Part shown: positions 1 through 64,000 of the stretch, piece by piece | Position numbering within the stretch: position 1 is the stretch's first letter | Layout: every line of letters begins with the position of its first letter | Source of the DNA: an uncultured Desulfosoma sp. | GTDB lineage: Bacteria > Desulfobacterota > Syntrophobacteria > Syntrophobacterales > DSM-9756 | NCBI GenBank assembly: GCA_937960435.1 | Contig: CALGPN010000028.1 | Span: 62,001 to 126,000 of the forward strand | Length of the DNA stretch: 64,000 nucleotides | Reading direction: 5' to 3' | Notes under the pieces: generated by a model | Databases searched by the model: none | Seen by the model: the letters and a program-made list of their open reading frames with translations, nothing else | Told to the model about the DNA's origin: nothing | Made by a program: the position numbers and the translations under genes

Positions 1-883
1 ACCGGAGACCCCGAATGCCCTGCAGGAGCTCCATGGCTTCGATAAGGCCTGAAGGTTTGTTGTCGGGTAGGTCGATTTGGGTCACATCGCCGGTGATCAC
101 CGCTTTGGATCCCAGCCCGAGACGGGTCAAGAACATTTTCATCTGTTCACTGGTCGTGTTCTGGGCCTCGTCCAAAATGACAAAAGCTTCGTTCAGCGTG
201 CGCCCTCTCATGAACGCTAAGGGCGCCACCTCAATGGCGCCGCGCGCCAGCAATTTGGACGCCTTCTCAAAGTCCATCATGTCATGAAGTGCATCATAAA
301 GAGGTCTGAGGTATGGGTTGACCTTTTCGGCCAGATCCCCAGGAAGGAACCCCAATTTTTCTCCCGCTTCCACAGCCGGGCGGACCAAAATGATGCGCCG
401 CACCTGGTCGGCCGTCAGTGCCGAAACGGCCATGGCCATGGCCAGGTAAGTCTTCCCCGTCCCTGCGGGACCAATTCCGAAAACGATGTCGTGGGACCGA
501 ATGGCCTCGATGTATTCCTTCTGCTTTAGACTCTTGGGCGTGATGACGCGTTTGCTGGAGGTGACAAAAACTTTGTCCAGAAAAATGTCCTCCAGGCGGC
601 TTCGGGGGTTGTCGCTGAGGATCCTCACAGCGTAAAGCACATCGGAGGCGTAAAGGGGGTAGCCCTTGTGGAGTAAAGCTTCCAATTCGTCCAAAACGCG
701 TTCCGCCAAGGTCACGTGGGCTTTGTCGCCGGTGATGGTCACTTGGGTGCCGCGCACATGGAGCCGCACGTCCAATTGTTTTTCGATAATTTTGAGATGC
801 GTGTTGCGTTCCCCGGCGAGGTCCTGAAGCACGGACGGATCGTCGAAGTTCTTGCTCTGGGAGCACGCGACCGAATCATGCAT
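1..883 (-). CDS. PhoH-like ATPase (partial, C-terminus beyond left edge)
   Basis: PhoH-family cytoplasmic ATPase, often linked to RNA metabolism and ribosome biogenesis (YbeZ type). Reading the minus strand, a KH-like N-terminal part is followed by a Walker A motif GPAGTGKT near residue 135, the VRPAVEAGE block, and a Walker B-like VILDEAQNT with the following ITGDVTQIDLP motif, all typical of the family. The frame is open to the left edge, so perhaps 30-60 C-terminal residues are missing. ATG at 883 (MHDSVA) is the conventional start, but it has no close ribosome site. A TTG at 898 in the same frame has AAAGGA seven bases upstream and may be the real start. The next gene (cvpA) diverges, leaving about 240 bases between them. 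Confidence 0.9.
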   Translation of the reverse strand, partial: MHDSVACSQSKNFDDPSVLQDLAGERNTHLKIIEKQLDVRLHVRGTQVTITGDKAHVTLAERVLDELEALLHKGYPLYASDVLYAVRILSDNPRSRLEDIFLDKVFVTSSKRVITPKSLKQKEYIEAIRSHDIVFGIGPAGTGKTYLAMAMAVSALTADQVRRIILVRPAVEAGEKLGFLPGDLAEKVNPYLRPLYDALHDMMDFEKASKLLARGAIEVAPLAFMRGRTLNEAFVILDEAQNTTSEQMKMFLTRLGLGSKAVITGDVTQIDLPDNKPSGLIEAMELLQGIRGLR

Positions 884-1138
884 GCGAGACGCCAACAAAC
901 AGTTTTCCTTTCTTCGCGGATTGGTGCGGGATCTTCCCAGCACGGTTGTCACATATCACCAGCATCAAGTTCTGACAATGACTTCTTGAAAGCCGTATCG
1001 GGAGCCGGGTGCATCGTCGAGTGCCCGAGCTGTGGAAACCCGTTGAACGTTCCTCGCGAAATGATCTATGGTTTGCCAAGGGGCAAGAGCGGTCGAAGTC
1101 CCTGGCGTGAGGAAGTGGGACGGCGGGAGAAGAAAGCG

Positions 1139-1735
1139 GTGAACATTTTCGATTGGATTCTCATTGCCGTTGGCGCCTTCTCGGTGCTCCGGGGCTTGTG
1201 GCGAGGAGCCGTCTCCCAGATCTTCGGTCTTCTCGGCTTTGGGGGCGGCTTTTTCCTGGCCTATCATCAGGGGGAAGCCTTGGGCGCGCGCCTCGCGGCA
1301 AGTTTTCCCTCTTTGCCTCAGCCCGTGTTCTTGAGCTATGCCCTGCTGTTCGTCCTCACCTGGTTTTTGATCGCCCTCGCCGGGGCATGGATCTCCCGGA
1401 CGTTGCACAGCGGCGGTTTGGGTGGACCGGACCGGATCCTCGGGGGAGCCTTGGGCATGGTCAAAGGGGCACTGGCGGCGCTTCTCCTGGTTTGGGGCGC
1501 AAGCCTTCTCCTGCCTCCGAATCACCCGCTCTTGGAGCGCTCTCGTCTCGTCCCTTACGGGCAACAGGCGACCCGATTTTTGGTGGAAGCGACTCCCAAG
1601 AGTTTTCGAGAAAAATGGGAAGATCGCTTCAAGCAAACACCGTTGGCTTCGCCCCGAAAAAATGCGCCGCCGGAAACGGAAACGGAGAAAAAGAACGGTG
1701 CCGGAAAAAATCAAAGCGCAAAGCGAGGGCTCTGA
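1139..1735 (+). CDS. cvpA: CvpA family membrane protein
   Basis: 198-residue CvpA/colicin V production family protein (PF02674), an integral inner-membrane protein whose biochemical role is poorly defined. The sequence shows about four hydrophobic segments (roughly residues 5-22, 28-45, 62-85 and 98-123) and the conserved N-terminal pattern NIFDWIL...GAFSVLRGLWRG, then a charged, lysine-rich C-terminal tail of about 60 residues. The start is GTG with GGGAGAAG just upstream. The frame stays open upstream to about position 716, but that stretch lies opposite phoH and lacks a start with a ribosome site. The 3' end overlaps mazG by 38 bases, so the two are likely co-transcribed. Confidence 0.85.
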   Translation: MNIFDWILIAVGAFSVLRGLWRGAVSQIFGLLGFGGGFFLAYHQGEALGARLAASFPSLPQPVFLSYALLFVLTWFLIALAGAWISRTLHSGGLGGPDRILGGALGMVKGALAALLLVWGASLLLPPNHPLLERSRLVPYGQQATRFLVEATPKSFREKWEDRFKQTPLASPRKNAPPETETEKKNGAGKNQSAKRGL

Positions 1736-2459
1736 GAACAGGGAACGCTGGGCCAAGGTCGGGCGCATCTGGGAGATCATTGACCGGCTGCGGGGTGAGA
1801 ACGGCTGTCCCTGGGATCGGCAGCAGACTCCCGAAACCGTGCAGACCTATCTCGTCGAGGAGGCCCACGAGGCGGCGGCGGCCGTCCGAGCCGGGGCGGT
1901 CGACGAGGCCGCCGAAGAACTGGGGGATGTGCTTTTTATGGTTCTCTTCCTCATCCATCTTTATGAGGAAGCCGGAGGATGCAGCCTGGAGACGGTGTGC
2001 GACCGGATTGCGGCCAAGATGATTCGCCGACATCCCCATGTGTTCGGCAGCACCGCCGTCGGTTCGGCGGAGGACGTGCGAAGGAATTGGCAACAGATTA
2101 AGGATGGAGAAAAGAAGGGCCGTCCATCCTCAGGGCTGGGGGTTCCCGAAACGCTCCCGGCACTCATCCGAGCCTACCGGCTTCTTTCTCGAGCGAAAAG
2201 TGCCGAAGCCTTCGGATTGCCCGCCGGAGTCGAAGAGACGGTCCTTTGTGAGTCTGCAGCTTCCCTGAGGCACCCTCAGGAAATCGAAAAAGAACGCGCA
2301 TCCGTGTGGATCGCTCGAAGCCTGTTGGCGTTGGTATCTTTGGCCCGCCGTCACGGCATCCGTCCGGAAGATTGCCTTCATGCGTATCTCAATCGCGTGG
2401 AACGGCGAATGGAGAACGACGCTCCCGGCACAACAGATCCAACGACGCATCAACAGTAG
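1698..2459 (+). CDS. mazG: Nucleoside triphosphate pyrophosphohydrolase MazG
   Basis: MazG hydrolyses (d)NTPs to NMP and pyrophosphate, a house-cleaning and (p)ppGpp-modulating activity. The 253-residue product has the signature N-terminal MazG domain: LRGENGCPWDRQQT, then EEAHE and EELGD, which supply the Mg-binding acidic residues. The C-terminal half aligns with the second MazG domain, but the usual EELGDLLF block reads as VWIARSLL, so its metal ligands appear lost. The chosen start is GTG 1698 with GGAG ten bases upstream; ATG 1662 in the same frame would add a very basic 12-residue leader. The last codon is followed by a TAG that belongs to the first copy of a downstream repeat. Confidence 0.88.
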   Translation: MPEKIKAQSEGSENRERWAKVGRIWEIIDRLRGENGCPWDRQQTPETVQTYLVEEAHEAAAAVRAGAVDEAAEELGDVLFMVLFLIHLYEEAGGCSLETVCDRIAAKMIRRHPHVFGSTAVGSAEDVRRNWQQIKDGEKKGRPSSGLGVPETLPALIRAYRLLSRAKSAEAFGLPAGVEETVLCESAASLRHPQEIEKERASVWIARSLLALVSLARRHGIRPEDCLHAYLNRVERRMENDAPGTTDPTTHQQ

Positions 2460-2581
2460 GAGCCGGCTTGCCGGCGACACACCCAGCGAGGTATCAGACG
2501 TAGGAGCCGGCTTGCCGGCGACAGAGCATGTGGGCGACACACCCAGCAAGGTGCCGAGTGTAGGAGCCGGCTTGCCGGCGA
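2456..2581. repeat. REP-like palindromic repeat cluster, three copies
   Basis: Three identical 22-base units (GTAGGAGCCGGCTTGCCGGC plus GA) begin at 2456, 2500 and 2560. Each contains GCCGG-CTT-GCCGG-type dyad symmetry that can fold into a short hairpin. The flanks also repeat: GCGACACACCCAGC follows units 1 and 2 with small changes and GCGACACACC follows unit 3. The design resembles the REP elements of Pseudomonas that are spread by RAYT transposases, though no RAYT gene is present here. The cluster sits between mazG and a convergent gene, the usual place for REP elements, and may act as a transcription boundary or 3'-end stabiliser. Confidence 0.8.
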
Positions 2582-2609
2582 TACACCTTATCAGCGACAC
2601 ACCGCGGTT

Positions 2610-3326
2610 TCAAAAGAAACCGTCCCAGTGCAAGGCGTCGATGACGGCATGACACGAGCAACTGGTGGCCACCACATAAGAACCGGGGGCGTTCAGGATG
2701 CAGGATAGAGCTTCTTTGAGCTGCGATCCCGTGTATCCGCCGACTCCCGGAGCCAACTGGCGGCTTTGAATGACCACCGGGCGGTGGCCGGCAAGGGAAA
2801 GCTTTCGGAGGATTCGGTACAATTTCTCAGGGCGGGGCTTCTTCGTGATCGTGCAGAAATCTTCGGGCTCCGGGCAGTCGTCCGGGCAGCGGAAGGCGGC
2901 ATGGCTGGCATAAACGGTGCCTGACGGCGTTCGGATAGGGTGCGGCACTTGGGCATCCACTTCCGGTGGAACCGTGAGGCGGCGCACTGCGCCCCTCTTG
3001 CCGAGTTCCATGGAGATCCAGCCGTGGGCCACATGAACGGGGACGGCCGGGATGATCCATCGATCGTCGGTGAGATTCTGGTTCGATAGGAACACAAAGA
3101 CGTCCCCGCGAACGCGGATCAGCCCGTCTTTTTCGGGGATTTCGCGAAGCCGATGGAGGTCGGCGTCCACAATGGCGGCCTGGGTGTTGGCGTCCGAAGG
3201 CAGGCGTTCGACGGCGAGGCGTCCGAACCGGCCGGCTCCTAAGATCCACAACTTGACTTGTGCGTCCATGGGGGACGGAAAAGGCTCTTCGGCCGGCCAT
3301 GTCCGCCCTTGACTTGTTCGCTCCAT
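2610..3326 (-). CDS. Conserved protein with N-terminal Rossmann motif and Cys-rich centre
   Basis: 238-residue protein with no function I can name. The N-terminus has a dinucleotide-binding pattern (KLWILGAGRFGRLA, GxGxxG at residues 30-35) like the NAD-binding lobe of TrkA/RCK proteins. A short acidic Cys cluster, CPDDCPEPEDFC, lies near residues 145-157, and the C-terminal 30 residues hold a CSC motif and end in HWDGFF, suggesting a metal or Fe-S site. There is no signal peptide or membrane segment. The start at 3326 has AGGTGAGG a few bases upstream; an internal ATG at 3269 (MDAQVKL) is an alternative. It converges on the REP-like cluster and diverges from the DUF1992 gene. Confidence 0.6.
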   Translation of the reverse strand: MERTSQGRTWPAEEPFPSPMDAQVKLWILGAGRFGRLAVERLPSDANTQAAIVDADLHRLREIPEKDGLIRVRGDVFVFLSNQNLTDDRWIIPAVPVHVAHGWISMELGKRGAVRRLTVPPEVDAQVPHPIRTPSGTVYASHAAFRCPDDCPEPEDFCTITKKPRPEKLYRILRKLSLAGHRPVVIQSRQLAPGVGGYTGSQLKEALSCILNAPGSYVVATSCSCHAVIDALHWDGFF

Positions 3327-3376
3327 GCAACCTCACCTTTGGTCCAGGGGAAATCGATGCCGAAAAGGGGCACACC

Positions 3377-3778
3377 ATGAGCAATCTGTTTACCATTTTT
3401 GAAAAGATTGCGGAACAACGGATTCAGGAAGCCATGGAAAGAGGAGAATTCGACAACCTTCCCGGTGCCGGCAAGCCTCTCAGCCTGGAAGACGATAGCC
3501 ATCTGCCTCCCGATTTAAGAATCGCCTATAAGATCCTCAAGAACGCCGATTGTCTTCCACCCGAGCTGGAACTGCGCAAGGAAATCCGAACGACGGAAGA
3601 GCTCCTTTCAGGGATTCAGGACACCCAAGAAAAATACCGCCAGATGAAAAGGCTCAACTACCTCATCTTGAAGCTCAACACGATGCGTCGGGTCTCGCCC
3701 TTGCTCGAAGAACACCAGGTCTATTATCCCAAGGTCCTCGATCGCTTGGCGAAAGAAAAGGAGAAAAAAGACCCGTGA
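3377..3778 (+). CDS. DUF1992 (DnaJ-homologue subfamily C28 conserved domain) protein
   Basis: 133-residue cytoplasmic protein with the DUF1992 signature: IFEKIAEQRIQEAMERGEFDNLPGAGKPL near the N-terminus, then LPPELELRKEI and a helical, lysine-rich C-terminus. The family is widespread (YhdN/DnaJC28-like) but biochemically uncharacterised. Start ATG 3377 has an AAAAGGGG ribosome site six bases upstream. Its TGA stop overlaps the GTG start of the following namZ gene (GTGA), so translation of the two is probably coupled. Confidence 0.85.
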   Translation: MSNLFTIFEKIAEQRIQEAMERGEFDNLPGAGKPLSLEDDSHLPPDLRIAYKILKNADCLPPELELRKEIRTTEELLSGIQDTQEKYRQMKRLNYLILKLNTMRRVSPLLEEHQVYYPKVLDRLAKEKEKKDP

Positions 3779-4986
3779 CGCCCCCCTCACAAAGCCTCCA
3801 GACCTGTCGGTTCGGATGTGATGTGCTTCTCGAGGATCCCCCTGCATGGCTTTTTCACAAGCGCATCGGTGTGTTGGCCAACCAAGCCTCGGTGACCGCC
3901 GATTTTACTCATGTCATCGACGCCCTGGTGGCTCGAGGAGCCCGGTTGACCGCCGTTTTCTCTCCGCAGCACGGTTTTTACGCCGAAAAACAAGCCAACA
4001 TGGTCGAATCCGACCACAGGCGACACCGGGTCTATGATGTGCCTATTTTCAGCCTTTACGGCGAGACCCGACATCCTACCGAAGACATGCTGGACCATAT
4101 CGATGTTCTCCTCGTGGACCTCCAGGACGTGGGGACTCGGGTCTACACGTATGGGACGACGGTGGGCCTGTGTGTGGAGGCCTTGCGCCGGCGCTCCATT
4201 CCGATGGTGGTTCTGGACCGGCCCAATCCCATCGGCGCCGATCGGGTGGAAGGCAATCCGGTGCGGGAGGGATACCGATCCTTCGTGGGCCGATACGCCC
4301 TGCCCATGCGCCACGGGCTCACACTCGGGGAGCTGGCTAGGTGGGTGGCGCGCGAGGAAGGCTGTGAGGGGATCGTGACCGTCGTCCCTGTGCAGGGCTG
4401 GGCACGAGAGGACTTGTGGCCCGCCACGGGTCGCCCGTGGGTTTTCCCTTCACCCAATATGCCTTCCTGGGAAACGGCTTTGCTTTATCCCGGCATGGTT
4501 TTGCTGGAGGGGACGAACCTGAGTGAGGGGCGAGGCACGACCTTGCCTTTCCAGCTGGTGGGCGCTCCTTACCTGGACCCGGACGCCGTTCGAGAAAACA
4601 TCGATCCCCGGGCTTTGCGGGGCCTTGTGCTTCGACCTGTGGAGTTTGAGCCGACTTTCGACAAATGGATAGGGCGGCTCTGCCGCGGCTTTCAGCTTCA
4701 CGTCACGGACCCCCGGCTCTTCCGACCGTACCGGTTCGGTTTGGCCTTTCTTCAGGCGGTCATGAAAACGCACCGGGACTCCTTCCGATGGCTCCCGCCC
4801 CCTTACGAGTACGAGAAACGGCATCTGCCCATCGACATTCTTATCGGGGATCTCGAGATTCGCGTCCGGTTGGAAAACGGCGAGCCGGTGGAATCACTGG
4901 AACAGAGGTGGCGCAAAGACCTGGACACTTATGAGGCGGGACGGCGTGGGATTCTCCTCTACGGAAAGGATGCGGAAGGGCATTGA
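3775..4986 (+). CDS. DUF1343 exo-beta-N-acetylmuramidase (NamZ family)
   Basis: 403-residue DUF1343 protein. Characterised members (NamZ of Bacillus subtilis) are exo-lytic beta-N-acetylmuramidases that release MurNAc from peptidoglycan fragments. Typical blocks are present: RIGVLANQASV, FSPQHGF, YGETRHPT, LLVDLQDVGTRVYTY, VVLDRPNPIG, PSPNMPSWETALLYPG and EGTNLSEGRGT. Unlike many extracellular relatives, there is no signal peptide from the GTG start at 3775, so it may be cytoplasmic or lack a recognisable leader. The start overlaps the stop of the DUF1992 gene by GTGA. Only 12 bases separate its stop from the convergent nadE fusion. Confidence 0.85.
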   Translation: MTPPSQSLQTCRFGCDVLLEDPPAWLFHKRIGVLANQASVTADFTHVIDALVARGARLTAVFSPQHGFYAEKQANMVESDHRRHRVYDVPIFSLYGETRHPTEDMLDHIDVLLVDLQDVGTRVYTYGTTVGLCVEALRRRSIPMVVLDRPNPIGADRVEGNPVREGYRSFVGRYALPMRHGLTLGELARWVAREEGCEGIVTVVPVQGWAREDLWPATGRPWVFPSPNMPSWETALLYPGMVLLEGTNLSEGRGTTLPFQLVGAPYLDPDAVRENIDPRALRGLVLRPVEFEPTFDKWIGRLCRGFQLHVTDPRLFRPYRFGLAFLQAVMKTHRDSFRWLPPPYEYEKRHLPIDILIGDLEIRVRLENGEPVESLEQRWRKDLDTYEAGRRGILLYGKDAEGH

Positions 4987-4998
4987 CACCGGCAGCAT

Positions 4999-6453
4999 TC
5001 AGCTTTCCAAAGTCAGGAGCACCGCCTCGGCCACTTCCCTCATGGATTTTCGGGTATCCATGCTCTTTTTCTGCAACCAGCGGTAAGCTTCTTCTCCGGT
5101 GAGGTTAAGGCGTGAAATGAGGATGTCCTTTGCTTTTTCGATGATCTTTCTCTTTTCCAGCTCTTCTTGAATGATTTTGGTCTTGACCATAAGTTCGGTG
5201 TTCTCGATGGCCACAGCCGCTTGGTTGGCCACGGCCGTGAGCACGTTCATCTCCAATTCCGTGAATCGATGGGGACGAGAAGTGTAACAGTTGATGACGC
5301 CGATGACGCGGTCCTTGACGCGCATGGGGATGCTCAGCATGGAGACCAGCCCAAGGTGTCTGGCCAATTCCTTTTCCTTGAAATCGGGGTCTTCCAGCAC
5401 ATTGAGCGCGATGTGGGGTTTGTTGTCCACGACGACTTTGCCGACGACGCCTTCCCCGACTTTGAGCACACGATCCCTCACGTATTCAGGATTGATAGCC
5501 TGCGTGGCCCGCAGTCGCAACACACGCTCTTGCTCATCCAAAAGCCATAGAGAACAGACGCTGGAATTCATCACCTCCGCCGTCACCATCACGATCAAAC
5601 GCAAAATATCTTCGAGATATTGATCCGACGTGATGGCCTTGCTGATGACCGTCAGCGCCTCGACGCTTTTGTCGGCCGGGCTGGCACTCGACGGCGGAGG
5701 CGTTTTTCCCGGCACCGCCTCACGCTCTTCATCGATAAAACGCAGAGGCGGGCGCCGCTTGTGAGCGGTTTGCGCGCGAAGCTCCTGAATGCGTTTTCTC
5801 ACGTTCTGAGGCACACCCGCCTCGCGCCCGCTCAAATAGCTGTCGAGTTGCTTGTACGTGAAGCCCAGATCGCCTTCATCCGTCTGACCAGCCCACAGCC
5901 CCGCCGAAGGCGGTTTGGTGATGAGGCGCCGGGGAAGTTTCAACACTCGAGCCAGCTTCTGCACGTCTTTCTTAAGCAGGTGGATCAAGGGCTGGATGTC
6001 CGCCGCGCCGTCCCCGTATTTTGTGAAATATCCGATTTCCCATTCACTGCGGTTGCTGGTACCCATGACCAAGAAGCCGAGTTCGGCGGCCTTGTGATAG
6101 AGGACGGTCATGCGCAGTCGGGCTTTAAGGTTTCCCACGAGACGGGGGTGGTTTGAACCCAGAGTTTCCGTCAGCCGATCCAGGACCGGCCCCAAGTCGA
6201 TCTCTTCACAGAGGAGGTCTAAATGTCCACAGACCATCCGTGCGTCCGAGAGATCCTCCGGGGAGCTGTGACACGGCAGGATAAGTCCGAGGACATGTTC
6301 TCCGAGAGCCTTCTTGGCCAGGGCCGCGCAGACGGCTGAGTCGATCCCGCCGCTGATGCCGAGGACCACTCCCTTGGCTCCGGTGTCCCGGACACTTTCC
6401 GCAATCCATTGGACAAGCCGGCTGATTTCCTTTCGTGCGTCCCCATCCGTCAT
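4999..6453 (-). CDS. nadE: NAD synthetase fused to GAF and ANTAR domains
   Basis: 484-residue fusion. Residues 1-240 are an ammonia-dependent NAD+ synthetase (deamido-NAD + NH3 + ATP to NAD+): the P-loop SGGIDS at 34-39, GTSNRSEWE at 131-139, and KPPSAGLWAGQTDE at 180-193, ending in the family's HKRRPP. A 20-residue Pro/Ser linker leads to a GAF domain (about 265-417) and an ANTAR RNA-binding domain (about 425-482, with EEAYRWLQKKSMDT). All catalytic motifs look intact. GAF-ANTAR proteins normally stand alone as transcription antiterminators, so the fusion is unusual. ATG 6453 has GGAG eight bases upstream; an in-frame ATG at 6549 would add 32 poorly conserved residues. It lies downstream of lepB and may be co-transcribed with it. 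Confidence 0.9.
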   Translation of the reverse strand: MTDGDARKEISRLVQWIAESVRDTGAKGVVLGISGGIDSAVCAALAKKALGEHVLGLILPCHSSPEDLSDARMVCGHLDLLCEEIDLGPVLDRLTETLGSNHPRLVGNLKARLRMTVLYHKAAELGFLVMGTSNRSEWEIGYFTKYGDGAADIQPLIHLLKKDVQKLARVLKLPRRLITKPPSAGLWAGQTDEGDLGFTYKQLDSYLSGREAGVPQNVRKRIQELRAQTAHKRRPPLRFIDEEREAVPGKTPPPSSASPADKSVEALTVISKAITSDQYLEDILRLIVMVTAEVMNSSVCSLWLLDEQERVLRLRATQAINPEYVRDRVLKVGEGVVGKVVVDNKPHIALNVLEDPDFKEKELARHLGLVSMLSIPMRVKDRVIGVINCYTSRPHRFTELEMNVLTAVANQAAVAIENTELMVKTKIIQEELEKRKIIEKAKDILISRLNLTGEEAYRWLQKKSMDTRKSMREVAEAVLLTLES

Positions 6454-6550
6454 GGCACGCGCTCCAACCTCGAGTTCTGCGTGAAGGTTTTCGACCGGCG
6501 GAAACTTTTCAGGAGACGCACCGGCCGTTCCCTGCGATGCCATCGGCAAA

Positions 6551-6595
6551 CTCGTCCCACGGAGGGGAAACCTCTCAGGGGGGATTTTGGACGAG
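6551..6595 (-). promoter_or_regulatory. Inverted repeat in the lepB-nadE leader
   Basis: In the transcript of the minus strand, CTCGTCC (6595-6589) pairs with GGACGAG (6557-6551), enclosing a smaller GAGG/CCTC stem. The element sits between lepB and the nadE-GAF-ANTAR start. It could be a structured leader or a weak attenuator. I could not make out the paired hexaloop hairpins that ANTAR proteins normally bind, so a regulatory role is only a guess. If the longer nadE start is used, the right part of this element is close to the start codon. Confidence 0.3.
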
Positions 6596-6598
6596 GAT

Positions 6599-7264
6599 CT
6601 AGTGAACGAGGTGCCCGATGCGATTCCATCGCACGTAAAACCGATTCGGGTCCACCGAGAGTTCCCCGTCCTTGTTCCACGACCAATAGATGATGAAGGC
6701 TTTCCCCCTCAGGGCCGATGCATCCACGAAGCTCCAAAAGCGGCTATCATAACTTTCATCCCGGTTGTCCCCCATGACAAAGAACCGGTGCTCGGGAACC
6801 ACCACAGGGCCCAAATTGTCCCGGGGGCTGACGGCCGCCGGCAAAATCCTTGGATCCGTGAACCGAACATACGGTTCATCGAGGGGTTTTCCGTTGATAA
6901 AAACCGTTTTGTCCTTTATGGATAGAGTATCCCCGGGAACACCGATGACGCGCTTGATGAAGTCTTTGGAAGGGTCCTGCGGGTACTTAAAAACGATAAT
7001 GTCCCCTCTTTGGGGCTGGTCCCAGTGGATGATTTCTTTGTCGACGACAGGCAGCTTGATGCCGTATCGAAACTTGCTCACAAGGATGTGATCCCCGATA
7101 AGCAGGGTGGTCATCATGGACCCCGAGGGGATTTTGAATGCCTGCACGATAAAGGCGCGGATAAAAAGGGCTAAGAGGACCGCGATCAGGATGGCTTCCG
7201 AATACTCGCGAACGGCACTTTTTTTCTGAACCTTGACCGATTCCTGTTTCGAAAAAACACTCAA
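6599..7264 (-). CDS. lepB: Signal peptidase I
   Basis: 221-residue type I signal peptidase, which removes signal peptides at the outer face of the inner membrane. One N-terminal membrane segment (about 23-41) is followed by box B with the catalytic serine, PSGSM (Ser49), then box D with the general base KRVIG (Lys104) and box E GDNRDESYDSR. The length and single membrane anchor match the short Gram-negative form. The start codon is TTG with a strong GGAGG five bases upstream. It diverges from the pil operon and is followed on the same strand by the nadE fusion. Confidence 0.93.
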   Translation of the reverse strand: MSVFSKQESVKVQKKSAVREYSEAILIAVLLALFIRAFIVQAFKIPSGSMMTTLLIGDHILVSKFRYGIKLPVVDKEIIHWDQPQRGDIIVFKYPQDPSKDFIKRVIGVPGDTLSIKDKTVFINGKPLDEPYVRFTDPRILPAAVSPRDNLGPVVVPEHRFFVMGDNRDESYDSRFWSFVDASALRGKAFIIYWSWNKDGELSVDPNRFYVRWNRIGHLVH

Positions 7265-7390
7265 CGTCGCCTCCGATGATGCCGATTATTCTTAGAGAGA
7301 CCGTTTCAGTTTGTGTGTTGGAAGGGCTTGATGTAAATAACAAAAAGAGGTGAGTGTCAACGCCAAAGTGCACAGGGAGCCGCAGGGCGC

Positions 7391-8446
7391 ATGTTCCGAA
7401 AGCGTAAAGAATTGGTCGGCGTCGATGTCGGGTCGTATGCCGTCAAAATGGTGCAACTGACCGAGGGCAAGTCCCGTTACAGGTTGGAAAATTTGGGCAT
7501 GGCCTTGCTTCCTTACGAGGCCGTTTCCGACGGGCGCATTGCCAAGCCCGACCTGGTGGCGGATGTTCTTCGGAAGCTTTCGAAAAACTTAAAAATCAAG
7601 CCGGGTCCCATTGCCGCCTCCGTTTCCGGCTTCGAGGTCATGATCAAGAAAATCGAGATGCCCACCATGGCGGAGCAGGAACTGAGCGCCCGTCTTCGTC
7701 AAGAAATCGCCCAATACGTGCCGTATCAGCTGGACGAAGTGAACGTGGACTACGAGATTTTGGACGTGTCCAAAAGTCGGGCGAAATTCATGGACGTGCT
7801 TATTGTGGCGGCCAAAAAAGAGGCGGTTTCCGCTTACGTGGGCATGCTTCGCACGGCGGGTTTCGACCCCGTGGTCGTGGATGTGGATTACTTCGCTTTG
7901 AGCAACGCCTTTGAGGCGACCTACGGCGTTTTCCCTGAAGAAAACATTGTCTTAATGGACATCGGCGCCTCCAAAACAACGATGACCATCGTTCAGGCCG
8001 GCCGCCCCCTTTTCACGAGGGATCTGACTTTCGGCGGGCACAGCATCACCCACCGCATTGCCACGGAATTTCAGACCTCCATGGAAAACGCCGAAAGGAT
8101 CAAATTGGGACTCGGGTCGGAGAACGTCGATCGGGTTCTACTGGAAAAAGCTTTCGTCGAAACCTTGGCCGAATGGGGAACGGATGTCAGAAGAGCTTTG
8201 GACTTTTTCTTCAGCCACTTCCCCGAAGCCAAACTCCATAAGATTTTTCTCAGCGGCGGGTCGGCGAAGCTCCCAGGGTTGGGCAAATTTCTGGAGGCCG
8301 AACTGGGCATTCCGACCGAGGTGTGCAATCCCCTGCAGCACGTAGAGGTAGATGCGGGGCGATTCGATCCGGCTTACCTGGAACAGATCGGTCACCAGAT
8401 GACCATCGGCCTTGGACTCGCACTCAGGAGAGCAGGGGACAAATGA
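7391..8446 (+). CDS. pilM: Type IV pilus assembly protein PilM
   Basis: 351-residue actin-like ATPase of the type IV pilus inner-membrane platform. It carries the PilM opening VGVDVGSYAVKMVQL, the phosphate-binding IVLMDIGASKTTM block and IFLSGGSAKLPGL, as in the FtsA/actin fold. It is cytoplasmic and recruits the N-terminus of PilN. It is first in pilM-N-O-Q and its TGA overlaps the pilN ATG (ATGA). The operon probably starts from the 126-base gap shared with lepB; no convincing sigma-70 or sigma-54 promoter stood out there. Confidence 0.92.
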   Translation: MFRKRKELVGVDVGSYAVKMVQLTEGKSRYRLENLGMALLPYEAVSDGRIAKPDLVADVLRKLSKNLKIKPGPIAASVSGFEVMIKKIEMPTMAEQELSARLRQEIAQYVPYQLDEVNVDYEILDVSKSRAKFMDVLIVAAKKEAVSAYVGMLRTAGFDPVVVDVDYFALSNAFEATYGVFPEENIVLMDIGASKTTMTIVQAGRPLFTRDLTFGGHSITHRIATEFQTSMENAERIKLGLGSENVDRVLLEKAFVETLAEWGTDVRRALDFFFSHFPEAKLHKIFLSGGSAKLPGLGKFLEAELGIPTEVCNPLQHVEVDAGRFDPAYLEQIGHQMTIGLGLALRRAGDK

Positions 8447-9099
8447 TCCGCATCAACCTGTTGCCTGCGGAAACGAAGCCGATTCGAAGCACAGCGCGAC
8501 GCTACCTTGCCGTGTTCGCCGCCGGTGTCGTCCTGACGGTGGGAGCGATGGCTTTCGTCTGGATCGGCCAGACCAGGGAAATAGAAAGACTGCAGCGGCG
8601 GGAATCGGAACTGAAGACGGAAGCCGCGAAGTACGCCAAATACGAAAAAATCCTTCAGGAGCTGAAAGCGCAGAAGGAAACCATTGAAAAGAAGAAGGAC
8701 ATTATCCGGGGGCTGGAAAGGGACCGGGACAAGATGGCCCGTGTTTTGGCCCTGCTCAGTCTTTGGGTGCCACCGGAAAAGCTATGGTTCGAATCGGTCA
8801 CCGTGACCGACAACAAAGTGGATGTGAGCGGCATCGCTCTTAGTAACGAAAGTGTGGCGGAATTCATGAGGAACTTGGAACAGTCCCCCTTTGTGGTGCG
8901 GGGTAGCGTCGTGTTGGCCCATTCCAAACAAACATCCATGGGAGAACGCAAGCTCAGGGAATACCGGTTGACGTGGTCCATGGTTCCCTATTCCCAGGTC
9001 AAGGCGACATTGGCGCAGAAGGACCAGGGCCAAGGGGATGCCGTTTCATCAGAAAAGATGCCACCGAAGCCGGCGCCTCAGGAAAAACCTCAAGGCTGA
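8443..9099 (+). CDS. pilN: Type IV pilus assembly protein PilN
   Basis: 218-residue bitopic inner-membrane protein. The start MIRINLLP is the conserved PilM-binding motif (INLLP), followed by one membrane segment (about residues 22-42), a coiled coil (about 43-90) and a ferredoxin-like periplasmic domain. A Pro/Lys-rich tail follows. ATG 8443 overlaps the pilM stop by four bases. In the pilus machine PilN pairs with PilO to connect PilM with the outer-membrane secretin complex. Confidence 0.9.
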   Translation: MIRINLLPAETKPIRSTARRYLAVFAAGVVLTVGAMAFVWIGQTREIERLQRRESELKTEAAKYAKYEKILQELKAQKETIEKKKDIIRGLERDRDKMARVLALLSLWVPPEKLWFESVTVTDNKVDVSGIALSNESVAEFMRNLEQSPFVVRGSVVLAHSKQTSMGERKLREYRLTWSMVPYSQVKATLAQKDQGQGDAVSSEKMPPKPAPQEKPQG

Positions 9100-9114
9100 C
9101 GCCCGGAGGCACGC

Positions 9115-9726
9115 ATGAAGAAAGTTTCCCTGCCCCTAGAAGCCATCGAGGCGAGGATTGACGACCTGCCATTGGCGCAAAGGGTGCTGATTCTCGTTCT
9201 TACCGTTTTGGCTCTGGCCGCGGCGTTTTATTATTTCAAGTATGACCCCCAGAAGACACGCATCCGACAGCTTCGCACCAGCATTCAGAACGAAGAAACC
9301 CGAATCGCCACTTTGAAAAAATACGCCGCGGAATCTGAGAAACTGGCTCAGGAGGTACAAAAATCCCAGGAAGAGTTTACGGCCATGTTGAGGCTGCTGC
9401 CTGACCAGAGAGAAATTCCCGCGCTGTTGGAGACGGTGTCTCAAATCGGCGCTCAGGAGGGATTGGAAAATCTCCTGTTTCAACCCATGCCGGAAACTGC
9501 CCATGAATTTCATGCGACGATCCCCGTGCGACTAGATCTTGTGGGGCGTTATCACCAATTGGGGCTTTTTCTTGATAAGATCAGCCGGCTGGATCGCATC
9601 ATCCAGGTGGAGAGCATGGCGCTCAAGCGGCGGAGTGATTCCTCCATGCAGGTATCCTGCAACTTATCCACCTTCAGGTTTTTGGAAGAGCACGAGAGGA
9701 AAAAACCCGAACCCAAGAAGAAGTGA
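9115..9726 (+). CDS. pilO: Type IV pilus assembly protein PilO
   Basis: 203-residue partner of PilN: a short cytoplasmic N-terminus, one membrane segment (about 24-43), a coiled coil (about 46-90) and a periplasmic domain containing the family pattern LLPDQREIPALLETVSQ. It begins 15 bases after pilN. In most bacteria pilO is followed by pilP, the lipoprotein that bridges to PilQ; here only 85 non-coding bases separate it from pilQ. The C-terminus is lysine-rich. Confidence 0.9.
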   Translation: MKKVSLPLEAIEARIDDLPLAQRVLILVLTVLALAAAFYYFKYDPQKTRIRQLRTSIQNEETRIATLKKYAAESEKLAQEVQKSQEEFTAMLRLLPDQREIPALLETVSQIGAQEGLENLLFQPMPETAHEFHATIPVRLDLVGRYHQLGLFLDKISRLDRIIQVESMALKRRSDSSMQVSCNLSTFRFLEEHERKKPEPKKK

Positions 9727-9811
9727 TCCCAAAAGAACCAGGGCGTTACCGATTCTTCCGTGGGGATAGGGCTGAACGGACGGGCTGGAGACACCACAGA
9801 CAGGACGGAAT

Positions 9812-11647
9812 ATGATGACACGCCGGAACTTCTTTCATCGTCTCATCAGAGGAGCCGTAACGAGCGTTTTGTGCGCCGTATTCCTGGCGGGCTGGGCTTT
9901 GGCTCAATCCAGCTCAGCGACGAGCTCTGCACCGGCCGCCTTTGGGGCTGGGACATCGCCGCCTCAGGACGCCGTGAAGGTTTTCGGCGTCCAAGCCAAA
10001 GACTTCCCGGATCGCATCGAGGTCTCTGTGGCGACCGACAGACCGCCGACCCGCTATCGCGCCGTGCGGCAAGGGAATCGAGGCTTTCAAATCGTTTTGG
10101 AGGGCATCACGACACGTCTTGGGTCGGGATCCGTCCCGACGGGATCCAAGCGACTGGGTTCTTTGAAGGTTTCCTCCGACGCCGGCGTTTTGACGGTCTC
10201 GGGACAGCTTGCCGGAAATGTGGACCGATTGGAAAGCGCCGTGGAAGACGAGCGATTGGTGGTCCGTGTGTATCCACAGAAAGCGCAGGAGCAAACACTG
10301 TCGCGCGGCGGCCCGAGTGTCGGTGAGGGGAACCGCCAAGACCGAGTTGTTGAAGAGACCACCCGTTTCGGGGCCCCTGTGGCGGCGAAACCCGCGGCGG
10401 AATCCGCCGCTCCTGTCAAGGCGTACCAAGGGAAGCCCATCAGTTTGGACCTCCAGGACGCCGACTTGACCAACGTGCTGCGGCTCCTTGCTGACGTGAG
10501 CGGCGTCAACATGGTGGTGGAGCCGGATGTGAGCGGCAAAGTGACCCTCAAGGTGGAAAATATCCCGTGGGATCAGGTACTGGATATGGTCCTCATGATG
10601 AACCGGCTCGGCAGAGAGGAAGTCGGCGGGGTCATCCGCATCGCCAAAGAGGATAAGCTGCGCCAGGAAATGAAAGAGCGCGAAGAGCGCATGAAGATGG
10701 AGCAGCAGCTTTTGCGCGCCAAGAAAGACTCGGGCGAACTGGACACGGCTTACCTGCAGATCAATTACGCCGATCCCGGGGAAATTGCGGCGAAGATCGC
10801 GGAGATCAAGAGTGCCGACGGCAAGATCAGCGTGGATCAGCGCACGGGAATGATCCTCTATACCGATTATCCGGCCCGGATCGGCGCGGCGAAGGGCATC
10901 ATCGGGCGTCTTGACAAAGCCACCGAGCAGGTGCTTATAGAAGCGCGGATTGTGCAGCTCAACACGACGGAATCCAGAGACTTGGGCGTGCAGTGGGGCT
11001 TTAACTTGACCAAGACCACCGACCACCAGGTGAATACGAACTACGCCGTAAATCACCCTGTGGCGGCCACGTCCAGTGCAACCCTCAGTGTGGGAAAGCT
11101 TGTGGGCACGACCCTGTGGAATTTGGACTTGCGGTTGCTTGCCGCAGAGCAGGCGGGACGGGGGAAAATCATTTCCGCACCCCGCGTTTTGACCATGAAC
11201 CATGTGAAAGCGACCATCTCCCAGGGGACGCAGATCCCTTATCAGGCGCAAAGTGAGGACGGCATTTCCACGGTGTTCAAAGATGCGACCTTGGAACTTC
11301 AGGTGACGCCGCATGTCACACCCGATGGACGGGTGCGGCTGCAAATCCAGGCAAAGAAAGAAGCACCCAACTATACCCAAGTCATCCCAGGGCAACCGCC
11401 GGCCATCGACAGCCGCAAAGTGGATACGGAGCTCCTCGTTGACGATGGGGCCACGGTCGTCATCGGCGGGATTATCGAAGAAAACGAATCGGAGTCGCAA
11501 AGCCGGACACCGGGCGTCCACAAGGTGCCCGTTTTGGGGCATCTGTTCAAGTCCAACAGTTCACGACGGGACAAAAATGAACTGTTGATTTTCATCAATC
11601 CACAGATCGTGGACATTTCGAAAGGCACGGTTCGAGCGGGATCCTAG
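9812..11647 (+). CDS. pilQ: Type IV pilus secretin PilQ
   Basis: 611-residue outer-membrane secretin through which the pilus exits. A signal peptide (about 1-32, ending ALA-Q) is followed by one AMIN-like domain (about 55-155), an N0/STN domain (ISLDLQDADLTNVLRLLADVSG, about 210-280), an N1 domain (about 305-370), and the secretin core with VLIEARIVQLNT, and near the end VVIGGIIEEN and VPVLGHLF. It has fewer AMIN domains than longer PilQ proteins. A charged linker rich in Glu/Arg lies near residues 275-300. It is followed after 26 bases by an L,D-transpeptidase gene. Confidence 0.93.
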   Translation: MMTRRNFFHRLIRGAVTSVLCAVFLAGWALAQSSSATSSAPAAFGAGTSPPQDAVKVFGVQAKDFPDRIEVSVATDRPPTRYRAVRQGNRGFQIVLEGITTRLGSGSVPTGSKRLGSLKVSSDAGVLTVSGQLAGNVDRLESAVEDERLVVRVYPQKAQEQTLSRGGPSVGEGNRQDRVVEETTRFGAPVAAKPAAESAAPVKAYQGKPISLDLQDADLTNVLRLLADVSGVNMVVEPDVSGKVTLKVENIPWDQVLDMVLMMNRLGREEVGGVIRIAKEDKLRQEMKEREERMKMEQQLLRAKKDSGELDTAYLQINYADPGEIAAKIAEIKSADGKISVDQRTGMILYTDYPARIGAAKGIIGRLDKATEQVLIEARIVQLNTTESRDLGVQWGFNLTKTTDHQVNTNYAVNHPVAATSSATLSVGKLVGTTLWNLDLRLLAAEQAGRGKIISAPRVLTMNHVKATISQGTQIPYQAQSEDGISTVFKDATLELQVTPHVTPDGRVRLQIQAKKEAPNYTQVIPGQPPAIDSRKVDTELLVDDGATVVIGGIIEENESESQSRTPGVHKVPVLGHLFKSNSSRRDKNELLIFINPQIVDISKGTVRAGS

Positions 11648-11673
11648 AGGCAATAGCGAAACTGAAGGGGACT

Positions 11674-12387
11674 ATGGGTCGAGAAAAGACGCGATCTCTG
11701 GGTATCGGGGTGTGCCGTTTTTCCGTGGCGCGTTTTTTGGGGGGAGTGCTCCTCGTCTGGATGGTTTTGGCGGCGGCCGGGTGTACGATGCAGGGGCCGT
11801 CCCCCCAAGGGCAGTTACAAGACAAGAGCAAGCAAGGAACGGACAAAGCGGCCGCGGAAGCCTACAAGCCTTTTGGAGATCTGAAACCCGTCCGCATCGA
11901 TTACCTCCGGCCGACCGAGCTGGTGCTTTCCCCTGAACTTTACATCTACAAAGACAAAAGGCGCCTTTACGTCATGGACGGGGACGTGTTGGTCCGAAAT
12001 TATCCGGTCGGTTTGGGCAAGAACCCCAAAGGCGACAAGAAATACGAAGGGGACGGCCGGACCCCGGAAGGGAATTTTTTTGTCTGCTTCAAGAACCCGC
12101 GAAGCCGATTTTTCAAGGCCCTGGCATTATCCTATCCGAGCCGAAGGCATGCCGAACAAGCCTTTTCAGCAGGGCTGATCTCCCCGACCCAATATCGGGA
12201 CATCATCTTAGCCTTGGATCGACTCCTTCAGCCGCCGTGGGACACGCCCCTCGGAGGGCAAATCTATATCCACGGGGGCGGGGCCTACGGGGATTGGACG
12301 GACGGGTGCGTCGCCCTGTACGACAGCGACATGGCGGAGCTCTACCAAATTGCCGATCGGGGTACCCGTGTGGAAGTCCGTCCTTAG
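11674..12387 (+). CDS. L,D-transpeptidase-family (YafK type) lipoprotein
   Basis: 237-residue predicted lipoprotein: charged N-terminus, hydrophobic stretch and lipobox LAAAGC (Cys about 37), then a YkuD domain. The catalytic region reads IHGGGAYGDWTDGCVAL, with the nucleophile Cys in DGC and the His upstream. This resembles the YafK/DpaA (LdtF) subgroup more than classical SHGC transpeptidases. E. coli DpaA detaches Braun lipoprotein from peptidoglycan; whether this one cleaves or cross-links cannot be told. It is the last gene of the pil run, before a strong terminator, so it may help the pilus secretin pass through the wall. Confidence 0.8.
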   Translation: MGREKTRSLGIGVCRFSVARFLGGVLLVWMVLAAAGCTMQGPSPQGQLQDKSKQGTDKAAAEAYKPFGDLKPVRIDYLRPTELVLSPELYIYKDKRRLYVMDGDVLVRNYPVGLGKNPKGDKKYEGDGRTPEGNFFVCFKNPRSRFFKALALSYPSRRHAEQAFSAGLISPTQYRDIILALDRLLQPPWDTPLGGQIYIHGGGAYGDWTDGCVALYDSDMAELYQIADRGTRVEVRP

Positions 12388-12407
12388 AAGACTCCAAGGG
12401 CATCCAG

Positions 12408-12435
12408 GGCCCCAGCCCATGCGTTGGGGCCTTTT
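12408..12435 (+). terminator. Rho-independent terminator after the pil operon
   Basis: GGCCCCA (12408-12414) pairs perfectly with TGGGGCC (12425-12431) around a 10-base loop and is followed by TTTT. It ends the plus-strand pil/L,D-transpeptidase transcript and touches the stop of the convergent gene. Confidence 0.8.
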
Positions 12436-12830
12436 CATAAACGCCAGCGCCGCCTTTCTTCCCATTCTTTGAAGGCTTTGGTCACGGCCAAAAGGGCGAA
12501 ACGGGGGCTGCTGAGATAATTCCAATTGGTTTTCAGGAAGTCCTCCTTCATCTCCTGAAAAATCTTGTCTTTTTCCTTTTCGTCGATGAAATGGCGTGCC
12601 TTGCTGTATCGGTAAGGGAAAGGGTTCCCTTTTTCCTGGGCGAACTCCTCCGCAAGGGACCGATCGGGGGTGAGCTTTTCGAGGATCTCAGGGTTTAAGG
12701 TCACGGGGATTTCCATCATGACTTCCACGTACCACCGATCTCCGGCAAGTTTCTTGGATCGGTCGTAGATTCTGAGCTCGAGGTTGTTGGGAAGCGCCAT
12801 GGTTTCTACAGGTTCCGGCCGCATGTGCAT
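12435..12830 (-). CDS. Conserved hypothetical protein
   Basis: 131-residue soluble, highly charged protein with no domain I recognise. It has no signal peptide or membrane segment. The middle contains RWYVEVMMEIPVTLNPEIL followed by a Lys/Glu-rich helical stretch, and the C-terminus is basic (EERRRWRL). Start ATG 12830 has AGGAGG nine bases upstream; internal ATGs at 12824 and 12800 are possible. The good ribosome site and amphipathic composition support a real gene. It stands alone, diverging from the porC-type gene and converging on the pil operon terminator. Confidence 0.6.
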   Translation of the reverse strand: MHMRPEPVETMALPNNLELRIYDRSKKLAGDRWYVEVMMEIPVTLNPEILEKLTPDRSLAEEFAQEKGNPFPYRYSKARHFIDEKEKDKIFQEMKEDFLKTNWNYLSSPRFALLAVTKAFKEWEERRRWRL

Positions 12831-12928
12831 CGTTTTCGCCTCCTCTGGGTTAGATCTCCGCGCTTTCCATTACAAAAAGCCAGGACCTCCTGACAAGGAT
12901 CAAGCGCATGGGAAGACTCTTTGGGCCG

Positions 12929-12957
12929 TTGACCTGAGGGCCGAAAGAAGGTAAGAG
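12929..12957 (+). promoter_or_regulatory. Predicted sigma-70 promoter for the gamma-delta pair
   Basis: TTGACC (12929-12934) and TAAGAG (12952-12957) are separated by 17 bases, about 65 bases upstream of the gamma-subunit ATG at 13022. The -35 is close to consensus and the -10 is weak. Confidence 0.35.
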
Positions 12958-13000
12958 AACGCGTCATTCATGAGCGGAATCGCGAGGAGCTCTCCGGAAA

Positions 13001-13012
13001 CTCGACGTCGAG
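13001..13012 (+). promoter_or_regulatory. 12-base perfect palindrome upstream of the orphan gamma subunit
   Basis: CTCGACGTCGAG is a perfect palindrome whose right edge runs into GAGGG, the likely ribosome site for the ATG at 13022. It lies between a predicted promoter and the start codon, so it could be an operator or a small RNA stem that masks the ribosome site. The regulator is unknown. Confidence 0.35.
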
Positions 13013-13021
13013 GGTTGTCGC

Positions 13022-13618
13022 ATGACAAAAAGGAAGTACATCCAGGTTCGGTGGCACGGTCGAGGAGGTCAGGGCGCCGTGACGGCCGCCATGATCCTTG
13101 CCGAAGCGGCCTTTGAGGAAGGCTATCAGGGGGTTACGGCGGCCCCCTTTTTCGGCGCGGAACGCAGAGGGGCGCCGGTGATCGCCACCAATCGGTTTTC
13201 TTGGAAACCCATTCGCACCTATTCTTTGGTGGTTCAGCCGGACATCGTCGTGGTCCTGGACGAAACCCTTCTGGAGGTTGTGGATGTGGCGGCCGGCCTG
13301 CAACCCGACGGGCTTGTGCTGATCAACTCGGCCAAGAGCCCGGAGGATTTTCGGTTTCAAGAACCGTTTACGGTGGCGACGACCAACGCCAGCGCCTGTG
13401 CCAAAGAGGCGGGGTTGATCGTCTCGGGGGCTGTGATCTCCAACACGGCCATTCTCGGTGGGTTCGCCAAGGCTTCAGGGTTGGTGAGCCTGGAAAGTCT
13501 TGAGAGAGCTTTGGCGCACCACTTCAAGGGCGACGCCCTGGAGAGAAATCGGCAGGGGGCGCGCCTGGCCTTTGAACGAACGGCCATTCTGGGCGAGTGC
13601 CGTTTGGAATGCGCTTGA
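13022..13618 (+). CDS. 2-oxoacid:ferredoxin oxidoreductase, gamma subunit (orphan)
   Basis: 198-residue gamma subunit (PF01558) of a pyruvate/2-oxoacid:ferredoxin oxidoreductase. The diagnostic start is IQVRWHGRGGQGAVTAA, followed by FFGAERRGAPV and a terminal helical region. The complex decarboxylates a 2-oxoacid with CoA and passes electrons to ferredoxin. The delta gene follows after 46 bases, but no alpha or beta gene is next to it: the next genes are a convergent methyltransferase and an unrelated ABM protein. A second, clearly different gamma gene lies at 57545-58159 with alpha and beta. Substrate cannot be read from gamma alone. Confidence 0.87.
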   Translation: MTKRKYIQVRWHGRGGQGAVTAAMILAEAAFEEGYQGVTAAPFFGAERRGAPVIATNRFSWKPIRTYSLVVQPDIVVVLDETLLEVVDVAAGLQPDGLVLINSAKSPEDFRFQEPFTVATTNASACAKEAGLIVSGAVISNTAILGGFAKASGLVSLESLERALAHHFKGDALERNRQGARLAFERTAILGECRLECA

Positions 13619-13664
13619 GAGATCGTCGGCGAGACGGTTGAATTCTCGAAAAGGATGGAACCCC

Positions 13665-13952
13665 ATGGTGGAACCTCGCAAAGACCCTTTTACTTACGCC
13701 CATTCCTCGGCCTGTGAAGGAGAGGGAGGGCGCACCGGCGACTGGCGCTCTGAAAGGCCTGTCATAGACCCCGAAAAATGTACACCGACCAAAAATCAGA
13801 AACCGTCGTGTTTTCTGTGCTGGCTTTACTGCCCGGAAGGGGTCGTGAGCAGGACGATTCCGGTGGAAATCAATTACGAGTACTGCAAGGGATGCGGCAT
13901 TTGCGCCGAAGAATGCCCGACGCGCGCCATTCAGATGGTGCCGGAAGAATAG
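13665..13952 (+). CDS. 2-oxoacid:ferredoxin oxidoreductase, delta subunit (2[4Fe-4S])
   Basis: 95-residue PorD-type ferredoxin subunit. Two cysteine clusters are visible: CTPTKNQKPSCFLCWLYCP (the first Cys is separated from CxxCxxxCP by an insert of a few residues) and CKGCGICAEECP. They should hold two [4Fe-4S] clusters that take electrons from the catalytic subunits. Start ATG 13665 has AAGGA upstream. It follows the orphan gamma gene and overlaps the end of the convergent methyltransferase gene by 22 bases. The catalytic alpha and beta subunits must be encoded elsewhere, or the operon has been broken. Confidence 0.87.
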   Translation: MVEPRKDPFTYAHSSACEGEGGRTGDWRSERPVIDPEKCTPTKNQKPSCFLCWLYCPEGVVSRTIPVEINYEYCKGCGICAEECPTRAIQMVPEE

Positions 13953-14722
13953 CCCTGTGAGAAGCTCATTTTGCGGGCGCGGACCACTTCGCTCCAGAAG
14001 GGATCCGCCTCACAGTTTCTGCTCAAAATTTCCACCTGCGCAAAACCGGCACGTTCCAAAAGCCGTCGAAGATCCCCCTCTTCAAGAGACCCGTTGACGC
14101 ACCACAGCCAGCCTTCCGGTGCGGAGCCCCACTCGGGGGGGATTGGGCCGGTCCGGACCAGGTCGCAAATCAAGAGGATTCCCGTCTTTTTCAAAACCCG
14201 ATGGACTTCGGCCAAGAGATTTTCTTTCGTCTCGAAGAGGTTAAAAACCCCGTTCATGAGCACAAGATCGACGGTCTCGTGACGCACGGGAAGCTGTTCC
14301 GCATCGGCCTGCATCCAGTAGATTCGGGTGCTTTTCCGTTTATGACCGTTGCATGGGGAGACTTGAAGAGTTTTTCCGAGGGAAAGGGCCTCCAGGGAGA
14401 TATCCACGTTGATCAGACACCCTTCGTGCATGGTTCCTCCCTGGGCAAGGAAGAACATATCGAGTCCCACTCCCGCCCCCAAGTTCAAGAGACAAAAACC
14501 TGGGGGCATATCCATAGGAACCCAACGCAGCGGGTGACCGCAGGGAAAAAATCGGGTCCACAACGCCTCCGGCACCATCTCGGCGATGCGGGGATCGTAC
14601 CCGAGCCGGCAAGCCAGCTCTTTGCCTTGAACAATCGGCATATCCCGACGGGTTCCGTTCCGATAGAGACGCCGATAATTTTCCTGGACATAGTGTTTGA
14701 CGGTGTCGGAGGGCTCCGCCAT
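13931..14722 (-). CDS. Class I SAM-dependent methyltransferase
   Basis: 263-residue methyltransferase. Motif I reads LLNLGAGVGLDMFFLAQ (about residues 80-97), motif II is near ADAEQLPV with the acidic IYWMQADAE, and motif III/post-I is near VDLVLMNGVFNLF and RVLKKTGILLICD. The layout and the KHYVQENYRRLY opening recall the ArsM/UbiE group, but I cannot confirm the three substrate cysteines of arsenite methyltransferase, so the substrate is open. ATG 14722 has GGGGAG directly upstream; an earlier ATG at 14740 lacks one. It points against the gamma-delta pair and may have arrived by rearrangement. Confidence 0.7.
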   Translation of the reverse strand: MAEPSDTVKHYVQENYRRLYRNGTRRDMPIVQGKELACRLGYDPRIAEMVPEALWTRFFPCGHPLRWVPMDMPPGFCLLNLGAGVGLDMFFLAQGGTMHEGCLINVDISLEALSLGKTLQVSPCNGHKRKSTRIYWMQADAEQLPVRHETVDLVLMNGVFNLFETKENLLAEVHRVLKKTGILLICDLVRTGPIPPEWGSAPEGWLWCVNGSLEEGDLRRLLERAGFAQVEILSRNCEADPFWSEVVRARKMSFSQGYSSGTI

Positions 14723-14823
14723 ATGATGCTCCCCGATCATTGTCAGTGGTCCCGCGGCATGCTAAAAAAAATCAACACCTGTGAACCGGCGCTGTGTCTC
14801 CAAGAGAAAAAGGGGGAGAGAAG

Positions 14824-15111
14824 ATGGCCATTCGAGTGATCATCGAACGGATTGTGGACCCCGAAAATGAGCTGCGACTCCAACAAAAGCTTGTCGAACT
14901 GCGAGCCAAGGCGATGCAAACCGGAGGTTACATTTCCGGGGAGACCTTGCGCGCCGTCAACAACCCGCAAAAATTCCTCGTCATCAGCACATGGACCAGC
15001 TTGGACGACTGGAAAGCCTGGGAAAGAAATCCGGAGCGCGAAAGGTTGCAAAAGGAAATCGACGCGCTCCTAAGGGCTCCGTCCAAGGTTGAAGTCTACG
15101 CCTACACGTAG
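14824..15111 (+). CDS. ABM-domain (antibiotic biosynthesis monooxygenase-like) protein
   Basis: 95-residue protein of the dimeric alpha-beta barrel ABM fold (PF03992): MAIRVIIERIVDPENE at the start, then FLVISTWTSLDDWKAWERNPER, the characteristic second half. Members range from quinol monooxygenases to heme-degrading or uncharacterised enzymes; in an anaerobe an oxygenase role is doubtful. Start ATG 14824 has GGGGGAG upstream. It diverges from the methyltransferase gene. Confidence 0.8.
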   Translation: MAIRVIIERIVDPENELRLQQKLVELRAKAMQTGGYISGETLRAVNNPQKFLVISTWTSLDDWKAWERNPERERLQKEIDALLRAPSKVEVYAYT

Positions 15112-15120
15112 CGCCGTCTC

Positions 15121-15151
15121 CGGGCCGGGGAGCACGGCGCCCCTCGGCCCG
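15121..15151. other. Strong GC hairpin between convergent genes
   Basis: CGGGCCGGGG and CCCnCGGCCCG pair around a nine-base loop between the ABM gene and queH, whose 3' ends face each other. There is no T-run on either strand, so it is not a classical intrinsic terminator, but it may protect transcript ends. Confidence 0.35.
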
Positions 15152-15170
15152 CACCGGGCCTCGGGAACCT

Positions 15171-15794
15171 TCAGGATGCGCCTCCATGGGCCTGAGATAC
15201 CGTGGGCCCCTGAAGGCTCTCCGCAGCACGGGAAAAATCCGCCTTTTTTCTGGGGAAAAATCGGTCTCGCTCGCTGTACACGCAGCCGCAGTATTGCTGC
15301 CGATAAAGCCCCATGGCTTCGGCTTTTTTTTGGCCGTACCTCCATCCCTCTCGGAAATCTCGGTCATAGAAAGGGATGGAAAAAGTCGACGCCGCTTCCT
15401 GAGCAATTTGTCGAATCATGTCGTGGTTCTGCCGCTTGCTGTAAAGAAGAGTGGTGGTAAAAGCGTCGAATCCGCTTTTTTTGGCAAGTCGCGCGGCCGC
15501 TTCGATTCGCCTTGCATAGCAATAGAGACATCGGCGGCTTTCTCGAAAAGCCACTTCCCTGAAAAACTCCTCCAGTTCGTAATCGTTTCGAACAATCATC
15601 GGAACACCGGCGGCGGCAGCCACCTTTTGGGCCGTCTCGAAGCGCCTCTGCCACTCCTGATACGGCTGGATGTGCGGGTTGTAAAAAAACCCATGGATCT
15701 TCCACCCCTCTGCAGCCAGCACGTCCAGAGGGTAAAGGAGACATGGGCCGCAGCAAGCGTGGAGCAAAATCCGACCCGGATTTCGTGCACTCAT
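15171..15794 (-). CDS. queH: Epoxyqueuosine reductase QueH
   Basis: 207-residue QueH (formerly DUF208), the oxygen- and cobalamin-independent enzyme for the last step of queuosine synthesis in tRNA. The metal-binding motifs are all present: HACCGPC (residues 12-18), RRCLYCYARR (about 87-96), and QQYCGCVYS near residue 167. An excellent AAGGAGGGA ribosome site precedes ATG 15794. It is the last gene of the minus-strand block headed by ftsH, 22 bases after mpl. Confidence 0.92.
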   Translation of the reverse strand: MSARNPGRILLHACCGPCLLYPLDVLAAEGWKIHGFFYNPHIQPYQEWQRRFETAQKVAAAAGVPMIVRNDYELEEFFREVAFRESRRCLYCYARRIEAAARLAKKSGFDAFTTTLLYSKRQNHDMIRQIAQEAASTFSIPFYDRDFREGWRYGQKKAEAMGLYRQQYCGCVYSERDRFFPRKKADFSRAAESLQGPTVSQAHGGAS

Positions 15795-15816
15795 GGTTCC
15801 CTCCTTGAAGGCCTCG

Positions 15817-17271
15817 TCAAACCGGGAACTTTCCGGGCCGACGGCCCCTCAGTGCTTCGCACAACGCCGTGGGCACCCCGTCCATGCTGCCGTTACTCAT
15901 GAGGACGATCACGTCCCCGTGCCGCAACTCCTGCACAAGGGCCGGCACCACAGGCTCCGCCTCACGAAACAAGCGGGCGGGGATTCCTTGGCCTTGGATG
16001 TCCTGAACCAATTGCACCGTATCGAGTCGTTCTTCAAGAGGAATGGCGTGAAATCCGGCGGGCTCTTTGATGCCGACCCAATCGGCGTCACGGAAGACGT
16101 GCCCATATTCCCGCTGGAAGAAGCGGCGTCGGCTGGAGTTGGTCCGCGGTTCGAAAACCGCCAACAGGCGTCGGCTCGGATGAAATGTTCTGATGGCCTT
16201 GAGGGTCTCGCGCACGGCGGTGGGATGGTGCGCGAAGTCGTCCAGAACGAGAATTCCGTCATCCTGATGGATGACTTCTTGCCGTCTCTTCATGCCGCTG
16301 AAGCCGGCCAAAGGGGATCGGAGCGTTTCCATGGGCAGACCCAGGAGGCGACAGACGACCACGGCGGCGACGGCGTTTAGGGCATTGTGCCGACCCGGTA
16401 GGGGTGAAGAAAAAGAATGGGATGCGCCGTCCGGGGAGACCAGCCGGAAGTGGGTCATTCCCCCCACAACGTCGGTATCCTCCAGGCGCCACAAGCATCG
16501 GCCGCTCGTTCCGTATGGGACGACCGTTCCGGGGCACGATCGGGCGATTTCCAGGCATCGCGGGTCATCCCCGTGAATCACCAAAAAGCCGTCTTCAGGA
16601 ATCGTTCGGCTCAAAGCGCGAAAGGCGTCGGTGACGTGTTCCACGTCCCGGTAAATGTCCGCGTGATCGAATTCAATGCTTGTGACCACAGCGATCCACG
16701 GCTTGTAGCGGAGAAACTTTGGCTGCTTGTCGAAAAATGCCGTATCGTACTCATCGCCTTCCGCCACCATGTGGGGCCCTCGGCCGACGCGATAGCTTCG
16801 GCCCCATCCTTTGACAAACCCACCCACAAAAACGGTCGGGTCGAGGCCGACCGATTCCAGAAGCCATCCCAGAAGCCCGGTGGTTGTGGTTTTCCCGTGG
16901 GTGCCGCACACGACAAGGCTTTTGCGGCTGTGCAGAAAAAAGCGATCCAAGGCCTGAGGCATGGAGAGCAACGGCACGTCGAGGGCCTGGGCCTGAACCA
17001 CCTCCGGGTTGTCTCTGCGGATGACGTTTCCCACAATCACGGCTTCAGGGCGCGTCTCCTCGAGGTTCCGGGGATTCCAGCCGGCCAGCACGGGAATGGC
17101 TTTTTCCTCAAGAAAAGTGCTCATGGGCGGATAGACATTCGTGTCCGAGCCCACGACCTCGTAGCCTTCGTCTTTCAGCATGCATGCGAGGGTCCCCATG
17201 GCAATGCCGCTGATGCCCATAAAATAGAGCAGGTGTAGGCGGCCGGCCTCTGCCGATGCGGTGGCCGTCAT
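15817..17271 (-). CDS. mpl: UDP-MurNAc:murein tripeptide ligase Mpl
   Basis: 484-residue Mur-ligase-family enzyme that joins recycled L-Ala-gamma-D-Glu-meso-DAP to UDP-MurNAc. It has the N-terminal FMGISGIAMGTLACMLK, the ATP loop GTHGKTTTTGLL, the Mpl-typical EGDEYDTAFFDK, and the C-terminal DDFAHHPTAV and FEPRTNSSRR. EGDEYDTAF and FEPRTNSSRR separate Mpl from MurC. Its ATG overlaps the stop of the preceding serine hydrolase (ATGA). With ldcA upstream and namZ elsewhere in the window, this points to active murein recycling. Confidence 0.9.
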   Translation of the reverse strand: MTATASAEAGRLHLLYFMGISGIAMGTLACMLKDEGYEVVGSDTNVYPPMSTFLEEKAIPVLAGWNPRNLEETRPEAVIVGNVIRRDNPEVVQAQALDVPLLSMPQALDRFFLHSRKSLVVCGTHGKTTTTGLLGWLLESVGLDPTVFVGGFVKGWGRSYRVGRGPHMVAEGDEYDTAFFDKQPKFLRYKPWIAVVTSIEFDHADIYRDVEHVTDAFRALSRTIPEDGFLVIHGDDPRCLEIARSCPGTVVPYGTSGRCLWRLEDTDVVGGMTHFRLVSPDGASHSFSSPLPGRHNALNAVAAVVVCRLLGLPMETLRSPLAGFSGMKRRQEVIHQDDGILVLDDFAHHPTAVRETLKAIRTFHPSRRLLAVFEPRTNSSRRRFFQREYGHVFRDADWVGIKEPAGFHAIPLEERLDTVQLVQDIQGQGIPARLFREAEPVVPALVQELRHGDVIVLMSNGSMDGVPTALCEALRGRRPGKFPV

Positions 17272-18464
17272 CGAAAACCTCCCTTGTGGGAACCTGAAAA
17301 TGGGTATGGTGAGGAGAGCACCACTTCCATGACCTTATCGTGCACCAACGGTCGAAACTCGCGGATGCGATCGTCGTCGCGGCGCGGATGGACGCGGTTG
17401 GTCAAAAGGATGATCGCGATTTCCCGATCGAGATCCATCCAGAAGGACGTGCCGGTGAATCCTAGATGGCCGACGGTGTTTGGAGAAAAAAAGCGCCCTG
17501 CGCTGGATCCCTGGGTGCTGGGGCGGTCGAAGCCTAGGCTCCATCGGTCGGCAAGCGACCTTCTTTGGGATTCTTCGCCTTCCATGAAAACTCGGGCTGT
17601 TTCCGGTGTCACGGCCGCAAGGCGCTCGCAGTGTCCGCCTCGATAAAGCTCAAGAAGGCATCGCGCCCACCGCCACAGCTCTTCGATGCAGCCGAAAAGG
17701 CCTGCATGGCCGGCGACGCCTTGGAGAGAAAAGGCGTTCTCATCGTGCACTTCCCCCTGCAGCAGGCGTTGCCGCCAGGGGCATTGTTCCGTGGCAACGC
17801 ATTCCCTTTGAGTTTCGAGGGCCCAAGGAGCACCCCAGATCGGGCTTTCCGTTTCGGCCGATGCTACGAGCCTCCGGTATGCGAGACGCCACGGTTTCTC
17901 GGGATGCGGGAACTGCTCGGCAAACAGCCGGTCCAAGGGCATGCCGGAGATCTCTTCCAGGATCCACCCCAAAAGGATGTAGCCCAGGTCGCTGTAGAGT
18001 CTCACGGCGCCCGGCTGATGCACTAAGGGTTCCCGGAGGATCCATCCCATAAGGATCTCTTTTCGGCGCTCTGGGGCCACCCGAATCAGTTGTCGAAAAT
18101 ACGGGCGGTAGTCGGGCAGTCCCGATCGGTGGGCAAGAAGGTGGGCCACCGTGACCGTGCGTTTGTCGTCAGGCACCAGGTGTTGTGGGAAAAACCGGCT
18201 CAAGGGGTCGTGGAGATGGATGCGACCTTGGGACACGAAAATCATGAAAAGAGTGGCAGTGGCGATGGGTTTGGTGAGGGAGGCCAGATCGAAAAGAGAC
18301 CGGGGGCTGACAGGCTCCGCCTCGGGCCGAAAGGATGTGACGCCCCAAGAGCCCGAGAAGACTTGGAGACGGCCTACCCCGACCAGCAGGCAGGCTCCGG
18401 AGAATAGCCCATCGGAGATGGCCGATTGAAACAGGGGGGAGACGACGCGTTCCAGGGTTTTCAT
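17268..18464 (-). CDS. Serine hydrolase (beta-lactamase class C / penicillin-binding fold)
   Basis: 398-residue protein of the beta-lactamase/transpeptidase-like family (PF00144). The nucleophile motif SxxK is SLTK at residues 62-65, the second motif is YSD in RLYSDLGYILLG (instead of YxN), and the third is HLGFTGT near the C-terminus. No signal peptide is evident from ATG 18464, unusual for a wall-active enzyme. Its position between ldcA and mpl, with four-base overlaps on both sides, suggests a role on cytoplasmic murein peptides, perhaps an amidase, esterase or D,D-peptidase. It could instead be an esterase of unrelated substrate. Confidence 0.8.
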   Translation of the reverse strand: MKTLERVVSPLFQSAISDGLFSGACLLVGVGRLQVFSGSWGVTSFRPEAEPVSPRSLFDLASLTKPIATATLFMIFVSQGRIHLHDPLSRFFPQHLVPDDKRTVTVAHLLAHRSGLPDYRPYFRQLIRVAPERRKEILMGWILREPLVHQPGAVRLYSDLGYILLGWILEEISGMPLDRLFAEQFPHPEKPWRLAYRRLVASAETESPIWGAPWALETQRECVATEQCPWRQRLLQGEVHDENAFSLQGVAGHAGLFGCIEELWRWARCLLELYRGGHCERLAAVTPETARVFMEGEESQRRSLADRWSLGFDRPSTQGSSAGRFFSPNTVGHLGFTGTSFWMDLDREIAIILLTNRVHPRRDDDRIREFRPLVHDKVMEVVLSSPYPFSGSHKGGFR

Positions 18465-19405
18465 GGCTCGCTGAAAACAGCTTCCTCCGCGCGGAGGCTT
18501 CGCGCCGCCGTATCCAGTCGATACGTGACGCCGAGAGGCAGCACGTGGTTCCAACGATCATGTCCGAAAGGTAGGTCCATGACCATAGGGATGCCAAAGG
18601 GAAGGACGTGTTCCCTGAAGAGGGCGCGGATGGCGTCGGGATCGCCGCAGCCGACGAAAGAGCCACACACCACCCCTTTGACCGCCTCGAAAACCCCGGC
18701 CAGGGCGAGATGCATGAGCATGCGGTCGATACGATACAACGCCTCGTTCTTGTCTTCCAGAAAAAGGAGTTTCCCTTGGAAGTCCGGGGCGAAAGGCGTT
18801 CCCAGAAGGTGGGTCAGGCAGGTGAGGTTTCCGCCTACCAGTCGCCCCGAAACCCGCCCCTCGTGAAGAATCTGTTTTTTTTCGAGCGGCCAGGAAAAAG
18901 CCTTTCGGCCCTCCAGAAAAGCCAAAGTTTCCCGACAGTCGCCGGGATGGTCGAACCATTCCACGGCGTTCGGCCCATGAAAGGTGACCCACCCGGCCGA
19001 AGCGCCCAACGCCGCATGCAGGAACGTCACATCGCTGTATCCGAGGAAAATCTTGCACGGGCCTTTCATATCGGCGAAGGGAAGGCGGGGAAGAAGACGA
19101 CTGGAGCCGTAGCCACCTCGGAGGCAAAAAACGGCATGGATATGCGGATCCTCGAGAGCTTCCCATAGGTCTTCCGCTCGAAGGAAGTCCTCCCCTGCCA
19201 GATATCGGAACTGGCGAAAGACGTGTCGCCCGACGCGGACCTGATAACCGAGCTCGTTCAGGCACGCGCTCACCCGAGGCACCGCTGCCTCGGGAAAAGT
19301 GCCCGCCGGGGCGACCAAGGCAATGGTCATGCCCGGGTGCAGGCGCTGCGCCGTACGGAGAGGCGCGGTTGAATCGCGACGGAAGCGCAGCGCACGCATG
19401 GTCAA
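18461..19405 (-). CDS. ldcA: L,D-carboxypeptidase (S66 family)
   Basis: 314-residue LdcA-type peptidase that removes the terminal D-Ala of murein tetrapeptides in the cytoplasm so they can be reused. The S66 blocks are clear: [37 protein letters not shown] with the nucleophile Ser, [15 protein letters not shown] with the catalytic Glu, and [11 protein letters not shown] with the catalytic His. The TTG at 19405 overlaps the coaX stop (TTGA) and has GAGAGGA seven bases upstream; ATG 19399 is an alternative. Its stop overlaps the next start. Confidence 0.9.
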
Positions 19406-20172
19406 CGGTGGTTCCTCTCGAAGAGGATTTTCAATCCTTTCAGGGTCAAGAAATCGTCAACCATTTCTATGGCGGGGCATTCGCTGGCGATGAGCGGCGC
19501 CAACCCTCCTGTGGCGACCACCTTCAAGGGTTTTTGGATTTCGCGCTTCATGCGAGCGATGATGCCTTCCACGAGTCCCGCATAGCCGTAGACAATGCCC
19601 GCGTTCATGGAGGCGATGGTGTTTTTGGCCAGAATGGATTTGGGTTTGGCGAAGATTTCCACGCGGGGCAGTTTGGAGGCCTTTTGAAACAACGCTTCGC
19701 AAGAGATCAGGATTCCGGGGCAGATGACCCCGCCCATGTATTCCCCTCGTTCGGAGACGTAATCGAAGGTCGTGGCGGTGCCGAAATCCACGACGATGAC
19801 GGCCGTCTGAAAGGCCTCATAAGCGGCAACGGCGTTGACAATCCGGTCGGCCCCCACTTCCTTGGGGTTGTCATAGAGAATGGGCATGCCGGTTCGAATG
19901 CCCGGGCCCACCACAAGGGGTTCGGTGTTGAAATACTTGCGGCAAAAACCTTCGATATGATTCAGCACCGGAGGCACGACGCTGGAGACGATCACGTCGG
20001 TGACGACACGGAGGGGTAAGTTTCTGGTTTCCAGAAGATTTTTCAGCAAAATCCCGTATTCGTCCACGGTCATGTGCACTTCGGTGCGAATGCGCCAATC
20101 GTGCACCAAATCGTCGCCGTCGTAGAGGCCGAGCACCGTGTTGGTGTTCCCCACATCCATGACCAGAAGCAT
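19402..20172 (-). CDS. coaX: Type III pantothenate kinase
   Basis: 256-residue CoaX, which phosphorylates pantothenate in the first step of CoA synthesis. It has the ASKHA-type phosphate 1 motif [17 protein letters not shown], the conserved [13 protein letters not shown], the phosphate 2 motif [13 protein letters not shown], and GGVICPGI. Length is that of the family. ATG 20172 has GGAGAAG about eight bases upstream; an upstream ATG in the same frame lies opposite nothing but inside the gap and is not needed. It sits between glmM and ldcA. Confidence 0.93.
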
Positions 20173-20206
20173 CGGGGTGTCTTCTCCTGCGGGGCCGGGT
20201 GAGATT

Positions 20207-21565
20207 CTACGAGTGATTGAAGTGTTTGTGAATGAGTTCTGCCAGGTCATCCGCCAATTCGTGAATGAGCTTCTCGTCTTTGCCTTCGATCATGACGCGG
20301 ATGACCGGTTCTGTGCCCGACGGGCGGATGAGGCATCGTCCGTGACGGCCCAGGAGCTTCTCAACCTGGGCCACCCGGGCCATAATCTCCGGGACCTGTG
20401 CAATATCGGCCTTTTCGGCCACCCGCACGTTTTTGAGCGTCTGGGGATACCTTTCCATGACCGTTTTGAGTTCAGAAAGCGGTTTTTGCGTTTCGAGCAT
20501 GACGGAAAGGACCTGAAGGGCCGAAAGAATCCCGTCCCCCGTGGTGCTGTGATCCATGAAAACGATGTGCCCGGACTGTTCCCCGCCGAGGTTGAGCTGG
20601 TCCTGAAGCATGCGTTCCACGACGTAACGGTCTCCTACGGCCGTTCGGATGAGAGTGATGCCCATATCGCGCAAGGCCACTTCGAGCCCCATGTTGCTCA
20701 TCACGGTCGCCGCGACCGTGCGTTTGCGAAGTTTTCCTTTTTGGTCGAGATGCTTGGCGCAGATGGCCATCACCTGATCCCCGTCAAGCACTTCCCCCTT
20801 TTCGTCGGCGAGGATGACGCGATCCGCGTCCCCGTCGAAAGCGATGCCCAGCTGAGCGTCGTGTTCCCGCACCATGCGCGCCATGTTTTCAGGATGTAAC
20901 GAGCCGCACTGATCGTTGATGTTTTTCCCGTTGGGACGATCGCCGATGAGGATGACTTGGGCCCCCAGTTCTTCAAAGACCGAGGGAGCCACCCTGTAAG
21001 CGGCTCCGTGGGCGCAGTCGAGGACGATGCGCATGCCTTCCAGGGTAAGATGCCGCGGGAAGGTGTTTTTGAGGTAAACGATGTATCGTCCCTGGGCGTC
21101 GTCGATCCTTTTGGCTCTGCCGATTTCCCCCACCGGAGGCCGAGGCAGCGATTCCACCTCGCCTGTGAGGACGAGTCTTTCGATTTCGGCTTCCACATCG
21201 TCGGGCAGTTTGAACCCCGTGCTGGCGAAGATTTTGATCCCGTTGTATTCATAAGGATTATGGGAGGCGGAAATGACGATTCCCGCATCGGCCCGCATGC
21301 TCGCCGTGATGAAAGCAATTCCCGGGGTGGGCAGGGGCCCCAGGAGGAGAACGTCCACCCCCATGGCGCAAATGCCCGCCGTCATGGCGTTTTCAATCAT
21401 GTAGCCGGAAAGACGCGTATCCTTGCCGATGACGATCTTGGGCCTTCGGTGCCGGCTCTTGAAGAGGTGAGCCGCTCCCAGCCCCACCTTCATGGCGATA
21501 TCCGTGGTCATGGGGAACTGATTGGCGATGCCGCGAATGCCGTCCGTGCCGAAAAGCTTTTCCAT
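20207..21565 (-). CDS. glmM: Phosphoglucosamine mutase
   Basis: 452-residue GlmM converting glucosamine-6-phosphate to glucosamine-1-phosphate for UDP-GlcNAc. It begins [12 protein letters not shown] and has the phosphoserine loop [12 protein letters not shown], the Mg-binding AFDGDADRV, the sugar-binding GEQSGH and the phosphate-binding [12 protein letters not shown]. All catalytic motifs are intact and the length is normal. ATG 21565 has GGAG eight bases upstream. It follows folP by 19 bases, a common ftsH-folP-glmM order in proteobacteria. Confidence 0.95.
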
Positions 21566-21584
21566 GGTGTGCTCCGAGGGGATT

Positions 21585-22466
21585 TTAATTTGAGGAGTCT
21601 TCAGGCCAGAAACCGTTTCTGAGGGCATCGGCCATGAGGGCCGCCTGTCGGTGCACGTGGACATCGTGCACCCTGAGAATATGTGCCCCCGCCGCGACAC
21701 CGAAGGCGTTCACAACCGCGGTGCCGATTTCGCGATTGTCCGGGGAGGCGTCCAAGATGGTGCCGATGAAGCGTTTTCGGGACGCGCCGAGCACAATGGG
21801 CCGTTCCAGCACGGCGAGAGCATCCAGGTCCCGGATGAGGCGCACGTTGTGGGTGACCGTTTTACCGAAGCCGATTCCAGGATCCACGAGGATTTGGTGC
21901 CGATCGACGCCCGCCGCGACGGCCGCCTCGATGCGCTCCTCCAAAAAGCGGATGATCTCGGAAAAGAGCGCCGTATAGCGAGGGGACTCCTGCATGGTTT
22001 TGGGAGTGCCCAGCATGTGCATGAGAATCACCGGAACCCCCGCTTGGGCAGCGACGGCGCCCATTTCCGGATCGAAACGCAGCGCGCTCACATCGTTAAG
22101 GATATCGGCACCGGCCTGCAGAGCTCGATAGGCCACTTCGGCTTTCGTCGTATCGATGGAAATGGGGATATCGGTGCGGGACCGAATTTCTTCAATGACG
22201 GGAAGGACGCGGCGAAGCTCCTCTTCCAAAGGGACGGGATCGGAAAAGGGTCGCGTGGATTCTCCCCCGATATCCAGAATATCGGCACCGGCTTGAGCCA
22301 AAGCCATGGCGTGGGTGACGGCGGCCTCCCGCGTTGCCCATTTGCCGCCGTCGGAGAAAGAATCGGGCGTCACGTTGACGATCCCCATGAGCAAAGTCCG
22401 GTGCCCGAGGCTCCACTCCTGGGATCGCAACTTGAGGCGGAAAAGGGGTCGAGGCCTGACGTTCAT
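21585..22466 (-). CDS. folP: Dihydropteroate synthase
   Basis: 293-residue DHPS joining p-aminobenzoate to dihydropterin pyrophosphate in folate synthesis. Conserved blocks: [61 protein letters not shown] and [14 protein letters not shown]-barrel enzyme of ordinary length with about 15 extra N-terminal residues. Its ATG overlaps the ftsH stop (ATGA). Confidence 0.95.
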
Positions 22467-24469
22467 TTGGTGCCCGCTCCTGAAGCGTTCACGTCGGGTT
22501 CTTGGGGAGCCTGTTCCTCCAGCCCGTTTTCCGAAGCTGCTGAGGAACTTTCTCGTTCCCGGGATGGCGCCCCCGACCCATGGCTTGCCTCTGCGGCACT
22601 GGACGACCCATCACCGTCGGGGCGTGCGCGACTCGCAGGGGGCCGTTCCTCCACGGCGCGGACTCGGGCCAGGTCTGGCCGAAGGTTGGCGATGAGGCGT
22701 TCGATATCTTGATTTTCCAAGGTTTCCTTTTCCAACAAGGCCCCGGCCACGGCCTCCAAGATCTCCCGATGATTTTCCAAGATCTCCTTGGCCTTTCGGT
22801 AGTTTTCTTCCACGATGCGGCGCACTTCCTCATCGATTTGGATGGCCGTCTGTTCACTGTAATCCCGGTGGTGCTGAACGATTTCCCGTCCCAGGAACAC
22901 TTGGTCGTCCATCTTCCCGAAACTGAGCGGTCCCATGCGTTCGCTCATGCCCCACTCGCATACCATGCGCCGAGCCAGCTGGGTCGCCCTTTCGATGTCG
23001 TTGGAAGCCCCCGTGGTCTGATGGCCGAAGACGATCTCTTCCGCGGCCCGCCCGCCCATGAGGATGGCGATATTGTTGAGCAGATACTCTTTGGGGTATG
23101 TGTGCCTTTCATCCTGGGGCAGTTGTTGGGTGAGGCCGAGGGCGCGCCCTCTGGGGATGATGGTCACATTGTGCACAGGGTCCGTGCCGGGCAAAAGCCG
23201 CGCCACCAAGGCATGCCCCGCTTCGTGATAGGCGGTGGTCCTTTTTTCCTCTTCACTGAGGATCATGCTTTTGCGTTCCAAGCCCATCATGACTTTGTCT
23301 TTGGCTTCCTCAAAGTCGGCCATCTCGATCTTGTCCTTGTTGTGCCGAGCGGCCAGCAGAGCGGCTTCGTTCACCAAATTTTCCAAGTCGGCTCCGGAAA
23401 AGCCCGGCGTGCCTTTGGCAAGTGTTTTCACGTCCACGTCGTCGGCCAGAGGTTTGCCCCTGAGGTGCACGGACAGGATGCCTTCTCGGCCCCGGATGTC
23501 GGGCACCGGCACCACCACCTGGCGGTCGAAACGACCGGGCCTCAGGAGCGCCGGATCCAGGACGTCGGGCCGGTTGGTGGCGGAGATCAAAATGACGCCT
23601 TCGTTGGATTCAAAACCGTCCATTTCCACAAGCAGCTGGTTGAGCGTTTGTTCCCGCTCGTCGTGACCGCCGCCGAGCCCGGCGCCGCGATGCCGCCCCA
23701 CCGCGTCGATTTCGTCAATGAAGATGATGCAGGGCGCAAATTTCTTCCCCTGCATGAAAAGGTCCCGCACGCGGGAAGCGCCGACCCCGACGAACATTTC
23801 CACAAAATCCGACCCGCTGATGCTGAAAAAAGGCACTCCGGCCTCCCCGGCGATGGCGCGGGCCAGCAACGTTTTCCCCGTGCCTGGGGCGCCGACCAAA
23901 AGGACCCCCTTGGGGATACGTCCCCCAAGGCGCGTGAATTTTTTGGGATCTTTAAGAAACTCCACGATTTCCTGGAGTTCTTCCTTGGCTTCGTCGACCC
24001 CGGCCACATCTTTAAAGGTCACCTTTCGGGCGTCTTCGCTCAAGAGCCGGGCACGACTCTTGCCGAAACTCATGGCCTTGCCCCCGCCCATCTGCATCTG
24101 GCGCATGAAAAAAATCCACACGCCGATCAGAAGCAGCATGGGAAACCAACTGATGAGGATCGTCATGTACCACGGGGATTCTTCTTTGGGCTTGGCCTGA
24201 ATTTCAATCCCCCGTTCTCGAAGGATCCGGATGAGATCAGGGTCTTGAGGCACATAGGTGCGAAACGGACTGCCGTTGACGTAGACACCCAGGATGTGAT
24301 CCCCTTGGATGGTGACCTGAGCCACCTCCCCTTTGCGCACGGCATCGAGAAATTGGCTGTAGGTCGTCTCCAGCCGCGACGTTTGGGGCTGGTTGAACAT
24401 GTTGAAGAGCAAAATGACCATGAGGCTGATGACCAGCCACAGGGCGAGGTTCTTGTAAAAAGGGCTCAA
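22463..24469 (-). CDS. ftsH: ATP-dependent zinc metalloprotease FtsH
   Basis: 668-residue inner-membrane AAA+ protease that degrades membrane and short-lived soluble proteins. Two membrane segments (about 7-24 and 103-121) flank a small periplasmic domain; then come Walker A GAPGTGKT (about 195), [12 protein letters not shown], the SRH with [17 protein letters not shown], and the zinc site HEAGH. The last 60 residues are a Ser/Pro/Glu-rich tail, longer than usual. The start is TTG at 24469 with AAGGAGG five bases upstream; the GTG at 24493 has no such site. It heads the folP-glmM-coaX block. Confidence 0.95.
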
Positions 24470-24598
24470 CGTTTCCTCCTTCGTGCCGACCACGGGCGCC
24501 GTGGTTCCTGTTTCTCTCGTCCAGCGGCCGGGCCGGCCGACGCACAGACTGTTTTGTTCGCAAATTTTAACACCATGCGCTGCCCCTGTGAACTCTCT

Positions 24599-25600
24599 TT
24601 ATGAATGAGGCAATCCGATCCTTTCGAGGCCTTTGCGATACCAGCTGAGGCCCCGCCGGGTGCGTAAAGCCGCATCCGCGGCGGTGCTGTCGGGCGATGC
24701 CCGCAGCGCGTGCCGCAAGAGCCGAATCTTTGTCGCCGGATCCAAAACGGGAAGGTCGCAGACGAACTCTACCCACGCATGGAAAGACTCAGCCCGCCGT
24801 GAGGGCTCCTGGGACGTACACAGGGCGTAAAGTTTGACGCATACCAGCGCCAGGTCCCTTTCCTCATCGTCGCCGAAGGCTCTGGAGCCGTAAACCCTCA
24901 TGGCTTCTTTGCCCACTTGGTTGATCAGGGCAATGGAAAACCACCGGACGAGCCATTGGAGACTTTCCCGAGACAGTTCCCTGCCGACCCAGTACAAGGG
25001 GTTTTTCCAATTCTTGATGGACCACAACAGCCGCGCCGCTCGATACAGAAACCGGTAGTTTTTCAATGTTCGCACCAGAGCCGACTCGTTGACCCTGCGG
25101 TACGTCCGATAAAGCGTTCGATAATGCCTGATGGGTCGACCGGAGAGGAGCCGGAACGGACCCCGTCGGACGATGTTTTCCAAACGAGAGGCCGTGCGCC
25201 GGGAAAGGGCGAGAAGGTCTTCCAGAGATGCCTGGTATTGCGGTTCTTCTCTTTCCGGGTGGTAGATGGAGGCGATGGTGCGCACAATGTCTCGCGCTTG
25301 CGTGAGGAAAGCGTCAAAGGACAGCGTGAGTTCTTCATCCGGCGTGGACCACACCTTCCGCCGCAAGTCCCGAAGATAGGACAGGACGGCCTGGTCCTTT
25401 TCACCGAGAGAAGACTCCTCAAGAAAGCCAAAAGGCTCTTCCGAAGCCTCTTCCAGCATGGAGTTCCACTGACGACGAAGGCGTTTGCGAATCAGGTGGA
25501 CGGAAACGAGGGATGTCACAGCCAATGCGGCAAGCGCAAGACTGAGAGGATGGGCCAAAAAAACGTCCTGGGCCAGCCGGAGCGCATCATGCCAGGTCAT
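24599..25600 (-). CDS. Conserved hypothetical membrane-anchored protein
   Basis: 333-residue protein of unknown function with one predicted membrane segment near residues 17-36 (LSLALAALAVTSLVSVHLI) and a long, Arg-rich, mostly helical cytoplasmic part. Notable patterns are RRGPFRLLSGRPIRHYRTLYRTYRR (about residues 167-191; repeated basic-aromatic pairs) and a C-terminal helical region. ATG 25600 overlaps the stop of the rdgC-like gene by ATGA, so the two are probably translated together. A link to recombination or nucleoid handling is therefore possible but unproven. It precedes ftsH by 129 bases. Confidence 0.65.
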   Translation of the reverse strand: MTWHDALRLAQDVFLAHPLSLALAALAVTSLVSVHLIRKRLRRQWNSMLEEASEEPFGFLEESSLGEKDQAVLSYLRDLRRKVWSTPDEELTLSFDAFLTQARDIVRTIASIYHPEREEPQYQASLEDLLALSRRTASRLENIVRRGPFRLLSGRPIRHYRTLYRTYRRVNESALVRTLKNYRFLYRAARLLWSIKNWKNPLYWVGRELSRESLQWLVRWFSIALINQVGKEAMRVYGSRAFGDDEERDLALVCVKLYALCTSQEPSRRAESFHAWVEFVCDLPVLDPATKIRLLRHALRASPDSTAADAALRTRRGLSWYRKGLERIGLPHS

Positions 25601-26742
25601 GGGTTCGGGGGTGAAAGCGACGTTTGTGGACCGGTCTGAATCCAGTGCTTGAGTGCAGGCAGGACGTCCGAAGACCATGAGGACGTCAAACGCAGGCTGA
25701 GAAACTCCCGGTAGGCCGTCTCCAAAATGGTCAGGACGTCATCGATGAAAAACATTTTTTCCAGAAATCGGCCGTCCGGATCCTCTTCTTCACTCTGAGA
25801 AACTTGTTTGGGGACTTTAAGGCCTTTGAGCGCCCACAGGTCGCGGTCCAAAACGACCACATATTCGTTGTCGCCAGCCGTGAGAACCCACTGGGCCTCT
25901 TCCACCATCTTGCCGTGGTGGAGCGCCGTGCGGGCTTCATCCAGGGCGCCCGCTTGGGTCGTGCAAATGACACGCTCTTTGCCGTCATCCTGCCGGCTCA
26001 AAACCACGCGTTCTCCCAGGGCAATGGACGCGGACGCATTTTCCCTGTAGGTGATGCGCCCGCCTTGGGTTTCCGTGAAGAACCACAGCCACGTGAGGAA
26101 CTCGTAACCCAGAAATCGACCTTCATGGAGGGCATGGGGGGATCTGAGGGAAATCAGACCGGAGAGGACGTCTTTGAGGCGTTGAGGCAGAGCGATGCCG
26201 TAAATCGCCCATTGGGCATGGTAGAGCGGGACGGGATGCAGTTTGAAGATGCGCTCGAAATGCTCCAGAAAGGCCTCGAGCATCTTCAAGCTTGCCGTGC
26301 CCACAAGGAGCCGACGCTGGGCGGGCGACCACACGACCTCGCAGCCCGACGGCTGCGGCAGAACGCGCTCCAAGAGGTGGTTCTGGATGGCTTCGCGCAT
26401 CTTCAGCCGTTCATGCCGGGGAGGATACTTGCCGTCATGTTCGGCCCTGTAGGCCTGAACGGCCTCGCGTTCATATTGCCTGAGCACCAAGGTGGGTATC
26501 TTCCGCTGATCCCAACGAAATTGGAAGGCCACGTATTCGGCTTTGCGGTAGCCGGAGAAGGGAAAAGACGCATCAAAAAGGTCTTCCCAGCACGCAAATC
26601 CTTTCGGCGATTCAGCGCCTTCCGTGGCATCGCGATAGGCCCCTTGCCGAAGGCTTTCATCGACAAAGGACCAGAAATCGGCGACGGAAGGATCCGGCAG
26701 ATAGAAGCGCGTCAGAGTGACCGTTCCCCCTTGCAGGCCCAC
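25597..26742 (-). CDS. RdgC-like recombination-associated protein
   Basis: 381-residue protein related to RdgC (PF04381), a ring-shaped DNA-binding protein that limits RecA-promoted recombination in E. coli. The best match is residues about 80-190: KIPTLVLRQYEREAV, then a Glu/Arg-rich helix, then LLERVLPQ and RRLLVGTASLKMLEAFLEHF, paralleling KILP...LLPRAFSR...GLIMVDCASAKKAE of RdgC. The block GRFLGYEFLTWLWF also occurs in delta-type homologues. It is longer than the E. coli protein (303). The start is GTG 26742 (MGLQGGTVTLTRF) with a weak ribosome site. Its partner gene overlaps its stop. Confidence 0.72.
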   Translation of the reverse strand: MGLQGGTVTLTRFYLPDPSVADFWSFVDESLRQGAYRDATEGAESPKGFACWEDLFDASFPFSGYRKAEYVAFQFRWDQRKIPTLVLRQYEREAVQAYRAEHDGKYPPRHERLKMREAIQNHLLERVLPQPSGCEVVWSPAQRRLLVGTASLKMLEAFLEHFERIFKLHPVPLYHAQWAIYGIALPQRLKDVLSGLISLRSPHALHEGRFLGYEFLTWLWFFTETQGGRITYRENASASIALGERVVLSRQDDGKERVICTTQAGALDEARTALHHGKMVEEAQWVLTAGDNEYVVVLDRDLWALKGLKVPKQVSQSEEEDPDGRFLEKMFFIDDVLTILETAYREFLSLRLTSSWSSDVLPALKHWIQTGPQTSLSPPNP

Positions 26743-26772
26743 GAGACAAAACCTCGGAACGCTTTTCGATTA

Positions 26773-26895
26773 TCAGGTCTGTGCGGCATCGACAGGAGGC
26801 AAAAGCCCCTTGGCTCGCAGTTTTTTCCTCTTTTCCCGTCTTCGGCGTCGTCGTTCCAGTTCTCTTCGGCGTTCGATCTTCTTGTGTCGGGCCAT
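26773..26895 (-). CDS. 40-residue basic protein
   Basis: Small protein MARHKKIERRRELERRRRR... with an Arg/Lys content near half of its residues and a short hydrophobic-polar tail (LLPPVDAAQT). A near-perfect AAGGAGGTG ribosome site seven bases before ATG 26895 makes it a convincing gene despite its size. Similar tiny basic proteins occur in other Desulfobacterota and Geobacter-like genomes as far as I recall. It probably binds nucleic acid or ribosomes. It lies 30 bases upstream of the rdgC-like gene. Confidence 0.7.
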   Translation of the reverse strand: MARHKKIERRRELERRRRRREKRKKLRAKGLLPPVDAAQT

Positions 26896-26943
26896 AAAGA
26901 CACACCTCCTTGCCCATCGGCAAAGGCTTTGGGAAGCTTCGGG

Positions 26944-26973
26944 AAAAATTGAGCCGGTCCCCACGGCCGGCTC
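26944..26973 (-). terminator. Rho-independent terminator after the HExxH gene
   Basis: On the minus strand GAGCCGG and CCGGCTC form a perfect seven-base-pair stem around a nine-base loop and run into AATTTTT. It lies 50 bases past the stop of the gene at 27024 and upstream of the 40-residue protein gene, separating the two transcripts. Confidence 0.8.
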
Positions 26974-27023
26974 GTCTTTGACTGACCACAGGAAGCCTTA
27001 TTTACCGGATGCCTTCCAGAGCG

Positions 27024-27608
27024 TCAATTGGAAAGCTGCCCGTCCCCTCGTTCCGTGACAAAGGTTTCCATGAACCGGTAGGCGCCGAAGGCGCTCAGGA
27101 CGGTTTCCATCCCGGGGATCTTGAGGTGCTTGAGGAGTTCGATGGTTTCATGGTGCACTCTGGCTTCTTCTGCATCCCTTTCTTTTTCCGGGGCGTCGAA
27201 GCGCTGGAGGAAGCGCGCAAAACGCACCACATGGATAAGCTCGTGGGTCAGGATGTAGGTCGCCAGCGGGAGCAAAGAAAGGTGCGCGTCTCGGGTGAGG
27301 GCTTTTCGGATGACGTGGTCCTGCAGACAAATCTTGAAATAGTCGCCGGGCCGGCTGGCCAGGACTTTGTCATGAGGAGGAAAAGCGTAACGGCGGATTT
27401 GGGCGAAGGCGTAATCGGTGATTTCTTCCGCATGGAGGTCCCTAAGGGATCGGATGTCGTAGCGGTAGCGCTTCCACTGAGATGTGGAAATCTTGTAATG
27501 ATCGCTGATGAGCTCCTCGGCGATGCGGGTGGCTTCCGCCAACACGAGGATTTCTTCCGCATCGAAAGGGACGCGTTCCCGAAAAGGCCGCCGATCGTCC
27601 TCCACCAT
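27024..27608 (-). CDS. Conserved hypothetical protein with HExxH motif
   Basis: 194-residue soluble protein with no family name I can give. Residues 122-126 read HELIH in the helix YILTHELIHVVRFARFL, the zinc-binding signature of metallopeptidases, and a downstream acidic helix with EERD/EEARVHHE (about 143-155) could offer a third ligand. There is no signal peptide. The N-terminal part is helical and charged. ATG 27608 has AGGTG upstream, and a clear terminator follows, so it is a single-gene transcript diverging from the porin gene. It may be a metalloprotease or a metal-binding protein without peptidase activity. Confidence 0.65.
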   Translation of the reverse strand: MVEDDRRPFRERVPFDAEEILVLAEATRIAEELISDHYKISTSQWKRYRYDIRSLRDLHAEEITDYAFAQIRRYAFPPHDKVLASRPGDYFKICLQDHVIRKALTRDAHLSLLPLATYILTHELIHVVRFARFLQRFDAPEKERDAEEARVHHETIELLKHLKIPGMETVLSAFGAYRFMETFVTERGDGQLSN

Positions 27609-27917
27609 CCGTCACCTGTGCCCGAATGGGTGCGCCGTCGAAAATCGAAAAATTTATAAAATATCGGGCAGAAAAACAAAACCATTTCTTTCTTGACGTA
27701 AACGTAAGTTTTTACCTAGAGTGGATCGGTGTCCGGTCTTCGCCGAAGTTTGCCGATCTTTTCACAAATTGAAAGCGCTACGGTTTTTCTGTGGAGGGGT
27801 GATGCTCGGCACGGAAGGGGGGATGAATCAGACGCATCGGTGGAGCACCGGAGGCATCCTGGGGCTGACATGGAGAAGCGCATTCGCGTTGTGGAACGGA
27901 TTGAGAGGGGGGAATTC
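27609..27917. other. Divergent promoter region between the HExxH and porin genes
   Basis: About 309 bases. The first 110 are AT-rich for this window, with TATAAA on the minus strand near 27652-27657 as a possible -10 for the HExxH gene. A plus-strand promoter is listed separately. The remainder (27725-27917) is a long porin 5' untranslated region; it stays open in the porin frame back to 27729 but has no ribosome site there. Confidence 0.5.
27693..27722 (+). promoter_or_regulatory. Predicted sigma-70 promoter of the porin gene
   Basis: TTGACG (27693-27698) and TAGAGT (27717-27722) are 18 bases apart. The spacer carries the imperfect inverted repeat GTAAACGTAAGTTTTTAC, which could be an operator. 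It lies about 195 bases before the chosen start codon. Confidence 0.4.
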
Positions 27918-29675
27918 ATGAGTTGGAAAAATCTCGCGATCGCCGTCTTGTGCGCAACGCTGGCGGCCGTGACGGGGGTATGCGGCGCATCCGCTCAAAG
28001 TGCCAAGGACATTACGGAAGAAGTCATTGTGGGGCCGGGCAGTGTGAGCGTGGCCACCAAAAAAGACATCATGATGAGCTTCGGGGCTTTGGTGCGTTTT
28101 ATCCCCACGTCGGAATCCAATTGGGATTTCGGCATGAGCGACAACCTACAGAACAAGAGCTTCTTCGGCGGCAAATATAGTGGGACGCTGTTTGAAACCC
28201 ACAGTAACGAAAGCGGCACCGTGCGGGGCGGCTATATCCGAAACGAAGACAAGATTTACTTCAATGCCATGCCGCAGGACCGCAAATGGTCCTTCTATGC
28301 CGCGCTGGAATACGACCGTCCCATTGATACGGACACGGTGGACAACCGCGGCGGCCGGGGGGACAGCAGCAACTTCGGTCTGGAACGCCTGAACGTGAGC
28401 GTCGCCCTGCCCTATGAAACTCGGTTCCATGCCGGATGGGATGTCTGGGGCTTCGACCACTATGACGGCGCCTCCATGGTTTACGCCGACGACAACCCGG
28501 GCTTCTGGCTGGACGGCACAGCGGGCAAGCTTTCTTACAGCATCGGCTATTTCAAGCTTGCGGAAAACAACTTCCAGACCAGCCTCACGGGCACCATCGG
28601 CAAGTATGAATTCGCCGCCAACGACGACGACCGCGATCTCATCGCCGCCTATGCCGATTACAAGATCAACGACAAACACAAAGTGAAATTCTTCTATGGT
28701 TACGATCGGATTCGCGCCATTCCCGTGAGGGACTTCTACACGGCGGCCTGGGGAGCGGCTCGCAGTGCGACGGGCATTTCCATGGCCAAAGTCTACGATC
28801 TCCTCGGGTTGGACGGCTCGCCTCCCGATCCCGCCGATCCGGACTTCCCGTTTGCCTACGGCGCGAAATACGCCGTGAGCGGGGGAAGCCCCAAGACGGA
28901 TTCTCACCATGTGGCGTCCTATTATGTAGGCAACTTCGGGCCTGTGGAGCTGTTCCTGGAAGGCGCCTACCAGTTCGGCTCGGCCGACAACGTTCAAAAG
29001 CTCAAATACAGTAGCTATGACATTTCCGCCTATGCTCTGGCGGCCGATGTGGCCCTGGAACTGAAAGATTGGGTCGGCTTCAGTGTGAAGCCCCACGTCG
29101 GGGTCATGTACACTTCCGGCGACGACGATCCCAACGACGACAAGCTGAATGGATACAACGGCATTGAAAACGCCCAGCGCTTTTCCAACCGCTGGGGCGG
29201 GGAAAACACCATCATCGGGGACACCAACTTTGTTTTGGGTACCGCTTTGTACGGATATCTGCCGGAATTCTACGGCAACGGGACGCCTATCTTCACCGGC
29301 GGCCTTCAGAACTTTGCGGGTTACGGAAACGGCCGCGGCGACAACCCGGGCTTGACCATGCTGAGCGTGGGACTGACGGCCGCGCCCAGGAAATTCATCA
29401 TTTACCGGACCAACCTGAATAATTTCTGGTGGAACGAAGACATCAAGGTCAAGAGCTTCGTCTACCCGTACGGCGAAACCTGGGTGAAATCCGGTTATGT
29501 CGGTTCGGAATGGGATAACGAGCTCACGGTGGCCCTGCACAAGAACATGTTTGTCAAGGGTCAAGTGTCGTTCTTCTTCCCGGGTGAGGTCATCGAAGAC
29601 GTAACGGCCGCTCTGGGAGCCAAGAGCGACGACACGGCCTCGCGGGTGGCCGCGGAGCTCATCTGGAATTTCTAA
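27918..29675 (+). CDS. Outer-membrane beta-barrel porin
   Basis: 585-residue predicted outer-membrane protein. A signal peptide (about 1-26, ending GASAQS) is followed by a sequence of alternating aromatic-polar strands rich in Gly, Asp and Tyr and ending in a C-terminal phenylalanine (AELIWNF), the BAM signal. Its strand pattern resembles large substrate-specific porins, but I cannot name a family or substrate. ATG 27918 has GGGGGG seven bases upstream; the open frame upstream lacks such a site. A strong terminator follows, so it is monocistronic, and its high strand content suggests an abundant protein. Confidence 0.8.
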   Translation: MSWKNLAIAVLCATLAAVTGVCGASAQSAKDITEEVIVGPGSVSVATKKDIMMSFGALVRFIPTSESNWDFGMSDNLQNKSFFGGKYSGTLFETHSNESGTVRGGYIRNEDKIYFNAMPQDRKWSFYAALEYDRPIDTDTVDNRGGRGDSSNFGLERLNVSVALPYETRFHAGWDVWGFDHYDGASMVYADDNPGFWLDGTAGKLSYSIGYFKLAENNFQTSLTGTIGKYEFAANDDDRDLIAAYADYKINDKHKVKFFYGYDRIRAIPVRDFYTAAWGAARSATGISMAKVYDLLGLDGSPPDPADPDFPFAYGAKYAVSGGSPKTDSHHVASYYVGNFGPVELFLEGAYQFGSADNVQKLKYSSYDISAYALAADVALELKDWVGFSVKPHVGVMYTSGDDDPNDDKLNGYNGIENAQRFSNRWGGENTIIGDTNFVLGTALYGYLPEFYGNGTPIFTGGLQNFAGYGNGRGDNPGLTMLSVGLTAAPRKFIIYRTNLNNFWWNEDIKVKSFVYPYGETWVKSGYVGSEWDNELTVALHKNMFVKGQVSFFFPGEVIEDVTAALGAKSDDTASRVAAELIWNF

Positions 29676-29714
29676 CGTTTCGAATCTTCTTTCCCTTAAC
29701 GGCATGAGCCCCGT

Positions 29715-29757
29715 TGGGGTATAGTGGGCATCGGTTCAAGCCCCTATACCCCATTTT
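29715..29757 (+). terminator. Strong Rho-independent terminator after the porin gene
   Basis: TGGGGTATAG (29715-29724) pairs perfectly with CTATACCCCA (29744-29753), extended inward by GGGC/GCCC after one bulged base, and is followed by TTTT. An unusually long stem, as expected behind a highly expressed gene. Confidence 0.88.
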
Positions 29758-29787
29758 ATTGAAACGAGAGTCGGCGGAGAAAATGCC

Positions 29788-30852
29788 ATGAAAGGCGTGT
29801 CGGCAGGAAATCTCTTCTTGTGCCTCGTGATGATGTTCATGGTCGCGGCAGGAAGCGGCTGTGAATCGTCCCCGGACATTGTGAGCAAAGAGAAGGCCCC
29901 CGGCCAGAAGTACTCGGCGGCGGAAGTCCGGGAGATCCTGGTGGACCATCCGTTTCTTCTTTCCGGGGACTATTTCCGGGAAAGACAGGATCTCAAGCCC
30001 TTCGTCCTGTCCGACGTTCTTTCCGGCGCAGGAAAAGGATCTGCGGAAGCCGTGAAGGAATCTCAGGAGGCGCAGGAAAAGAGGCTGGCGAAGCTCGAGG
30101 CGGCCGTGTTCGAAGGGCGCCGTCCCGGCCTTTCCACGGGCGATCTGCTGCGATGGAAAGTGGGCTTTCTCGTGGATTCCCAGGGGGTGCCGTCCTACCT
30201 GGCGGATCGTCTCTTGACCCAAGCTGATCGCCTGTCCGTCACTTACGATGTCCTTTTCGTGCACCATCGGGATCTGGAGCAGGTCCTGTCCCAGACGGAC
30301 TGCTTCCAGCGCCGTGATTTGGGGTGTATCGTCCGCATTACGGCCGTTTACCCCGGTGTGCGTTTTCTCGCCCTGGTGGAATCCCTCTCCGTGCCCGACT
30401 CCTTTCCCGGAACAGGCCGGGCTCGCTTCGGCGTCGTCGACGCGGGCATCGCCTATCGTTTCCCGCTCCAACAGATGGAAATGCCCTTGAGGGATTCGTC
30501 GGATGTGGAAACGTTGCTGGAACTCATCGTTCGCCGCAGCTATGAGCAGGCTTTGGATCACAAGGGCTTGATGCCCTGGACGACTCACGTCTTTTCGGAT
30601 CAGAAAGGGGAGTGGTTCGTGAGCGCTGGCCATCGCTCGGGCCTTATGGTCGGGGATCTCTTGGACATTGTCGGCGAAGGCAAGATCGTCAATTCCCCCA
30701 CCGGGACGCCCGCGGCTTGGGTTCCGGGAAACGCCAAGGGACGCCTGCGGGTGGAGCGGCTTTTTGGTGAAGATCTGGCTGTGTGCGTGCTCGTTTCCGG
30801 ATCGCCTCCCCAGATGGAGGACTGGCTGATTCCCGTGCGCACGGCCCAATAA
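29788..30852 (+). CDS. Predicted lipoprotein of unknown function
   Basis: 354-residue protein with a signal peptide and lipobox AAGSGC (Cys about 25), so it should be membrane-anchored in the envelope. A charged helical stretch (about 75-105) is followed by two globular parts. The end (SAGHRSGLMVGDLLDIVGEG) resembles the beta-rich C-terminal domain seen in FlgT- and CsgG-associated lipoproteins, but the match is by eye only. GGAG lies eight bases before ATG 29788. It precedes nadC by 36 bases but shares no obvious pathway with it. Confidence 0.65.
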   Translation: MKGVSAGNLFLCLVMMFMVAAGSGCESSPDIVSKEKAPGQKYSAAEVREILVDHPFLLSGDYFRERQDLKPFVLSDVLSGAGKGSAEAVKESQEAQEKRLAKLEAAVFEGRRPGLSTGDLLRWKVGFLVDSQGVPSYLADRLLTQADRLSVTYDVLFVHHRDLEQVLSQTDCFQRRDLGCIVRITAVYPGVRFLALVESLSVPDSFPGTGRARFGVVDAGIAYRFPLQQMEMPLRDSSDVETLLELIVRRSYEQALDHKGLMPWTTHVFSDQKGEWFVSAGHRSGLMVGDLLDIVGEGKIVNSPTGTPAAWVPGNAKGRLRVERLFGEDLAVCVLVSGSPPQMEDWLIPVRTAQ

Positions 30853-30888
30853 GGTCTCTTTGAAGGGCTTTCCGGCTTTGGGGTTTTT

Positions 30889-31728
30889 ATGATTCCTCTG
30901 AAAGAAAGGATTTTGCGGGCCTTAGAAGAAGACATGGGCCCCGGGGATGTGACGACTGCGGCCACGGTCCCCGAAGACCTTGTGGGGGTCGCGTTCGCGG
31001 TGACGAGGGAGTCGTGCGTGCTTTCAGGGATGGAGGCCTTCCGACTCGTCTTTGAAATCCTGGACCCGGCGGTGGAGGTTTCCGTGACCTACGGCGATGG
31101 GAGCCTCCTCGGGCCGGGGACGACTCTGGCTGTGCTCCGGGGTCCCTTGCGCTCCATCCTGACCGGGGAACGCACGGCCCTGAACCTCGTCCAACACCTG
31201 AGCGGCATCGCCACATGCACTCATCGCATGGTGGAGGCGGTGCGCGGAACGCGTTGCGCCATCCTGGATACCCGCAAAACGACCCCACTGTGGAGGGATT
31301 TGGAAAAAGCCGCCGTAAGGCATGGAGGCGGCCGCAATCATCGGTTTGGGTTGTTCGACGGGGTGCTGATCAAGGACAACCATATCGCCGCGGCGGGAGG
31401 ACTGCGCCGAGCAGTGGAAAACGCCCGGGCTCGGGTGTCCCATACGTTGCGCATCGAAGTGGAAGTGGACGACTTGGATCAGCTCCGGGAAGCCCTGGCG
31501 GTCGGTGTCGATGTGATCCTACTGGACAATTTTTCTTTGGAAGACATTCGTCGGGCGGTCTCTTTGGTGCAGGGGCGGGCCCTGTTGGAAGTCTCCGGCG
31601 GGGTGACTGCGCAAAAGGTGAGGGCCATTGCCGAATGCGGTGTGGATTTTATCAGCGTCGGTGCCCTGACCCACTCTGCCCCGGCCATCGACATCGGCCT
31701 CGACATTCCCGCACAAAGCGCCGATTGA
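30889..31728 (+). CDS. nadC: Nicotinate-nucleotide pyrophosphorylase (carboxylating)
   Basis: 279-residue quinolinate phosphoribosyltransferase, making nicotinate mononucleotide from quinolinate and PRPP in de novo NAD synthesis. Typical blocks: EDMGPGDVTT, GERTALNLVQHLSGIAT, ILDTRKTTPLWRDLEKAAVRHGG (the active-site Arg/His/Lys region), GLFDGVLIKDNHI, VEVDDLDQL, DVILLDNFS and LEVSGGV. Length is normal. Together with the nadE fusion at 4999-6453 it covers two steps of the same pathway within this window. Confidence 0.95.
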   Translation: MIPLKERILRALEEDMGPGDVTTAATVPEDLVGVAFAVTRESCVLSGMEAFRLVFEILDPAVEVSVTYGDGSLLGPGTTLAVLRGPLRSILTGERTALNLVQHLSGIATCTHRMVEAVRGTRCAILDTRKTTPLWRDLEKAAVRHGGGRNHRFGLFDGVLIKDNHIAAAGGLRRAVENARARVSHTLRIEVEVDDLDQLREALAVGVDVILLDNFSLEDIRRAVSLVQGRALLEVSGGVTAQKVRAIAECGVDFISVGALTHSAPAIDIGLDIPAQSAD

Positions 31729-31740
31729 CCGAAATCCTTC

Positions 31741-31879
31741 CTTCCAAATCCGTACTGATGCGATGGTGATATTTGAGCATGACAGCCGTGCCGCCGCCAA
31801 GGTAAAATCAAGATACTTCATCTTGAATGCGGCGGGCGAGGCGGGCTAAGAATTCACTGGGATCCACGGTCGAATTCAC
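31741..31879 (-). pseudogene. Remnant of an AbiEii-type nucleotidyltransferase toxin
   Basis: Reading from GTG 31879 on the minus strand gives MNSTVDPSEFLARLARR... , an in-frame TGA at 31808-31810, then FYLGGGTAVMLKYHHRISTD. The second part matches the AbiEii/type IV toxin signature (FYLxGGTALAL...GHRxSxDLD) that holds the nucleotidyltransferase active site. Homology stops at about 31745, just short of the convergent nadC stop, so roughly the last 80% of a toxin gene is missing in addition to the nonsense codon. The GTG lies five bases after the stop of the putative antitoxin gene, the normal antitoxin-toxin order. Clearly non-functional. Confidence 0.7.
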
Positions 31880-31883
31880 GGGA

Positions 31884-32141
31884 CTATTCCTTGATCCAAA
31901 AGCGTACTCCCCGATGTATGTCTGGGTACGTCAAGCCTACATGGGTGACGGCTTCGGGGTAAAGGCTGTATATGTCTCGGATGTCCTCGAACCCTCCATA
32001 CACGAGCACTTGATGGACCAACTCCTCAAGCGTCGCTTTCCCTTCGTGAGCATCCCAGACAAGATGAGCGAACCGGGGTGGAACGATGACCCATTCCTTG
32101 TAAACGGACGGTTTTCTTTCAACTGGCCCTGCTGTTGTCAT
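31884..32141 (-). CDS. Putative type IV antitoxin (DUF6922-like small protein)
   Basis: 85-residue protein: VPPRFAHLVWDA, then a helix ELVHQVLVYGGFEDIRDI and a C-terminal VRFWIKE. The order FWD-like motif, RVLxYGxxxDI, and terminal FW matches small DUF6922-type proteins commonly encoded just before AbiEii nucleotidyltransferase toxins; the family name is from memory. It has a GGGGA ribosome site six bases before ATG 32141 and no internal stop, so it looks intact although its toxin is destroyed. It follows the deaminase gene by 19 bases and may be expressed from that operon. Confidence 0.6.
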   Translation of the reverse strand: MTTAGPVERKPSVYKEWVIVPPRFAHLVWDAHEGKATLEELVHQVLVYGGFEDIRDIYSLYPEAVTHVGLTYPDIHRGVRFWIKE

Positions 32142-32160
32142 AAAAATTCCCCTTGGGCCG

Positions 32161-33510
32161 TCATCGGGGAAGGAGACCCTGAGCGACGGCTTTGCCCGCA
32201 GCGCGGGCTTCGTTAAGGACGGCCGGCAGGTCTATGGTGCAGAGAAGGCCGTCCCGTACCACAGGGATGCCATCGACCCACACATGCCGCACATCCGAAG
32301 ATCGTGCCGCGTAAACAAGGTGCGATACGGGATCGTAAAGAGGGGTGCCATGGGCTTGGGAGATATCCACAGCGACGAGGTCCGCGCGTTTTCCTTTCTC
32401 GAGGCTGCCGGTGACGGCGCCGAGTCCTATGGCTTCGGCACCCATGCGGGTGGCCATGAGCAAAACGGGACGCGCCGCACACACGGTCGGGTTTCCCGTG
32501 GCGGCTTTGTGCAGTCGAGCGGTGAGGCTCATTTCCGAAAACAGATCGAGATCGTTGTTGCTGGCGCACCCGTCGGTTCCCAGTCCCACGGTGATGCCGG
32601 CCTCCAGCATGGCGGGGATCGGGGCGATCCCTGAGGCCAGCTTGAGATTGCTTTCCACGTTGTGGGAGACCCGGGCGCGCTTTTCGGCCAGGACGCGGAT
32701 GTCGTTTTCGTCGACCCAGACCGCATGGACGCACAAGGTCTTGTCGTCCAAAACGCCCAACCGTTCCAGATGACGCACAGGGCTCATGCCGTATCGGGAT
32801 CGAATCTCCTCCTCTTCCCATCGCGTTTCGGAGACGTGAATCTGGAAGAGCATATCCCGTTCCATGCATAGCTTTTTGGCCCACTGAAGGGTTTCCGGGC
32901 GGCACGTGTAAGGGGCATGGCAGAAAAGGGACGGATGAAGCCGGGAAGACCTTCGAGGGAATTCTTCCAAGAAGGTGTAAACTCGATCGGCGACCGCCGA
33001 CGGATCGGGAACGTCCGGCGTTGGAAAATCCAAGACCCCTTGCCCCAAGACAGCCCTGATGCCGCAAAGCGCCGCCGCTTGGGCCGCGGCCTCCTCAAAA
33101 AAGTAGCCGTCGCAGAAACAGGTCGTTCCCCCCAGGAGCATTTCCGCGCAGGAGAGAAGCGTGCCGAGGAAGACGAACTCGGGGGCCACGTGGCGCGATT
33201 CCGCAGGAAAGATGCGCTCGTGCAGCCAGCGATCCAACGGAAGGTCGTCCGCCAGCCCGCGAAAGAGACTCATGGCCGCGTGAACATGGGTGTTGACAAG
33301 GCCGGGAAGGACAATGTGCCCGGGCAATGGCCACATTTCTTTGCCTTCATAACGCTTTTCCAGCTCCTGCGCAGGGCCCACATCCGCAATGAGACCGTGA
33401 TGGATGGCAATCGCTCCCGGGCTGATGACCTCAAAGGGGTCGTTGCATGGGATCAAGTGATCCACCTGGGTGATGAGGCCATCCACAAGGGTTTTTTGGG
33501 GGATGTTCAT
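32161..33510 (-). CDS. Amidohydrolase, MTA/SAH deaminase family (second paralogue)
   Basis: 449-residue metal-dependent hydrolase of the MtaD/TrzN/SsnA subgroup. Metal ligands: LPGLVNTHVHAAM (HxH), HVSETR, CVHAVWVDEND and GLGTDGCASNN (Asp). The likely reaction is deamination of methylthioadenosine, S-adenosylhomocysteine or a related adenosine derivative. ATG 33510 follows a GAGG site; a GTG at 33525 overlaps the upstream stop. It is a tandem paralogue of the preceding gene (both have SHNVESNLKLASGIAP-type blocks), more diverged near the N-terminus, so it may take a different substrate. Confidence 0.82.
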   Translation of the reverse strand: MNIPQKTLVDGLITQVDHLIPCNDPFEVISPGAIAIHHGLIADVGPAQELEKRYEGKEMWPLPGHIVLPGLVNTHVHAAMSLFRGLADDLPLDRWLHERIFPAESRHVAPEFVFLGTLLSCAEMLLGGTTCFCDGYFFEEAAAQAAALCGIRAVLGQGVLDFPTPDVPDPSAVADRVYTFLEEFPRRSSRLHPSLFCHAPYTCRPETLQWAKKLCMERDMLFQIHVSETRWEEEEIRSRYGMSPVRHLERLGVLDDKTLCVHAVWVDENDIRVLAEKRARVSHNVESNLKLASGIAPIPAMLEAGITVGLGTDGCASNNDLDLFSEMSLTARLHKAATGNPTVCAARPVLLMATRMGAEAIGLGAVTGSLEKGKRADLVAVDISQAHGTPLYDPVSHLVYAARSSDVRHVWVDGIPVVRDGLLCTIDLPAVLNEARAAGKAVAQGLLPR

Positions 33511-33521
33511 CGTCGCCCGCC

Positions 33522-34838
33522 TCACGAACGCAGAAGCCTGGCGATGGCTCGCACTTCGGCCAGGACGCGTTCCAGGTCGATGGTCGTGAGGCGCCGGTTT
33601 TCCATGACCACCCGGCCTCCGATAAGGCTATGCCGCACGTCGGATCCCTTGGCGGCGTACACGAGATGGCTCACGGGGTCGTAGACCGGCGTCAGATGAG
33701 GGGCCGAAAAATCGACGGCGATGAGGTCTGCGGCAAAACCGGGACGGATCTGTCCGATGACGTGTTCCAGCCCCAGGGCCTTGGCGCCGTGGCGCGTGGC
33801 CAGACGCAGTACCGTATCGGCTGGCATGGCCGTAGGATCCATGGTCGTCGCTTTGTGGATCTTGGCGCAGGTGGCCATTTCGCCGAAGAGGTCCAAATTG
33901 TTGTTGCTGGCGCATCCGTCCGTCCCCAGAGCTACGCAGACACCCCGCCGCAGAAGGTCCGGCACGGGAGCGATCCCTGAGGCCAGTTTGAGGTTGCTTT
34001 CCGGGTTATGGGCCACCAGGACGCGGTTTTGGGCGAGAAGATCCCGATCCTGTTCGTCCAAATCCACACAATGGTCGGCGATGAGGCGTTCATGGAGCAC
34101 CCCCAAGGAGGCCAGGTGGGCCACGGGGCGGCGGCCGTACCTCGCAAGCACCTCCTGGACTTCGGCCCGGTTCTCGGAAAGGTGAGTGACCATGGGAACA
34201 TCGTGTTTTTGGGCCAAGGCGAAACACCGTCGATACAGGTCGGGGGAACAGGTGTAGGGTGCGTGAGGTTCGACGGCCACACGGATCAAGGGGTCGTCTT
34301 TCCATTGAAGGATAAGATCTTCGGTGAAGCGAAGGCCGTTTTCCACGGGGCCGTAGTGGGGTGAGGGAAAATCATAAAGAACTTCTCCCACCAGCGCGCG
34401 CATTCCGGCTTCTTTGGCCGCTTCCGCCACTTTGTGTTCATAGAGATACATATCGCAGAAGGCCGTTGTTCCGGAGAGGATCATTTCCGCGCAGCCCAAC
34501 AGGGATCCCCAGTAGACCCAGGATTCGTTGAGTCGACTTTCGGCGGGAAAGATATGCTTTTGGAGCCATTCCATGAGGGGAAGGTCGTCGGCAAGGCCGC
34601 GGAACAGCGTCATGGCCACGTGGGTGTGGGCGTTCACCAGCCCGGGGAGGACTACGCATCCGGACGCATCCAGAAAGCGCGCAGGGTCGAAGCAGTTTTC
34701 CAGATCAGTGGTCGGCCCTATGGCCTCAATGCGACCTTCACGCACCGCGACGGCGCCGTCGGCGATGACTGTTCCCCGGTCATCCAGGGTGTGGATCCAA
34801 CCATGGGTAAGCAGCACGTCACACGGGGTTTTCGGCAT
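33522..34838 (-). CDS. mtaD: 5-methylthioadenosine/S-adenosylhomocysteine deaminase
   Basis: 438-residue amidohydrolase with the MtaD motifs VLPGLVNAHTHVAMTLFRGLADDLPL, VAVEPHAPYTCSPDL, MVTHLSEN, ADHCVDLDEQD and ALGTDGCASNNNLD. The His pair and Asp expected to hold Zn or Fe are all present. It should convert MTA or SAH to methylthioinosine or S-inosylhomocysteine. It overlaps the end of the purine nucleoside phosphorylase gene by 20 bases, so the product would be handed to that enzyme. Followed directly by a paralogue. Confidence 0.87.
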   Translation of the reverse strand: MPKTPCDVLLTHGWIHTLDDRGTVIADGAVAVREGRIEAIGPTTDLENCFDPARFLDASGCVVLPGLVNAHTHVAMTLFRGLADDLPLMEWLQKHIFPAESRLNESWVYWGSLLGCAEMILSGTTAFCDMYLYEHKVAEAAKEAGMRALVGEVLYDFPSPHYGPVENGLRFTEDLILQWKDDPLIRVAVEPHAPYTCSPDLYRRCFALAQKHDVPMVTHLSENRAEVQEVLARYGRRPVAHLASLGVLHERLIADHCVDLDEQDRDLLAQNRVLVAHNPESNLKLASGIAPVPDLLRRGVCVALGTDGCASNNNLDLFGEMATCAKIHKATTMDPTAMPADTVLRLATRHGAKALGLEHVIGQIRPGFAADLIAVDFSAPHLTPVYDPVSHLVYAAKGSDVRHSLIGGRVVMENRRLTTIDLERVLAEVRAIARLLRS

Positions 34839-35694
34839 CGTTGGGTTTTCCTTCGGCGATTTTGGAAATTCTCGGTAGGGCTCGTTCCAGGAGGGCCATG
34901 AGAAGGGGGCCGGAGGCCGAAGCCGTCCGAATGACCTGTTCTAGGGGGACGGGTTCATAGCAGTCAGGGCGGTTCACGTTGGAAATCACCGAGATGCCCA
35001 AAACTTCCAAGCCCGCATGCACGGCCGCGATGACTTCCGTCACCGTCGACATCCCTACAGCATCCGCTCCCGCGGCGCGCAGAAACCGGGTTTCCGCCGC
35101 CGTTTCCATGCTCGGGCCCAGCACGCCGACGTAAACGCCTTCCCGCAACCGGATTCCTGCCCTGAGGGCTTCCTGGCGGGCAATGTCCTGAAGCCTGCGG
35201 CTATAGGGCTCGCTCATGTCCGGAAACCGCGGTCCTAAAGCATCCAGATTGGGACCCACCAGAGGATTCCGGCCGGTGAAATTGATGTGGTCCGTGATGA
35301 GCATCAAGTCACCGGGGTGGAATAAGGGATTCAACCCCCCTGCGGCATTGGACAGAAGGAGAACTTTAATGCCCAGGCGGGCCATGAGCCGGATGGGGAA
35401 AGAGATTTCAGCAGGGCTGTAGCCTTCATAGAGATGAAAGCGGCCTTGGAGGGCCAGAATTTCTACACCGGCCCAGGTTCCCCAGAGATATCGCCCGCGA
35501 TGACTTTCCACGGTGGACACAGGGTGGTGCGGGACGGCTCGATAATCGAGATGGCCGTGCACGGTCATGGCCTCGGCCACGGCTCCCAGGCCCGTGCCCA
35601 AAATCAGGGCGCATCGCGGTTTGAGGGTCATGGCCGAACGGAGGACTTTTCGGGCCTCTTCCAGATGGTCCGCCAAGAGGCTGAGATCGTTCAT
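34819..35694 (-). CDS. Purine nucleoside phosphorylase (inosine/guanosine or methylthioinosine type)
   Basis: 291-residue trimeric-type PNP: ALILGTGLG, ESHRGRYLWG, LQGRFHLYEGY, LLLSNAAGGLNP and GMSTVTEVIAAVHAGLEVLGISVISN, the last being the family signature. It cleaves 6-oxopurine nucleosides with phosphate. Sitting first in an operon with MTA deaminases, it may act on methylthioinosine as in Pseudomonas-type MTA salvage, or on ordinary inosine and guanosine. It diverges from the phosphate transporter. Confidence 0.9.
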   Translation of the reverse strand: MNDLSLLADHLEEARKVLRSAMTLKPRCALILGTGLGAVAEAMTVHGHLDYRAVPHHPVSTVESHRGRYLWGTWAGVEILALQGRFHLYEGYSPAEISFPIRLMARLGIKVLLLSNAAGGLNPLFHPGDLMLITDHINFTGRNPLVGPNLDALGPRFPDMSEPYSRRLQDIARQEALRAGIRLREGVYVGVLGPSMETAAETRFLRAAGADAVGMSTVTEVIAAVHAGLEVLGISVISNVNRPDCYEPVPLEQVIRTASASGPLLMALLERALPRISKIAEGKPNDAENPV

Positions 35695-35767
35695 AAAATT
35701 ATCCTATTCGGTGTGCGTGTTGGTAGAGTGGCCCAATGAAGCCGTCTCAGCCATATCGATCCATCAA

Positions 35768-35796
35768 TTGACAGAAAGCCGCCTTTTTGTAAAGAT
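35768..35796 (+). promoter_or_regulatory. Predicted promoter of the phosphate transporter operon
   Basis: A perfect -35 TTGACA (35768-35773) is followed after 16-17 bases by TAAAGA/AAAGAT as a weak -10. Transcription would begin just upstream of, or within, the nested palindrome next to the start codon. Confidence 0.45.
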
Positions 35797-35829
35797 CCGC
35801 CGACCTCGAGGTCGTCTGCTACCGGCGGA
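35796..35829 (+). promoter_or_regulatory. Nested palindrome abutting the transporter start codon
   Basis: TCCGCCG (35796-35802) pairs with CGGCGGA (35823-35829) and encloses the perfect palindrome CGACCTCGAGGTCG (35801-35814). The right arm touches ATG 35830 and holds the only purine-rich stretch near that start. It could be an operator for a dimeric repressor or a stem controlling translation. Confidence 0.45.
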
Positions 35830-37092
35830 ATGAGTGAATTCTCGTTTGATGGCGGGGTGCTCTACGTGACGGAAATCATCCTCGTGCTCGGAATGATGGC
35901 CGGGATTTACATGGCCTGGAACATCGGGGCCAACGATGTGGCCAACGGCATGGCTTCCGCCGTTGGGGCCAAAGCCATCTCGCTTCGCCAGGCGGTTTTG
36001 ATCGGCGGGATTCTGGATTTTATCGGGGCGACGTTTATCGGGTCCCATGTGACGACGACCATCCGGGAAAACATTCTCGTGGCCCAGAACGTCACCCACG
36101 ATCCGCAGGTGATGATGCTCGGGCTTCTGGCGGCGCTTCTGGCGGCCGCTTTTTGGGTGTTTTTTTCCACATGGAGCCAATTTCCCGTATCCACGACCCA
36201 TTCCATCGTCGGCGCCCTCATCGGCTTTGGGCTTGTCTCGGGAGGATTTCGCGCGATCCAATGGGCCAAGATCTCGACCATTGTCTTGAGCTGGATCATC
36301 TCTCCGTTTTTTGCCGGTCTGCTCGCCCTCCTTATCTTTCAGTTCATCAAAAAGGCCATTCTGGAGCGGCGGAACGCCTTCGTGAGGGCTTTGCGTTGGA
36401 GTCCTCTTTTCGCCGGGGCGACGATTTTTATCGTCGTCTTGTCGTTTTTGATGAAAACCCCTTTAGGCACAAGCCTCCATGTTTCGGGGACGGCCGCCCT
36501 CGGCATTGCTTTAGTCAGCGGGCTGATCCTAGGCCTTATGGCTCAGGAATGGCTGGGGCGAACAATCCGCAGAATCGATGAAGAGGGCGTGGAAGAGATT
36601 TTTCGCCGTTTTCAGATTTTTACGTCGTGCTATGTGGCGTTGGCCCATGGGGCCAACGATGTGGCCAATGCCGTCGGCCCTGTCGCCGGGATTTATGCCA
36701 TCTACGCCATGGGAACCGTAACACCCACAACCCCCGTACCTACGTGGCTCTTGGCGGGCGGCGGACTTTTTATCGCTCTGGGGGTTTTTACCTGGGGATA
36801 TCGGGTCATTGAGACGCTGGGGTGTCGAATCACGACCCTGACCAACACGCGTGGCTTCGCCGTGGATTTCGGCACCGCCACCTCGGTTCTTGTGGCCTCC
36901 AAGTTGGGCCTCCCGGTTTCCACCACCCACGCGGCGGTCGGAGCCGTCATCGGGGTGGGGCTTGCGGGCGGATTGGCCGGCGTGGACTTCAAGGTCGTCT
37001 TTAAAATCATCCTCTACTGGGTTATCACTCTTCCACTGGCGGCCCTGCCGACCATGGCCATTTTCAAGATTCTCATGTGGGTCTTCCATTAG
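35830..37092 (+). CDS. pit: Inorganic phosphate transporter, PiT family
   Basis: 420-residue integral membrane low-affinity phosphate (metal-phosphate:H+) symporter. Both PiT signatures are present, GANDVANGMASAVG at residues 33-46 and GANDVANAVGPVAG in the second half, with about ten membrane segments and the repeated STTHS/STTHAAVG motifs. A short charged cytoplasmic loop (EWLGRTIRRIDEEGVEEIF) lies between halves. ATG 35830 lacks a spaced ribosome site; GTG 35866 in frame has GGCGGGG eight bases upstream and may be the true start. The DUF47 gene follows after 15 bases. Confidence 0.92.
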   Translation: MSEFSFDGGVLYVTEIILVLGMMAGIYMAWNIGANDVANGMASAVGAKAISLRQAVLIGGILDFIGATFIGSHVTTTIRENILVAQNVTHDPQVMMLGLLAALLAAAFWVFFSTWSQFPVSTTHSIVGALIGFGLVSGGFRAIQWAKISTIVLSWIISPFFAGLLALLIFQFIKKAILERRNAFVRALRWSPLFAGATIFIVVLSFLMKTPLGTSLHVSGTAALGIALVSGLILGLMAQEWLGRTIRRIDEEGVEEIFRRFQIFTSCYVALAHGANDVANAVGPVAGIYAIYAMGTVTPTTPVPTWLLAGGGLFIALGVFTWGYRVIETLGCRITTLTNTRGFAVDFGTATSVLVASKLGLPVSTTHAAVGAVIGVGLAGGLAGVDFKVVFKIILYWVITLPLAALPTMAIFKILMWVFH

Positions 37093-37107
37093 CAAAGGAG
37101 ACGGGGA

Positions 37108-37776
37108 ATGCGTTCGGCGTTTTTCAGCATCTTTCGGAAATCTCCCTTCGAGGGTCTATTGCGCCATGCGGAGATCGTTCGGGAGGTGGCGCCGCTTTTC
37201 CGGATGGCCTTCATTGCCTATCTCGATGAAAGCCGATCGGATTTCGAGAAGTACCATAACAAAGTGACGATGCTAGAATCCGAAGGGGATACTGTAAAAC
37301 GCAACATCCGCGGCCATCTTCCGCGGGGAATTCTCCTGCCCATGGATAAGTTTCAGTTGTTGTGGTACTTGCGCGAACAGGACAAGATTCTGGATTCGGC
37401 TCAGGATTCTTTGCATTGGCTTTCTTATCGGAACACCCACATCCCGGATGAATTCGTGGACGATCTGCTGTTGATGGTGGATAAGATCACCAGCGTCCTC
37501 AAATCCATTCACCCTTTAGTTGCCGCGGCGGAAAGTTATTTCCAGAGTTTTTCCGAGAATCACCGAAGTATGGTCAAAAGCGCCATCAAGCAAATCCGCG
37601 AGTACGAGTTTGAATCGGACCAAGTCGAACGCAAGCTCATTGCCGATTTTCTGAATTACCCCTTCGACAACCCCACATCGGCTTTTCATCTCGTTCGTCT
37701 GGTGGAATATATGGGGGATATTTCCAACCATGCCCAGAACGCCGGGGACATGATGCGGGCCATGATCGCACGTTAA
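37108..37776 (+). CDS. DUF47 / PhoU-like phosphate transport regulator
   Basis: 222-residue all-helical PhoU-like protein (TIGR00153, DUF47), the usual partner encoded beside PiT transporters and thought to control their activity. Patterns include the acidic metal-binding helices ESEGDTVKRNI, LREQDKILDSAQD and YEFESDQVERKL, with a closing LVRLVEYMGDISNHAQNAGDMM. Strong AAAGGAGA ribosome site. It is co-transcribed with pit. Confidence 0.9.
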   Translation: MRSAFFSIFRKSPFEGLLRHAEIVREVAPLFRMAFIAYLDESRSDFEKYHNKVTMLESEGDTVKRNIRGHLPRGILLPMDKFQLLWYLREQDKILDSAQDSLHWLSYRNTHIPDEFVDDLLLMVDKITSVLKSIHPLVAAAESYFQSFSENHRSMVKSAIKQIREYEFESDQVERKLIADFLNYPFDNPTSAFHLVRLVEYMGDISNHAQNAGDMMRAMIAR

Positions 37777-37789
37777 GCTCCTTTTTTGC

Positions 37790-40700
37790 ATGACGCCGTC
37801 TCGCAAAAAACCCTCGGAAAACAAGACCCCTCCCGGGGGTTTTCTGTGCGCCGCGGTGCCAAAAATCCTCATCCCCGCCGTATTGAACTATCCTGAAGAC
37901 TTGCCCATCACGGCCAAGAAGGATGCCCTCGTGCAAAGCCTTCGCGAACACCGCGTGGTGGTGGTCACGGGAGATACGGGATCGGGCAAGAGCACGCAGC
38001 TTCCCAAGATGTGCGTGGAATCGGGCTTGGGAGTGCATAGGCTGATCGGGGTGACCCAACCGAGACGCATTGCGGCCGTGACGCTGGCGCGCCGGGTGGC
38101 CGAGGAAATGGGGGAGTCTGCAGGGCAATTCGTCGGCTACAAGATTCGCTTTCAGGAGCGTCTGTCGGCCCGGACCCGAATCAAATTCATGACCGACGGC
38201 ATCCTTTTGGCGGAGGCCCAGGCGGATCGGTTTTTCCGAGCCTACGATGCGGTCATCGTGGATGAGGCCCACGAACGCAGTCTCAACATCGATTTTCTCT
38301 TGGGACTGCTGCGCCAAGCCTTGGCGAGGCGCGCGGACCTCAAAGTCGTCATCACCTCGGCGACCATCGACCCGGAAAGCTTTTCCCGGGCCTTTGACAA
38401 CGCCCCCATCATTGAGGTGACGGGTCGCACCTATCCTGTAGAGATCCGGTATTGCCCGCCGGATCCCGCGGCGGCGGAAGAGAGCACGGCAGTGGATCTG
38501 GCTGTGGAAGCCGTCGCCGGCCTCAAAAGAGAAGGTCTCCGTGGGGACGTTCTCGTCTTCATGCCTACGGAAAATGATATCCGTGAGGCCGTCGCTCGGC
38601 TGGAAGAGGCCGGTTTTCCGGAAACCGTCGTTTTGCCGCTTTATGGGAGGCTGACCGGATCCGATCAAGAAAAGGTCTTCCTGCGGCTCCCTCAAGAAAA
38701 GATTGTCGTCGCCACCAATGTGGCGGAAACGTCCGTGACCATCCCGGGAATCCGTTTCGTGGTGGACACCGGATTGGCTCGGCTGGCCATGTATAACCCT
38801 AGGAGCCGAACCCAGGGGCTTCCGGTGGTTCCCATCTCGCGGGCGAGCGCCGATCAGAGGGCCGGGCGGTGCGGCCGCACGGGCCCCGGGGTGTGCGTGC
38901 GGCTCTATAGCGAGGAAGACTACTTCAGCCGGCCCCAATACACGCCCCCGGAAATCCTTCGCTCCAACCTGGCGGAAGTCATCTTGAAAATGCTCGCCTG
39001 GCGTTTCGGCGATGTTCGGACCTTTCCTTTTCTCGATCCGCCGTCGCCGGCGGCCGTCAAAGACGGCTTCGCGGTTCTCATGGAATTGGGCGCAGTCGAT
39101 CGCCATCACCGTGTGACGGAATTGGGGCGCCTCATGGCCCGGTTTCCCTTGGATCCCCGCATGGCCCGCATGCTCATCCAGGCGGAAAAAGAAGGGGCCT
39201 TGGAGGAGATGGTGATCCTTTGCGCTGCTTTGAGCATCCAAGACCCTCGGGAAAGGCCATTCGAGTCCCCCGAGCAGGCGGACCAAATCCACGCCCGATT
39301 CCGAGATCGGCGCTCGGACTTTTTAACCCTCTTGAATATCTGGCGCGCTTACCGGCGAAAACGCGAAGAAGGGGCGTCCCAGAACCAACTGCGCACCTTT
39401 TGCCGTGACCACTACTTGTCTTTCCGACGGATGCGGGAATGGGCCCAGGTGGTGGACGAAATCCGGTCCATCCTGGTTGACTTGGGCATGATCGGCACCG
39501 GAGCGGATAAAGACGCCCCGGCGGCCTCCTACGAAGCCATCCACCGAAGCGTGGCCAGTGGGTATTTGAGCCACGTGGCCCTGAAGAAAGAAAAAAATAT
39601 TTACGTGGGGTCCCGAGGCCGTCAGATGATGCTCTTTCCCGGCTCTAGCCTCTTCAACAAAGGAGGCGACTGGATCGTGGCCGCGGAAATCGTGCAGACG
39701 AGCCGGCTTTTCGCCCGCATGGCGGCAAACATTGAGCCCCAATGGCTGGAGGATCTGGGGCGCCATGTGATCAAATCCCATGTGAGCTCCCCCCACTGGG
39801 AAAGAAAACGCGGGCGCGTGGTCGCTTACGAAAAGATCACCCTTTACGGCCTTCCCATTGTGGAAAAACGCCCCGTGGATTTTGCCCGATGCGATCCGGC
39901 GGAAGCCCGTCGAATCTTCATCCGGTCGGCCCTCGTGGAAGGGGACCTGCCCAAGCCTTACGGTTTTTATGAGCACAACCGAAAGCTTCGCGAAGAGCTG
40001 GAAAATGTCGAAGACAAAGTGCGGCGCCGGGGAATTTTGATCGACGATGAGGATATCTTTGCCTTTTACGACCGAAGGGTCCCAGACCTTGCCGATATCC
40101 GCTCCTTCGATAAATGGCTCAAGGACCAAGGGAATGACAACCTTCTTCGGATGAAGGAGGAAGATTTTCTTAGGGGCGGTCCCGATGCGGCGATCCTGAA
40201 CGGGTTTCCTGACTATCTCGATTTGGGCGAGTTCCGGTTGCCTCTGCGCTATGCGTTTTGTCCCGGGCAAGAACAAGACGGGGTCACCGTCACTGTTCCG
40301 ATCCACGTGTTGACGCGTCTGGAACCTCAGGCATTCGAGTGGCTGGTGCCGGGCTTGCTCGAGGAAAAGATTCTGCGGCTTTTAAAGGGCCTTCCGAAGA
40401 ACCTCCGTCGACATGCGGCGCCCCTTTCGGACACGGCTCAAAAGATTTTTGCCCGGCTGGTTCACGGGAAAGGGGATTTCTCCGCCGCCTTGAGTCAAGC
40501 GGTTCATGACATGTGCGGGCTCAGTGTGCCGGCCTCATCGTGGCCTCACGACGCCCTTCCCGATCACTTGAAGATGCGCTTTGAGATCGTAGATGAACAA
40601 GGGACCGTCCTTCACACGGGCAGGGATCTTCGGGAGCTCCAGGAAAAGGCCGTGGGAACGCACCAAGACACCGCCTGGGAAAAAGCCCGCCGCCGATGGG

Positions 40701-41644
40701 AGCGGACGGAAGTGACCGCGTGGGATTTCGGATCGCTTCCCGAAAAGATTGAACTGGGGCGAGATGCCTACGGCGTGATGCGATACGCCTACCCCGGGTT
40801 GCAGGCCGAGGGGGAGACTGTCGCCGTGAGGCTCTTTGCCGACGCCCCATCGGCCTGGGAAGCGACCCGGGACGGCCTGCTGGTGCTCTATCAATGGGCC
40901 TTCGCTCCCGTGCTCAAAGGCCTTCGAAAGGAATGGGTCCTGGGGCCGTCCCGGCGTGGAGGAAATTTGCGCTCGGGTGCCTTACCGGTCGGGGCATTGC
41001 ACTTTTTGGGAGACATCCGCGAAGCGGAAAAGCAGGCTCACGTCTATATGCTTCGGGAACTCTTCGATCTTCACGACCCTCAGCCTCCCGACGAGGAGAA
41101 ATACCGGCGAACCATCCGAGAACTTCCGCCCCATCTTCACACTCGTGCCCGATCTCTGTGGGCTGAGATCCTGGCCGTTTTGGAGGCCCGATACGAAGTG
41201 AGCTGCACGCTGCAAAAGTATGGCCGCAAAAGTGCTGCGGATCCCGCAGCGTTGGAACGTTTACGGGCGGTGGAACAAGAATTGGTTCGGCTCGTTCCCC
41301 CGACCTTTTTCCGTCGATACCGAAGTGCCGTCATGCGCGAACTGCCGCGGTATCTGAGAGGACTGGCCCTGCGTGCGGAAAGAGCCTATGTGTCTCCGGA
41401 GAAGGATCGGCAGAAGTGGGCCGAGGTGGCCCCCTTTGTGGCCCGCTACGAGAAGGCACGAGAAAGCGTCCCAAAAGACGCACCCAGAGAGGTTTTGGAC
41501 TTCCTTGACGAAATGCACTGGTTGTTGGAAGAATACAAACTCAGTCTTTTTGCGCCTGAGGTCAAGACGCGATGGCCGATCTCGGCTCGACGTCTGGAAA
41601 AGAAATGGGCGGAATATGACGCCCTCATAGGTCGGACGGCATGA
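37790..41644 (+). CDS. hrpA: ATP-dependent RNA helicase HrpA
   Basis: 1284-residue DEAH-box helicase, the length of E. coli HrpA (1300). Walker A GDTGSGKS is at residues 61-68, VIVDEAHERSLNIDF with DEAH at 158-161, SATID follows, and QRAGRCGRTGPG is motif VI. The helicase-associated (HA2), OB-fold and HrpA-specific C-terminal regions follow. HrpA resolves stalled or collided ribosomes in E. coli. ATG 37790 has no ribosome site and a hairpin lies just inside the frame, so a downstream start such as GTG 37856 is possible. The Nudix gene overlaps its stop by ATGA. Confidence 0.93.
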   Translation: MTPSRKKPSENKTPPGGFLCAAVPKILIPAVLNYPEDLPITAKKDALVQSLREHRVVVVTGDTGSGKSTQLPKMCVESGLGVHRLIGVTQPRRIAAVTLARRVAEEMGESAGQFVGYKIRFQERLSARTRIKFMTDGILLAEAQADRFFRAYDAVIVDEAHERSLNIDFLLGLLRQALARRADLKVVITSATIDPESFSRAFDNAPIIEVTGRTYPVEIRYCPPDPAAAEESTAVDLAVEAVAGLKREGLRGDVLVFMPTENDIREAVARLEEAGFPETVVLPLYGRLTGSDQEKVFLRLPQEKIVVATNVAETSVTIPGIRFVVDTGLARLAMYNPRSRTQGLPVVPISRASADQRAGRCGRTGPGVCVRLYSEEDYFSRPQYTPPEILRSNLAEVILKMLAWRFGDVRTFPFLDPPSPAAVKDGFAVLMELGAVDRHHRVTELGRLMARFPLDPRMARMLIQAEKEGALEEMVILCAALSIQDPRERPFESPEQADQIHARFRDRRSDFLTLLNIWRAYRRKREEGASQNQLRTFCRDHYLSFRRMREWAQVVDEIRSILVDLGMIGTGADKDAPAASYEAIHRSVASGYLSHVALKKEKNIYVGSRGRQMMLFPGSSLFNKGGDWIVAAEIVQTSRLFARMAANIEPQWLEDLGRHVIKSHVSSPHWERKRGRVVAYEKITLYGLPIVEKRPVDFARCDPAEARRIFIRSALVEGDLPKPYGFYEHNRKLREELENVEDKVRRRGILIDDEDIFAFYDRRVPDLADIRSFDKWLKDQGNDNLLRMKEEDFLRGGPDAAILNGFPDYLDLGEFRLPLRYAFCPGQEQDGVTVTVPIHVLTRLEPQAFEWLVPGLLEEKILRLLKGLPKNLRRHAAPLSDTAQKIFARLVHGKGDFSAALSQAVHDMCGLSVPASSWPHDALPDHLKMRFEIVDEQGTVLHTGRDLRELQEKAVGTHQDTAWEKARRRWERTEVTAWDFGSLPEKIELGRDAYGVMRYAYPGLQAEGETVAVRLFADAPSAWEATRDGLLVLYQWAFAPVLKGLRKEWVLGPSRRGGNLRSGALPVGALHFLGDIREAEKQAHVYMLRELFDLHDPQPPDEEKYRRTIRELPPHLHTRARSLWAEILAVLEARYEVSCTLQKYGRKSAADPAALERLRAVEQELVRLVPPTFFRRYRSAVMRELPRYLRGLALRAERAYVSPEKDRQKWAEVAPFVARYEKARESVPKDAPREVLDFLDEMHWLLEEYKLSLFAPEVKTRWPISARRLEKKWAEYDALIGRTA
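37817..37844 (+). terminator. Hairpin with T-run at the DUF47-hrpA junction
   Basis: GAAAAC (37817-37822) pairs with GTTTTC (37839-37844) around an ACCCC/GGGGT-type inner stem. It has the shape of a weak terminator for the pit-DUF47 transcript, but it lies 27 bases inside the longest hrpA frame. Confidence 0.4.
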
Positions 41645-42495
41645 GAAACCCTGATCCATATCTGCGGGCGATCCTCGATCACCCGAGTTCTTTGCAAGAG
41701 CACATCGAAGAACGGTTGGCTCCTGAGATCGCCGAGGATCCGTCGCTGGAGGAATTGAAAAAACAACTGGGAATGTCTTCCAGCGTGCTGCTTCTTCTGG
41801 GTTGCGGCCTTCGAGAAAACGGGTGTGCCCAAGAACCGTGCGTCATCCTCAACCGGCGTTCCCGACGTGTCCGCCAAAGGGGCGACCTGTGTTGTCCCGG
41901 CGGGACTGTGGAAATGTCTCTGGACCCGATCCTCGCGAAAGCCTTAAGCCTGCCCCATCTTCCCCTGGCCCGATGGCGTTATTGGTCCGAACTTCGCCGA
42001 AAAAGGCCTCACGCGGCGCGCCTGCTGGCTCTCCATTTGGCGACAGGGCTCAGGGAAAGCTGGGAAGAAATGCGCCTGAACCCTTTGTTTTTTCGCTTCC
42101 TAGGACCTCTGCCCCCGGAAAAGTTGCGCTTGTTCGTCCGGGTCATTCATCCTTTGGTGGGCTGGGTTTCGAAACCGCAGCGCTTCGTCCCCAACTGGGA
42201 GGTGGACCGCATTGTGGCCATCCCCCTGCGGCACCTTTTGGATCCCGGTCACTACTATCGCTACCGGCTCTATGTCGCTCCGGACGCGCAAGGGGCGGTG
42301 GAGCCGCCCACTCAAGATTTCCCGTGCTTCGTGCACCAGGACGGAGTCCACGTGGAAGTCCTCTGGGGGGCGACCTTCCGCATTGTCACCCTATTCCTTT
42401 TCAAAGTCTTCGACTTTTCCCCTCCCGACGTCTCGGATCGGCCCATTGTCCCCGGTCTTCTCGACGCCGCTTACCTCAACGGCTCAAGGGCCTGA
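41641..42495 (+). CDS. Nudix-family hydrolase with a large insertion
   Basis: 284-residue protein resembling CoA-pyrophosphatase-like Nudix enzymes. VILNRRSRRVRQRGDLCCPGG corresponds to the strand and GG entering the Nudix box, and GLRESWEEMRL to its REuxEE end. About 50 extra residues (SLDPILAKALSLPH to ALHLATGL) separate the two halves where the family normally has 10-20. The second half carries FLGPLPPE and an alpha-beta fold typical of the group. Substrate unknown. ATG overlaps the hrpA stop, so they are co-translated. Confidence 0.68.
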   Translation: MRNPDPYLRAILDHPSSLQEHIEERLAPEIAEDPSLEELKKQLGMSSSVLLLLGCGLRENGCAQEPCVILNRRSRRVRQRGDLCCPGGTVEMSLDPILAKALSLPHLPLARWRYWSELRRKRPHAARLLALHLATGLRESWEEMRLNPLFFRFLGPLPPEKLRLFVRVIHPLVGWVSKPQRFVPNWEVDRIVAIPLRHLLDPGHYYRYRLYVAPDAQGAVEPPTQDFPCFVHQDGVHVEVLWGATFRIVTLFLFKVFDFSPPDVSDRPIVPGLLDAAYLNGSRA

Positions 42496-42611
42496 AAAAC
42501 CGCCAACGAAAAAAACCGCGACGGCGCTGACAATGGAAGCAGGGCGGCCGGCAAGGTTCGGCCGAAGCCGTGTCCGTTTGAGAAGACATGCGGGGGTTTT
42601 GCGTTCTCGTC

Positions 42612-43478
42612 CTATTTCAGGGCGGCTTTGAAGTGGTGAACGAAGACATTGACCAGGGCCCAGATGGTGTCCAGGCCGTGAAGATGCGTGGACACGGAGG
42701 CATCGAAGCGCACCTTGAGGGCAGGGGGAAATTCGTCGTCTCCCCGCCAGTAGATCAAACGCAGAGGGACCCGCGGCAACACCAAGAAGTCAAAAGCCAT
42801 GTCGCCCGCCTCTGCGGAGACGCCCCCGAGCGTGGCGGCGGCATCGGCAAAGCGCTTCGGCGCTTCGCCCACAAGGTCCACGATCCGCTGCAGTGGAAAG
42901 GCGTGCGGGCCGGTGAAAAACTGATGCCCTGAAGGGATGTCCTTTTCGCTGATCCATCGTCCCGACGGGGACACGTCTTGCGCTTCCAGAAGGTAGTGCA
43001 AAAGCACCAGTCCCGTTTGGAAATCCACCCTCGAAGAGGCCAAACCGGGTTCCGCGTGGATCGTCCTTTGCTTGGGAAGACATCGAAAAGATCCGGCGAG
43101 AAACGGGATGCGATAGGAGCACTCCCGGGGATTCCAATGGACCAGGGCACGGCGGCAGACATCCTGGGGGTCGCACCGTTGCGCTTGTTCCCACAGGGAA
43201 GGATCCACGTCTTCTAAGGATTCGTAAGGACTCGGCGAGCTCAAGGATTCCAGCACCGAAGCGATGAGCTTTCGGGCGACGGGCAGATGGCGGGCCGGAA
43301 CCAGGATCTGCCCCCAACCGCGCTGCGGCACGAACAATCCGTCATAGGCCGTTTCCACAAAGGATCTGACGAGAAAAGGTACGCCTTCTTTTTCCAAAAC
43401 GTTGGACAAAACGTCGGCTTCGAAGCGATTGGCCAGGGTGTAGAGAAAAACCCACGGCGATTCCGAAGTTGTCTCCAT
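42612..43478 (-). CDS. DUF3786-type protein with N-terminal DUF2007-like domain
   Basis: 288-residue protein. Residues about 5-75 (VFLYTLANRFEADVLSNVLEKEGVPFLVRS) look like the DUF2007 putative signal-transducing domain, and residues about 105-285 match DUF3786, found mostly in anaerobes (DFQTGLVLLHYLLEAQ, GHQFFTGPHAFPL, LVLPRVPLRLIYWRGDDEFPP). DUF3786 has no assigned activity. ATG 43478 has CGGAGG upstream. It is the last gene of a run with the Fe-S and DnaJ-like genes, two bases after the Fe-S gene stop. Confidence 0.72.
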   Translation of the reverse strand: METTSESPWVFLYTLANRFEADVLSNVLEKEGVPFLVRSFVETAYDGLFVPQRGWGQILVPARHLPVARKLIASVLESLSSPSPYESLEDVDPSLWEQAQRCDPQDVCRRALVHWNPRECSYRIPFLAGSFRCLPKQRTIHAEPGLASSRVDFQTGLVLLHYLLEAQDVSPSGRWISEKDIPSGHQFFTGPHAFPLQRIVDLVGEAPKRFADAAATLGGVSAEAGDMAFDFLVLPRVPLRLIYWRGDDEFPPALKVRFDASVSTHLHGLDTIWALVNVFVHHFKAALK

Positions 43479-43480
43479 GG

Positions 43481-43978
43481 TCAACGAACCTCCGGGCAGT
43501 CGCTCAGGGAGCTTTCGCCTCGAAACACCTTTGCGGCGAAAGCCATGCACGTGGGCACACCGCATCGGCCGCAATTGGTCTGAGGAAGGGTGCGGTAGAT
43601 GTCCAGCACGGTCACGGGCGGACGTTTATGGAAAACGGGCATGATACTCTCACGGTTGCGTCGGATTTCCTCAATCTTTCGGTAATAGCGTTCGCACCAC
43701 AGGGCCGCTTCCTCGGGTCCGGAAACATCGGTGATGGTGATCTTGTCCCCGTAGAGGCCCACGATATGCCCCTGATCCATGGCGTTCGCTACGCCGGTGC
43801 CATGCACATAAGTGCAATTGGGCAAGACGGCGGCACAGTAGGGCAGCAGATCATCGATGGGTTCCCGCAACTCCATGATCACGTTGAAATGGTCCGACTG
43901 AGGCATGCACTCGATATTGACCAACCGAAAGGAATATCCTGGCTCTTCCTTCGGTTTTTCGATTCGGCTCTCCGTCAT
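43481..43978 (-). CDS. 4Fe-4S protein with corrinoid Fe-S protein-type cluster motif
   Basis: 165-residue protein. The C-terminus reads LPQTNCGRCGVPTCMAFAAKVF...LSDCP, the CxxCxxxxC-n-C pattern of the Fe4 domain (PF04060) in the large subunit of the corrinoid iron-sulfur protein and related redox activators. The N-terminal 115 residues form an alpha-beta domain with PNCTYVHGTGVAN and GDKITITDVSGPEEA, which I do not recognise. It may activate a corrinoid or radical system, or pass electrons to the DUF3786 protein. Its ATG overlaps the DnaJ-like gene stop. Confidence 0.72.
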   Translation of the reverse strand: MTESRIEKPKEEPGYSFRLVNIECMPQSDHFNVIMELREPIDDLLPYCAAVLPNCTYVHGTGVANAMDQGHIVGLYGDKITITDVSGPEEAALWCERYYRKIEEIRRNRESIMPVFHKRPPVTVLDIYRTLPQTNCGRCGVPTCMAFAAKVFRGESSLSDCPEVR

Positions 43979-44445
43979 TTGCCCCGTTCCTGGTGCTTCG
44001 TCGTCAGAACTTCATAGGCCCATTGGATGTCCTGAAACTTCTCTTTGGCCAGCTGCTGAAACTCCTCACCGAGATGACTGACCTTGTCCGGGTGATATTT
44101 GGCGGCCATCCGGTGATAAGCCTTCTTGATCGTTTCCGGATCGGCCCCGGGTTCGACGCCGAGAATTTCGTAAGGATTCTTCGGCCTTTTCTCGGAGCTC
44201 CGGTGGCGGGACGCCTCCGCACCTTCCTTAGTGCCGGCTCCGGACGGGCCCCGTTGTCCCTCGGGTCTTTGGGATCCGGGTTTCGAGCCGCCCGAGGCGC
44301 CTTGGCGCAAGAAAAAGTAGTAGACCAACCCCAACAAAACCAGATCATCCATCCATCCGGGCCCAAAAAAATGGTCCGGGAGGATGTCGAAGGGCATAAG
44401 GAAATAAACAAGCCAAGCCAGCACAGGCCACAGTTTGGGGACCAT
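43975..44445 (-). CDS. Membrane-anchored DnaJ-domain protein
   Basis: 156-residue protein with two parts. The N-terminus (about 1-48) has two hydrophobic stretches around LMPFDILPDHFFGPGWMDDLVLL, a YkvA/DUF1232-like pattern. The C-terminus (about 90-155) is a J domain with NPYEILGVEPGAD and the Hsp70-stimulating HPD at 118-120. A low-complexity Gly/Ser/Glu linker joins them. It should recruit DnaK to the membrane. It lies six bases after bcsC and overlaps the Fe-S gene by four bases. Confidence 0.75.
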   Translation of the reverse strand: MVPKLWPVLAWLVYFLMPFDILPDHFFGPGWMDDLVLLGLVYYFFLRQGASGGSKPGSQRPEGQRGPSGAGTKEGAEASRHRSSEKRPKNPYEILGVEPGADPETIKKAYHRMAAKYHPDKVSHLGEEFQQLAKEKFQDIQWAYEVLTTKHQERGK

Positions 44446-44451
44446 AAAGAC

Positions 44452-47016
44452 CTACCAGGCTCTCGGCTCGAAGAAAGCGTCATATTGCGGGGTGACACGG
44501 CCCAGAGAGCCGTGCTTTTCAAAAAACCACGTCAGGCCCAACCCGACCGCCCATCGCGTGTAGTCCGACGATTTGTCCATGTCCACGTGGACCCCGAAAG
44601 CCCAATGCGGCGTGATGAGCCTGACGGCCTTAAAGGACCCGCTATAGCCCAGACCCGAAAAGCGATCCCCGGAATACTTACCTTCCCCGGTATTCCGGGG
44701 GTAGATGGGACTCGCTTCCGTTTCATAGGACAAATAACCCGCGGAAGCTTTCATGTCCAACCACCATGTGCCGCCCGGATCGGACCGATAACGGACGATG
44801 GGCCCCGTCATGAAAAAAAAGGAGGGACTGAAATAGCCCCCGTGGCCGTAGGTGTAAAAATCGGAATTCCGGTCGAAATGCGAAGCGGTCAAGAAACCTC
44901 CCAGCGAAGCGGTCCCGGACCGATAAGAGAAGCTCCGCCCCAAGGCGGCGTCACCCGTGAGGGAAAAGTTGCGCCACACGTTCTGCCCTCGGTATTGGTC
45001 GGCACCCACGCGGACGCTCAGCCACGAGCCGTTCGGCCGGGAGATGTCGCGGACGATGGATCCCCCGGTTTTAAGCACCCGGCCCCATGTGCGATTGGAG
45101 TAAGGGTCGCGCTGGCCGATCCAAGATAGGACGGTGTCTTCTACGGATTTTTGGTGAGCTTCGAAGCGCCATTGAGGGTTTTGGATCTCGAAAGAAAAAG
45201 TCGGCTGGGGATCCACCGGAGCTCCGAGGGGGCTGGACCCCACCGTCGCTCGAAAATCCCACGATCCCTCCTTGAAGACGCTCACGGAAGGGCTGACGAC
45301 CCATGCGGTGTCGATCCACCGGGAGACCTTCGGTTTTGGGGTATCCGTAAGGCCGAAAGAGCCCACAAACGGTCTCGAGCCGGGGTCTCCGCTGTCCAGG
45401 TGAAGGCCTTCCAACCTGAAGGCCCACAACGATTTCGGGGACCCCGGAAGGTAAACCGTCCACGGGGTTCTCAGGGTTCTTCTTCGGGATGTCCCCTCAT
45501 CACCGGAGCGGCTTTCATAGGAGGTCTGAAGAGTCGTCCACGGCCCGGCATCATTTTTTTCATCCTTCAGGGCCGAGGCGGCATGGAGCACTTTGCCGGT
45601 TCTCAAGTAGTGACGTCCCGCGGCCTCCCGGATGGACGGGTCTTCCGCACGGGCCATTTCTTCGGCTTTCGAAAAGGCCGTGCGAAAGTCGCCCGATTGT
45701 TCCAGGGAAAGGAGAAGGCCCTCCGCATCTTCGCCGGTGGGGTGGACGTCGTGGGCTTTTTCGAACGCTTCGGCGGCCTCCCGAGGTCGACGCTGTTCGA
45801 GGAAGATCCAGCCCAAGGACCGCCACGGTTCGCCGCTATGGGGCTTGACGGCCGCCGCTCGACGGTAAGCGGCTTCCGCTCTCGGGAGGTCTTTTTGGCT
45901 CCGGCGATAAGCGCCTTCTTCCATGTGCACGCGAAAGACCAGGTCGTGCCGGCCCTCGGGATAGGGCGGTTTCATGGCATCCAGGACCTGGGCCGCTTCT
46001 TGGAACTTCTTCTGGGCCATGAGAGCGTGAGCCAACCCGTAGGCACCGTCGTTTCGATCGGGATGAGCGTCCCGGTGGCGGACAAAAATTTCTTCCGCCT
46101 CCGAAAACCGCCCGGCGTGGTAACAAAACCAGCCGAGTTTGAGGAGGGCTTCGGGGTCCGAAGGGCTTTTTTCAAGAACCAACTTTGCGGTCTTTTCCGT
46201 TTCCGGAGACGTCTCGGGAAAATGCCGAAGCTGTCTTCGATAGGCTTCCGTTTCCAGGTCATCGATAGCCGCGAGATAGGAAGCCGGAAGGCCGGGACGC
46301 AAGCGTTCGGTATGAAGCAGTGAAATGACCTGTTCGGGGGAACTCAATTCCAGGAGTTCGTAAAAGACCCCGACGCGAAGACGATAGCGCGTGGGGATGC
46401 ACTCAAGGATCTTCTCATAGAGGCGCCGGGCTTCCTCGTTTCTCCCGCTTCGGCGCAGTGCCTTCGCCACTTCGAAAAAGGCTTCGGGAGCGATGCACCG
46501 GCGCAGAGCCCGTTCGTTTCGTTGCATGAACTGCGGCAAGGTTAAGGTGTCGGTGCTTTCGACGGCTCGCCGTGCGTCCCGCCTCAGGCGGTCTTCCCAC
46601 ACAGTCCTTTGATTCAAGGAAGAGGCTCGGCGGTATGCTGCAAGCCATCTTTGGGTATCCCGCGTTCGAAACCCTTGGTTCTCCAAGTCCTGGATCAACG
46701 CGGCCGCGATGTCCTTTTCCCCCTGACGGTCAAGACACAGAGCCTTGCCCCATTGGGCTTCCCCACGCACTTCAGACGTTCGGGCGACGCGCATCGCCTC
46801 TTCAAAGAGCTTTTGGGCTCTCTCGTAGCGTCCTTCCCTGAAGTGCCACCATGCGATTTCCAGGGAGGCTCGAGTGCGAACGTCTTCAGCTTTCCGCGAG
46901 GCATCGGAGGCATCGTTCGTTTGAGCGAAGGCTGCGAGCGTCGGGGGGGCCGCGCCGGTCCACGGGGGCGCGCTGAGCCAGAAAAAGAGAATCGCGACAA
47001 GAGCCATGGGCTTCAT
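44452..47016 (-). CDS. bcsC: Cellulose export protein BcsC-like (TPR plus outer-membrane barrel)
   Basis: 854-residue protein with a signal peptide (about 1-24), many TPR-like helical pairs through residue ~500 (for example PSDPEALLKLGWFCYHAGRF), and a C-terminal beta-barrel of about 320 residues ending FEPRAW, as in BcsC and AlgK/AlgE-type exporters. It should form the periplasmic scaffold and outer-membrane pore for cellulose. It is shorter than E. coli BcsC (~1150) because it has fewer TPRs; the small TPR gene upstream may supply more. ATG 47016 was chosen; GTG 47022 is two codons upstream. Confidence 0.85.
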   Translation of the reverse strand: MKPMALVAILFFWLSAPPWTGAAPPTLAAFAQTNDASDASRKAEDVRTRASLEIAWWHFREGRYERAQKLFEEAMRVARTSEVRGEAQWGKALCLDRQGEKDIAAALIQDLENQGFRTRDTQRWLAAYRRASSLNQRTVWEDRLRRDARRAVESTDTLTLPQFMQRNERALRRCIAPEAFFEVAKALRRSGRNEEARRLYEKILECIPTRYRLRVGVFYELLELSSPEQVISLLHTERLRPGLPASYLAAIDDLETEAYRRQLRHFPETSPETEKTAKLVLEKSPSDPEALLKLGWFCYHAGRFSEAEEIFVRHRDAHPDRNDGAYGLAHALMAQKKFQEAAQVLDAMKPPYPEGRHDLVFRVHMEEGAYRRSQKDLPRAEAAYRRAAAVKPHSGEPWRSLGWIFLEQRRPREAAEAFEKAHDVHPTGEDAEGLLLSLEQSGDFRTAFSKAEEMARAEDPSIREAAGRHYLRTGKVLHAASALKDEKNDAGPWTTLQTSYESRSGDEGTSRRRTLRTPWTVYLPGSPKSLWAFRLEGLHLDSGDPGSRPFVGSFGLTDTPKPKVSRWIDTAWVVSPSVSVFKEGSWDFRATVGSSPLGAPVDPQPTFSFEIQNPQWRFEAHQKSVEDTVLSWIGQRDPYSNRTWGRVLKTGGSIVRDISRPNGSWLSVRVGADQYRGQNVWRNFSLTGDAALGRSFSYRSGTASLGGFLTASHFDRNSDFYTYGHGGYFSPSFFFMTGPIVRYRSDPGGTWWLDMKASAGYLSYETEASPIYPRNTGEGKYSGDRFSGLGYSGSFKAVRLITPHWAFGVHVDMDKSSDYTRWAVGLGLTWFFEKHGSLGRVTPQYDAFFEPRAW

Positions 47017-47037
47017 AGGCACCCCATGAGCGAAATT

Positions 47038-47664
47038 TCAGGGAAGCAGGGGAAGATATTTTTCCGCGTCCTCGTAACGCTTGAGTGCCAAAAGCACTTC
47101 TACTAGAGCCGGGACTGTTTCCTTGGGGCGGATCCCTTGACTCACCAGTTCTTCCAGCAGCCGTGCCGCTTCGGGCAAACGATTCAGCCGGAGAAGAGCA
47201 TAGGCGGCCCCCAGGCGGGATTCTTCGGCGACGTCGGCGGGCGTCTCTTTTGGGGCCGACGCCTCAAAAAGCGCCAAGGCTTTTTCGTAGTCCCCCTGAT
47301 TGTAATACCCCCAAGCGATGGTCAGGCGGGTGCGGGGAATGTCCGACGGCGCCTTCTGCGCCGAAGGTTCGATCACGGCTTGATCCGAGACGGACCTTTG
47401 CCGAGAACCTGCGAGGGGTTCGGGGGGAAATGACAGTGCAGAGTAGCGGGGTTCGAGGAGCTGAGACTGGGCCGTTTTTTCCAGGGAAAGCAGACATGCC
47501 TGGTTGGATTCCTGCGCAACGGCCCGCCCGCCTTCGCGCCCCAAAGGGGCGGCTATCGTCCACAAAAGCAAACAGCCCAACACAACCGCCCTGATCTCCC
47601 GAAAGAACGAACAGGCAGGGTGAGGCTGTGAGGGAGCCATTCCATGAGGCGGGCGCTTCGTCAT
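47038..47664 (-). CDS. Secreted TPR protein of the cellulose operon
   Basis: 208-residue protein with a hydrophobic leader (about 24-45, likely a signal peptide or anchor) and three TPR-like helical pairs in the second half (LTIAWGYYNQGDYEKALALFE, AAYALLRLNRLPEAARLLEELV, VEVLLALKRYEDAEKYLPLLP). GGGAGGG precedes ATG 47664. Its place between bcsZ and the TPR-poor bcsC suggests it completes the periplasmic TPR scaffold. It could be a detached piece of a longer BcsC. Confidence 0.78.
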   Translation of the reverse strand: MTKRPPHGMAPSQPHPACSFFREIRAVVLGCLLLWTIAAPLGREGGRAVAQESNQACLLSLEKTAQSQLLEPRYSALSFPPEPLAGSRQRSVSDQAVIEPSAQKAPSDIPRTRLTIAWGYYNQGDYEKALALFEASAPKETPADVAEESRLGAAYALLRLNRLPEAARLLEELVSQGIRPKETVPALVEVLLALKRYEDAEKYLPLLP

Positions 47665-47682
47665 GATCGCGGACCCTCCCGG

Positions 47683-48732
47683 CTATGGTTTTTTGAAAGA
47701 AACATGACTCAGCAGATAAAGAGTGTTGGAGTAGTAGTCGTTCTTTTCCTGAACGAGCCTTGCCTGGGCTTGAGCTTCAAGCTTTCGGGCCGTTTCCTGC
47801 CGATTGAGCATTAAAGCGACCCGGGCCCACACGGCATAAAACCCTCCGGGAGCTTCATCCAGGGACACCGCCGGATTCGCTAGGTCTACCCACACCGGCA
47901 TCATCCCGGTTTTGTCGAACCAGTCCAGCACCGTCGTCCACGAGCGAAGAGCTTCGCGGTTTTCGACCCACGAGAGATACAAAAGGGTGCGTATCGCTTC
48001 GTAGCCGAACCGTGAACTTCTTTCCCGATCGACATCGATGCGGTCGTTGGCGACGATGACCCAGTCGGCGGGGACGTTCCAAGAGGTCCGGCGTGCCTTG
48101 TCCAGGAGTCTCAATCCCCCTTGGAAAACTCTCTCCCAGAGAGCATCGCCGTCATGCTGCTTGAACATCTCGATGGCCGGGTAGACGTAATACGATGGGT
48201 TGAGAATCATCCCTCGGTCGCTCACAAAGCCGTAATAGCCGGGGAGCAGGACGGGAAAGTCCCGGGTTTCCACCACCAGGTGGTTTTTGATGTCCTGAAC
48301 GAGACCCTGGGCGGCTGCATGGAATTCCGGATTCCGCCACCGTTCGTGAGCCTTAAGAAGAGCGAAGGCCACGAGGAGATCGCCGTCCGTGGCGTTATTG
48401 AAATCCAGCACGTCCCACGCGCCGTTGGGCCTTCGGCCCCAGGCCCAGGCGAGGAGCCGGTCTTTACCGCGCACCTGCAAATTGTTCTGGGTCCAAACCC
48501 AAATCTTCTGGAAAGAAGGCTGGTCGTCCGCCGCAAGGGCCAGGATCAAGCCGTAGCCTTGTCCTTCCGAATGGCTGATGTCTTTGTTGCCTCGATCGAT
48601 GACCCGGCCGTCGTGGCTCACGAACCGTTCTTTATAGATGTCCCAGGTCATGACGTCCGCCGCTTGAACCGTTTCTAGGCCGCCGAAACCGAAGAACAGC
48701 AGCCCCATGGCGAAACTAAGTATTTGACGCAC
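47683..48732 (-). CDS. bcsZ: Periplasmic endo-1,4-beta-glucanase BcsZ (GH8)
   Basis: 349-residue glycoside hydrolase family 8 enzyme that trims nascent cellulose in the periplasm. A signal peptide (about 1-24, VQAAD) is followed by the catalytic acid in ISHSEGQGYGLILAL and the catalytic base region DFNNATDGDLLVAFAL, and by LNPSYYVYPAI and DWVIVANDRIDVD. The start is GTG 48732 with GGAGG seven bases upstream. It overlaps the bcsB stop by 17 bases. Confidence 0.93.
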   Translation of the reverse strand: MRQILSFAMGLLFFGFGGLETVQAADVMTWDIYKERFVSHDGRVIDRGNKDISHSEGQGYGLILALAADDQPSFQKIWVWTQNNLQVRGKDRLLAWAWGRRPNGAWDVLDFNNATDGDLLVAFALLKAHERWRNPEFHAAAQGLVQDIKNHLVVETRDFPVLLPGYYGFVSDRGMILNPSYYVYPAIEMFKQHDGDALWERVFQGGLRLLDKARRTSWNVPADWVIVANDRIDVDRERSSRFGYEAIRTLLYLSWVENREALRSWTTVLDWFDKTGMMPVWVDLANPAVSLDEAPGGFYAVWARVALMLNRQETARKLEAQAQARLVQEKNDYYSNTLYLLSHVSFKKP

Positions 48733-50968
48733 GCAATCGCCTCCGACGGTATCGTTGCAAGATGCGGTAGACGAGGAAACTCAGGAGACCCAAAGCCACG
48801 AGCACTGTGATGAAAAAGGCCCACGGGTACGTGTAAACGAAAAAGTCCAGTTTGGTCAACGGTGTGAGGGATCCGACACGGTAGGACGGGCCGACCTGGA
48901 GGCTGTCCACCTGGGTTTTTCCGTCATCCCAGCGAAGGAAGGCCATATCGCCTCGGACCGCCCCCTGAGTGTCGAAGTTCCACAGGGCCTTGGCGGCCTT
49001 AGCGGCAACGGCCGTATCGTGCGCCGTCAGCACAAGGAGCGTCCGGTCGGAAGTGCCTGGGAGGCGGTATTCCATCAAGGCGGCCCGTTGTGTCGAGAGA
49101 CCTCCGGTTTGGTCCGTCTGCGCGAAACGGACCAGGGGAGCGGTCTGAGAAGTCTTGGAACGGGGCCATAGGCCGCGCAGCCATCGCGTCACCCACCACG
49201 TGCCTTGGGGGTCTTCTCCCCGGGGCGGCGAGACGACCGGGTAGGAGGCCTTGATCGTGTCGATGAGATGATACGGGGCCGGTGCTAAAAGGTCCTTGGG
49301 AATATTTTCCAAGGCCCCGACGGTGATGACGTCCGAGGCTGGGGTTCCTGCCCATGTGTCCCAGATCTGCACTTGGAAGGGCGGATAGCCGATTTTTTGG
49401 CTCATGAGGGCCAAAAGATTCACGGCTGTTTCCACGGAGGCGAAATCCTTTTGCGGCATAAAAAGAATCGTCTCCCGGGCGTCGGGAAACTTGGCGAAAG
49501 GATAGCCGTCTTTGAAAAACAGGGTGAGATCGGGCAGGGAAGCCCAATGGGAAATGTTAGGCACATAAAACGTCGAATCGTCAAAGACGGTCAGCAACAA
49601 GTGCCCGGTTTGTATGAGGGTACATTCCCCGGTGACCAAAGGCGTCAGGACTGCATGGAAAGCCAATTCGTTCTCCCCGGGTCTCAAAAGATAGGTGGGA
49701 AAACTGATCCGATAGGCTTCATATTGCCCGCCGTTTTTGTCCTTCAGAGGAATGGAGGAAAAAAACTTTCCATTGAGAAAGAGGCCCAGTACGGAATCTT
49801 CGCGCATTCCCGCACTGTAGGCCACATGGAGCGAGAGTGTGGCGTATTTATGGGGTTTGATCAAAATGTCCGAGGGCAATCGGAATCGCAGGATGGACGG
49901 TGCCGGTTTGTACCCTTGGAAAGTCACGGTGGAAAAACCCAAGTTCTGGAAAGTGTAGGTTTGATCCAATTGGAGCATGCCCGGGGCTTGATAGGGTTCC
50001 ACGGACGGTAGCCTGAGATCTTGAATCATGGTGGACGGCGTGTCCGGAAAGGGAAAGGAGAGGACGGTGAGGGTTTGCACCGCCTTCAGCACGGCGTCGG
50101 CGTCCGGGCCGCCGACGATGATCAGCGCGTGAGTCGGATCGCTGCCTAAAGGGATATCGGAACTCGGGTCGGCCGGCATATGGCGGACCTCCAGGTAAGG
50201 CTTGGGGGTTTTCGGGGCGTTTCCGCCTAAGATTTTATGCAGAAACGCCTCGGAACCGATCAAGAGATTATCCCGTCCCGGCATCAGTCGATCGGAGACA
50301 CTGAATTCCACCGGTCGATAAGCGAAGCGCAACGCCGCGGCCGATGCCGCCAGCACGGCCCGCATCGTGTCGTCACGGGACGGCGACTCCACGACCACAT
50401 GGATTTTTTCGGGAAGAGGGATTTTGGGGTCAAAGACCATGTCCGGCAAGGCGCTCAAGCGAAGCGGCAAAGGCTTGAGGGATATGGTCCAGTCCACAAA
50501 GGCCTCGTCCAGTTTGAGGGTCGTCCACAGTTCCGGAGCTGTCGGGTCTTCGCAGTCCAAGACATAATGTTGGGTGACCTTGAAAGAGAGGTCGTTATAT
50601 CCGGGTTTCAGAAGCTGTGCCGGAAGCCGGACGGACACTTTCCCTTCCGGAGATAAGGGATCGAGAACGATCTGCGCCAGAGGGTGTTGGTTCAGTTCCA
50701 CGGTCAAACGTGAATTCTGGCGAAGGAGGGCCGTGGAATTCACATAGGCAAAAGTCAATACGGCGTCGTGGACGTTCCATCTTGCGGGCACGGGCAAACT
50801 CACATCAAACCCGCTAGAGGCCCCTTGCATTTTGTAGGTCGTCACAGGAACCAGGTTCGGCAAAGGGATCCTCAGCTTGGAAGGCTCACCTCCTTGGGCG
50901 GCCCACACCACTCCCGCAAGGATCTGCCAAAGAAGGGCGCCGACGAAAATCTCGGCCGCGCGCTTCAC
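48716..50968 (-). CDS. bcsB: Cellulose synthase regulatory subunit BcsB
   Basis: 750-residue membrane-anchored periplasmic subunit that guides the nascent chain out of BcsA. A signal peptide (about 1-24) is followed by the repeated carbohydrate-binding and flavodoxin-like domains (for example SLPVPARWNVHDAVLTFAYVNS, HYVLDCEDPTAPELW) and one C-terminal membrane helix (about 710-732) before the basic tail RYRRRRLR. GTG 50968 overlaps the bcsA stop (GTGA) and has GAGG five bases upstream; an upstream ATG at 51004 in frame is less likely. Confidence 0.92.
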   Translation of the reverse strand: MKRAAEIFVGALLWQILAGVVWAAQGGEPSKLRIPLPNLVPVTTYKMQGASSGFDVSLPVPARWNVHDAVLTFAYVNSTALLRQNSRLTVELNQHPLAQIVLDPLSPEGKVSVRLPAQLLKPGYNDLSFKVTQHYVLDCEDPTAPELWTTLKLDEAFVDWTISLKPLPLRLSALPDMVFDPKIPLPEKIHVVVESPSRDDTMRAVLAASAAALRFAYRPVEFSVSDRLMPGRDNLLIGSEAFLHKILGGNAPKTPKPYLEVRHMPADPSSDIPLGSDPTHALIIVGGPDADAVLKAVQTLTVLSFPFPDTPSTMIQDLRLPSVEPYQAPGMLQLDQTYTFQNLGFSTVTFQGYKPAPSILRFRLPSDILIKPHKYATLSLHVAYSAGMREDSVLGLFLNGKFFSSIPLKDKNGGQYEAYRISFPTYLLRPGENELAFHAVLTPLVTGECTLIQTGHLLLTVFDDSTFYVPNISHWASLPDLTLFFKDGYPFAKFPDARETILFMPQKDFASVETAVNLLALMSQKIGYPPFQVQIWDTWAGTPASDVITVGALENIPKDLLAPAPYHLIDTIKASYPVVSPPRGEDPQGTWWVTRWLRGLWPRSKTSQTAPLVRFAQTDQTGGLSTQRAALMEYRLPGTSDRTLLVLTAHDTAVAAKAAKALWNFDTQGAVRGDMAFLRWDDGKTQVDSLQVGPSYRVGSLTPLTKLDFFVYTYPWAFFITVLVALGLLSFLVYRILQRYRRRRLRASNT

Positions 50969-53322
50969 AACGCCTCGCTGTGCTTTTTGACTCGTCGCAT
51001 CCATAGGGTCGCCGCCATCCTCCTTGTCTTAGCCGTCAACAGGCCGAGGAGCCCTGCGAAGCTCCGGAAGGACTTTTGAACGCCGGTTTTCAACAAAAAA
51101 CCATACCCACGCCATAACGCCATATAGTCCTGCGGTCTCGACTCCCACAAGCGCCGCCACCGTTCACTGTCGCCGTAGATGAAGCCCACCACATGGGCAA
51201 ACTTCTCGGGCGCATCCAAAACCCATTGGCACCCCACATGAGCCCCAGCCGTCGGTTCGCTTTCAACCCTTTCGATCCGAAGAACTTTGACCTCTAAACG
51301 ATAAGGTCTTCGGGTGCTGTCCTGTGCCTGGAGGATCAAGCGATCGCCTTGGTGGATCCACGGGACATGTTCGTGGGCAATCCACAGCCCGGCTCCCCCT
51401 AAAGACAGATCTCGAACCTGGACGGGCAAAGTCCGGCCGTCTTGAAGAAGCCCATCGGCCGGTTCGAGAATGGTCACTCGGTGATGGCGCCGCCACTGAT
51501 GCATTTCCCACACCGCTCCGAGGCACAGGAGAATGATGCCCAAATTATAAAGATTCCAAAATAAACAAATGGCGATGACGTCCCGCTCCATCGGGTAGCC
51601 TGTCCAGCGTTGGGCGGCGGCTGCTGTCCCCAGAAGCGCGAGAGCCAGCATGACGAAAAATGGGTAGGCCAAAGGGCTGAGAAAATCCGTGCTGAGGCTA
51701 CGACCCTTCGGGGTGACTTTGAAGTGAGGGGATCTCGGGTTTTTGAGCGTGGAAAAAATCGCCGGTAACAGGTAAAGGCTTTGGACCGTTTCGAAAAATT
51801 CGGAAAAGAGGGTGTGACGTACCGTTCCGTAGAGATAATGGGCGACCAGCGTGGAGCCCAGAAGATGGGGAAGGGCGTAGGCCAGGACTTGGACGACGGA
51901 GGCGTTATAGACCCTCAGACCGAAGAACAGATAGGCCAGCGGCGCCAGAAAGAAAACGATGCGGGCCAGACCGAAAAGCCAAAACAAACACGAATTCAAG
52001 TAGCACAGTTTTTGGCTGAGGTTCAGTCCCTTGGCGAAGAGGGGATTTTTCAAAAGGAGGATCTGGATCATGCCCTGAGCCCAACGGGTCCGCTGGAGGA
52101 TAAAATCGTCAAAGGTCTCCGGGGACAGACCGCACACCATGGGGCGGCTCACATAGACGCTCCGATACCCCCGTTTGTGGAGTTCCAGAGCGGTTTCCGC
52201 GTCTTCGGTGATGGTTTCCCCTTTAATGCCACCGATCTCCATGAGGCATGAGCGGCGCAGAAGGGCGGCGGACCCGCAGAAGAACGAAGCGTTCCAAAAA
52301 TCCAGGCCTAGGTGGACCCGCCGATAAAACATTTCGTTTTCCGCGGGGAAGACCCTGTGCACACCGAGATTTTTTTCCACAGGACTCGGATTGATGAAAA
52401 AGTGGGGTGTCTGGACGAGAAACACTTTGCCGTCTTGGAGGAAGTAGGGGACGGTCCGTCTGAGAAAATCGCGGGTCGGCACATGGTCGCAATCGAGGAC
52501 CAGGATCAGGTCGCTGCAGGTTTCGCGGATCCCCACGTTGAGACATGTGAAGCCGGCGGGCTTGCCCTGAGCACCCACGGAACACAGACACTGCAAGCCG
52601 TTGTTGATGTTGCCGGCTTTGGCCCCGACATTTTCCTCCCGCGTCATGTAATGAACGCCGATTTCCTCGGCCAATTTTTTCAGTCGCTCATGCCTGTCTT
52701 GAGCCGCCCGGGCGATGTCGGGGTCGGGGTTGTTTCTGCGCGCCAGAGTGCCGCCGTCGTCGAGGATATAGACGTTGAACTTCTCTCGAGGATAGTCCAG
52801 CAAAGTGCAGGCGACGGCCGTGGTGCGCACGATTTCTTCCGGCTCGTTGTAGGTCGGGATCAAAATGTCGACCGTCGGATATAAGGACGTGTCTTCCGGG
52901 AGGGGCGGAGGGCCGTCCCTTTCCAGCGGCCAGATATTCACATACAGCCCCAAAAGATGGATGGTGATGCCGTAAGTTTCGGCACCGTAGAGCAGAAGCA
53001 TCCCTATGCAGTCCCACGGTCCGGTGTAGCTCAGTGTTTCGAAGGTGCGAAACATCCAATAGCGAAGGGAAAGAAATGCGCCCAAAAGCAAAATGAAAAC
53101 CCTGGCGGGAGCGCTACGCGGGTTTTGGTGAACGGCTAGCGAGAGAACGGCGAGCAAACCCCAGCCCACGAGAATTTGATCCCTGAGTTCCAGGTAGATT
53201 GTGGCGCAATAGGCCAGATAGGCCCATAAGATCGCCACCCCGGCCCACGCCGTAATCCGTTGGAACGTTTCAGTGTTATTAAGTTCCTGGGACACGCCCA
53301 ACCCCACTTCCACTCCCTTCAT
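50965..53322 (-). CDS. bcsA: Cellulose synthase catalytic subunit BcsA with PilZ domain
   Basis: 785-residue GT2 glycosyltransferase making beta-1,4-glucan from UDP-glucose. About eight membrane helices surround the catalytic core with DDGG (188-191), DCDH (277-280), TED (372-374) and QRTRW (410-414). The C-terminal PilZ domain keeps both c-di-GMP motifs, RRHHR at 611-615 and DLSLGG at 638-643, so synthesis should be switched on by c-di-GMP. ATG 53322 has a poor ribosome site. It heads the bcsA-B-Z-TPR-C operon; no bcsD, bcsE, bcsG or bcsQ is present. Confidence 0.95.
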   Translation of the reverse strand: MKGVEVGLGVSQELNNTETFQRITAWAGVAILWAYLAYCATIYLELRDQILVGWGLLAVLSLAVHQNPRSAPARVFILLLGAFLSLRYWMFRTFETLSYTGPWDCIGMLLLYGAETYGITIHLLGLYVNIWPLERDGPPPLPEDTSLYPTVDILIPTYNEPEEIVRTTAVACTLLDYPREKFNVYILDDGGTLARRNNPDPDIARAAQDRHERLKKLAEEIGVHYMTREENVGAKAGNINNGLQCLCSVGAQGKPAGFTCLNVGIRETCSDLILVLDCDHVPTRDFLRRTVPYFLQDGKVFLVQTPHFFINPSPVEKNLGVHRVFPAENEMFYRRVHLGLDFWNASFFCGSAALLRRSCLMEIGGIKGETITEDAETALELHKRGYRSVYVSRPMVCGLSPETFDDFILQRTRWAQGMIQILLLKNPLFAKGLNLSQKLCYLNSCLFWLFGLARIVFFLAPLAYLFFGLRVYNASVVQVLAYALPHLLGSTLVAHYLYGTVRHTLFSEFFETVQSLYLLPAIFSTLKNPRSPHFKVTPKGRSLSTDFLSPLAYPFFVMLALALLGTAAAAQRWTGYPMERDVIAICLFWNLYNLGIILLCLGAVWEMHQWRRHHRVTILEPADGLLQDGRTLPVQVRDLSLGGAGLWIAHEHVPWIHQGDRLILQAQDSTRRPYRLEVKVLRIERVESEPTAGAHVGCQWVLDAPEKFAHVVGFIYGDSERWRRLWESRPQDYMALWRGYGFLLKTGVQKSFRSFAGLLGLLTAKTRRMAATLWMRRVKKHSEAL

Positions 53323-53647
53323 TCCATTGTTCAAAAAACGATCTCGCCCCCCGCATGGGCACCTGTGTCGTCCACAAAATGACCGCCCGACCACAGGAGT
53401 TTCACGAACGGCGACGCGGCCGTCCTTTCCTCCAGGATTTCGTCAGAAAAAACACAAAACTTGAAAACAATTCGGAGGGCCACAGTTCGGGGCCGACGAA
53501 AGGAGACAATGGCGAAAACCTGGGCGTGCGTTTTTTAGCAGAAACGATAATCAATTCAAGCAAAATGATATTGGTGGGTAGGAAAGCGAAACCTCGGCAT
53601 TGGTCATGCCGTGGTCGGGGATTGACCTGTCGAAGCCTATAGGGAGG
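53323..53647. other. Intergenic region between bcsA and the oxidoreductase beta gene
   Basis: About 325 bases. Next to the beta-subunit stop, CGGCAT/ATGCCG (53595-53611) form a small stem followed on the minus strand by a T-rich stretch, a weak candidate terminator for the oxidoreductase operon. The rest would hold the bcsA promoter and leader; I saw no recognisable c-di-GMP riboswitch and no confident promoter. Confidence 0.45.
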
Positions 53648-54559
53648 TTAGTCGATCTTGGTGACCGGGCCGGCGGCGCCGGGACTGACCCCTGCTTTTC
53701 TCAAAAGGAGTTCCCAGTCTTCGTTCACCATTTGCTGAATTTGTTCCAAGTCCGCTTCGGACAGATGTTTGAAACGGCCTTGCAGCTTAAAATATTCGCG
53801 CACCAAGTACCCCTTGGGCATGTAATTGATGGTATAACGCACGCCGTTTTCCACTTCGTAGAGCGGGAAAATGTTCGTTTGGACGGCCATGCGCGCGATC
53901 TTGACGGCCAGTTCCGAAGGCATACGCCAGCCCGTCGGGCACGAGGCGTAAATGTGGAGAAAGCGGGATCCTTTGACGGCCTTGGCCTTTTTCACTTTTC
54001 GGACCAAGTCCTCCGGAAAGGCGATGCTTGCCGTGGCCGCATAGGGGATGCGGTGGGCCACCAAGGCCTCCACGATGTTTTTCTTGCGGAGCTTTTTCCA
54101 TTCCTGACCGGGCGTGGTCGTCGTCCACGCGCCGTAGGGAGTGGACGAACTTCTTTGCACCCCCGTGTTCATATACGCTTCGTTGTCGTAACAGACGTAA
54201 ATGAAATCTTCGTTGCGCTCCACGGCGCCGCTCAGGGCTTGAAAACCAATATCGAAGGTGCCCCCGTCTCCGGCCCATGTGACCACGGTGGTTTCCCGAT
54301 CTCCCTTGATATCCAAAGCGGCCCGAACGCCGCTGGCCACGGCGCCGCCGGTTTCGAAGGCTGTATGGAGCACGGGCACCTTCAAGGTCGACTGGGGGTA
54401 GGGGCCGGCAATGATGGACCAGCAGCACGCCGGGACGATCATCATGGTCTTTTCGCCCAGCGCCTTGAGGACAAACCGCATGGCGATGGCCGCTCCGCAG
54501 CCCGGACATCCCACATGGCCCGAGCACATATATTCACGGTCTTGCACGCTGAGTTCCAT
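53648..54559 (-). CDS. 2-oxoacid:ferredoxin oxidoreductase, beta subunit (TPP-binding)
   Basis: 303-residue PorB-type subunit. It opens with the cysteine pair GHVGCPGCGAAIA, has the TPP/Mg motif WAGDGGTFDIG and YDNEAYMNTGVQRSS, the pyruvate-type STPYGAWTTTTP, and a later cysteine in ASCPTGW, completing the [4Fe-4S] ligands. The sequence most resembles pyruvate:ferredoxin oxidoreductase, but branched-chain or other oxoacids cannot be excluded. ATG 54559 has GGGGAG upstream. Last gene of the operon. Confidence 0.9.
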   Translation of the reverse strand: MELSVQDREYMCSGHVGCPGCGAAIAMRFVLKALGEKTMMIVPACCWSIIAGPYPQSTLKVPVLHTAFETGGAVASGVRAALDIKGDRETTVVTWAGDGGTFDIGFQALSGAVERNEDFIYVCYDNEAYMNTGVQRSSSTPYGAWTTTTPGQEWKKLRKKNIVEALVAHRIPYAATASIAFPEDLVRKVKKAKAVKGSRFLHIYASCPTGWRMPSELAVKIARMAVQTNIFPLYEVENGVRYTINYMPKGYLVREYFKLQGRFKHLSEADLEQIQQMVNEDWELLLRKAGVSPGAAGPVTKID

Positions 54560-54590
54560 GGCACGGCTCCCCTGAAAGCTGAATGATCCC

Positions 54591-55760
54591 TTAGGCGGCT
54601 GGAGCGGGCTGCTGCAGCCCCACCCACACACTTTCCGATTCCGGATGAGCGGTGGTTTTCGTTGTCCAATAAATCTCTTCCAAAATATCGGTTGTGACGT
54701 CTCGGCCCCCAAGTCCGGCCACGTACCCGAACACCAGAGGCCTTTTGGGCTCATTACACAGAGCGGCCCGGATTTCCTGGGCAAAAATTCCGCAGGCGCC
54801 GAAAGAGAAGTTCCTGTCCACGACAGCCAGCTTCCGAGCCCTCAGCACCCGGCGTTTGAGCATTTCGTAAGGGAAAGGTCTGAAAAGTCTCATTTTCAAA
54901 AGCCCCACCTTTTCCCCTTGGGCTCTCAGTTTTTCCACCAGCAGGCGACACGTGCTCGTGATCGTCCCCGACGTCACTAAGATAATCTCGGCATCGTCGC
55001 ACTGCACGGCTTCCAAGGCCCCGTACCGACGCCCGAAAAGGCTTTGAAACTGGCCCTCGATGTGTTCGAGAACCTCCGGAGCGGCTTCCATGGCGTCTTG
55101 GAGATCGCGGCGCATTTCCATGTAGACGTTGGGGGGGGAGAGCTGGTTGAAGGCGGCCGGATGTGCCGTATCCAGCGAAAAGGCGGGCTTGAAAGGGGGA
55201 AGAAAGCGGTCCACATCGGCCTGATCGGGAATGTCCACGGGCTCATACGTATGGGACAGGAAAAACGCGTCCAACACCACCATGACCGGGAGGAACACGG
55301 TTTCCGCCAACCGAAACGCTTGAATGGTCGTGTCTAGGGCCTCCTGCGCGTCTTCGCAGTAAAGCTGGATCCAGCCCGTATCCCGTTGGGCCAGGCTGTC
55401 CGTTTGATCCGTCCAGATGTTCCACCCGGGTGCCAAAGCGCGGTTGACCTCGGCCATGACAATGGGCAAGCGGGCTCCCGACGCCCAATGGAGGAGCTCG
55501 TGCATGAGGGCCAGCCCTTGGGACGACGTGGCCGTAAAGGTGCGCACCCCTGCGGAGGCGGCACCGATGAGGGCCGCCATGGCGGAATGTTCGCTTTCCA
55601 CCCGAAGGAATTTGGCATTGAGAGAACCGTCCGAGCAGAACTCGGAGAGGAGCTCCACGATGTGCGTCTGGGGCGTGATGGGGTAAGCCGAGATGACCTG
55701 AACCCGGCACAGCCTTACGGCTTCCGAGACGGCGTGACTGCCTTCCACAACTTTTTTCAT
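54591..55760 (-). CDS. 2-oxoacid:ferredoxin oxidoreductase, alpha subunit
   Basis: 389-residue PorA-type subunit. Conserved blocks: EGSHAVSEAVRLCRVQVISAYPITPQT, SEHSAMAALIGAASAG, FTATSSQGLALMHE, RDTGWIQLYCEDAQEALDT and FSFGACGIFAQEI. The DTGWIQ stretch is close to that of pyruvate enzymes. In this protein the substrate-binding loop reads APGWNIWTDQTD rather than the common GPINIHGDHSD, a change that might alter specificity. ATG 55760 overlaps the stop of the flavoprotein gene (ATGA). Confidence 0.9.
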   Translation of the reverse strand: MKKVVEGSHAVSEAVRLCRVQVISAYPITPQTHIVELLSEFCSDGSLNAKFLRVESEHSAMAALIGAASAGVRTFTATSSQGLALMHELLHWASGARLPIVMAEVNRALAPGWNIWTDQTDSLAQRDTGWIQLYCEDAQEALDTTIQAFRLAETVFLPVMVVLDAFFLSHTYEPVDIPDQADVDRFLPPFKPAFSLDTAHPAAFNQLSPPNVYMEMRRDLQDAMEAAPEVLEHIEGQFQSLFGRRYGALEAVQCDDAEIILVTSGTITSTCRLLVEKLRAQGEKVGLLKMRLFRPFPYEMLKRRVLRARKLAVVDRNFSFGACGIFAQEIRAALCNEPKRPLVFGYVAGLGGRDVTTDILEEIYWTTKTTAHPESESVWVGLQQPAPAA

Positions 55761-57523
55761 GGGCGGCCTCCGGTCTCGTTTTCCACGAGCGACATGGCGT
55801 TGCGGGGGCATTCCACGACGCAGACGCCGCAGCCTTTGCAATAATCCAGGTTGATGTGACGGCCTTGGGGCGAGGTGTCTCGGCAGACGGCGACATCCGG
55901 GCAGTACAACCGGCAATTGTCGCATTGGTTGCACACCCCGCAGTTGAAGCATCGTTCGGCTTCGCGAATGGCCAGAGCGGCGCTCACCTTGAGATCGATT
56001 TCCGAAAACCCCTGAAGGCGCTCTTCGACCAAGAGCCGAGGTTGAATGATTCTCGGGCCGTAGAGAAAGTAATCCGTGTTGATTTCCTCAAAAGCCACCA
56101 CATGAGGGTTGCGCCGGCACCGGTCCCCGCCTGTATAGATTTCCATGGACAGAGAAGGCCCCGGTCCCACGCGGCATCGTGCCGTCTCCTCGACGATGGC
56201 GTCCCAGCCCCTGCGAAAATAAAGGTCCAAAGCCATGGCGGCTTCCTTTCCCGAGCCAATGGCATGGGCCACGGATTTGCTCCGGGCCGCCAGGTCCCCG
56301 CCATACACGACGACGAGCCCGTCTTCCCGGCGTGAGACGACCGTATCGGCCAGGTGGAGGATGTGAGGGGCGATCTCGCCGGGCGGCTCAAGCCACGGCT
56401 CCTCGGCGGTGTTTCCCAAAGCTTTAAAGATCTTTTGCACGACAATGGCCGTCGTCTCGCCGGGAACGGGTTTCACTCGGGCTCGACCGCCTTCCTCGGA
56501 GACGACCTCCATTTTTTGCAGACTCAGCCGAAACCCGTCCGGGTGCGCTTCGATACTCAGGGGGGCCCAGAGCTCCATGAGCTCCACGCCTTCGTCCACA
56601 GCCATTTGGATTTCATGGCCGAAGGCCGGCATGTCTTGTCGGCGTCTGCGGTACACCATGAGCACTTTGGCGCCGAGGCGGAGAGCGCATCGGGAAACGT
56701 CCACCGCGGTGTTTCCTCCGCCGATGACCGCCACGGTTCCGGAAAGAGACGGCAGATCGCCGGATCGAACCCTTTCCAAAAAAGGCAGGCCTTCTTCCAC
56801 CCCTGAAAGATCCTCCCCGGCAATGCCGAGCGCTGGGCTCTTGTAGTGGCCGCAGCCGAGAAAGACCGCCGCATAGCGGTCCTTGAGCCCATGGAGAAAA
56901 CCGCCTGTAATTTTGTGGTTGCAACGGATGTTCACGCCAAGCGCCTGAAGATGTTCCAATTCCCACTGCAAGACCGGCACGGGAAGCCGATACGGCGGTA
57001 TGCCCCAGCGCAGCAAGCCGCCGGGTTCCGAACGAGCTTCGAAAACGTCGCAGCCATAGCCGAGCCGAGCGAGGAAATAGGCGGCGGCAAGGCCGCTGGG
57101 GCCGGCCCCCACCACGGCACAGCGTTCCGATTTGGGGGGAAGGGCCATGCGTTGCGGCTGCAGGCCGTAGCGCATGGCCGTATCCGCCACGAAGCGCTCC
57201 AGCGTGTGGATGGCGATGGGTTCGTCGAAGGCCCCGCGGTTGCACACGCTTTCGCACGGATGAAAACACACCCGGCCGCACACCCCGGGAAATGGGTTTT
57301 CCTGCAGGATCGTCTCCCAGGCTTCCTTGAAAAGGCCCTGGGCCACCAGCATTTCCACCCGGGCGATGTCTTCTCCCGCCGGACAGGCGGCACTGCACGG
57401 GGCTGTTTTTTCATCGTAGCGAGGCTGCAGGAACCGCCACGAACCTGTTTTGTTGCTTTCCGTGGTCGTGGTGGATCGCGGGATGAAAGGGGTCGATACC
57501 TGGGACACAAACGCGTGCGTCAT
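55757..57523 (-). CDS. GltD-like NAD(P)-binding flavoprotein fused to ferredoxin domain
   Basis: 588-residue fusion. Residues about 40-110 form a GltD-type Fe-S domain (CSAACPAGEDIARV, CGRVCFHPCESVCNRG); then an FAD motif VVGAGPSGLAAAYFLARLG and an NAD(P) motif VAVIGGGNTAVDVSRCALRLGA; then a C-terminal ferredoxin with CFNCGVCNQCDNCRLYCP and CKGCGVCVVECP. It likely moves electrons between NAD(P)H and the oxidoreductase or ferredoxin, and its last domain substitutes for the delta subunit missing from this operon. Confidence 0.85.
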   Translation of the reverse strand: MTHAFVSQVSTPFIPRSTTTTESNKTGSWRFLQPRYDEKTAPCSAACPAGEDIARVEMLVAQGLFKEAWETILQENPFPGVCGRVCFHPCESVCNRGAFDEPIAIHTLERFVADTAMRYGLQPQRMALPPKSERCAVVGAGPSGLAAAYFLARLGYGCDVFEARSEPGGLLRWGIPPYRLPVPVLQWELEHLQALGVNIRCNHKITGGFLHGLKDRYAAVFLGCGHYKSPALGIAGEDLSGVEEGLPFLERVRSGDLPSLSGTVAVIGGGNTAVDVSRCALRLGAKVLMVYRRRRQDMPAFGHEIQMAVDEGVELMELWAPLSIEAHPDGFRLSLQKMEVVSEEGGRARVKPVPGETTAIVVQKIFKALGNTAEEPWLEPPGEIAPHILHLADTVVSRREDGLVVVYGGDLAARSKSVAHAIGSGKEAAMALDLYFRRGWDAIVEETARCRVGPGPSLSMEIYTGGDRCRRNPHVVAFEEINTDYFLYGPRIIQPRLLVEERLQGFSEIDLKVSAALAIREAERCFNCGVCNQCDNCRLYCPDVAVCRDTSPQGRHINLDYCKGCGVCVVECPRNAMSLVENETGGRP

Positions 57524-57544
57524 AGGATCCCTCTTTCGTCGATT

Positions 57545-58159
57545 TCAGGATGCCGCTGAAGAATCGTCCGCCAAGGCCAGACTCGGGGTGCCTCCGGCCA
57601 CACTCGGCCGAAGAAAAACCACCGCCTCGTAGGCTTCCTGAGCCGCCGCGATGTTGGCCTGGGGCTTGATGGGGATTTCTTCCCGGATGGCGTGCACCAC
57701 GGCCTCGAGCGGAGGTTCTCCCAGCACTCGGGCGAAAGCGCCCGTCATGGCCGTGTTGACGATAGGATGCGTTCGAGTGCCCAAGGCGTGTTTCAAGGCG
57801 ATACGGGTGGCGTCGACCACGGCGAGGCGAAAGGAGGCGAAAGTTGCGGGTTCTTCAGGCATCGCCGACGCGTTGACGAGAATCCAGCCGCCGCGTTTCA
57901 AGCCCCGGGTCACATCGACAGCGGCCAAGAGCGTCGGGTCCAAGACGACCACGTGATCCGGCGTGTACACATTGGTGCGGATAAGAATTTTTCTGGTGTC
58001 CAATCGCAGATAGGCCTCCACGGGGGCCCCACGCCTTTCCACGCCGAAAAGGGGAAAGCTCTGGACGAAATACCCGGCCTGGAAAAAAGCCTTGGCCATG
58101 AGAATGGAGGCCACCACCGTCCCTTGCCCGCCGCGTCCGTGAAAACGCACCTCTATCAT
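57545..58159 (-). CDS. 2-oxoacid:ferredoxin oxidoreductase, gamma subunit
   Basis: 204-residue gamma subunit with the family start IEVRFHGRGGQGTVVASILMAKA, then FPLFGVERRGAPVEAYLRL and VNTAMTGAFARV. Together with alpha and beta downstream it makes a complete oxoacid oxidoreductase, with the delta function provided by the ferredoxin domain of the flavoprotein gene. It is diverged from the orphan gamma at 13022. The gene sits 21 bases after the XRE-cupin regulator. Confidence 0.9.
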   Translation of the reverse strand: MIEVRFHGRGGQGTVVASILMAKAFFQAGYFVQSFPLFGVERRGAPVEAYLRLDTRKILIRTNVYTPDHVVVLDPTLLAAVDVTRGLKRGGWILVNASAMPEEPATFASFRLAVVDATRIALKHALGTRTHPIVNTAMTGAFARVLGEPPLEAVVHAIREEIPIKPQANIAAAQEAYEAVVFLRPSVAGGTPSLALADDSSAAS

Positions 58160-58180
58160 GATCGCCGTCCTTGTCGCCCG

Positions 58181-58783
58181 CTACGGGCGGCTCCACACCA
58201 CCACCACAGCCTTGGCCGATCCTTCGCCCACACTCCGAAAACTGTGATTCACTTCGGAGTCGAAGTAGATCGTATCCCCGGGTTCCAAAATTTCCACCTG
58301 GTCGGGCGTGCGAAATTCCAGACGGCCTTCCATAAGGTAGACGAACTCCTCTCCCTCGTGGCTCACAAAGACCATGTCCTCGGTGGCCATGGGAGGGAAT
58401 TCCACAAGGAAAGGTTCCATGTGTTTGTCCGGTTTCTTGTTTTCCAATGTTTCGTAGACGTAAGTCACTTCCCCGGACATGTGATGGGGACGCCTTTCCA
58501 AACGTGAGCGGTGCGCCTTCCGCGTGAGGGAAATCTTGACGCCGACGGGTTCGTCTTCGAAGAAATAGGCGAGGCCCACATGGAACGCTTTGGCCAATTT
58601 GAGCAGCGTGGCCACAGGGGGAATGACGGCGCCGCTTTCCATGTTGGACAAAAGGTCTTTGTCCAGGCCGGTGCGGGCGGACAGGTCCTGAATGGTCAGT
58701 CGATACTTATCCCGAAGTTCTCGGATTTTTCTCCCAAGCTTGAGATCCTTGAGTTCGGGGGTTGCTTCTTCGGCGGTTTGCAT
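58181..58783 (-). CDS. XRE-family regulator with C-terminal cupin domain
   Basis: 200-residue transcription factor: an N-terminal helix-turn-helix (GRKIRELRDKYRLTIQDLSARTGLDKDLLSNMESG, split here by family pattern, residues about 17-70) and a cupin sensor (FVSHEGEEFVYLMEG, EPGDTIYFDSEVNHSFR). Related regulators sense small metabolites and control adjacent operons. AAGGAGG precedes ATG 58783. As first gene of the oxoacid oxidoreductase operon it probably autoregulates it, responding to a metabolite such as the oxoacid. Confidence 0.88.
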   Translation of the reverse strand: MQTAEEATPELKDLKLGRKIRELRDKYRLTIQDLSARTGLDKDLLSNMESGAVIPPVATLLKLAKAFHVGLAYFFEDEPVGVKISLTRKAHRSRLERRPHHMSGEVTYVYETLENKKPDKHMEPFLVEFPPMATEDMVFVSHEGEEFVYLMEGRLEFRTPDQVEILEPGDTIYFDSEVNHSFRSVGEGSAKAVVVVWSRP

Positions 58784-59197
58784 GGAAGGCCCTCCTTGAA
58801 CGGTTTCGTCACGTCGCCTCCGGCACCCTCGTGCCATGAACGAGGTGCGACCCCGCGGTCCGTATGGTGCCTGCATGGCCAACGCGCAGGGATGGTGTTT
58901 TTTAACTGAAGCCAGGGACGACATCAACCGCGCTCTCGACAATGCCGGCCGGTGGGATCCGGGTTCGAGAGTTCTGCCGAGTCGTCCGGGAACCCGGACG
59001 AAGAGGGGAACGAGTGTGGGGGAGTCTGGTAGGGCGCCATGCCGACCCGTGCGCCTGGGAAAGACGATTCTTTTCGGCATAGTTTGCCGAGACGATCCGC
59101 AGTTGCCGCCGGGCCGCCGTAAATGATCGTGCCCGGCGACGAGTGCAGGAAGTTTCGTGAACGGCGGGCTACGGCCCCTGAAGGGGTCGGCGCGGCT
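58784..59197. other. Intergenic region upstream of the XRE-cupin operon
   Basis: About 414 bases between the XRE-cupin gene and the sdhB stop. It should hold the promoter of the oxoacid oxidoreductase operon (one candidate is listed) and the 3' end of the sdh transcript. Near sdhB there is a CCCCTTCAGGGG hairpin without a T-run. No conserved small gene or RNA is recognisable; short open frames here lack ribosome sites. Confidence 0.5.
58899..58927 (-). promoter_or_regulatory. Predicted sigma-70 promoter of the XRE-cupin operon
   Basis: On the minus strand TTGATG (58927-58922) and TAAAAA (58904-58899) are 17 bases apart, about 115 bases upstream of the XRE-cupin ATG. Both hexamers match consensus at four of six positions. 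Confidence 0.35.
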
Positions 59198-59908
59198 CTA
59201 GAATTTTCGGTGGATGATCGCCTTTTTCAATTCGGCGATGGCTTCCGTCGGGTTCAATTGCTTGGGGCAGGCTTCCACGCAGTTAAGGATGGTGTGGCAT
59301 CGCCACGCCCCGTCCCGGTCGTTGATGATTTCCAGGCGTTCGTCCGCCCCTTCGTCCCGAGTATCGGCGATGAAGCGCCAGGCTTTGAGAAGCGCCGCGG
59401 GCCCGAGATAATTGGGGTCGGCCCAAAAGCTGGGACACGACGTGCTGCAGCAGGCGCACAGGATGCATTCGTAAAGACCGTCCAATTTCTTTCGGTCTTC
59501 CGGGCTTTGCAGCCGTTCCCGGTCCGACGGGGGCGGGGTTTTCGTGATGAGGTACGGCTTGACCAAGTAATATTTGGCGTAGAAGTCGGTAAAATCCACC
59601 ACCAGGTCCTTGATGACGGGCATGGACGGCAGGGGCTGGACCACGATGGGTTCTTTCAGCTCCTCGATGTGTGTGATGCAGGCCAGCATGTTCACACCGT
59701 TGATGTTCAATCCGTCGGAGCCGCACACCCCTTCCCGGCAGGATCGGCGAAAGGCCAACGTCCCGTCTTGCTCCCAGCGGATTTGATTCAACCCGTCCAA
59801 GACCATCATGCCGGGGCGGCGAAGCTCCACTCGGTAGTCTTTGTAATAGGGCCGGGTGTCTTTTTCCGGATCGTATCGAAAGACGGAGAATGTGACCGTT
59901 TTGACCAT
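59198..59908 (-). CDS. sdhB: Succinate dehydrogenase iron-sulfur subunit
   Basis: 236-residue Fe-S subunit linking the flavoprotein to the quinone site. Three cluster motifs: CREGVCGSDGL...C for [2Fe-2S], CILCACCSTSCPSFW for [4Fe-4S], and CHTILNCVEACPKQLNP for [3Fe-4S]. The spelling of these motifs is close to E. coli SdhB. ATG 59908 has GAGGTG six bases upstream; an in-frame ATG at 59944 is less likely. Last gene of the operon. Confidence 0.94.
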   Translation of the reverse strand: MVKTVTFSVFRYDPEKDTRPYYKDYRVELRRPGMMVLDGLNQIRWEQDGTLAFRRSCREGVCGSDGLNINGVNMLACITHIEELKEPIVVQPLPSMPVIKDLVVDFTDFYAKYYLVKPYLITKTPPPSDRERLQSPEDRKKLDGLYECILCACCSTSCPSFWADPNYLGPAALLKAWRFIADTRDEGADERLEIINDRDGAWRCHTILNCVEACPKQLNPTEAIAELKKAIIHRKF

Positions 59909-59946
59909 CGTGTGCACCTCATCTTCCGCGCCGGAGGCGCTCAATG

Positions 59947-61722
59947 CTAGTAAACGCGTTCTTTAGGTTCGAACGTGGGGACCGTGAGCGGCTTCATGCG
60001 CACCGGCTTGTAATCCAAATAAATGGTGCCGTCTTCATCCATGGTGGCCAGCGTATGCTTGTGCCAGTTGACATCGTCCCGGTTGGGGTAATCGTCGCGA
60101 TAATGAGCCCCTCGGCTTTCCTGACGGGCCAAAGCCCCTTCGACGATGGCCTTGGAAAAATCGAGCATGTGGCCCAGTTCCAAGGTCTCGATGAGGTCCA
60201 GATTGAAAGCGAGCCCCTTGTCCGCAATGCCGACTTTTTTGAAACGTTCGCACAGCTTCTTGAGAATCCCTCGTTGTGTTGTCAGGGTTTCTTCGGTGCG
60301 GAAGACGCCGCAATTGAATTCCATGGTTTCTTTCAGTTCGTCCCAGATGGCCCCCATGCGTTCCGGACCGTTGCCGTTGAGCAGGTTTTTCACTTCTTCG
60401 ATGCCTTTGCGACCGGGGTTTTCCGGCAGCGGCACATGTTCCGGGAGGGATGCGGCGAATTCCGCCATGCGCTTTCCGCCCACTTTCCCAAAGACCATAA
60501 TGTCGAGCAAGGAGTTGGAACCCAGCCGATTGGCGCCGTGTACGGACGCGCAGGCCGCTTCTCCCGCGGCGTAAAAGCCCTTCACGGGCTCCTCGGGCTT
60601 TTCCATATTGCCCAGCACCACTTCGGCAAACCGGTTCGTGGGGATCCCGCCCATGGAATAATGGGCCGTGGGCGTGACCGGGATGGGCTCCTTGGTGCAG
60701 TCCACATGGGCGAACACATAGGCCAGTTCCCAAATGCCCGGAAGCCGCTCATGGATGAGATCCGCCCCGATGTGGTCCAGCTTGAGAAGAATATAATCGC
60801 CTTTGGGTCCGCAGCCGCGTCCCTGGCGCATTTCTTCGGCCATGGCTCGGGAGACCACATCGCGCGAGGCCAAGTCCCACACGGTGGGGGCATAACGCTT
60901 CATGAAGCGCTCGCCGTCCTTGTTGAGGAGATAGCCGCCCTCACCGCGCACACCCTCCGTGATGAGGTTGCCGACGCCGTAAATGCCCGTGGGATGGAAT
61001 TGGACGAATTCCAGATCCTCCACAGGCAGACCCGCGCGCAGGCTCAGGGACAACCCGTCTCCCGTATTGATGTGGGCGTTGGAATTGGTTTTGTAGACTC
61101 GGATATAGCCGCCCGTGGCGAACAGCGTGGCCTTGGCATGGAAGATGTGAAAGCCCCCGTTGGCGATGTCCCAAGCCAGGACGCCCACCACATGGCCTTC
61201 GTTCATGAGCAGTTCCAGGGCGAAAAATTCGTTGTAGAAAATGACGTGATTTTTGACGCACTGCTCGTAGAGCGTATGCAGCATGGCGTGACCGGTTCGG
61301 TCCGCGGCGGCGCAGGTCCGGCAGATGGCTTCCTTGCCGAAGTTTTTCGTGTGACCGCCGAAGCGGCGCTGGAAGATCTTGCCGTCTTGGAGGCGGCTGA
61401 AAGGCATGCCCATGTGTTCCAGTTCGATGACCACTTCCGGGGCCATGCGGCACATGAGCTCGATGGCGTCCTGGTCCCCCAGGTAATCGCTCCCCTTGAT
61501 GGTATCGAACATGTGCCAGACCCAATCGTCCGGCTCGACGTTGCTCAGAGACGCCGCCACACCGCCCTGGGCCGCCACCGTGTGGGATCGCGTCGGAAAC
61601 ACTTGGCTGATGACCGCCGTGTTGACCGACTTGGATGCCTCCAGGGCCGCCCGGAGTCCCGCGCCCCCGGCGCCGACGATCAAAGCGTCGTGCTTATGGA
61701 CTGTGACTGGAATATCTCCCAT
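59947..61722 (-). CDS. sdhA: Succinate dehydrogenase flavoprotein subunit
   Basis: 591-residue flavoprotein oxidising succinate to fumarate. [17 protein letters not shown] binds [14 protein letters not shown] holds the His for covalent FAD, and the active-site region [21 protein letters not shown] is intact, as are HYSMGGIPT and [11 protein letters not shown]. The sequence is of the SdhA rather than the FrdA type by these blocks. ATG 61722 follows AAGGAG. Direction of catalysis in vivo depends on the quinone pool. Confidence 0.95.
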
Positions 61723-61744
61723 GGTCGAAATCGCTCCTTTGCTG

Positions 61745-62110
61745 CTAGGCTTGCACTTTGAGAGTGACGATGGTGAGGACGCCCAGCCCGAAAAACCCGA
61801 TGGCCACAACCCACAGAGCCCCCACGAGAACCGCCCGGACTCCGGACGTGTGCACATAGTCGTCGATAATCATCTTGAAGCCGTTCATGGCGTGATAAAC
61901 GGCAAAGACGAGAAAGGCGATGTCCAGCGCTTTCCACGCGGGGGACACCAACCGCGCCATGACTTTTTGGTAAGTGACGGGCCCTTCCGAGGCATAGTGG
62001 AGCACCCAAAAGTGGAGGAAAAGGGTGATCAACAAGGCGACGCCCGACACGCGCTGAAAGAACCAATCGAAAGCCCCGGACCGGCCGGATCCGAAATATT
62101 TGCCCAACAT
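61745..62110 (-). CDS. sdhD: Succinate dehydrogenase membrane anchor SdhD
   Basis: 121-residue hydrophobic anchor with three membrane helices. It has the helix I pattern [20 protein letters not shown] and the helix II/III junction [22 protein letters not shown] with the conserved DDY preceding the basic residue, as in SdhD of proteobacterial succinate dehydrogenases, where heme and quinone are bound together with SdhC. It lies between sdhC and sdhA. Confidence 0.85.
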
Positions 62111-62125
62111 GGTGTATGCCTCCTC

Positions 62126-62512
62126 TTAAAGCCCGAACGCCAGCCGAAACATGGGAACCGCCCCGGCGACCACCAATATGGCGGAAACGGCCAAGACGGC
62201 GTAAACCACCTTGCGCATCATGTCCCGCTTGGCGAGGTTGCCGTAATCGATGAAAACCACCCGAAGCCCGTTCAATCCGTGGTAGACGACCGTCGCCAGA
62301 AGGCCGATTTCCAGAAGGTGGAAAAGCGGCGACTGAACAACGGCCATGACCTCGTTGAAGGCTTCTTCTCCTTGCGAGAGATGGTGGATCACCCAGATGT
62401 GCAAGAAGAGGTAGACTCCCAGGAGGATCCCCGTGGCGCGGTGGAGGATCCAGGCCAGGTAGCCCGGGTGGAGCTTGTAGCGGACTTTGGGTTGGAACAC
62501 GACTTTCTTCAT
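62126..62512 (-). CDS. sdhC: Succinate dehydrogenase cytochrome b556 subunit SdhC
   Basis: 128-residue membrane subunit with three helices. The opening YLAWILHRATGILLGVYLF is the SdhC quinone-site pattern (Ser/Arg replaced by His-Arg-Ala) and VYHGLNGLRVVFIDYG carries the likely heme b ligand His. Small separate C and D subunits differ from the single 220-residue cytochrome b of many Desulfobacterota and Epsilonproteobacteria. AGGAGGAGGG precedes ATG 62512. Confidence 0.85.
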   Translation of the reverse strand: MKKVVFQPKVRYKLHPGYLAWILHRATGILLGVYLFLHIWVIHHLSQGEEAFNEVMAVVQSPLFHLLEIGLLATVVYHGLNGLRVVFIDYGNLAKRDMMRKVVYAVLAVSAILVVAGAVPMFRLAFGL

Positions 62513-62619
62513 GAAAACCCTCCTCCTGATAGCGGAATCCTGCCCACCCCGCCCCTCCCGTGCCGAGCTGTTGATTCGGGCCGGCTAAAGAGAAGCCACG
62601 GGGGGCCGCTTGGTGATCC

Positions 62620-63183
62620 TTACGCCGTGCGCGCGTAGCGGCGAACGCCTTCTTCGTAGAGATCTCCGCCGTGGACGTCGTTGGCCACGATGACGGGAAA
62701 ATTCTTGACTTCTAAGCGCCGGACGGCCTCCGGGCCCAGTTCCGGGTACGCAATGACTTCCGCCGAAAGAATGCTTCGGGCCGTCAAGGCGCCGGCGCCC
62801 CCGATGGCAGCAAAATAGACGGCCTTGTGCTGCCGCATGGCTTCCTTGACGGCGTCGTTTCGCGCTCCCTTGCCGATCATTCCTCGAAGTCCGTGGCGGA
62901 TGAGCATCGGCGCATAGGCGTCCATGCGGTAACTCGTGGTCGGCCCCGCGGCGCCCACGGGACGGCCGGGAGGCGCCGGGGACGGGCCCACATAGTAGAT
63001 GACTTGCCCCGACAAATCAAAAGGCAAAGGCCCGCCGCTTTGTAGCAATTCCACAAGACGTTTGTGGGCGGCGTCCCGCGCCGTGTATAAAACGCCGTTC
63101 AGCAAAACCCTGTCGCCGATGGTGAGCGACGTCACGTCGTGCTCACTCAAAGGGGTATGCAACACGATGGCATCCGGCATCAT
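62620..63183 (-). CDS. Fumarate hydratase class I, beta subunit
   Basis: 187-residue beta (C-terminal) subunit of an oxygen-labile [4Fe-4S] fumarase. Typical blocks: LHTPLSEHDVTSLTIGDRVLLNG, TARDAAHKR, YYVGPSPAPPGRPVGAAGPTTSYRMD, GKGARNDAV and AAIGGAGAL. With alpha it hydrates fumarate to malate. ATG 63183. It lies 68 bases after the alpha gene and 107 bases before sdhC. Confidence 0.92.
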   Translation of the reverse strand: MMPDAIVLHTPLSEHDVTSLTIGDRVLLNGVLYTARDAAHKRLVELLQSGGPLPFDLSGQVIYYVGPSPAPPGRPVGAAGPTTSYRMDAYAPMLIRHGLRGMIGKGARNDAVKEAMRQHKAVYFAAIGGAGALTARSILSAEVIAYPELGPEAVRRLEVKNFPVIVANDVHGGDLYEEGVRRYARTA

Positions 63184-63251
63184 GGGAAAACTCCTTCAGG
63201 CCGCCACAGCGCGACCCGACTTTGGAGGCAGGTCTTCCTTCGAACCCCGGC

Positions 63252-64000
63252 TTATAACGAGGCTTCCTTGTGGCGTGCCGCATGACATTGGATGTTCACG
63301 GCCACCGGAAGACTGGCGATGTGGCACGGCATCATCTGAATGTGGACGGCAAGGGAGGTAATCCTACCCCCCAATCCCTGGGGACCGATCCCCAGCCGGT
63401 TGACGGCTTCAAGCCAATCCGTTTCCAACGTCTGCAGCTCAGGATCGGGATTGGGGCTTCCCAAAGGACGCAAAAGGGCCTTTTTGGCCAGCAGCGCCGC
63501 CTGCTCAAAGGTGCCCCCGATGCCGACCCCCACAATGGTCGGCGGGCATGGGTTGGGCCCTGATTCCTTGACACGCTGCACGACGAAATCCTTCACGCCT
63601 TGGATCCCCACGGCAGGGGTGAGCATAGTCACCCGGCTCATGTTTTCGCTGCCGCCCCCTTTGGGCGCCATGGTGAGGCGAAAATGGTCGCCCGGCTGCA
63701 GATCGATGTGGATGATGGCCGGCGTGTTGTCGCCCGTGTTTTGGCGTGTGAACGGGTGGCAAATGCTTTTTCTCAAATATCCGTCTCGGTACCCTTGCCG
63801 GACGCCCTCCTCGATGGCCTCCCGCAAGGATCCGCCCTCGATGTGCACATCCTGCCCCATATCCACGAACACGACGGCAAAACCGGTATCCTGACACATG
63901 GGGATTTTTTCGTCCCGGGCGATCTGGGCGTTTTCGATGAGGCGCTTCAAGATGTCTCGCCCGGTGGGGGATTCCTCTCTTTCCAGGGCCGCTTCAAAGG
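63252..64000 (-). CDS. Fumarate hydratase class I, alpha subunit (partial, start beyond right edge)
   Basis: C-terminal ~248 residues of the alpha subunit. It has PMCQDTGFAVVFVDMGQDVHIEGG, with the first cluster cysteine, then FTRQNTGDNTPAIIH, GGGSENMSR and CPPTIVGVGIGGTFEQAALLAKKAL with another cluster cysteine. The frame is open to the right edge (EREESPTGRDILKRL precedes the listed methionine), so about 30-40 N-terminal residues lie outside. First known gene of the fum-sdh run. Confidence 0.92.
   Translation of the reverse strand, partial: FEAALEREESPTGRDILKRLIENAQIARDEKIPMCQDTGFAVVFVDMGQDVHIEGGSLREAIEEGVRQGYRDGYLRKSICHPFTRQNTGDNTPAIIHIDLQPGDHFRLTMAPKGGGSENMSRVTMLTPAVGIQGVKDFVVQRVKESGPNPCPPTIVGVGIGGTFEQAALLAKKALLRPLGSPNPDPELQTLETDWLEAVNRLGIGPQGLGGRITSLAVHIQMMPCHIASLPVAVNIQCHAARHKEASL

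Follow-up and report, generated by a model that had tools for sequence, protein, structure and literature searches.

The stretch of DNA analysed here (the window; 64,000 nucleotides from an uncultured Desulfosoma sp.) carries on its minus strand a gene of 484 codons (positions 4999–6453) in which an NAD synthetase, NadE, is fused in frame to a GAF domain and an ANTAR RNA-binding domain. The single open frame of 484 aa starts with an ATG at 6453 and ends with a stop codon at 4999–5001; stop codons crowd the plus strand across 4999–6453 and leave no open frame there. The encoded protein consists of an NH3-dependent NAD synthetase domain (aa 10–236, positions 5746–6426; PF02540, E = 2.5e-70), a Pro/Ser-rich linker (aa ~243–262, positions 5668–5727), a GAF domain (aa 280–417, positions 5203–5616; Pfam E values of 1e-23 to 1e-21, also matched by Foldseek) and an ANTAR domain (aa 429–479, positions 5017–5169; Pfam E = 1.7e-19), all on the minus strand. 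The ATP-binding P-loop SGGIDSA (aa 34–40, positions 6334–6354, minus strand) is intact in the window protein and broken in five relatives. The NAD_synthase, GAF and ANTAR matches all lie above their cut-offs, and the score of 69.8 bits with PF03861 (cut-off 27.3), together with the GAF match, places the protein among the GAF-ANTAR proteins. A helix-turn-helix DNA-binding domain, as in NadR and NrtR, was absent from the Pfam matches up to E = 1. Frame and family matches thus confirm, with the gene on the minus strand, an earlier description made from the letters alone (the sequence-only reading), in which a single frame joined NadE to GAF and ANTAR domains through a Pro/Ser linker of 20 residues; the linker lies around position 5700.

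AlphaFold models of the fusion proteins are of moderate confidence (mean pLDDT 69–71) and are uninformative on domain coupling. The segment spanning the linker (aa 229–265), which is long and weakly conserved, has low confidence, and a long helix (aa 399–449) is predicted to precede the ANTAR domain. The GAF fold is nearest to that of PtsP (enzyme I-Ntr; Foldseek 3ci6, TM 0.88 of target) with ~26% sequence identity, and by fold and family matches the GAF domains of PtsP and NifA are among its nearest relatives.

The gene for signal peptidase I, lepB (positions 6599–7264, minus strand; PF10502, E = 8.5e-54), lies directly upstream on the same strand as the fusion, and a namZ-type exo-beta-N-acetylmuramidase gene (positions 3550–4986, plus strand; PF07075/PF20732) lies downstream in convergent orientation. 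Beyond lepB and divergent from it is pilM (positions 7391–8446, plus strand; PF11104). This arrangement is conserved: at all fusion loci the fusion gene sits between lepB, which adjoins it, and namZ, with pil genes beyond lepB. Elsewhere in the window, positions 2380–2652 hold short repeats that repeatedly encode the peptide GAGLPA and look like a small intergenic repeat array.

An uninterrupted fused frame was found in 12 of the 39 genomes of the order, comprising all eight genomes of the window's family and four of a neighbouring family. The carriers are a group of sulfate-reducing bacteria that includes Desulfacinum infernum DSM 9756, D. hydrothermale DSM 13146 and Desulfoferrobacter suflitae DRH4, together with one Desulfacinum MAG and several Syntrophobacteraceae MAGs. 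The other 11 fusions are 52–83% identical to the window protein and contain no stops, so that a frameshift joining two genes, a concern raised with the sequence-only reading, is excluded. Its second concern, that close homologues might have two separate genes, is also answered: close homologues are fused, and NadE and GAF-ANTAR occur as separate proteins only outside the fusion clade. Fusions outside the phylum were sought by one pattern-based scan of genome contigs. A literature search for NadE joined to ANTAR, or for a NadE pseudo-enzyme, found no relevant paper.

In separate trees for GAF-ANTAR and for NadE, the 12 fusions group together with support of 100/98–99, which fits a single fusion event. 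Orthologues of the GAF-ANTAR half are widespread as stand-alone proteins in the Desulfobacterota, mostly at 60–72% identity, and stand-alone NH3-type NadE proteins are ~50% identical to the NadE half. Where the fusion is absent, namZ comes immediately after lepB in four relatives (G013, G015, G017 and G031). In relatives from the class, the spot behind lepB is occupied by GAF-ANTAR alone (L064, L065, L070 and L091) or by nadE alone (G039).

The NadE half of the window protein scored 251.9 bits with TIGR00552 (cut-off 63.65), 236.8 bits with PF02540 (cut-off 21) and 252.4 bits with NF010587, just below the cut-off of 255. Its best solved relative is 2e18 (E = 2.2e-54), and it shares a fold family with the NadE structures 2e18, 3fiu and 1nsy. 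There is no nitrilase domain, and the tree groups the fusion with stand-alone NH3-type NadE proteins, apart from the glutamine-dependent copies. We checked 19 positions that are taken to form the ATP, magnesium and deamido-NAD sites in the NadE family. All 19 are present in the window protein, in keeping with the complete set of NadE motifs noted before, and all 19 are also kept in six relatives.

The remaining five fusions (G003, G009, G027, G033 and G037) retain only 5–9 of the 19 active-site positions. Their lesions include the change of SGGIDSA to RPEINSM or GGEINSS and the loss of PSAGLW-GQTDE; their GAF-ANTAR halves are 72–80% identical to that of the window. Very long branches lead to G003, G027 and G037 in the NadE tree. 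Both halves are under purifying selection in the intact lineages, and in most pairs NadE evolves ~3–9 times faster than GAF-ANTAR. In the degenerate lineages dN/dS of NadE is raised yet remains below 1, with dS saturated in most pairs. The domain has been neither deleted nor truncated there, and for the most decayed copy the modelled structure still matched NadE folds in Foldseek. Catalysis, at least, is therefore dispensable for keeping the regulator, NadE being degenerate in five fusions out of 12.

A second NadE-family gene, usually glutamine-dependent, is present in 11 of the 12 fusion genomes, the copies of G003 and G033 being cut by contig ends. In G002, a 99% complete genome, only a stop-containing remnant of ~85 codons is left of the glutamine-dependent nadE (L169, G002:C7), and the fused NadE is therefore the only recognisable NAD synthetase. 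These sequences are most simply read as a NadE half that is catalytically active in the window's lineage and whose catalysis sister lineages can do without; most likely, some lineages have a working enzyme there and others a pseudo-enzyme domain.

To our knowledge, RNA-binding regulators of the ANTAR type form a large class, few members of which have a known input signal. The dual-hairpin RNA motif that they recognise was defined for EutV, NasR and AmiR and was found for the most part ahead of nitrogen genes, glutamate synthase among them (Ramesh and colleagues, PMC3369931). When whole genomes were searched with PF03861, the fusion proved to hold the one and only ANTAR domain of each of the 12 genomes that carry it; the 27 others gave no match. 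An exact search with the core pattern of the leader matched only G033 among the fusion genomes, and a covariance model was therefore built from 14 leaders, that of G033 among them. With this model every one of the 12 fusion genomes showed a single leader locus, the leader of G007 being repeated on two contig ends. In the window's genome the leader lies on another contig than the fusion (G000:C58:3814–3883, E = 4e-6). When the window itself was scanned with model R1, nothing credible was found (best E = 2.8), which points to regulation in trans.

Leaders were thus present in 12 of 12 fusion genomes and in one of the 27 others (Fisher p = 3e-9, relatedness ignored). The one exception, G034, is an incomplete assembly that also lacks lepB, so that its missing fusion is probably an assembly gap. 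Downstream of the leader, every fusion genome has a glutamate-synthase-like gene (PF01645); in G002 (L128, G002:C4) this gene is broken and is followed by a glutamate dehydrogenase-like frame. The gene family occurs in 28 of the 39 genomes of the order, and many carriers outside the fusion group have it without the leader; the downstream gene alone was therefore rejected as the cause of the co-occurrence.

The leader of the window's genome contains a first hairpin, P1, with a 7-bp stem and the loop AACGGA, and a second, P2, with a 5-bp stem and the loop AAAGGC. P1 and P2 fold with a predicted energy of −18.2 kcal/mol, and a competing terminator that overlaps P2 (−23.0 kcal/mol) is favoured in the full leader. 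The layout of P1, P2 and overlapping terminator is the same in all 12 fusion genomes. Five of them (G004–G007 and G037) gave weak per-genome scores (E = 0.026–0.043), and their leaders were assigned by position and anatomy. With so little variation in the stems, the 13 distinct leaders offer scant covariation; the case for the target accordingly rests on anatomy, position and co-occurrence. With the hexaloops of the EutV, AmiR and NasR type, the fusion leaders have in common a G at loop position 4 and mostly an A at position 1. A departure from this ANTAR loop rule was observed in five genomes of the window's family (G001, G002, G004, G005 and G007; leaders L127, L128, L130, L131 and L132), in which the P2 loop starts with G instead of A.

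Because each fusion genome holds a sole ANTAR domain and a leader, protein and RNA are paired one to one, and this pairing is the strongest evidence that the dual-hairpin leader before the glutamate-synthase-like gene is the probable target of the fusion's ANTAR domain. As this leader is the only strong target in the genome, the output would be nitrogen assimilation and not the NAD genes. The sequence-only reading had proposed a moonlighting enzyme-regulator that could tie NAD status or synthetase occupancy to antitermination; the enzyme-regulator part has gained a conserved fusion, a full set of NadE sites and a probable target, and the expected output has shifted to nitrogen assimilation.

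Stand-alone GAF-ANTAR genes show a related arrangement. They are often followed by a gene for a glutamate-synthase-like protein (PF01645), a glutamine synthetase or a glutamate dehydrogenase, and in front of the glutamate-synthase-like or gdh gene there is frequently a promoter-like stretch as well as a canonical ANTAR leader, with P1 such as GCAC[AANGGN]GTGC, P2 GAC[AAAGGC]GTC and a terminator whose 5' arm overlaps P2. At one locus (L089, 13240–13400) two tandem ANTAR leaders (E = 0.0004 and 0.095) precede a glutamate-synthase-like gene.

Taking these observations together, we consider it reasonably probable that the NadE-fused protein is a nitrogen-assimilation antiterminator which binds its leader in trans, with the NadE enzyme probably acting as a second input and with catalysis lost in sister lineages. 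The GAF-ANTAR half, as a dimer, would bind the two hexaloop hairpins in the leader of the distant glutamate-synthase-like gene; with the second hairpin held by the protein, the overlapping terminator could not form and the gene would be transcribed. The GAF domain would sense a nitrogen metabolite, as the GAF domain of PtsP does by binding glutamine (PMC4848567). In the window's lineage the NadE half would form homodimers and synthesise NAD with NH3 as a substrate. Judging from where it sits in the protein, it probably passes the second input, in the form of ammonia, deamido-NAD/NAD or ATP occupancy, on to the GAF-ANTAR half and also supplies dimer contacts. Sister lineages would have lost catalysis from the enzyme half and retained the fusion. 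More tentatively, NadE may be a metabolic sensor in its own right, in which ammonia, deamido-NAD or ATP occupancy gates the action of ANTAR on the glutamate-synthase leader, so that one protein would be both NAD enzyme and RNA switch; in the sister lineages the domain would have become a dedicated non-catalytic sensor. NadE ligands could plausibly control RNA binding.

NadR and NrtR provide precedents in which an NAD-metabolism enzyme domain is joined to a gene regulator, and NrtR also shows that an enzyme domain whose catalysis has decayed can serve as a sensor. Both bind DNA through a helix-turn-helix domain, whereas the fusion combines a NadE enzyme with an RNA-binding output and an apparent nitrogen-assimilation target. 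Unlike the NadE proteins of TIGR00552, it carries a C-terminal GAF-ANTAR and has lost the active site in five relatives. With the antiterminators EutV, AmiR and NasR (PMC3369931) it shares the ANTAR domain, the dual hexaloop hairpins, the overlap of P2 with an intrinsic terminator and a target in nitrogen metabolism. Known ANTAR proteins sense through a receiver, NIT, PAS or GAF domain or through a separate sensor; the fusion adds an N-terminal NAD synthetase. GAF-ANTAR nitrogen antiterminators are already known, and the novel claim is that RNA binding may be modulated by NadE occupancy or dimerisation.

Two serious rivals to such coupling have to be weighed. Against the reading preferred above stand the degenerate NadE of five fusions, the long and weakly conserved linker, and GAF-ANTAR relatives that have leaders of this kind and work with no NadE attached. 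The first rival, which we regard as unlikely, is that NadE is a passenger. On this view nadE and GAF-ANTAR, as neighbours behind lepB, became one frame, and the halves are independent with no regulatory coupling, NadE being an enzyme where intact and a decaying tail elsewhere. The presence of each partner alone behind lepB in class relatives, the faster evolution of NadE and the loss of catalysis in five genomes are all consistent with this history. A useless tail, however, is difficult to reconcile with a degenerate NadE that is neither deleted nor truncated, keeps dN/dS below 1 and is still matched to NadE folds.

NadE enzymes are homodimers. The minimal RNA-binding unit in EutV is an ANTAR dimer (PMC3369931), and NadE could accordingly be a constitutive dimerisation platform that pairs two ANTAR domains on the dual hairpin, with ligand irrelevant. 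Retention of the fold where catalytic residues were lost agrees with such a scaffold. Yet the stand-alone orthologues manage without it, the predicted long helix could dimerise alone, and seven genomes keep every active-site residue, none of which a scaffold needs; we consider a mere scaffold distinctly improbable. An origin of the fused frame in misassembly or sequencing error has a negligible probability and found no support, being refuted by the uninterrupted frame in 12 independent assemblies, isolates included, with conserved synteny and one origin.

The NadE-ANTAR fusion is well supported as a structure and, as judged from sequence, as the regulator of one gene. It ties an enzyme with known substrates to an ANTAR domain whose probable RNA target is unique in each genome, which makes enzyme gating of antitermination directly testable, and the apparently catalytically dead natural fusions are ready-made controls. 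Under the antiterminator reading, NAD synthesis may be linked directly to ammonia assimilation, and an exaptation of enzyme to regulator can be seen at two stages within one bacterial order.

Other associations of nadE with GAF-ANTAR, which hint at an older connection, were observed further afield. In a distant Desulfobacterota family (L117, L161–L164, L166–L168; G384, G150, G272, G350, G227, G367, G203, G331), downstream of the GAF-GAF-ANTAR genes come a promoter-like stretch and a hairpin resembling P2 that overlaps a terminator; P1 is canonical in only some of these leaders. The next gene is a glutamine-dependent nadE in seven of the eight (G150, G203, G227, G272, G331, G350 and G384), and in this family nadE itself has the look of an ANTAR target. 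In three Omnitrophota genomes (L085, L087 and L088), a glutamine-dependent nadE, glnA and GAF-ANTAR adjoin without an R1-type leader. These links suggest that NAD synthetase, a consumer of ammonia or glutamine, has been placed in this nitrogen regulon more than once.
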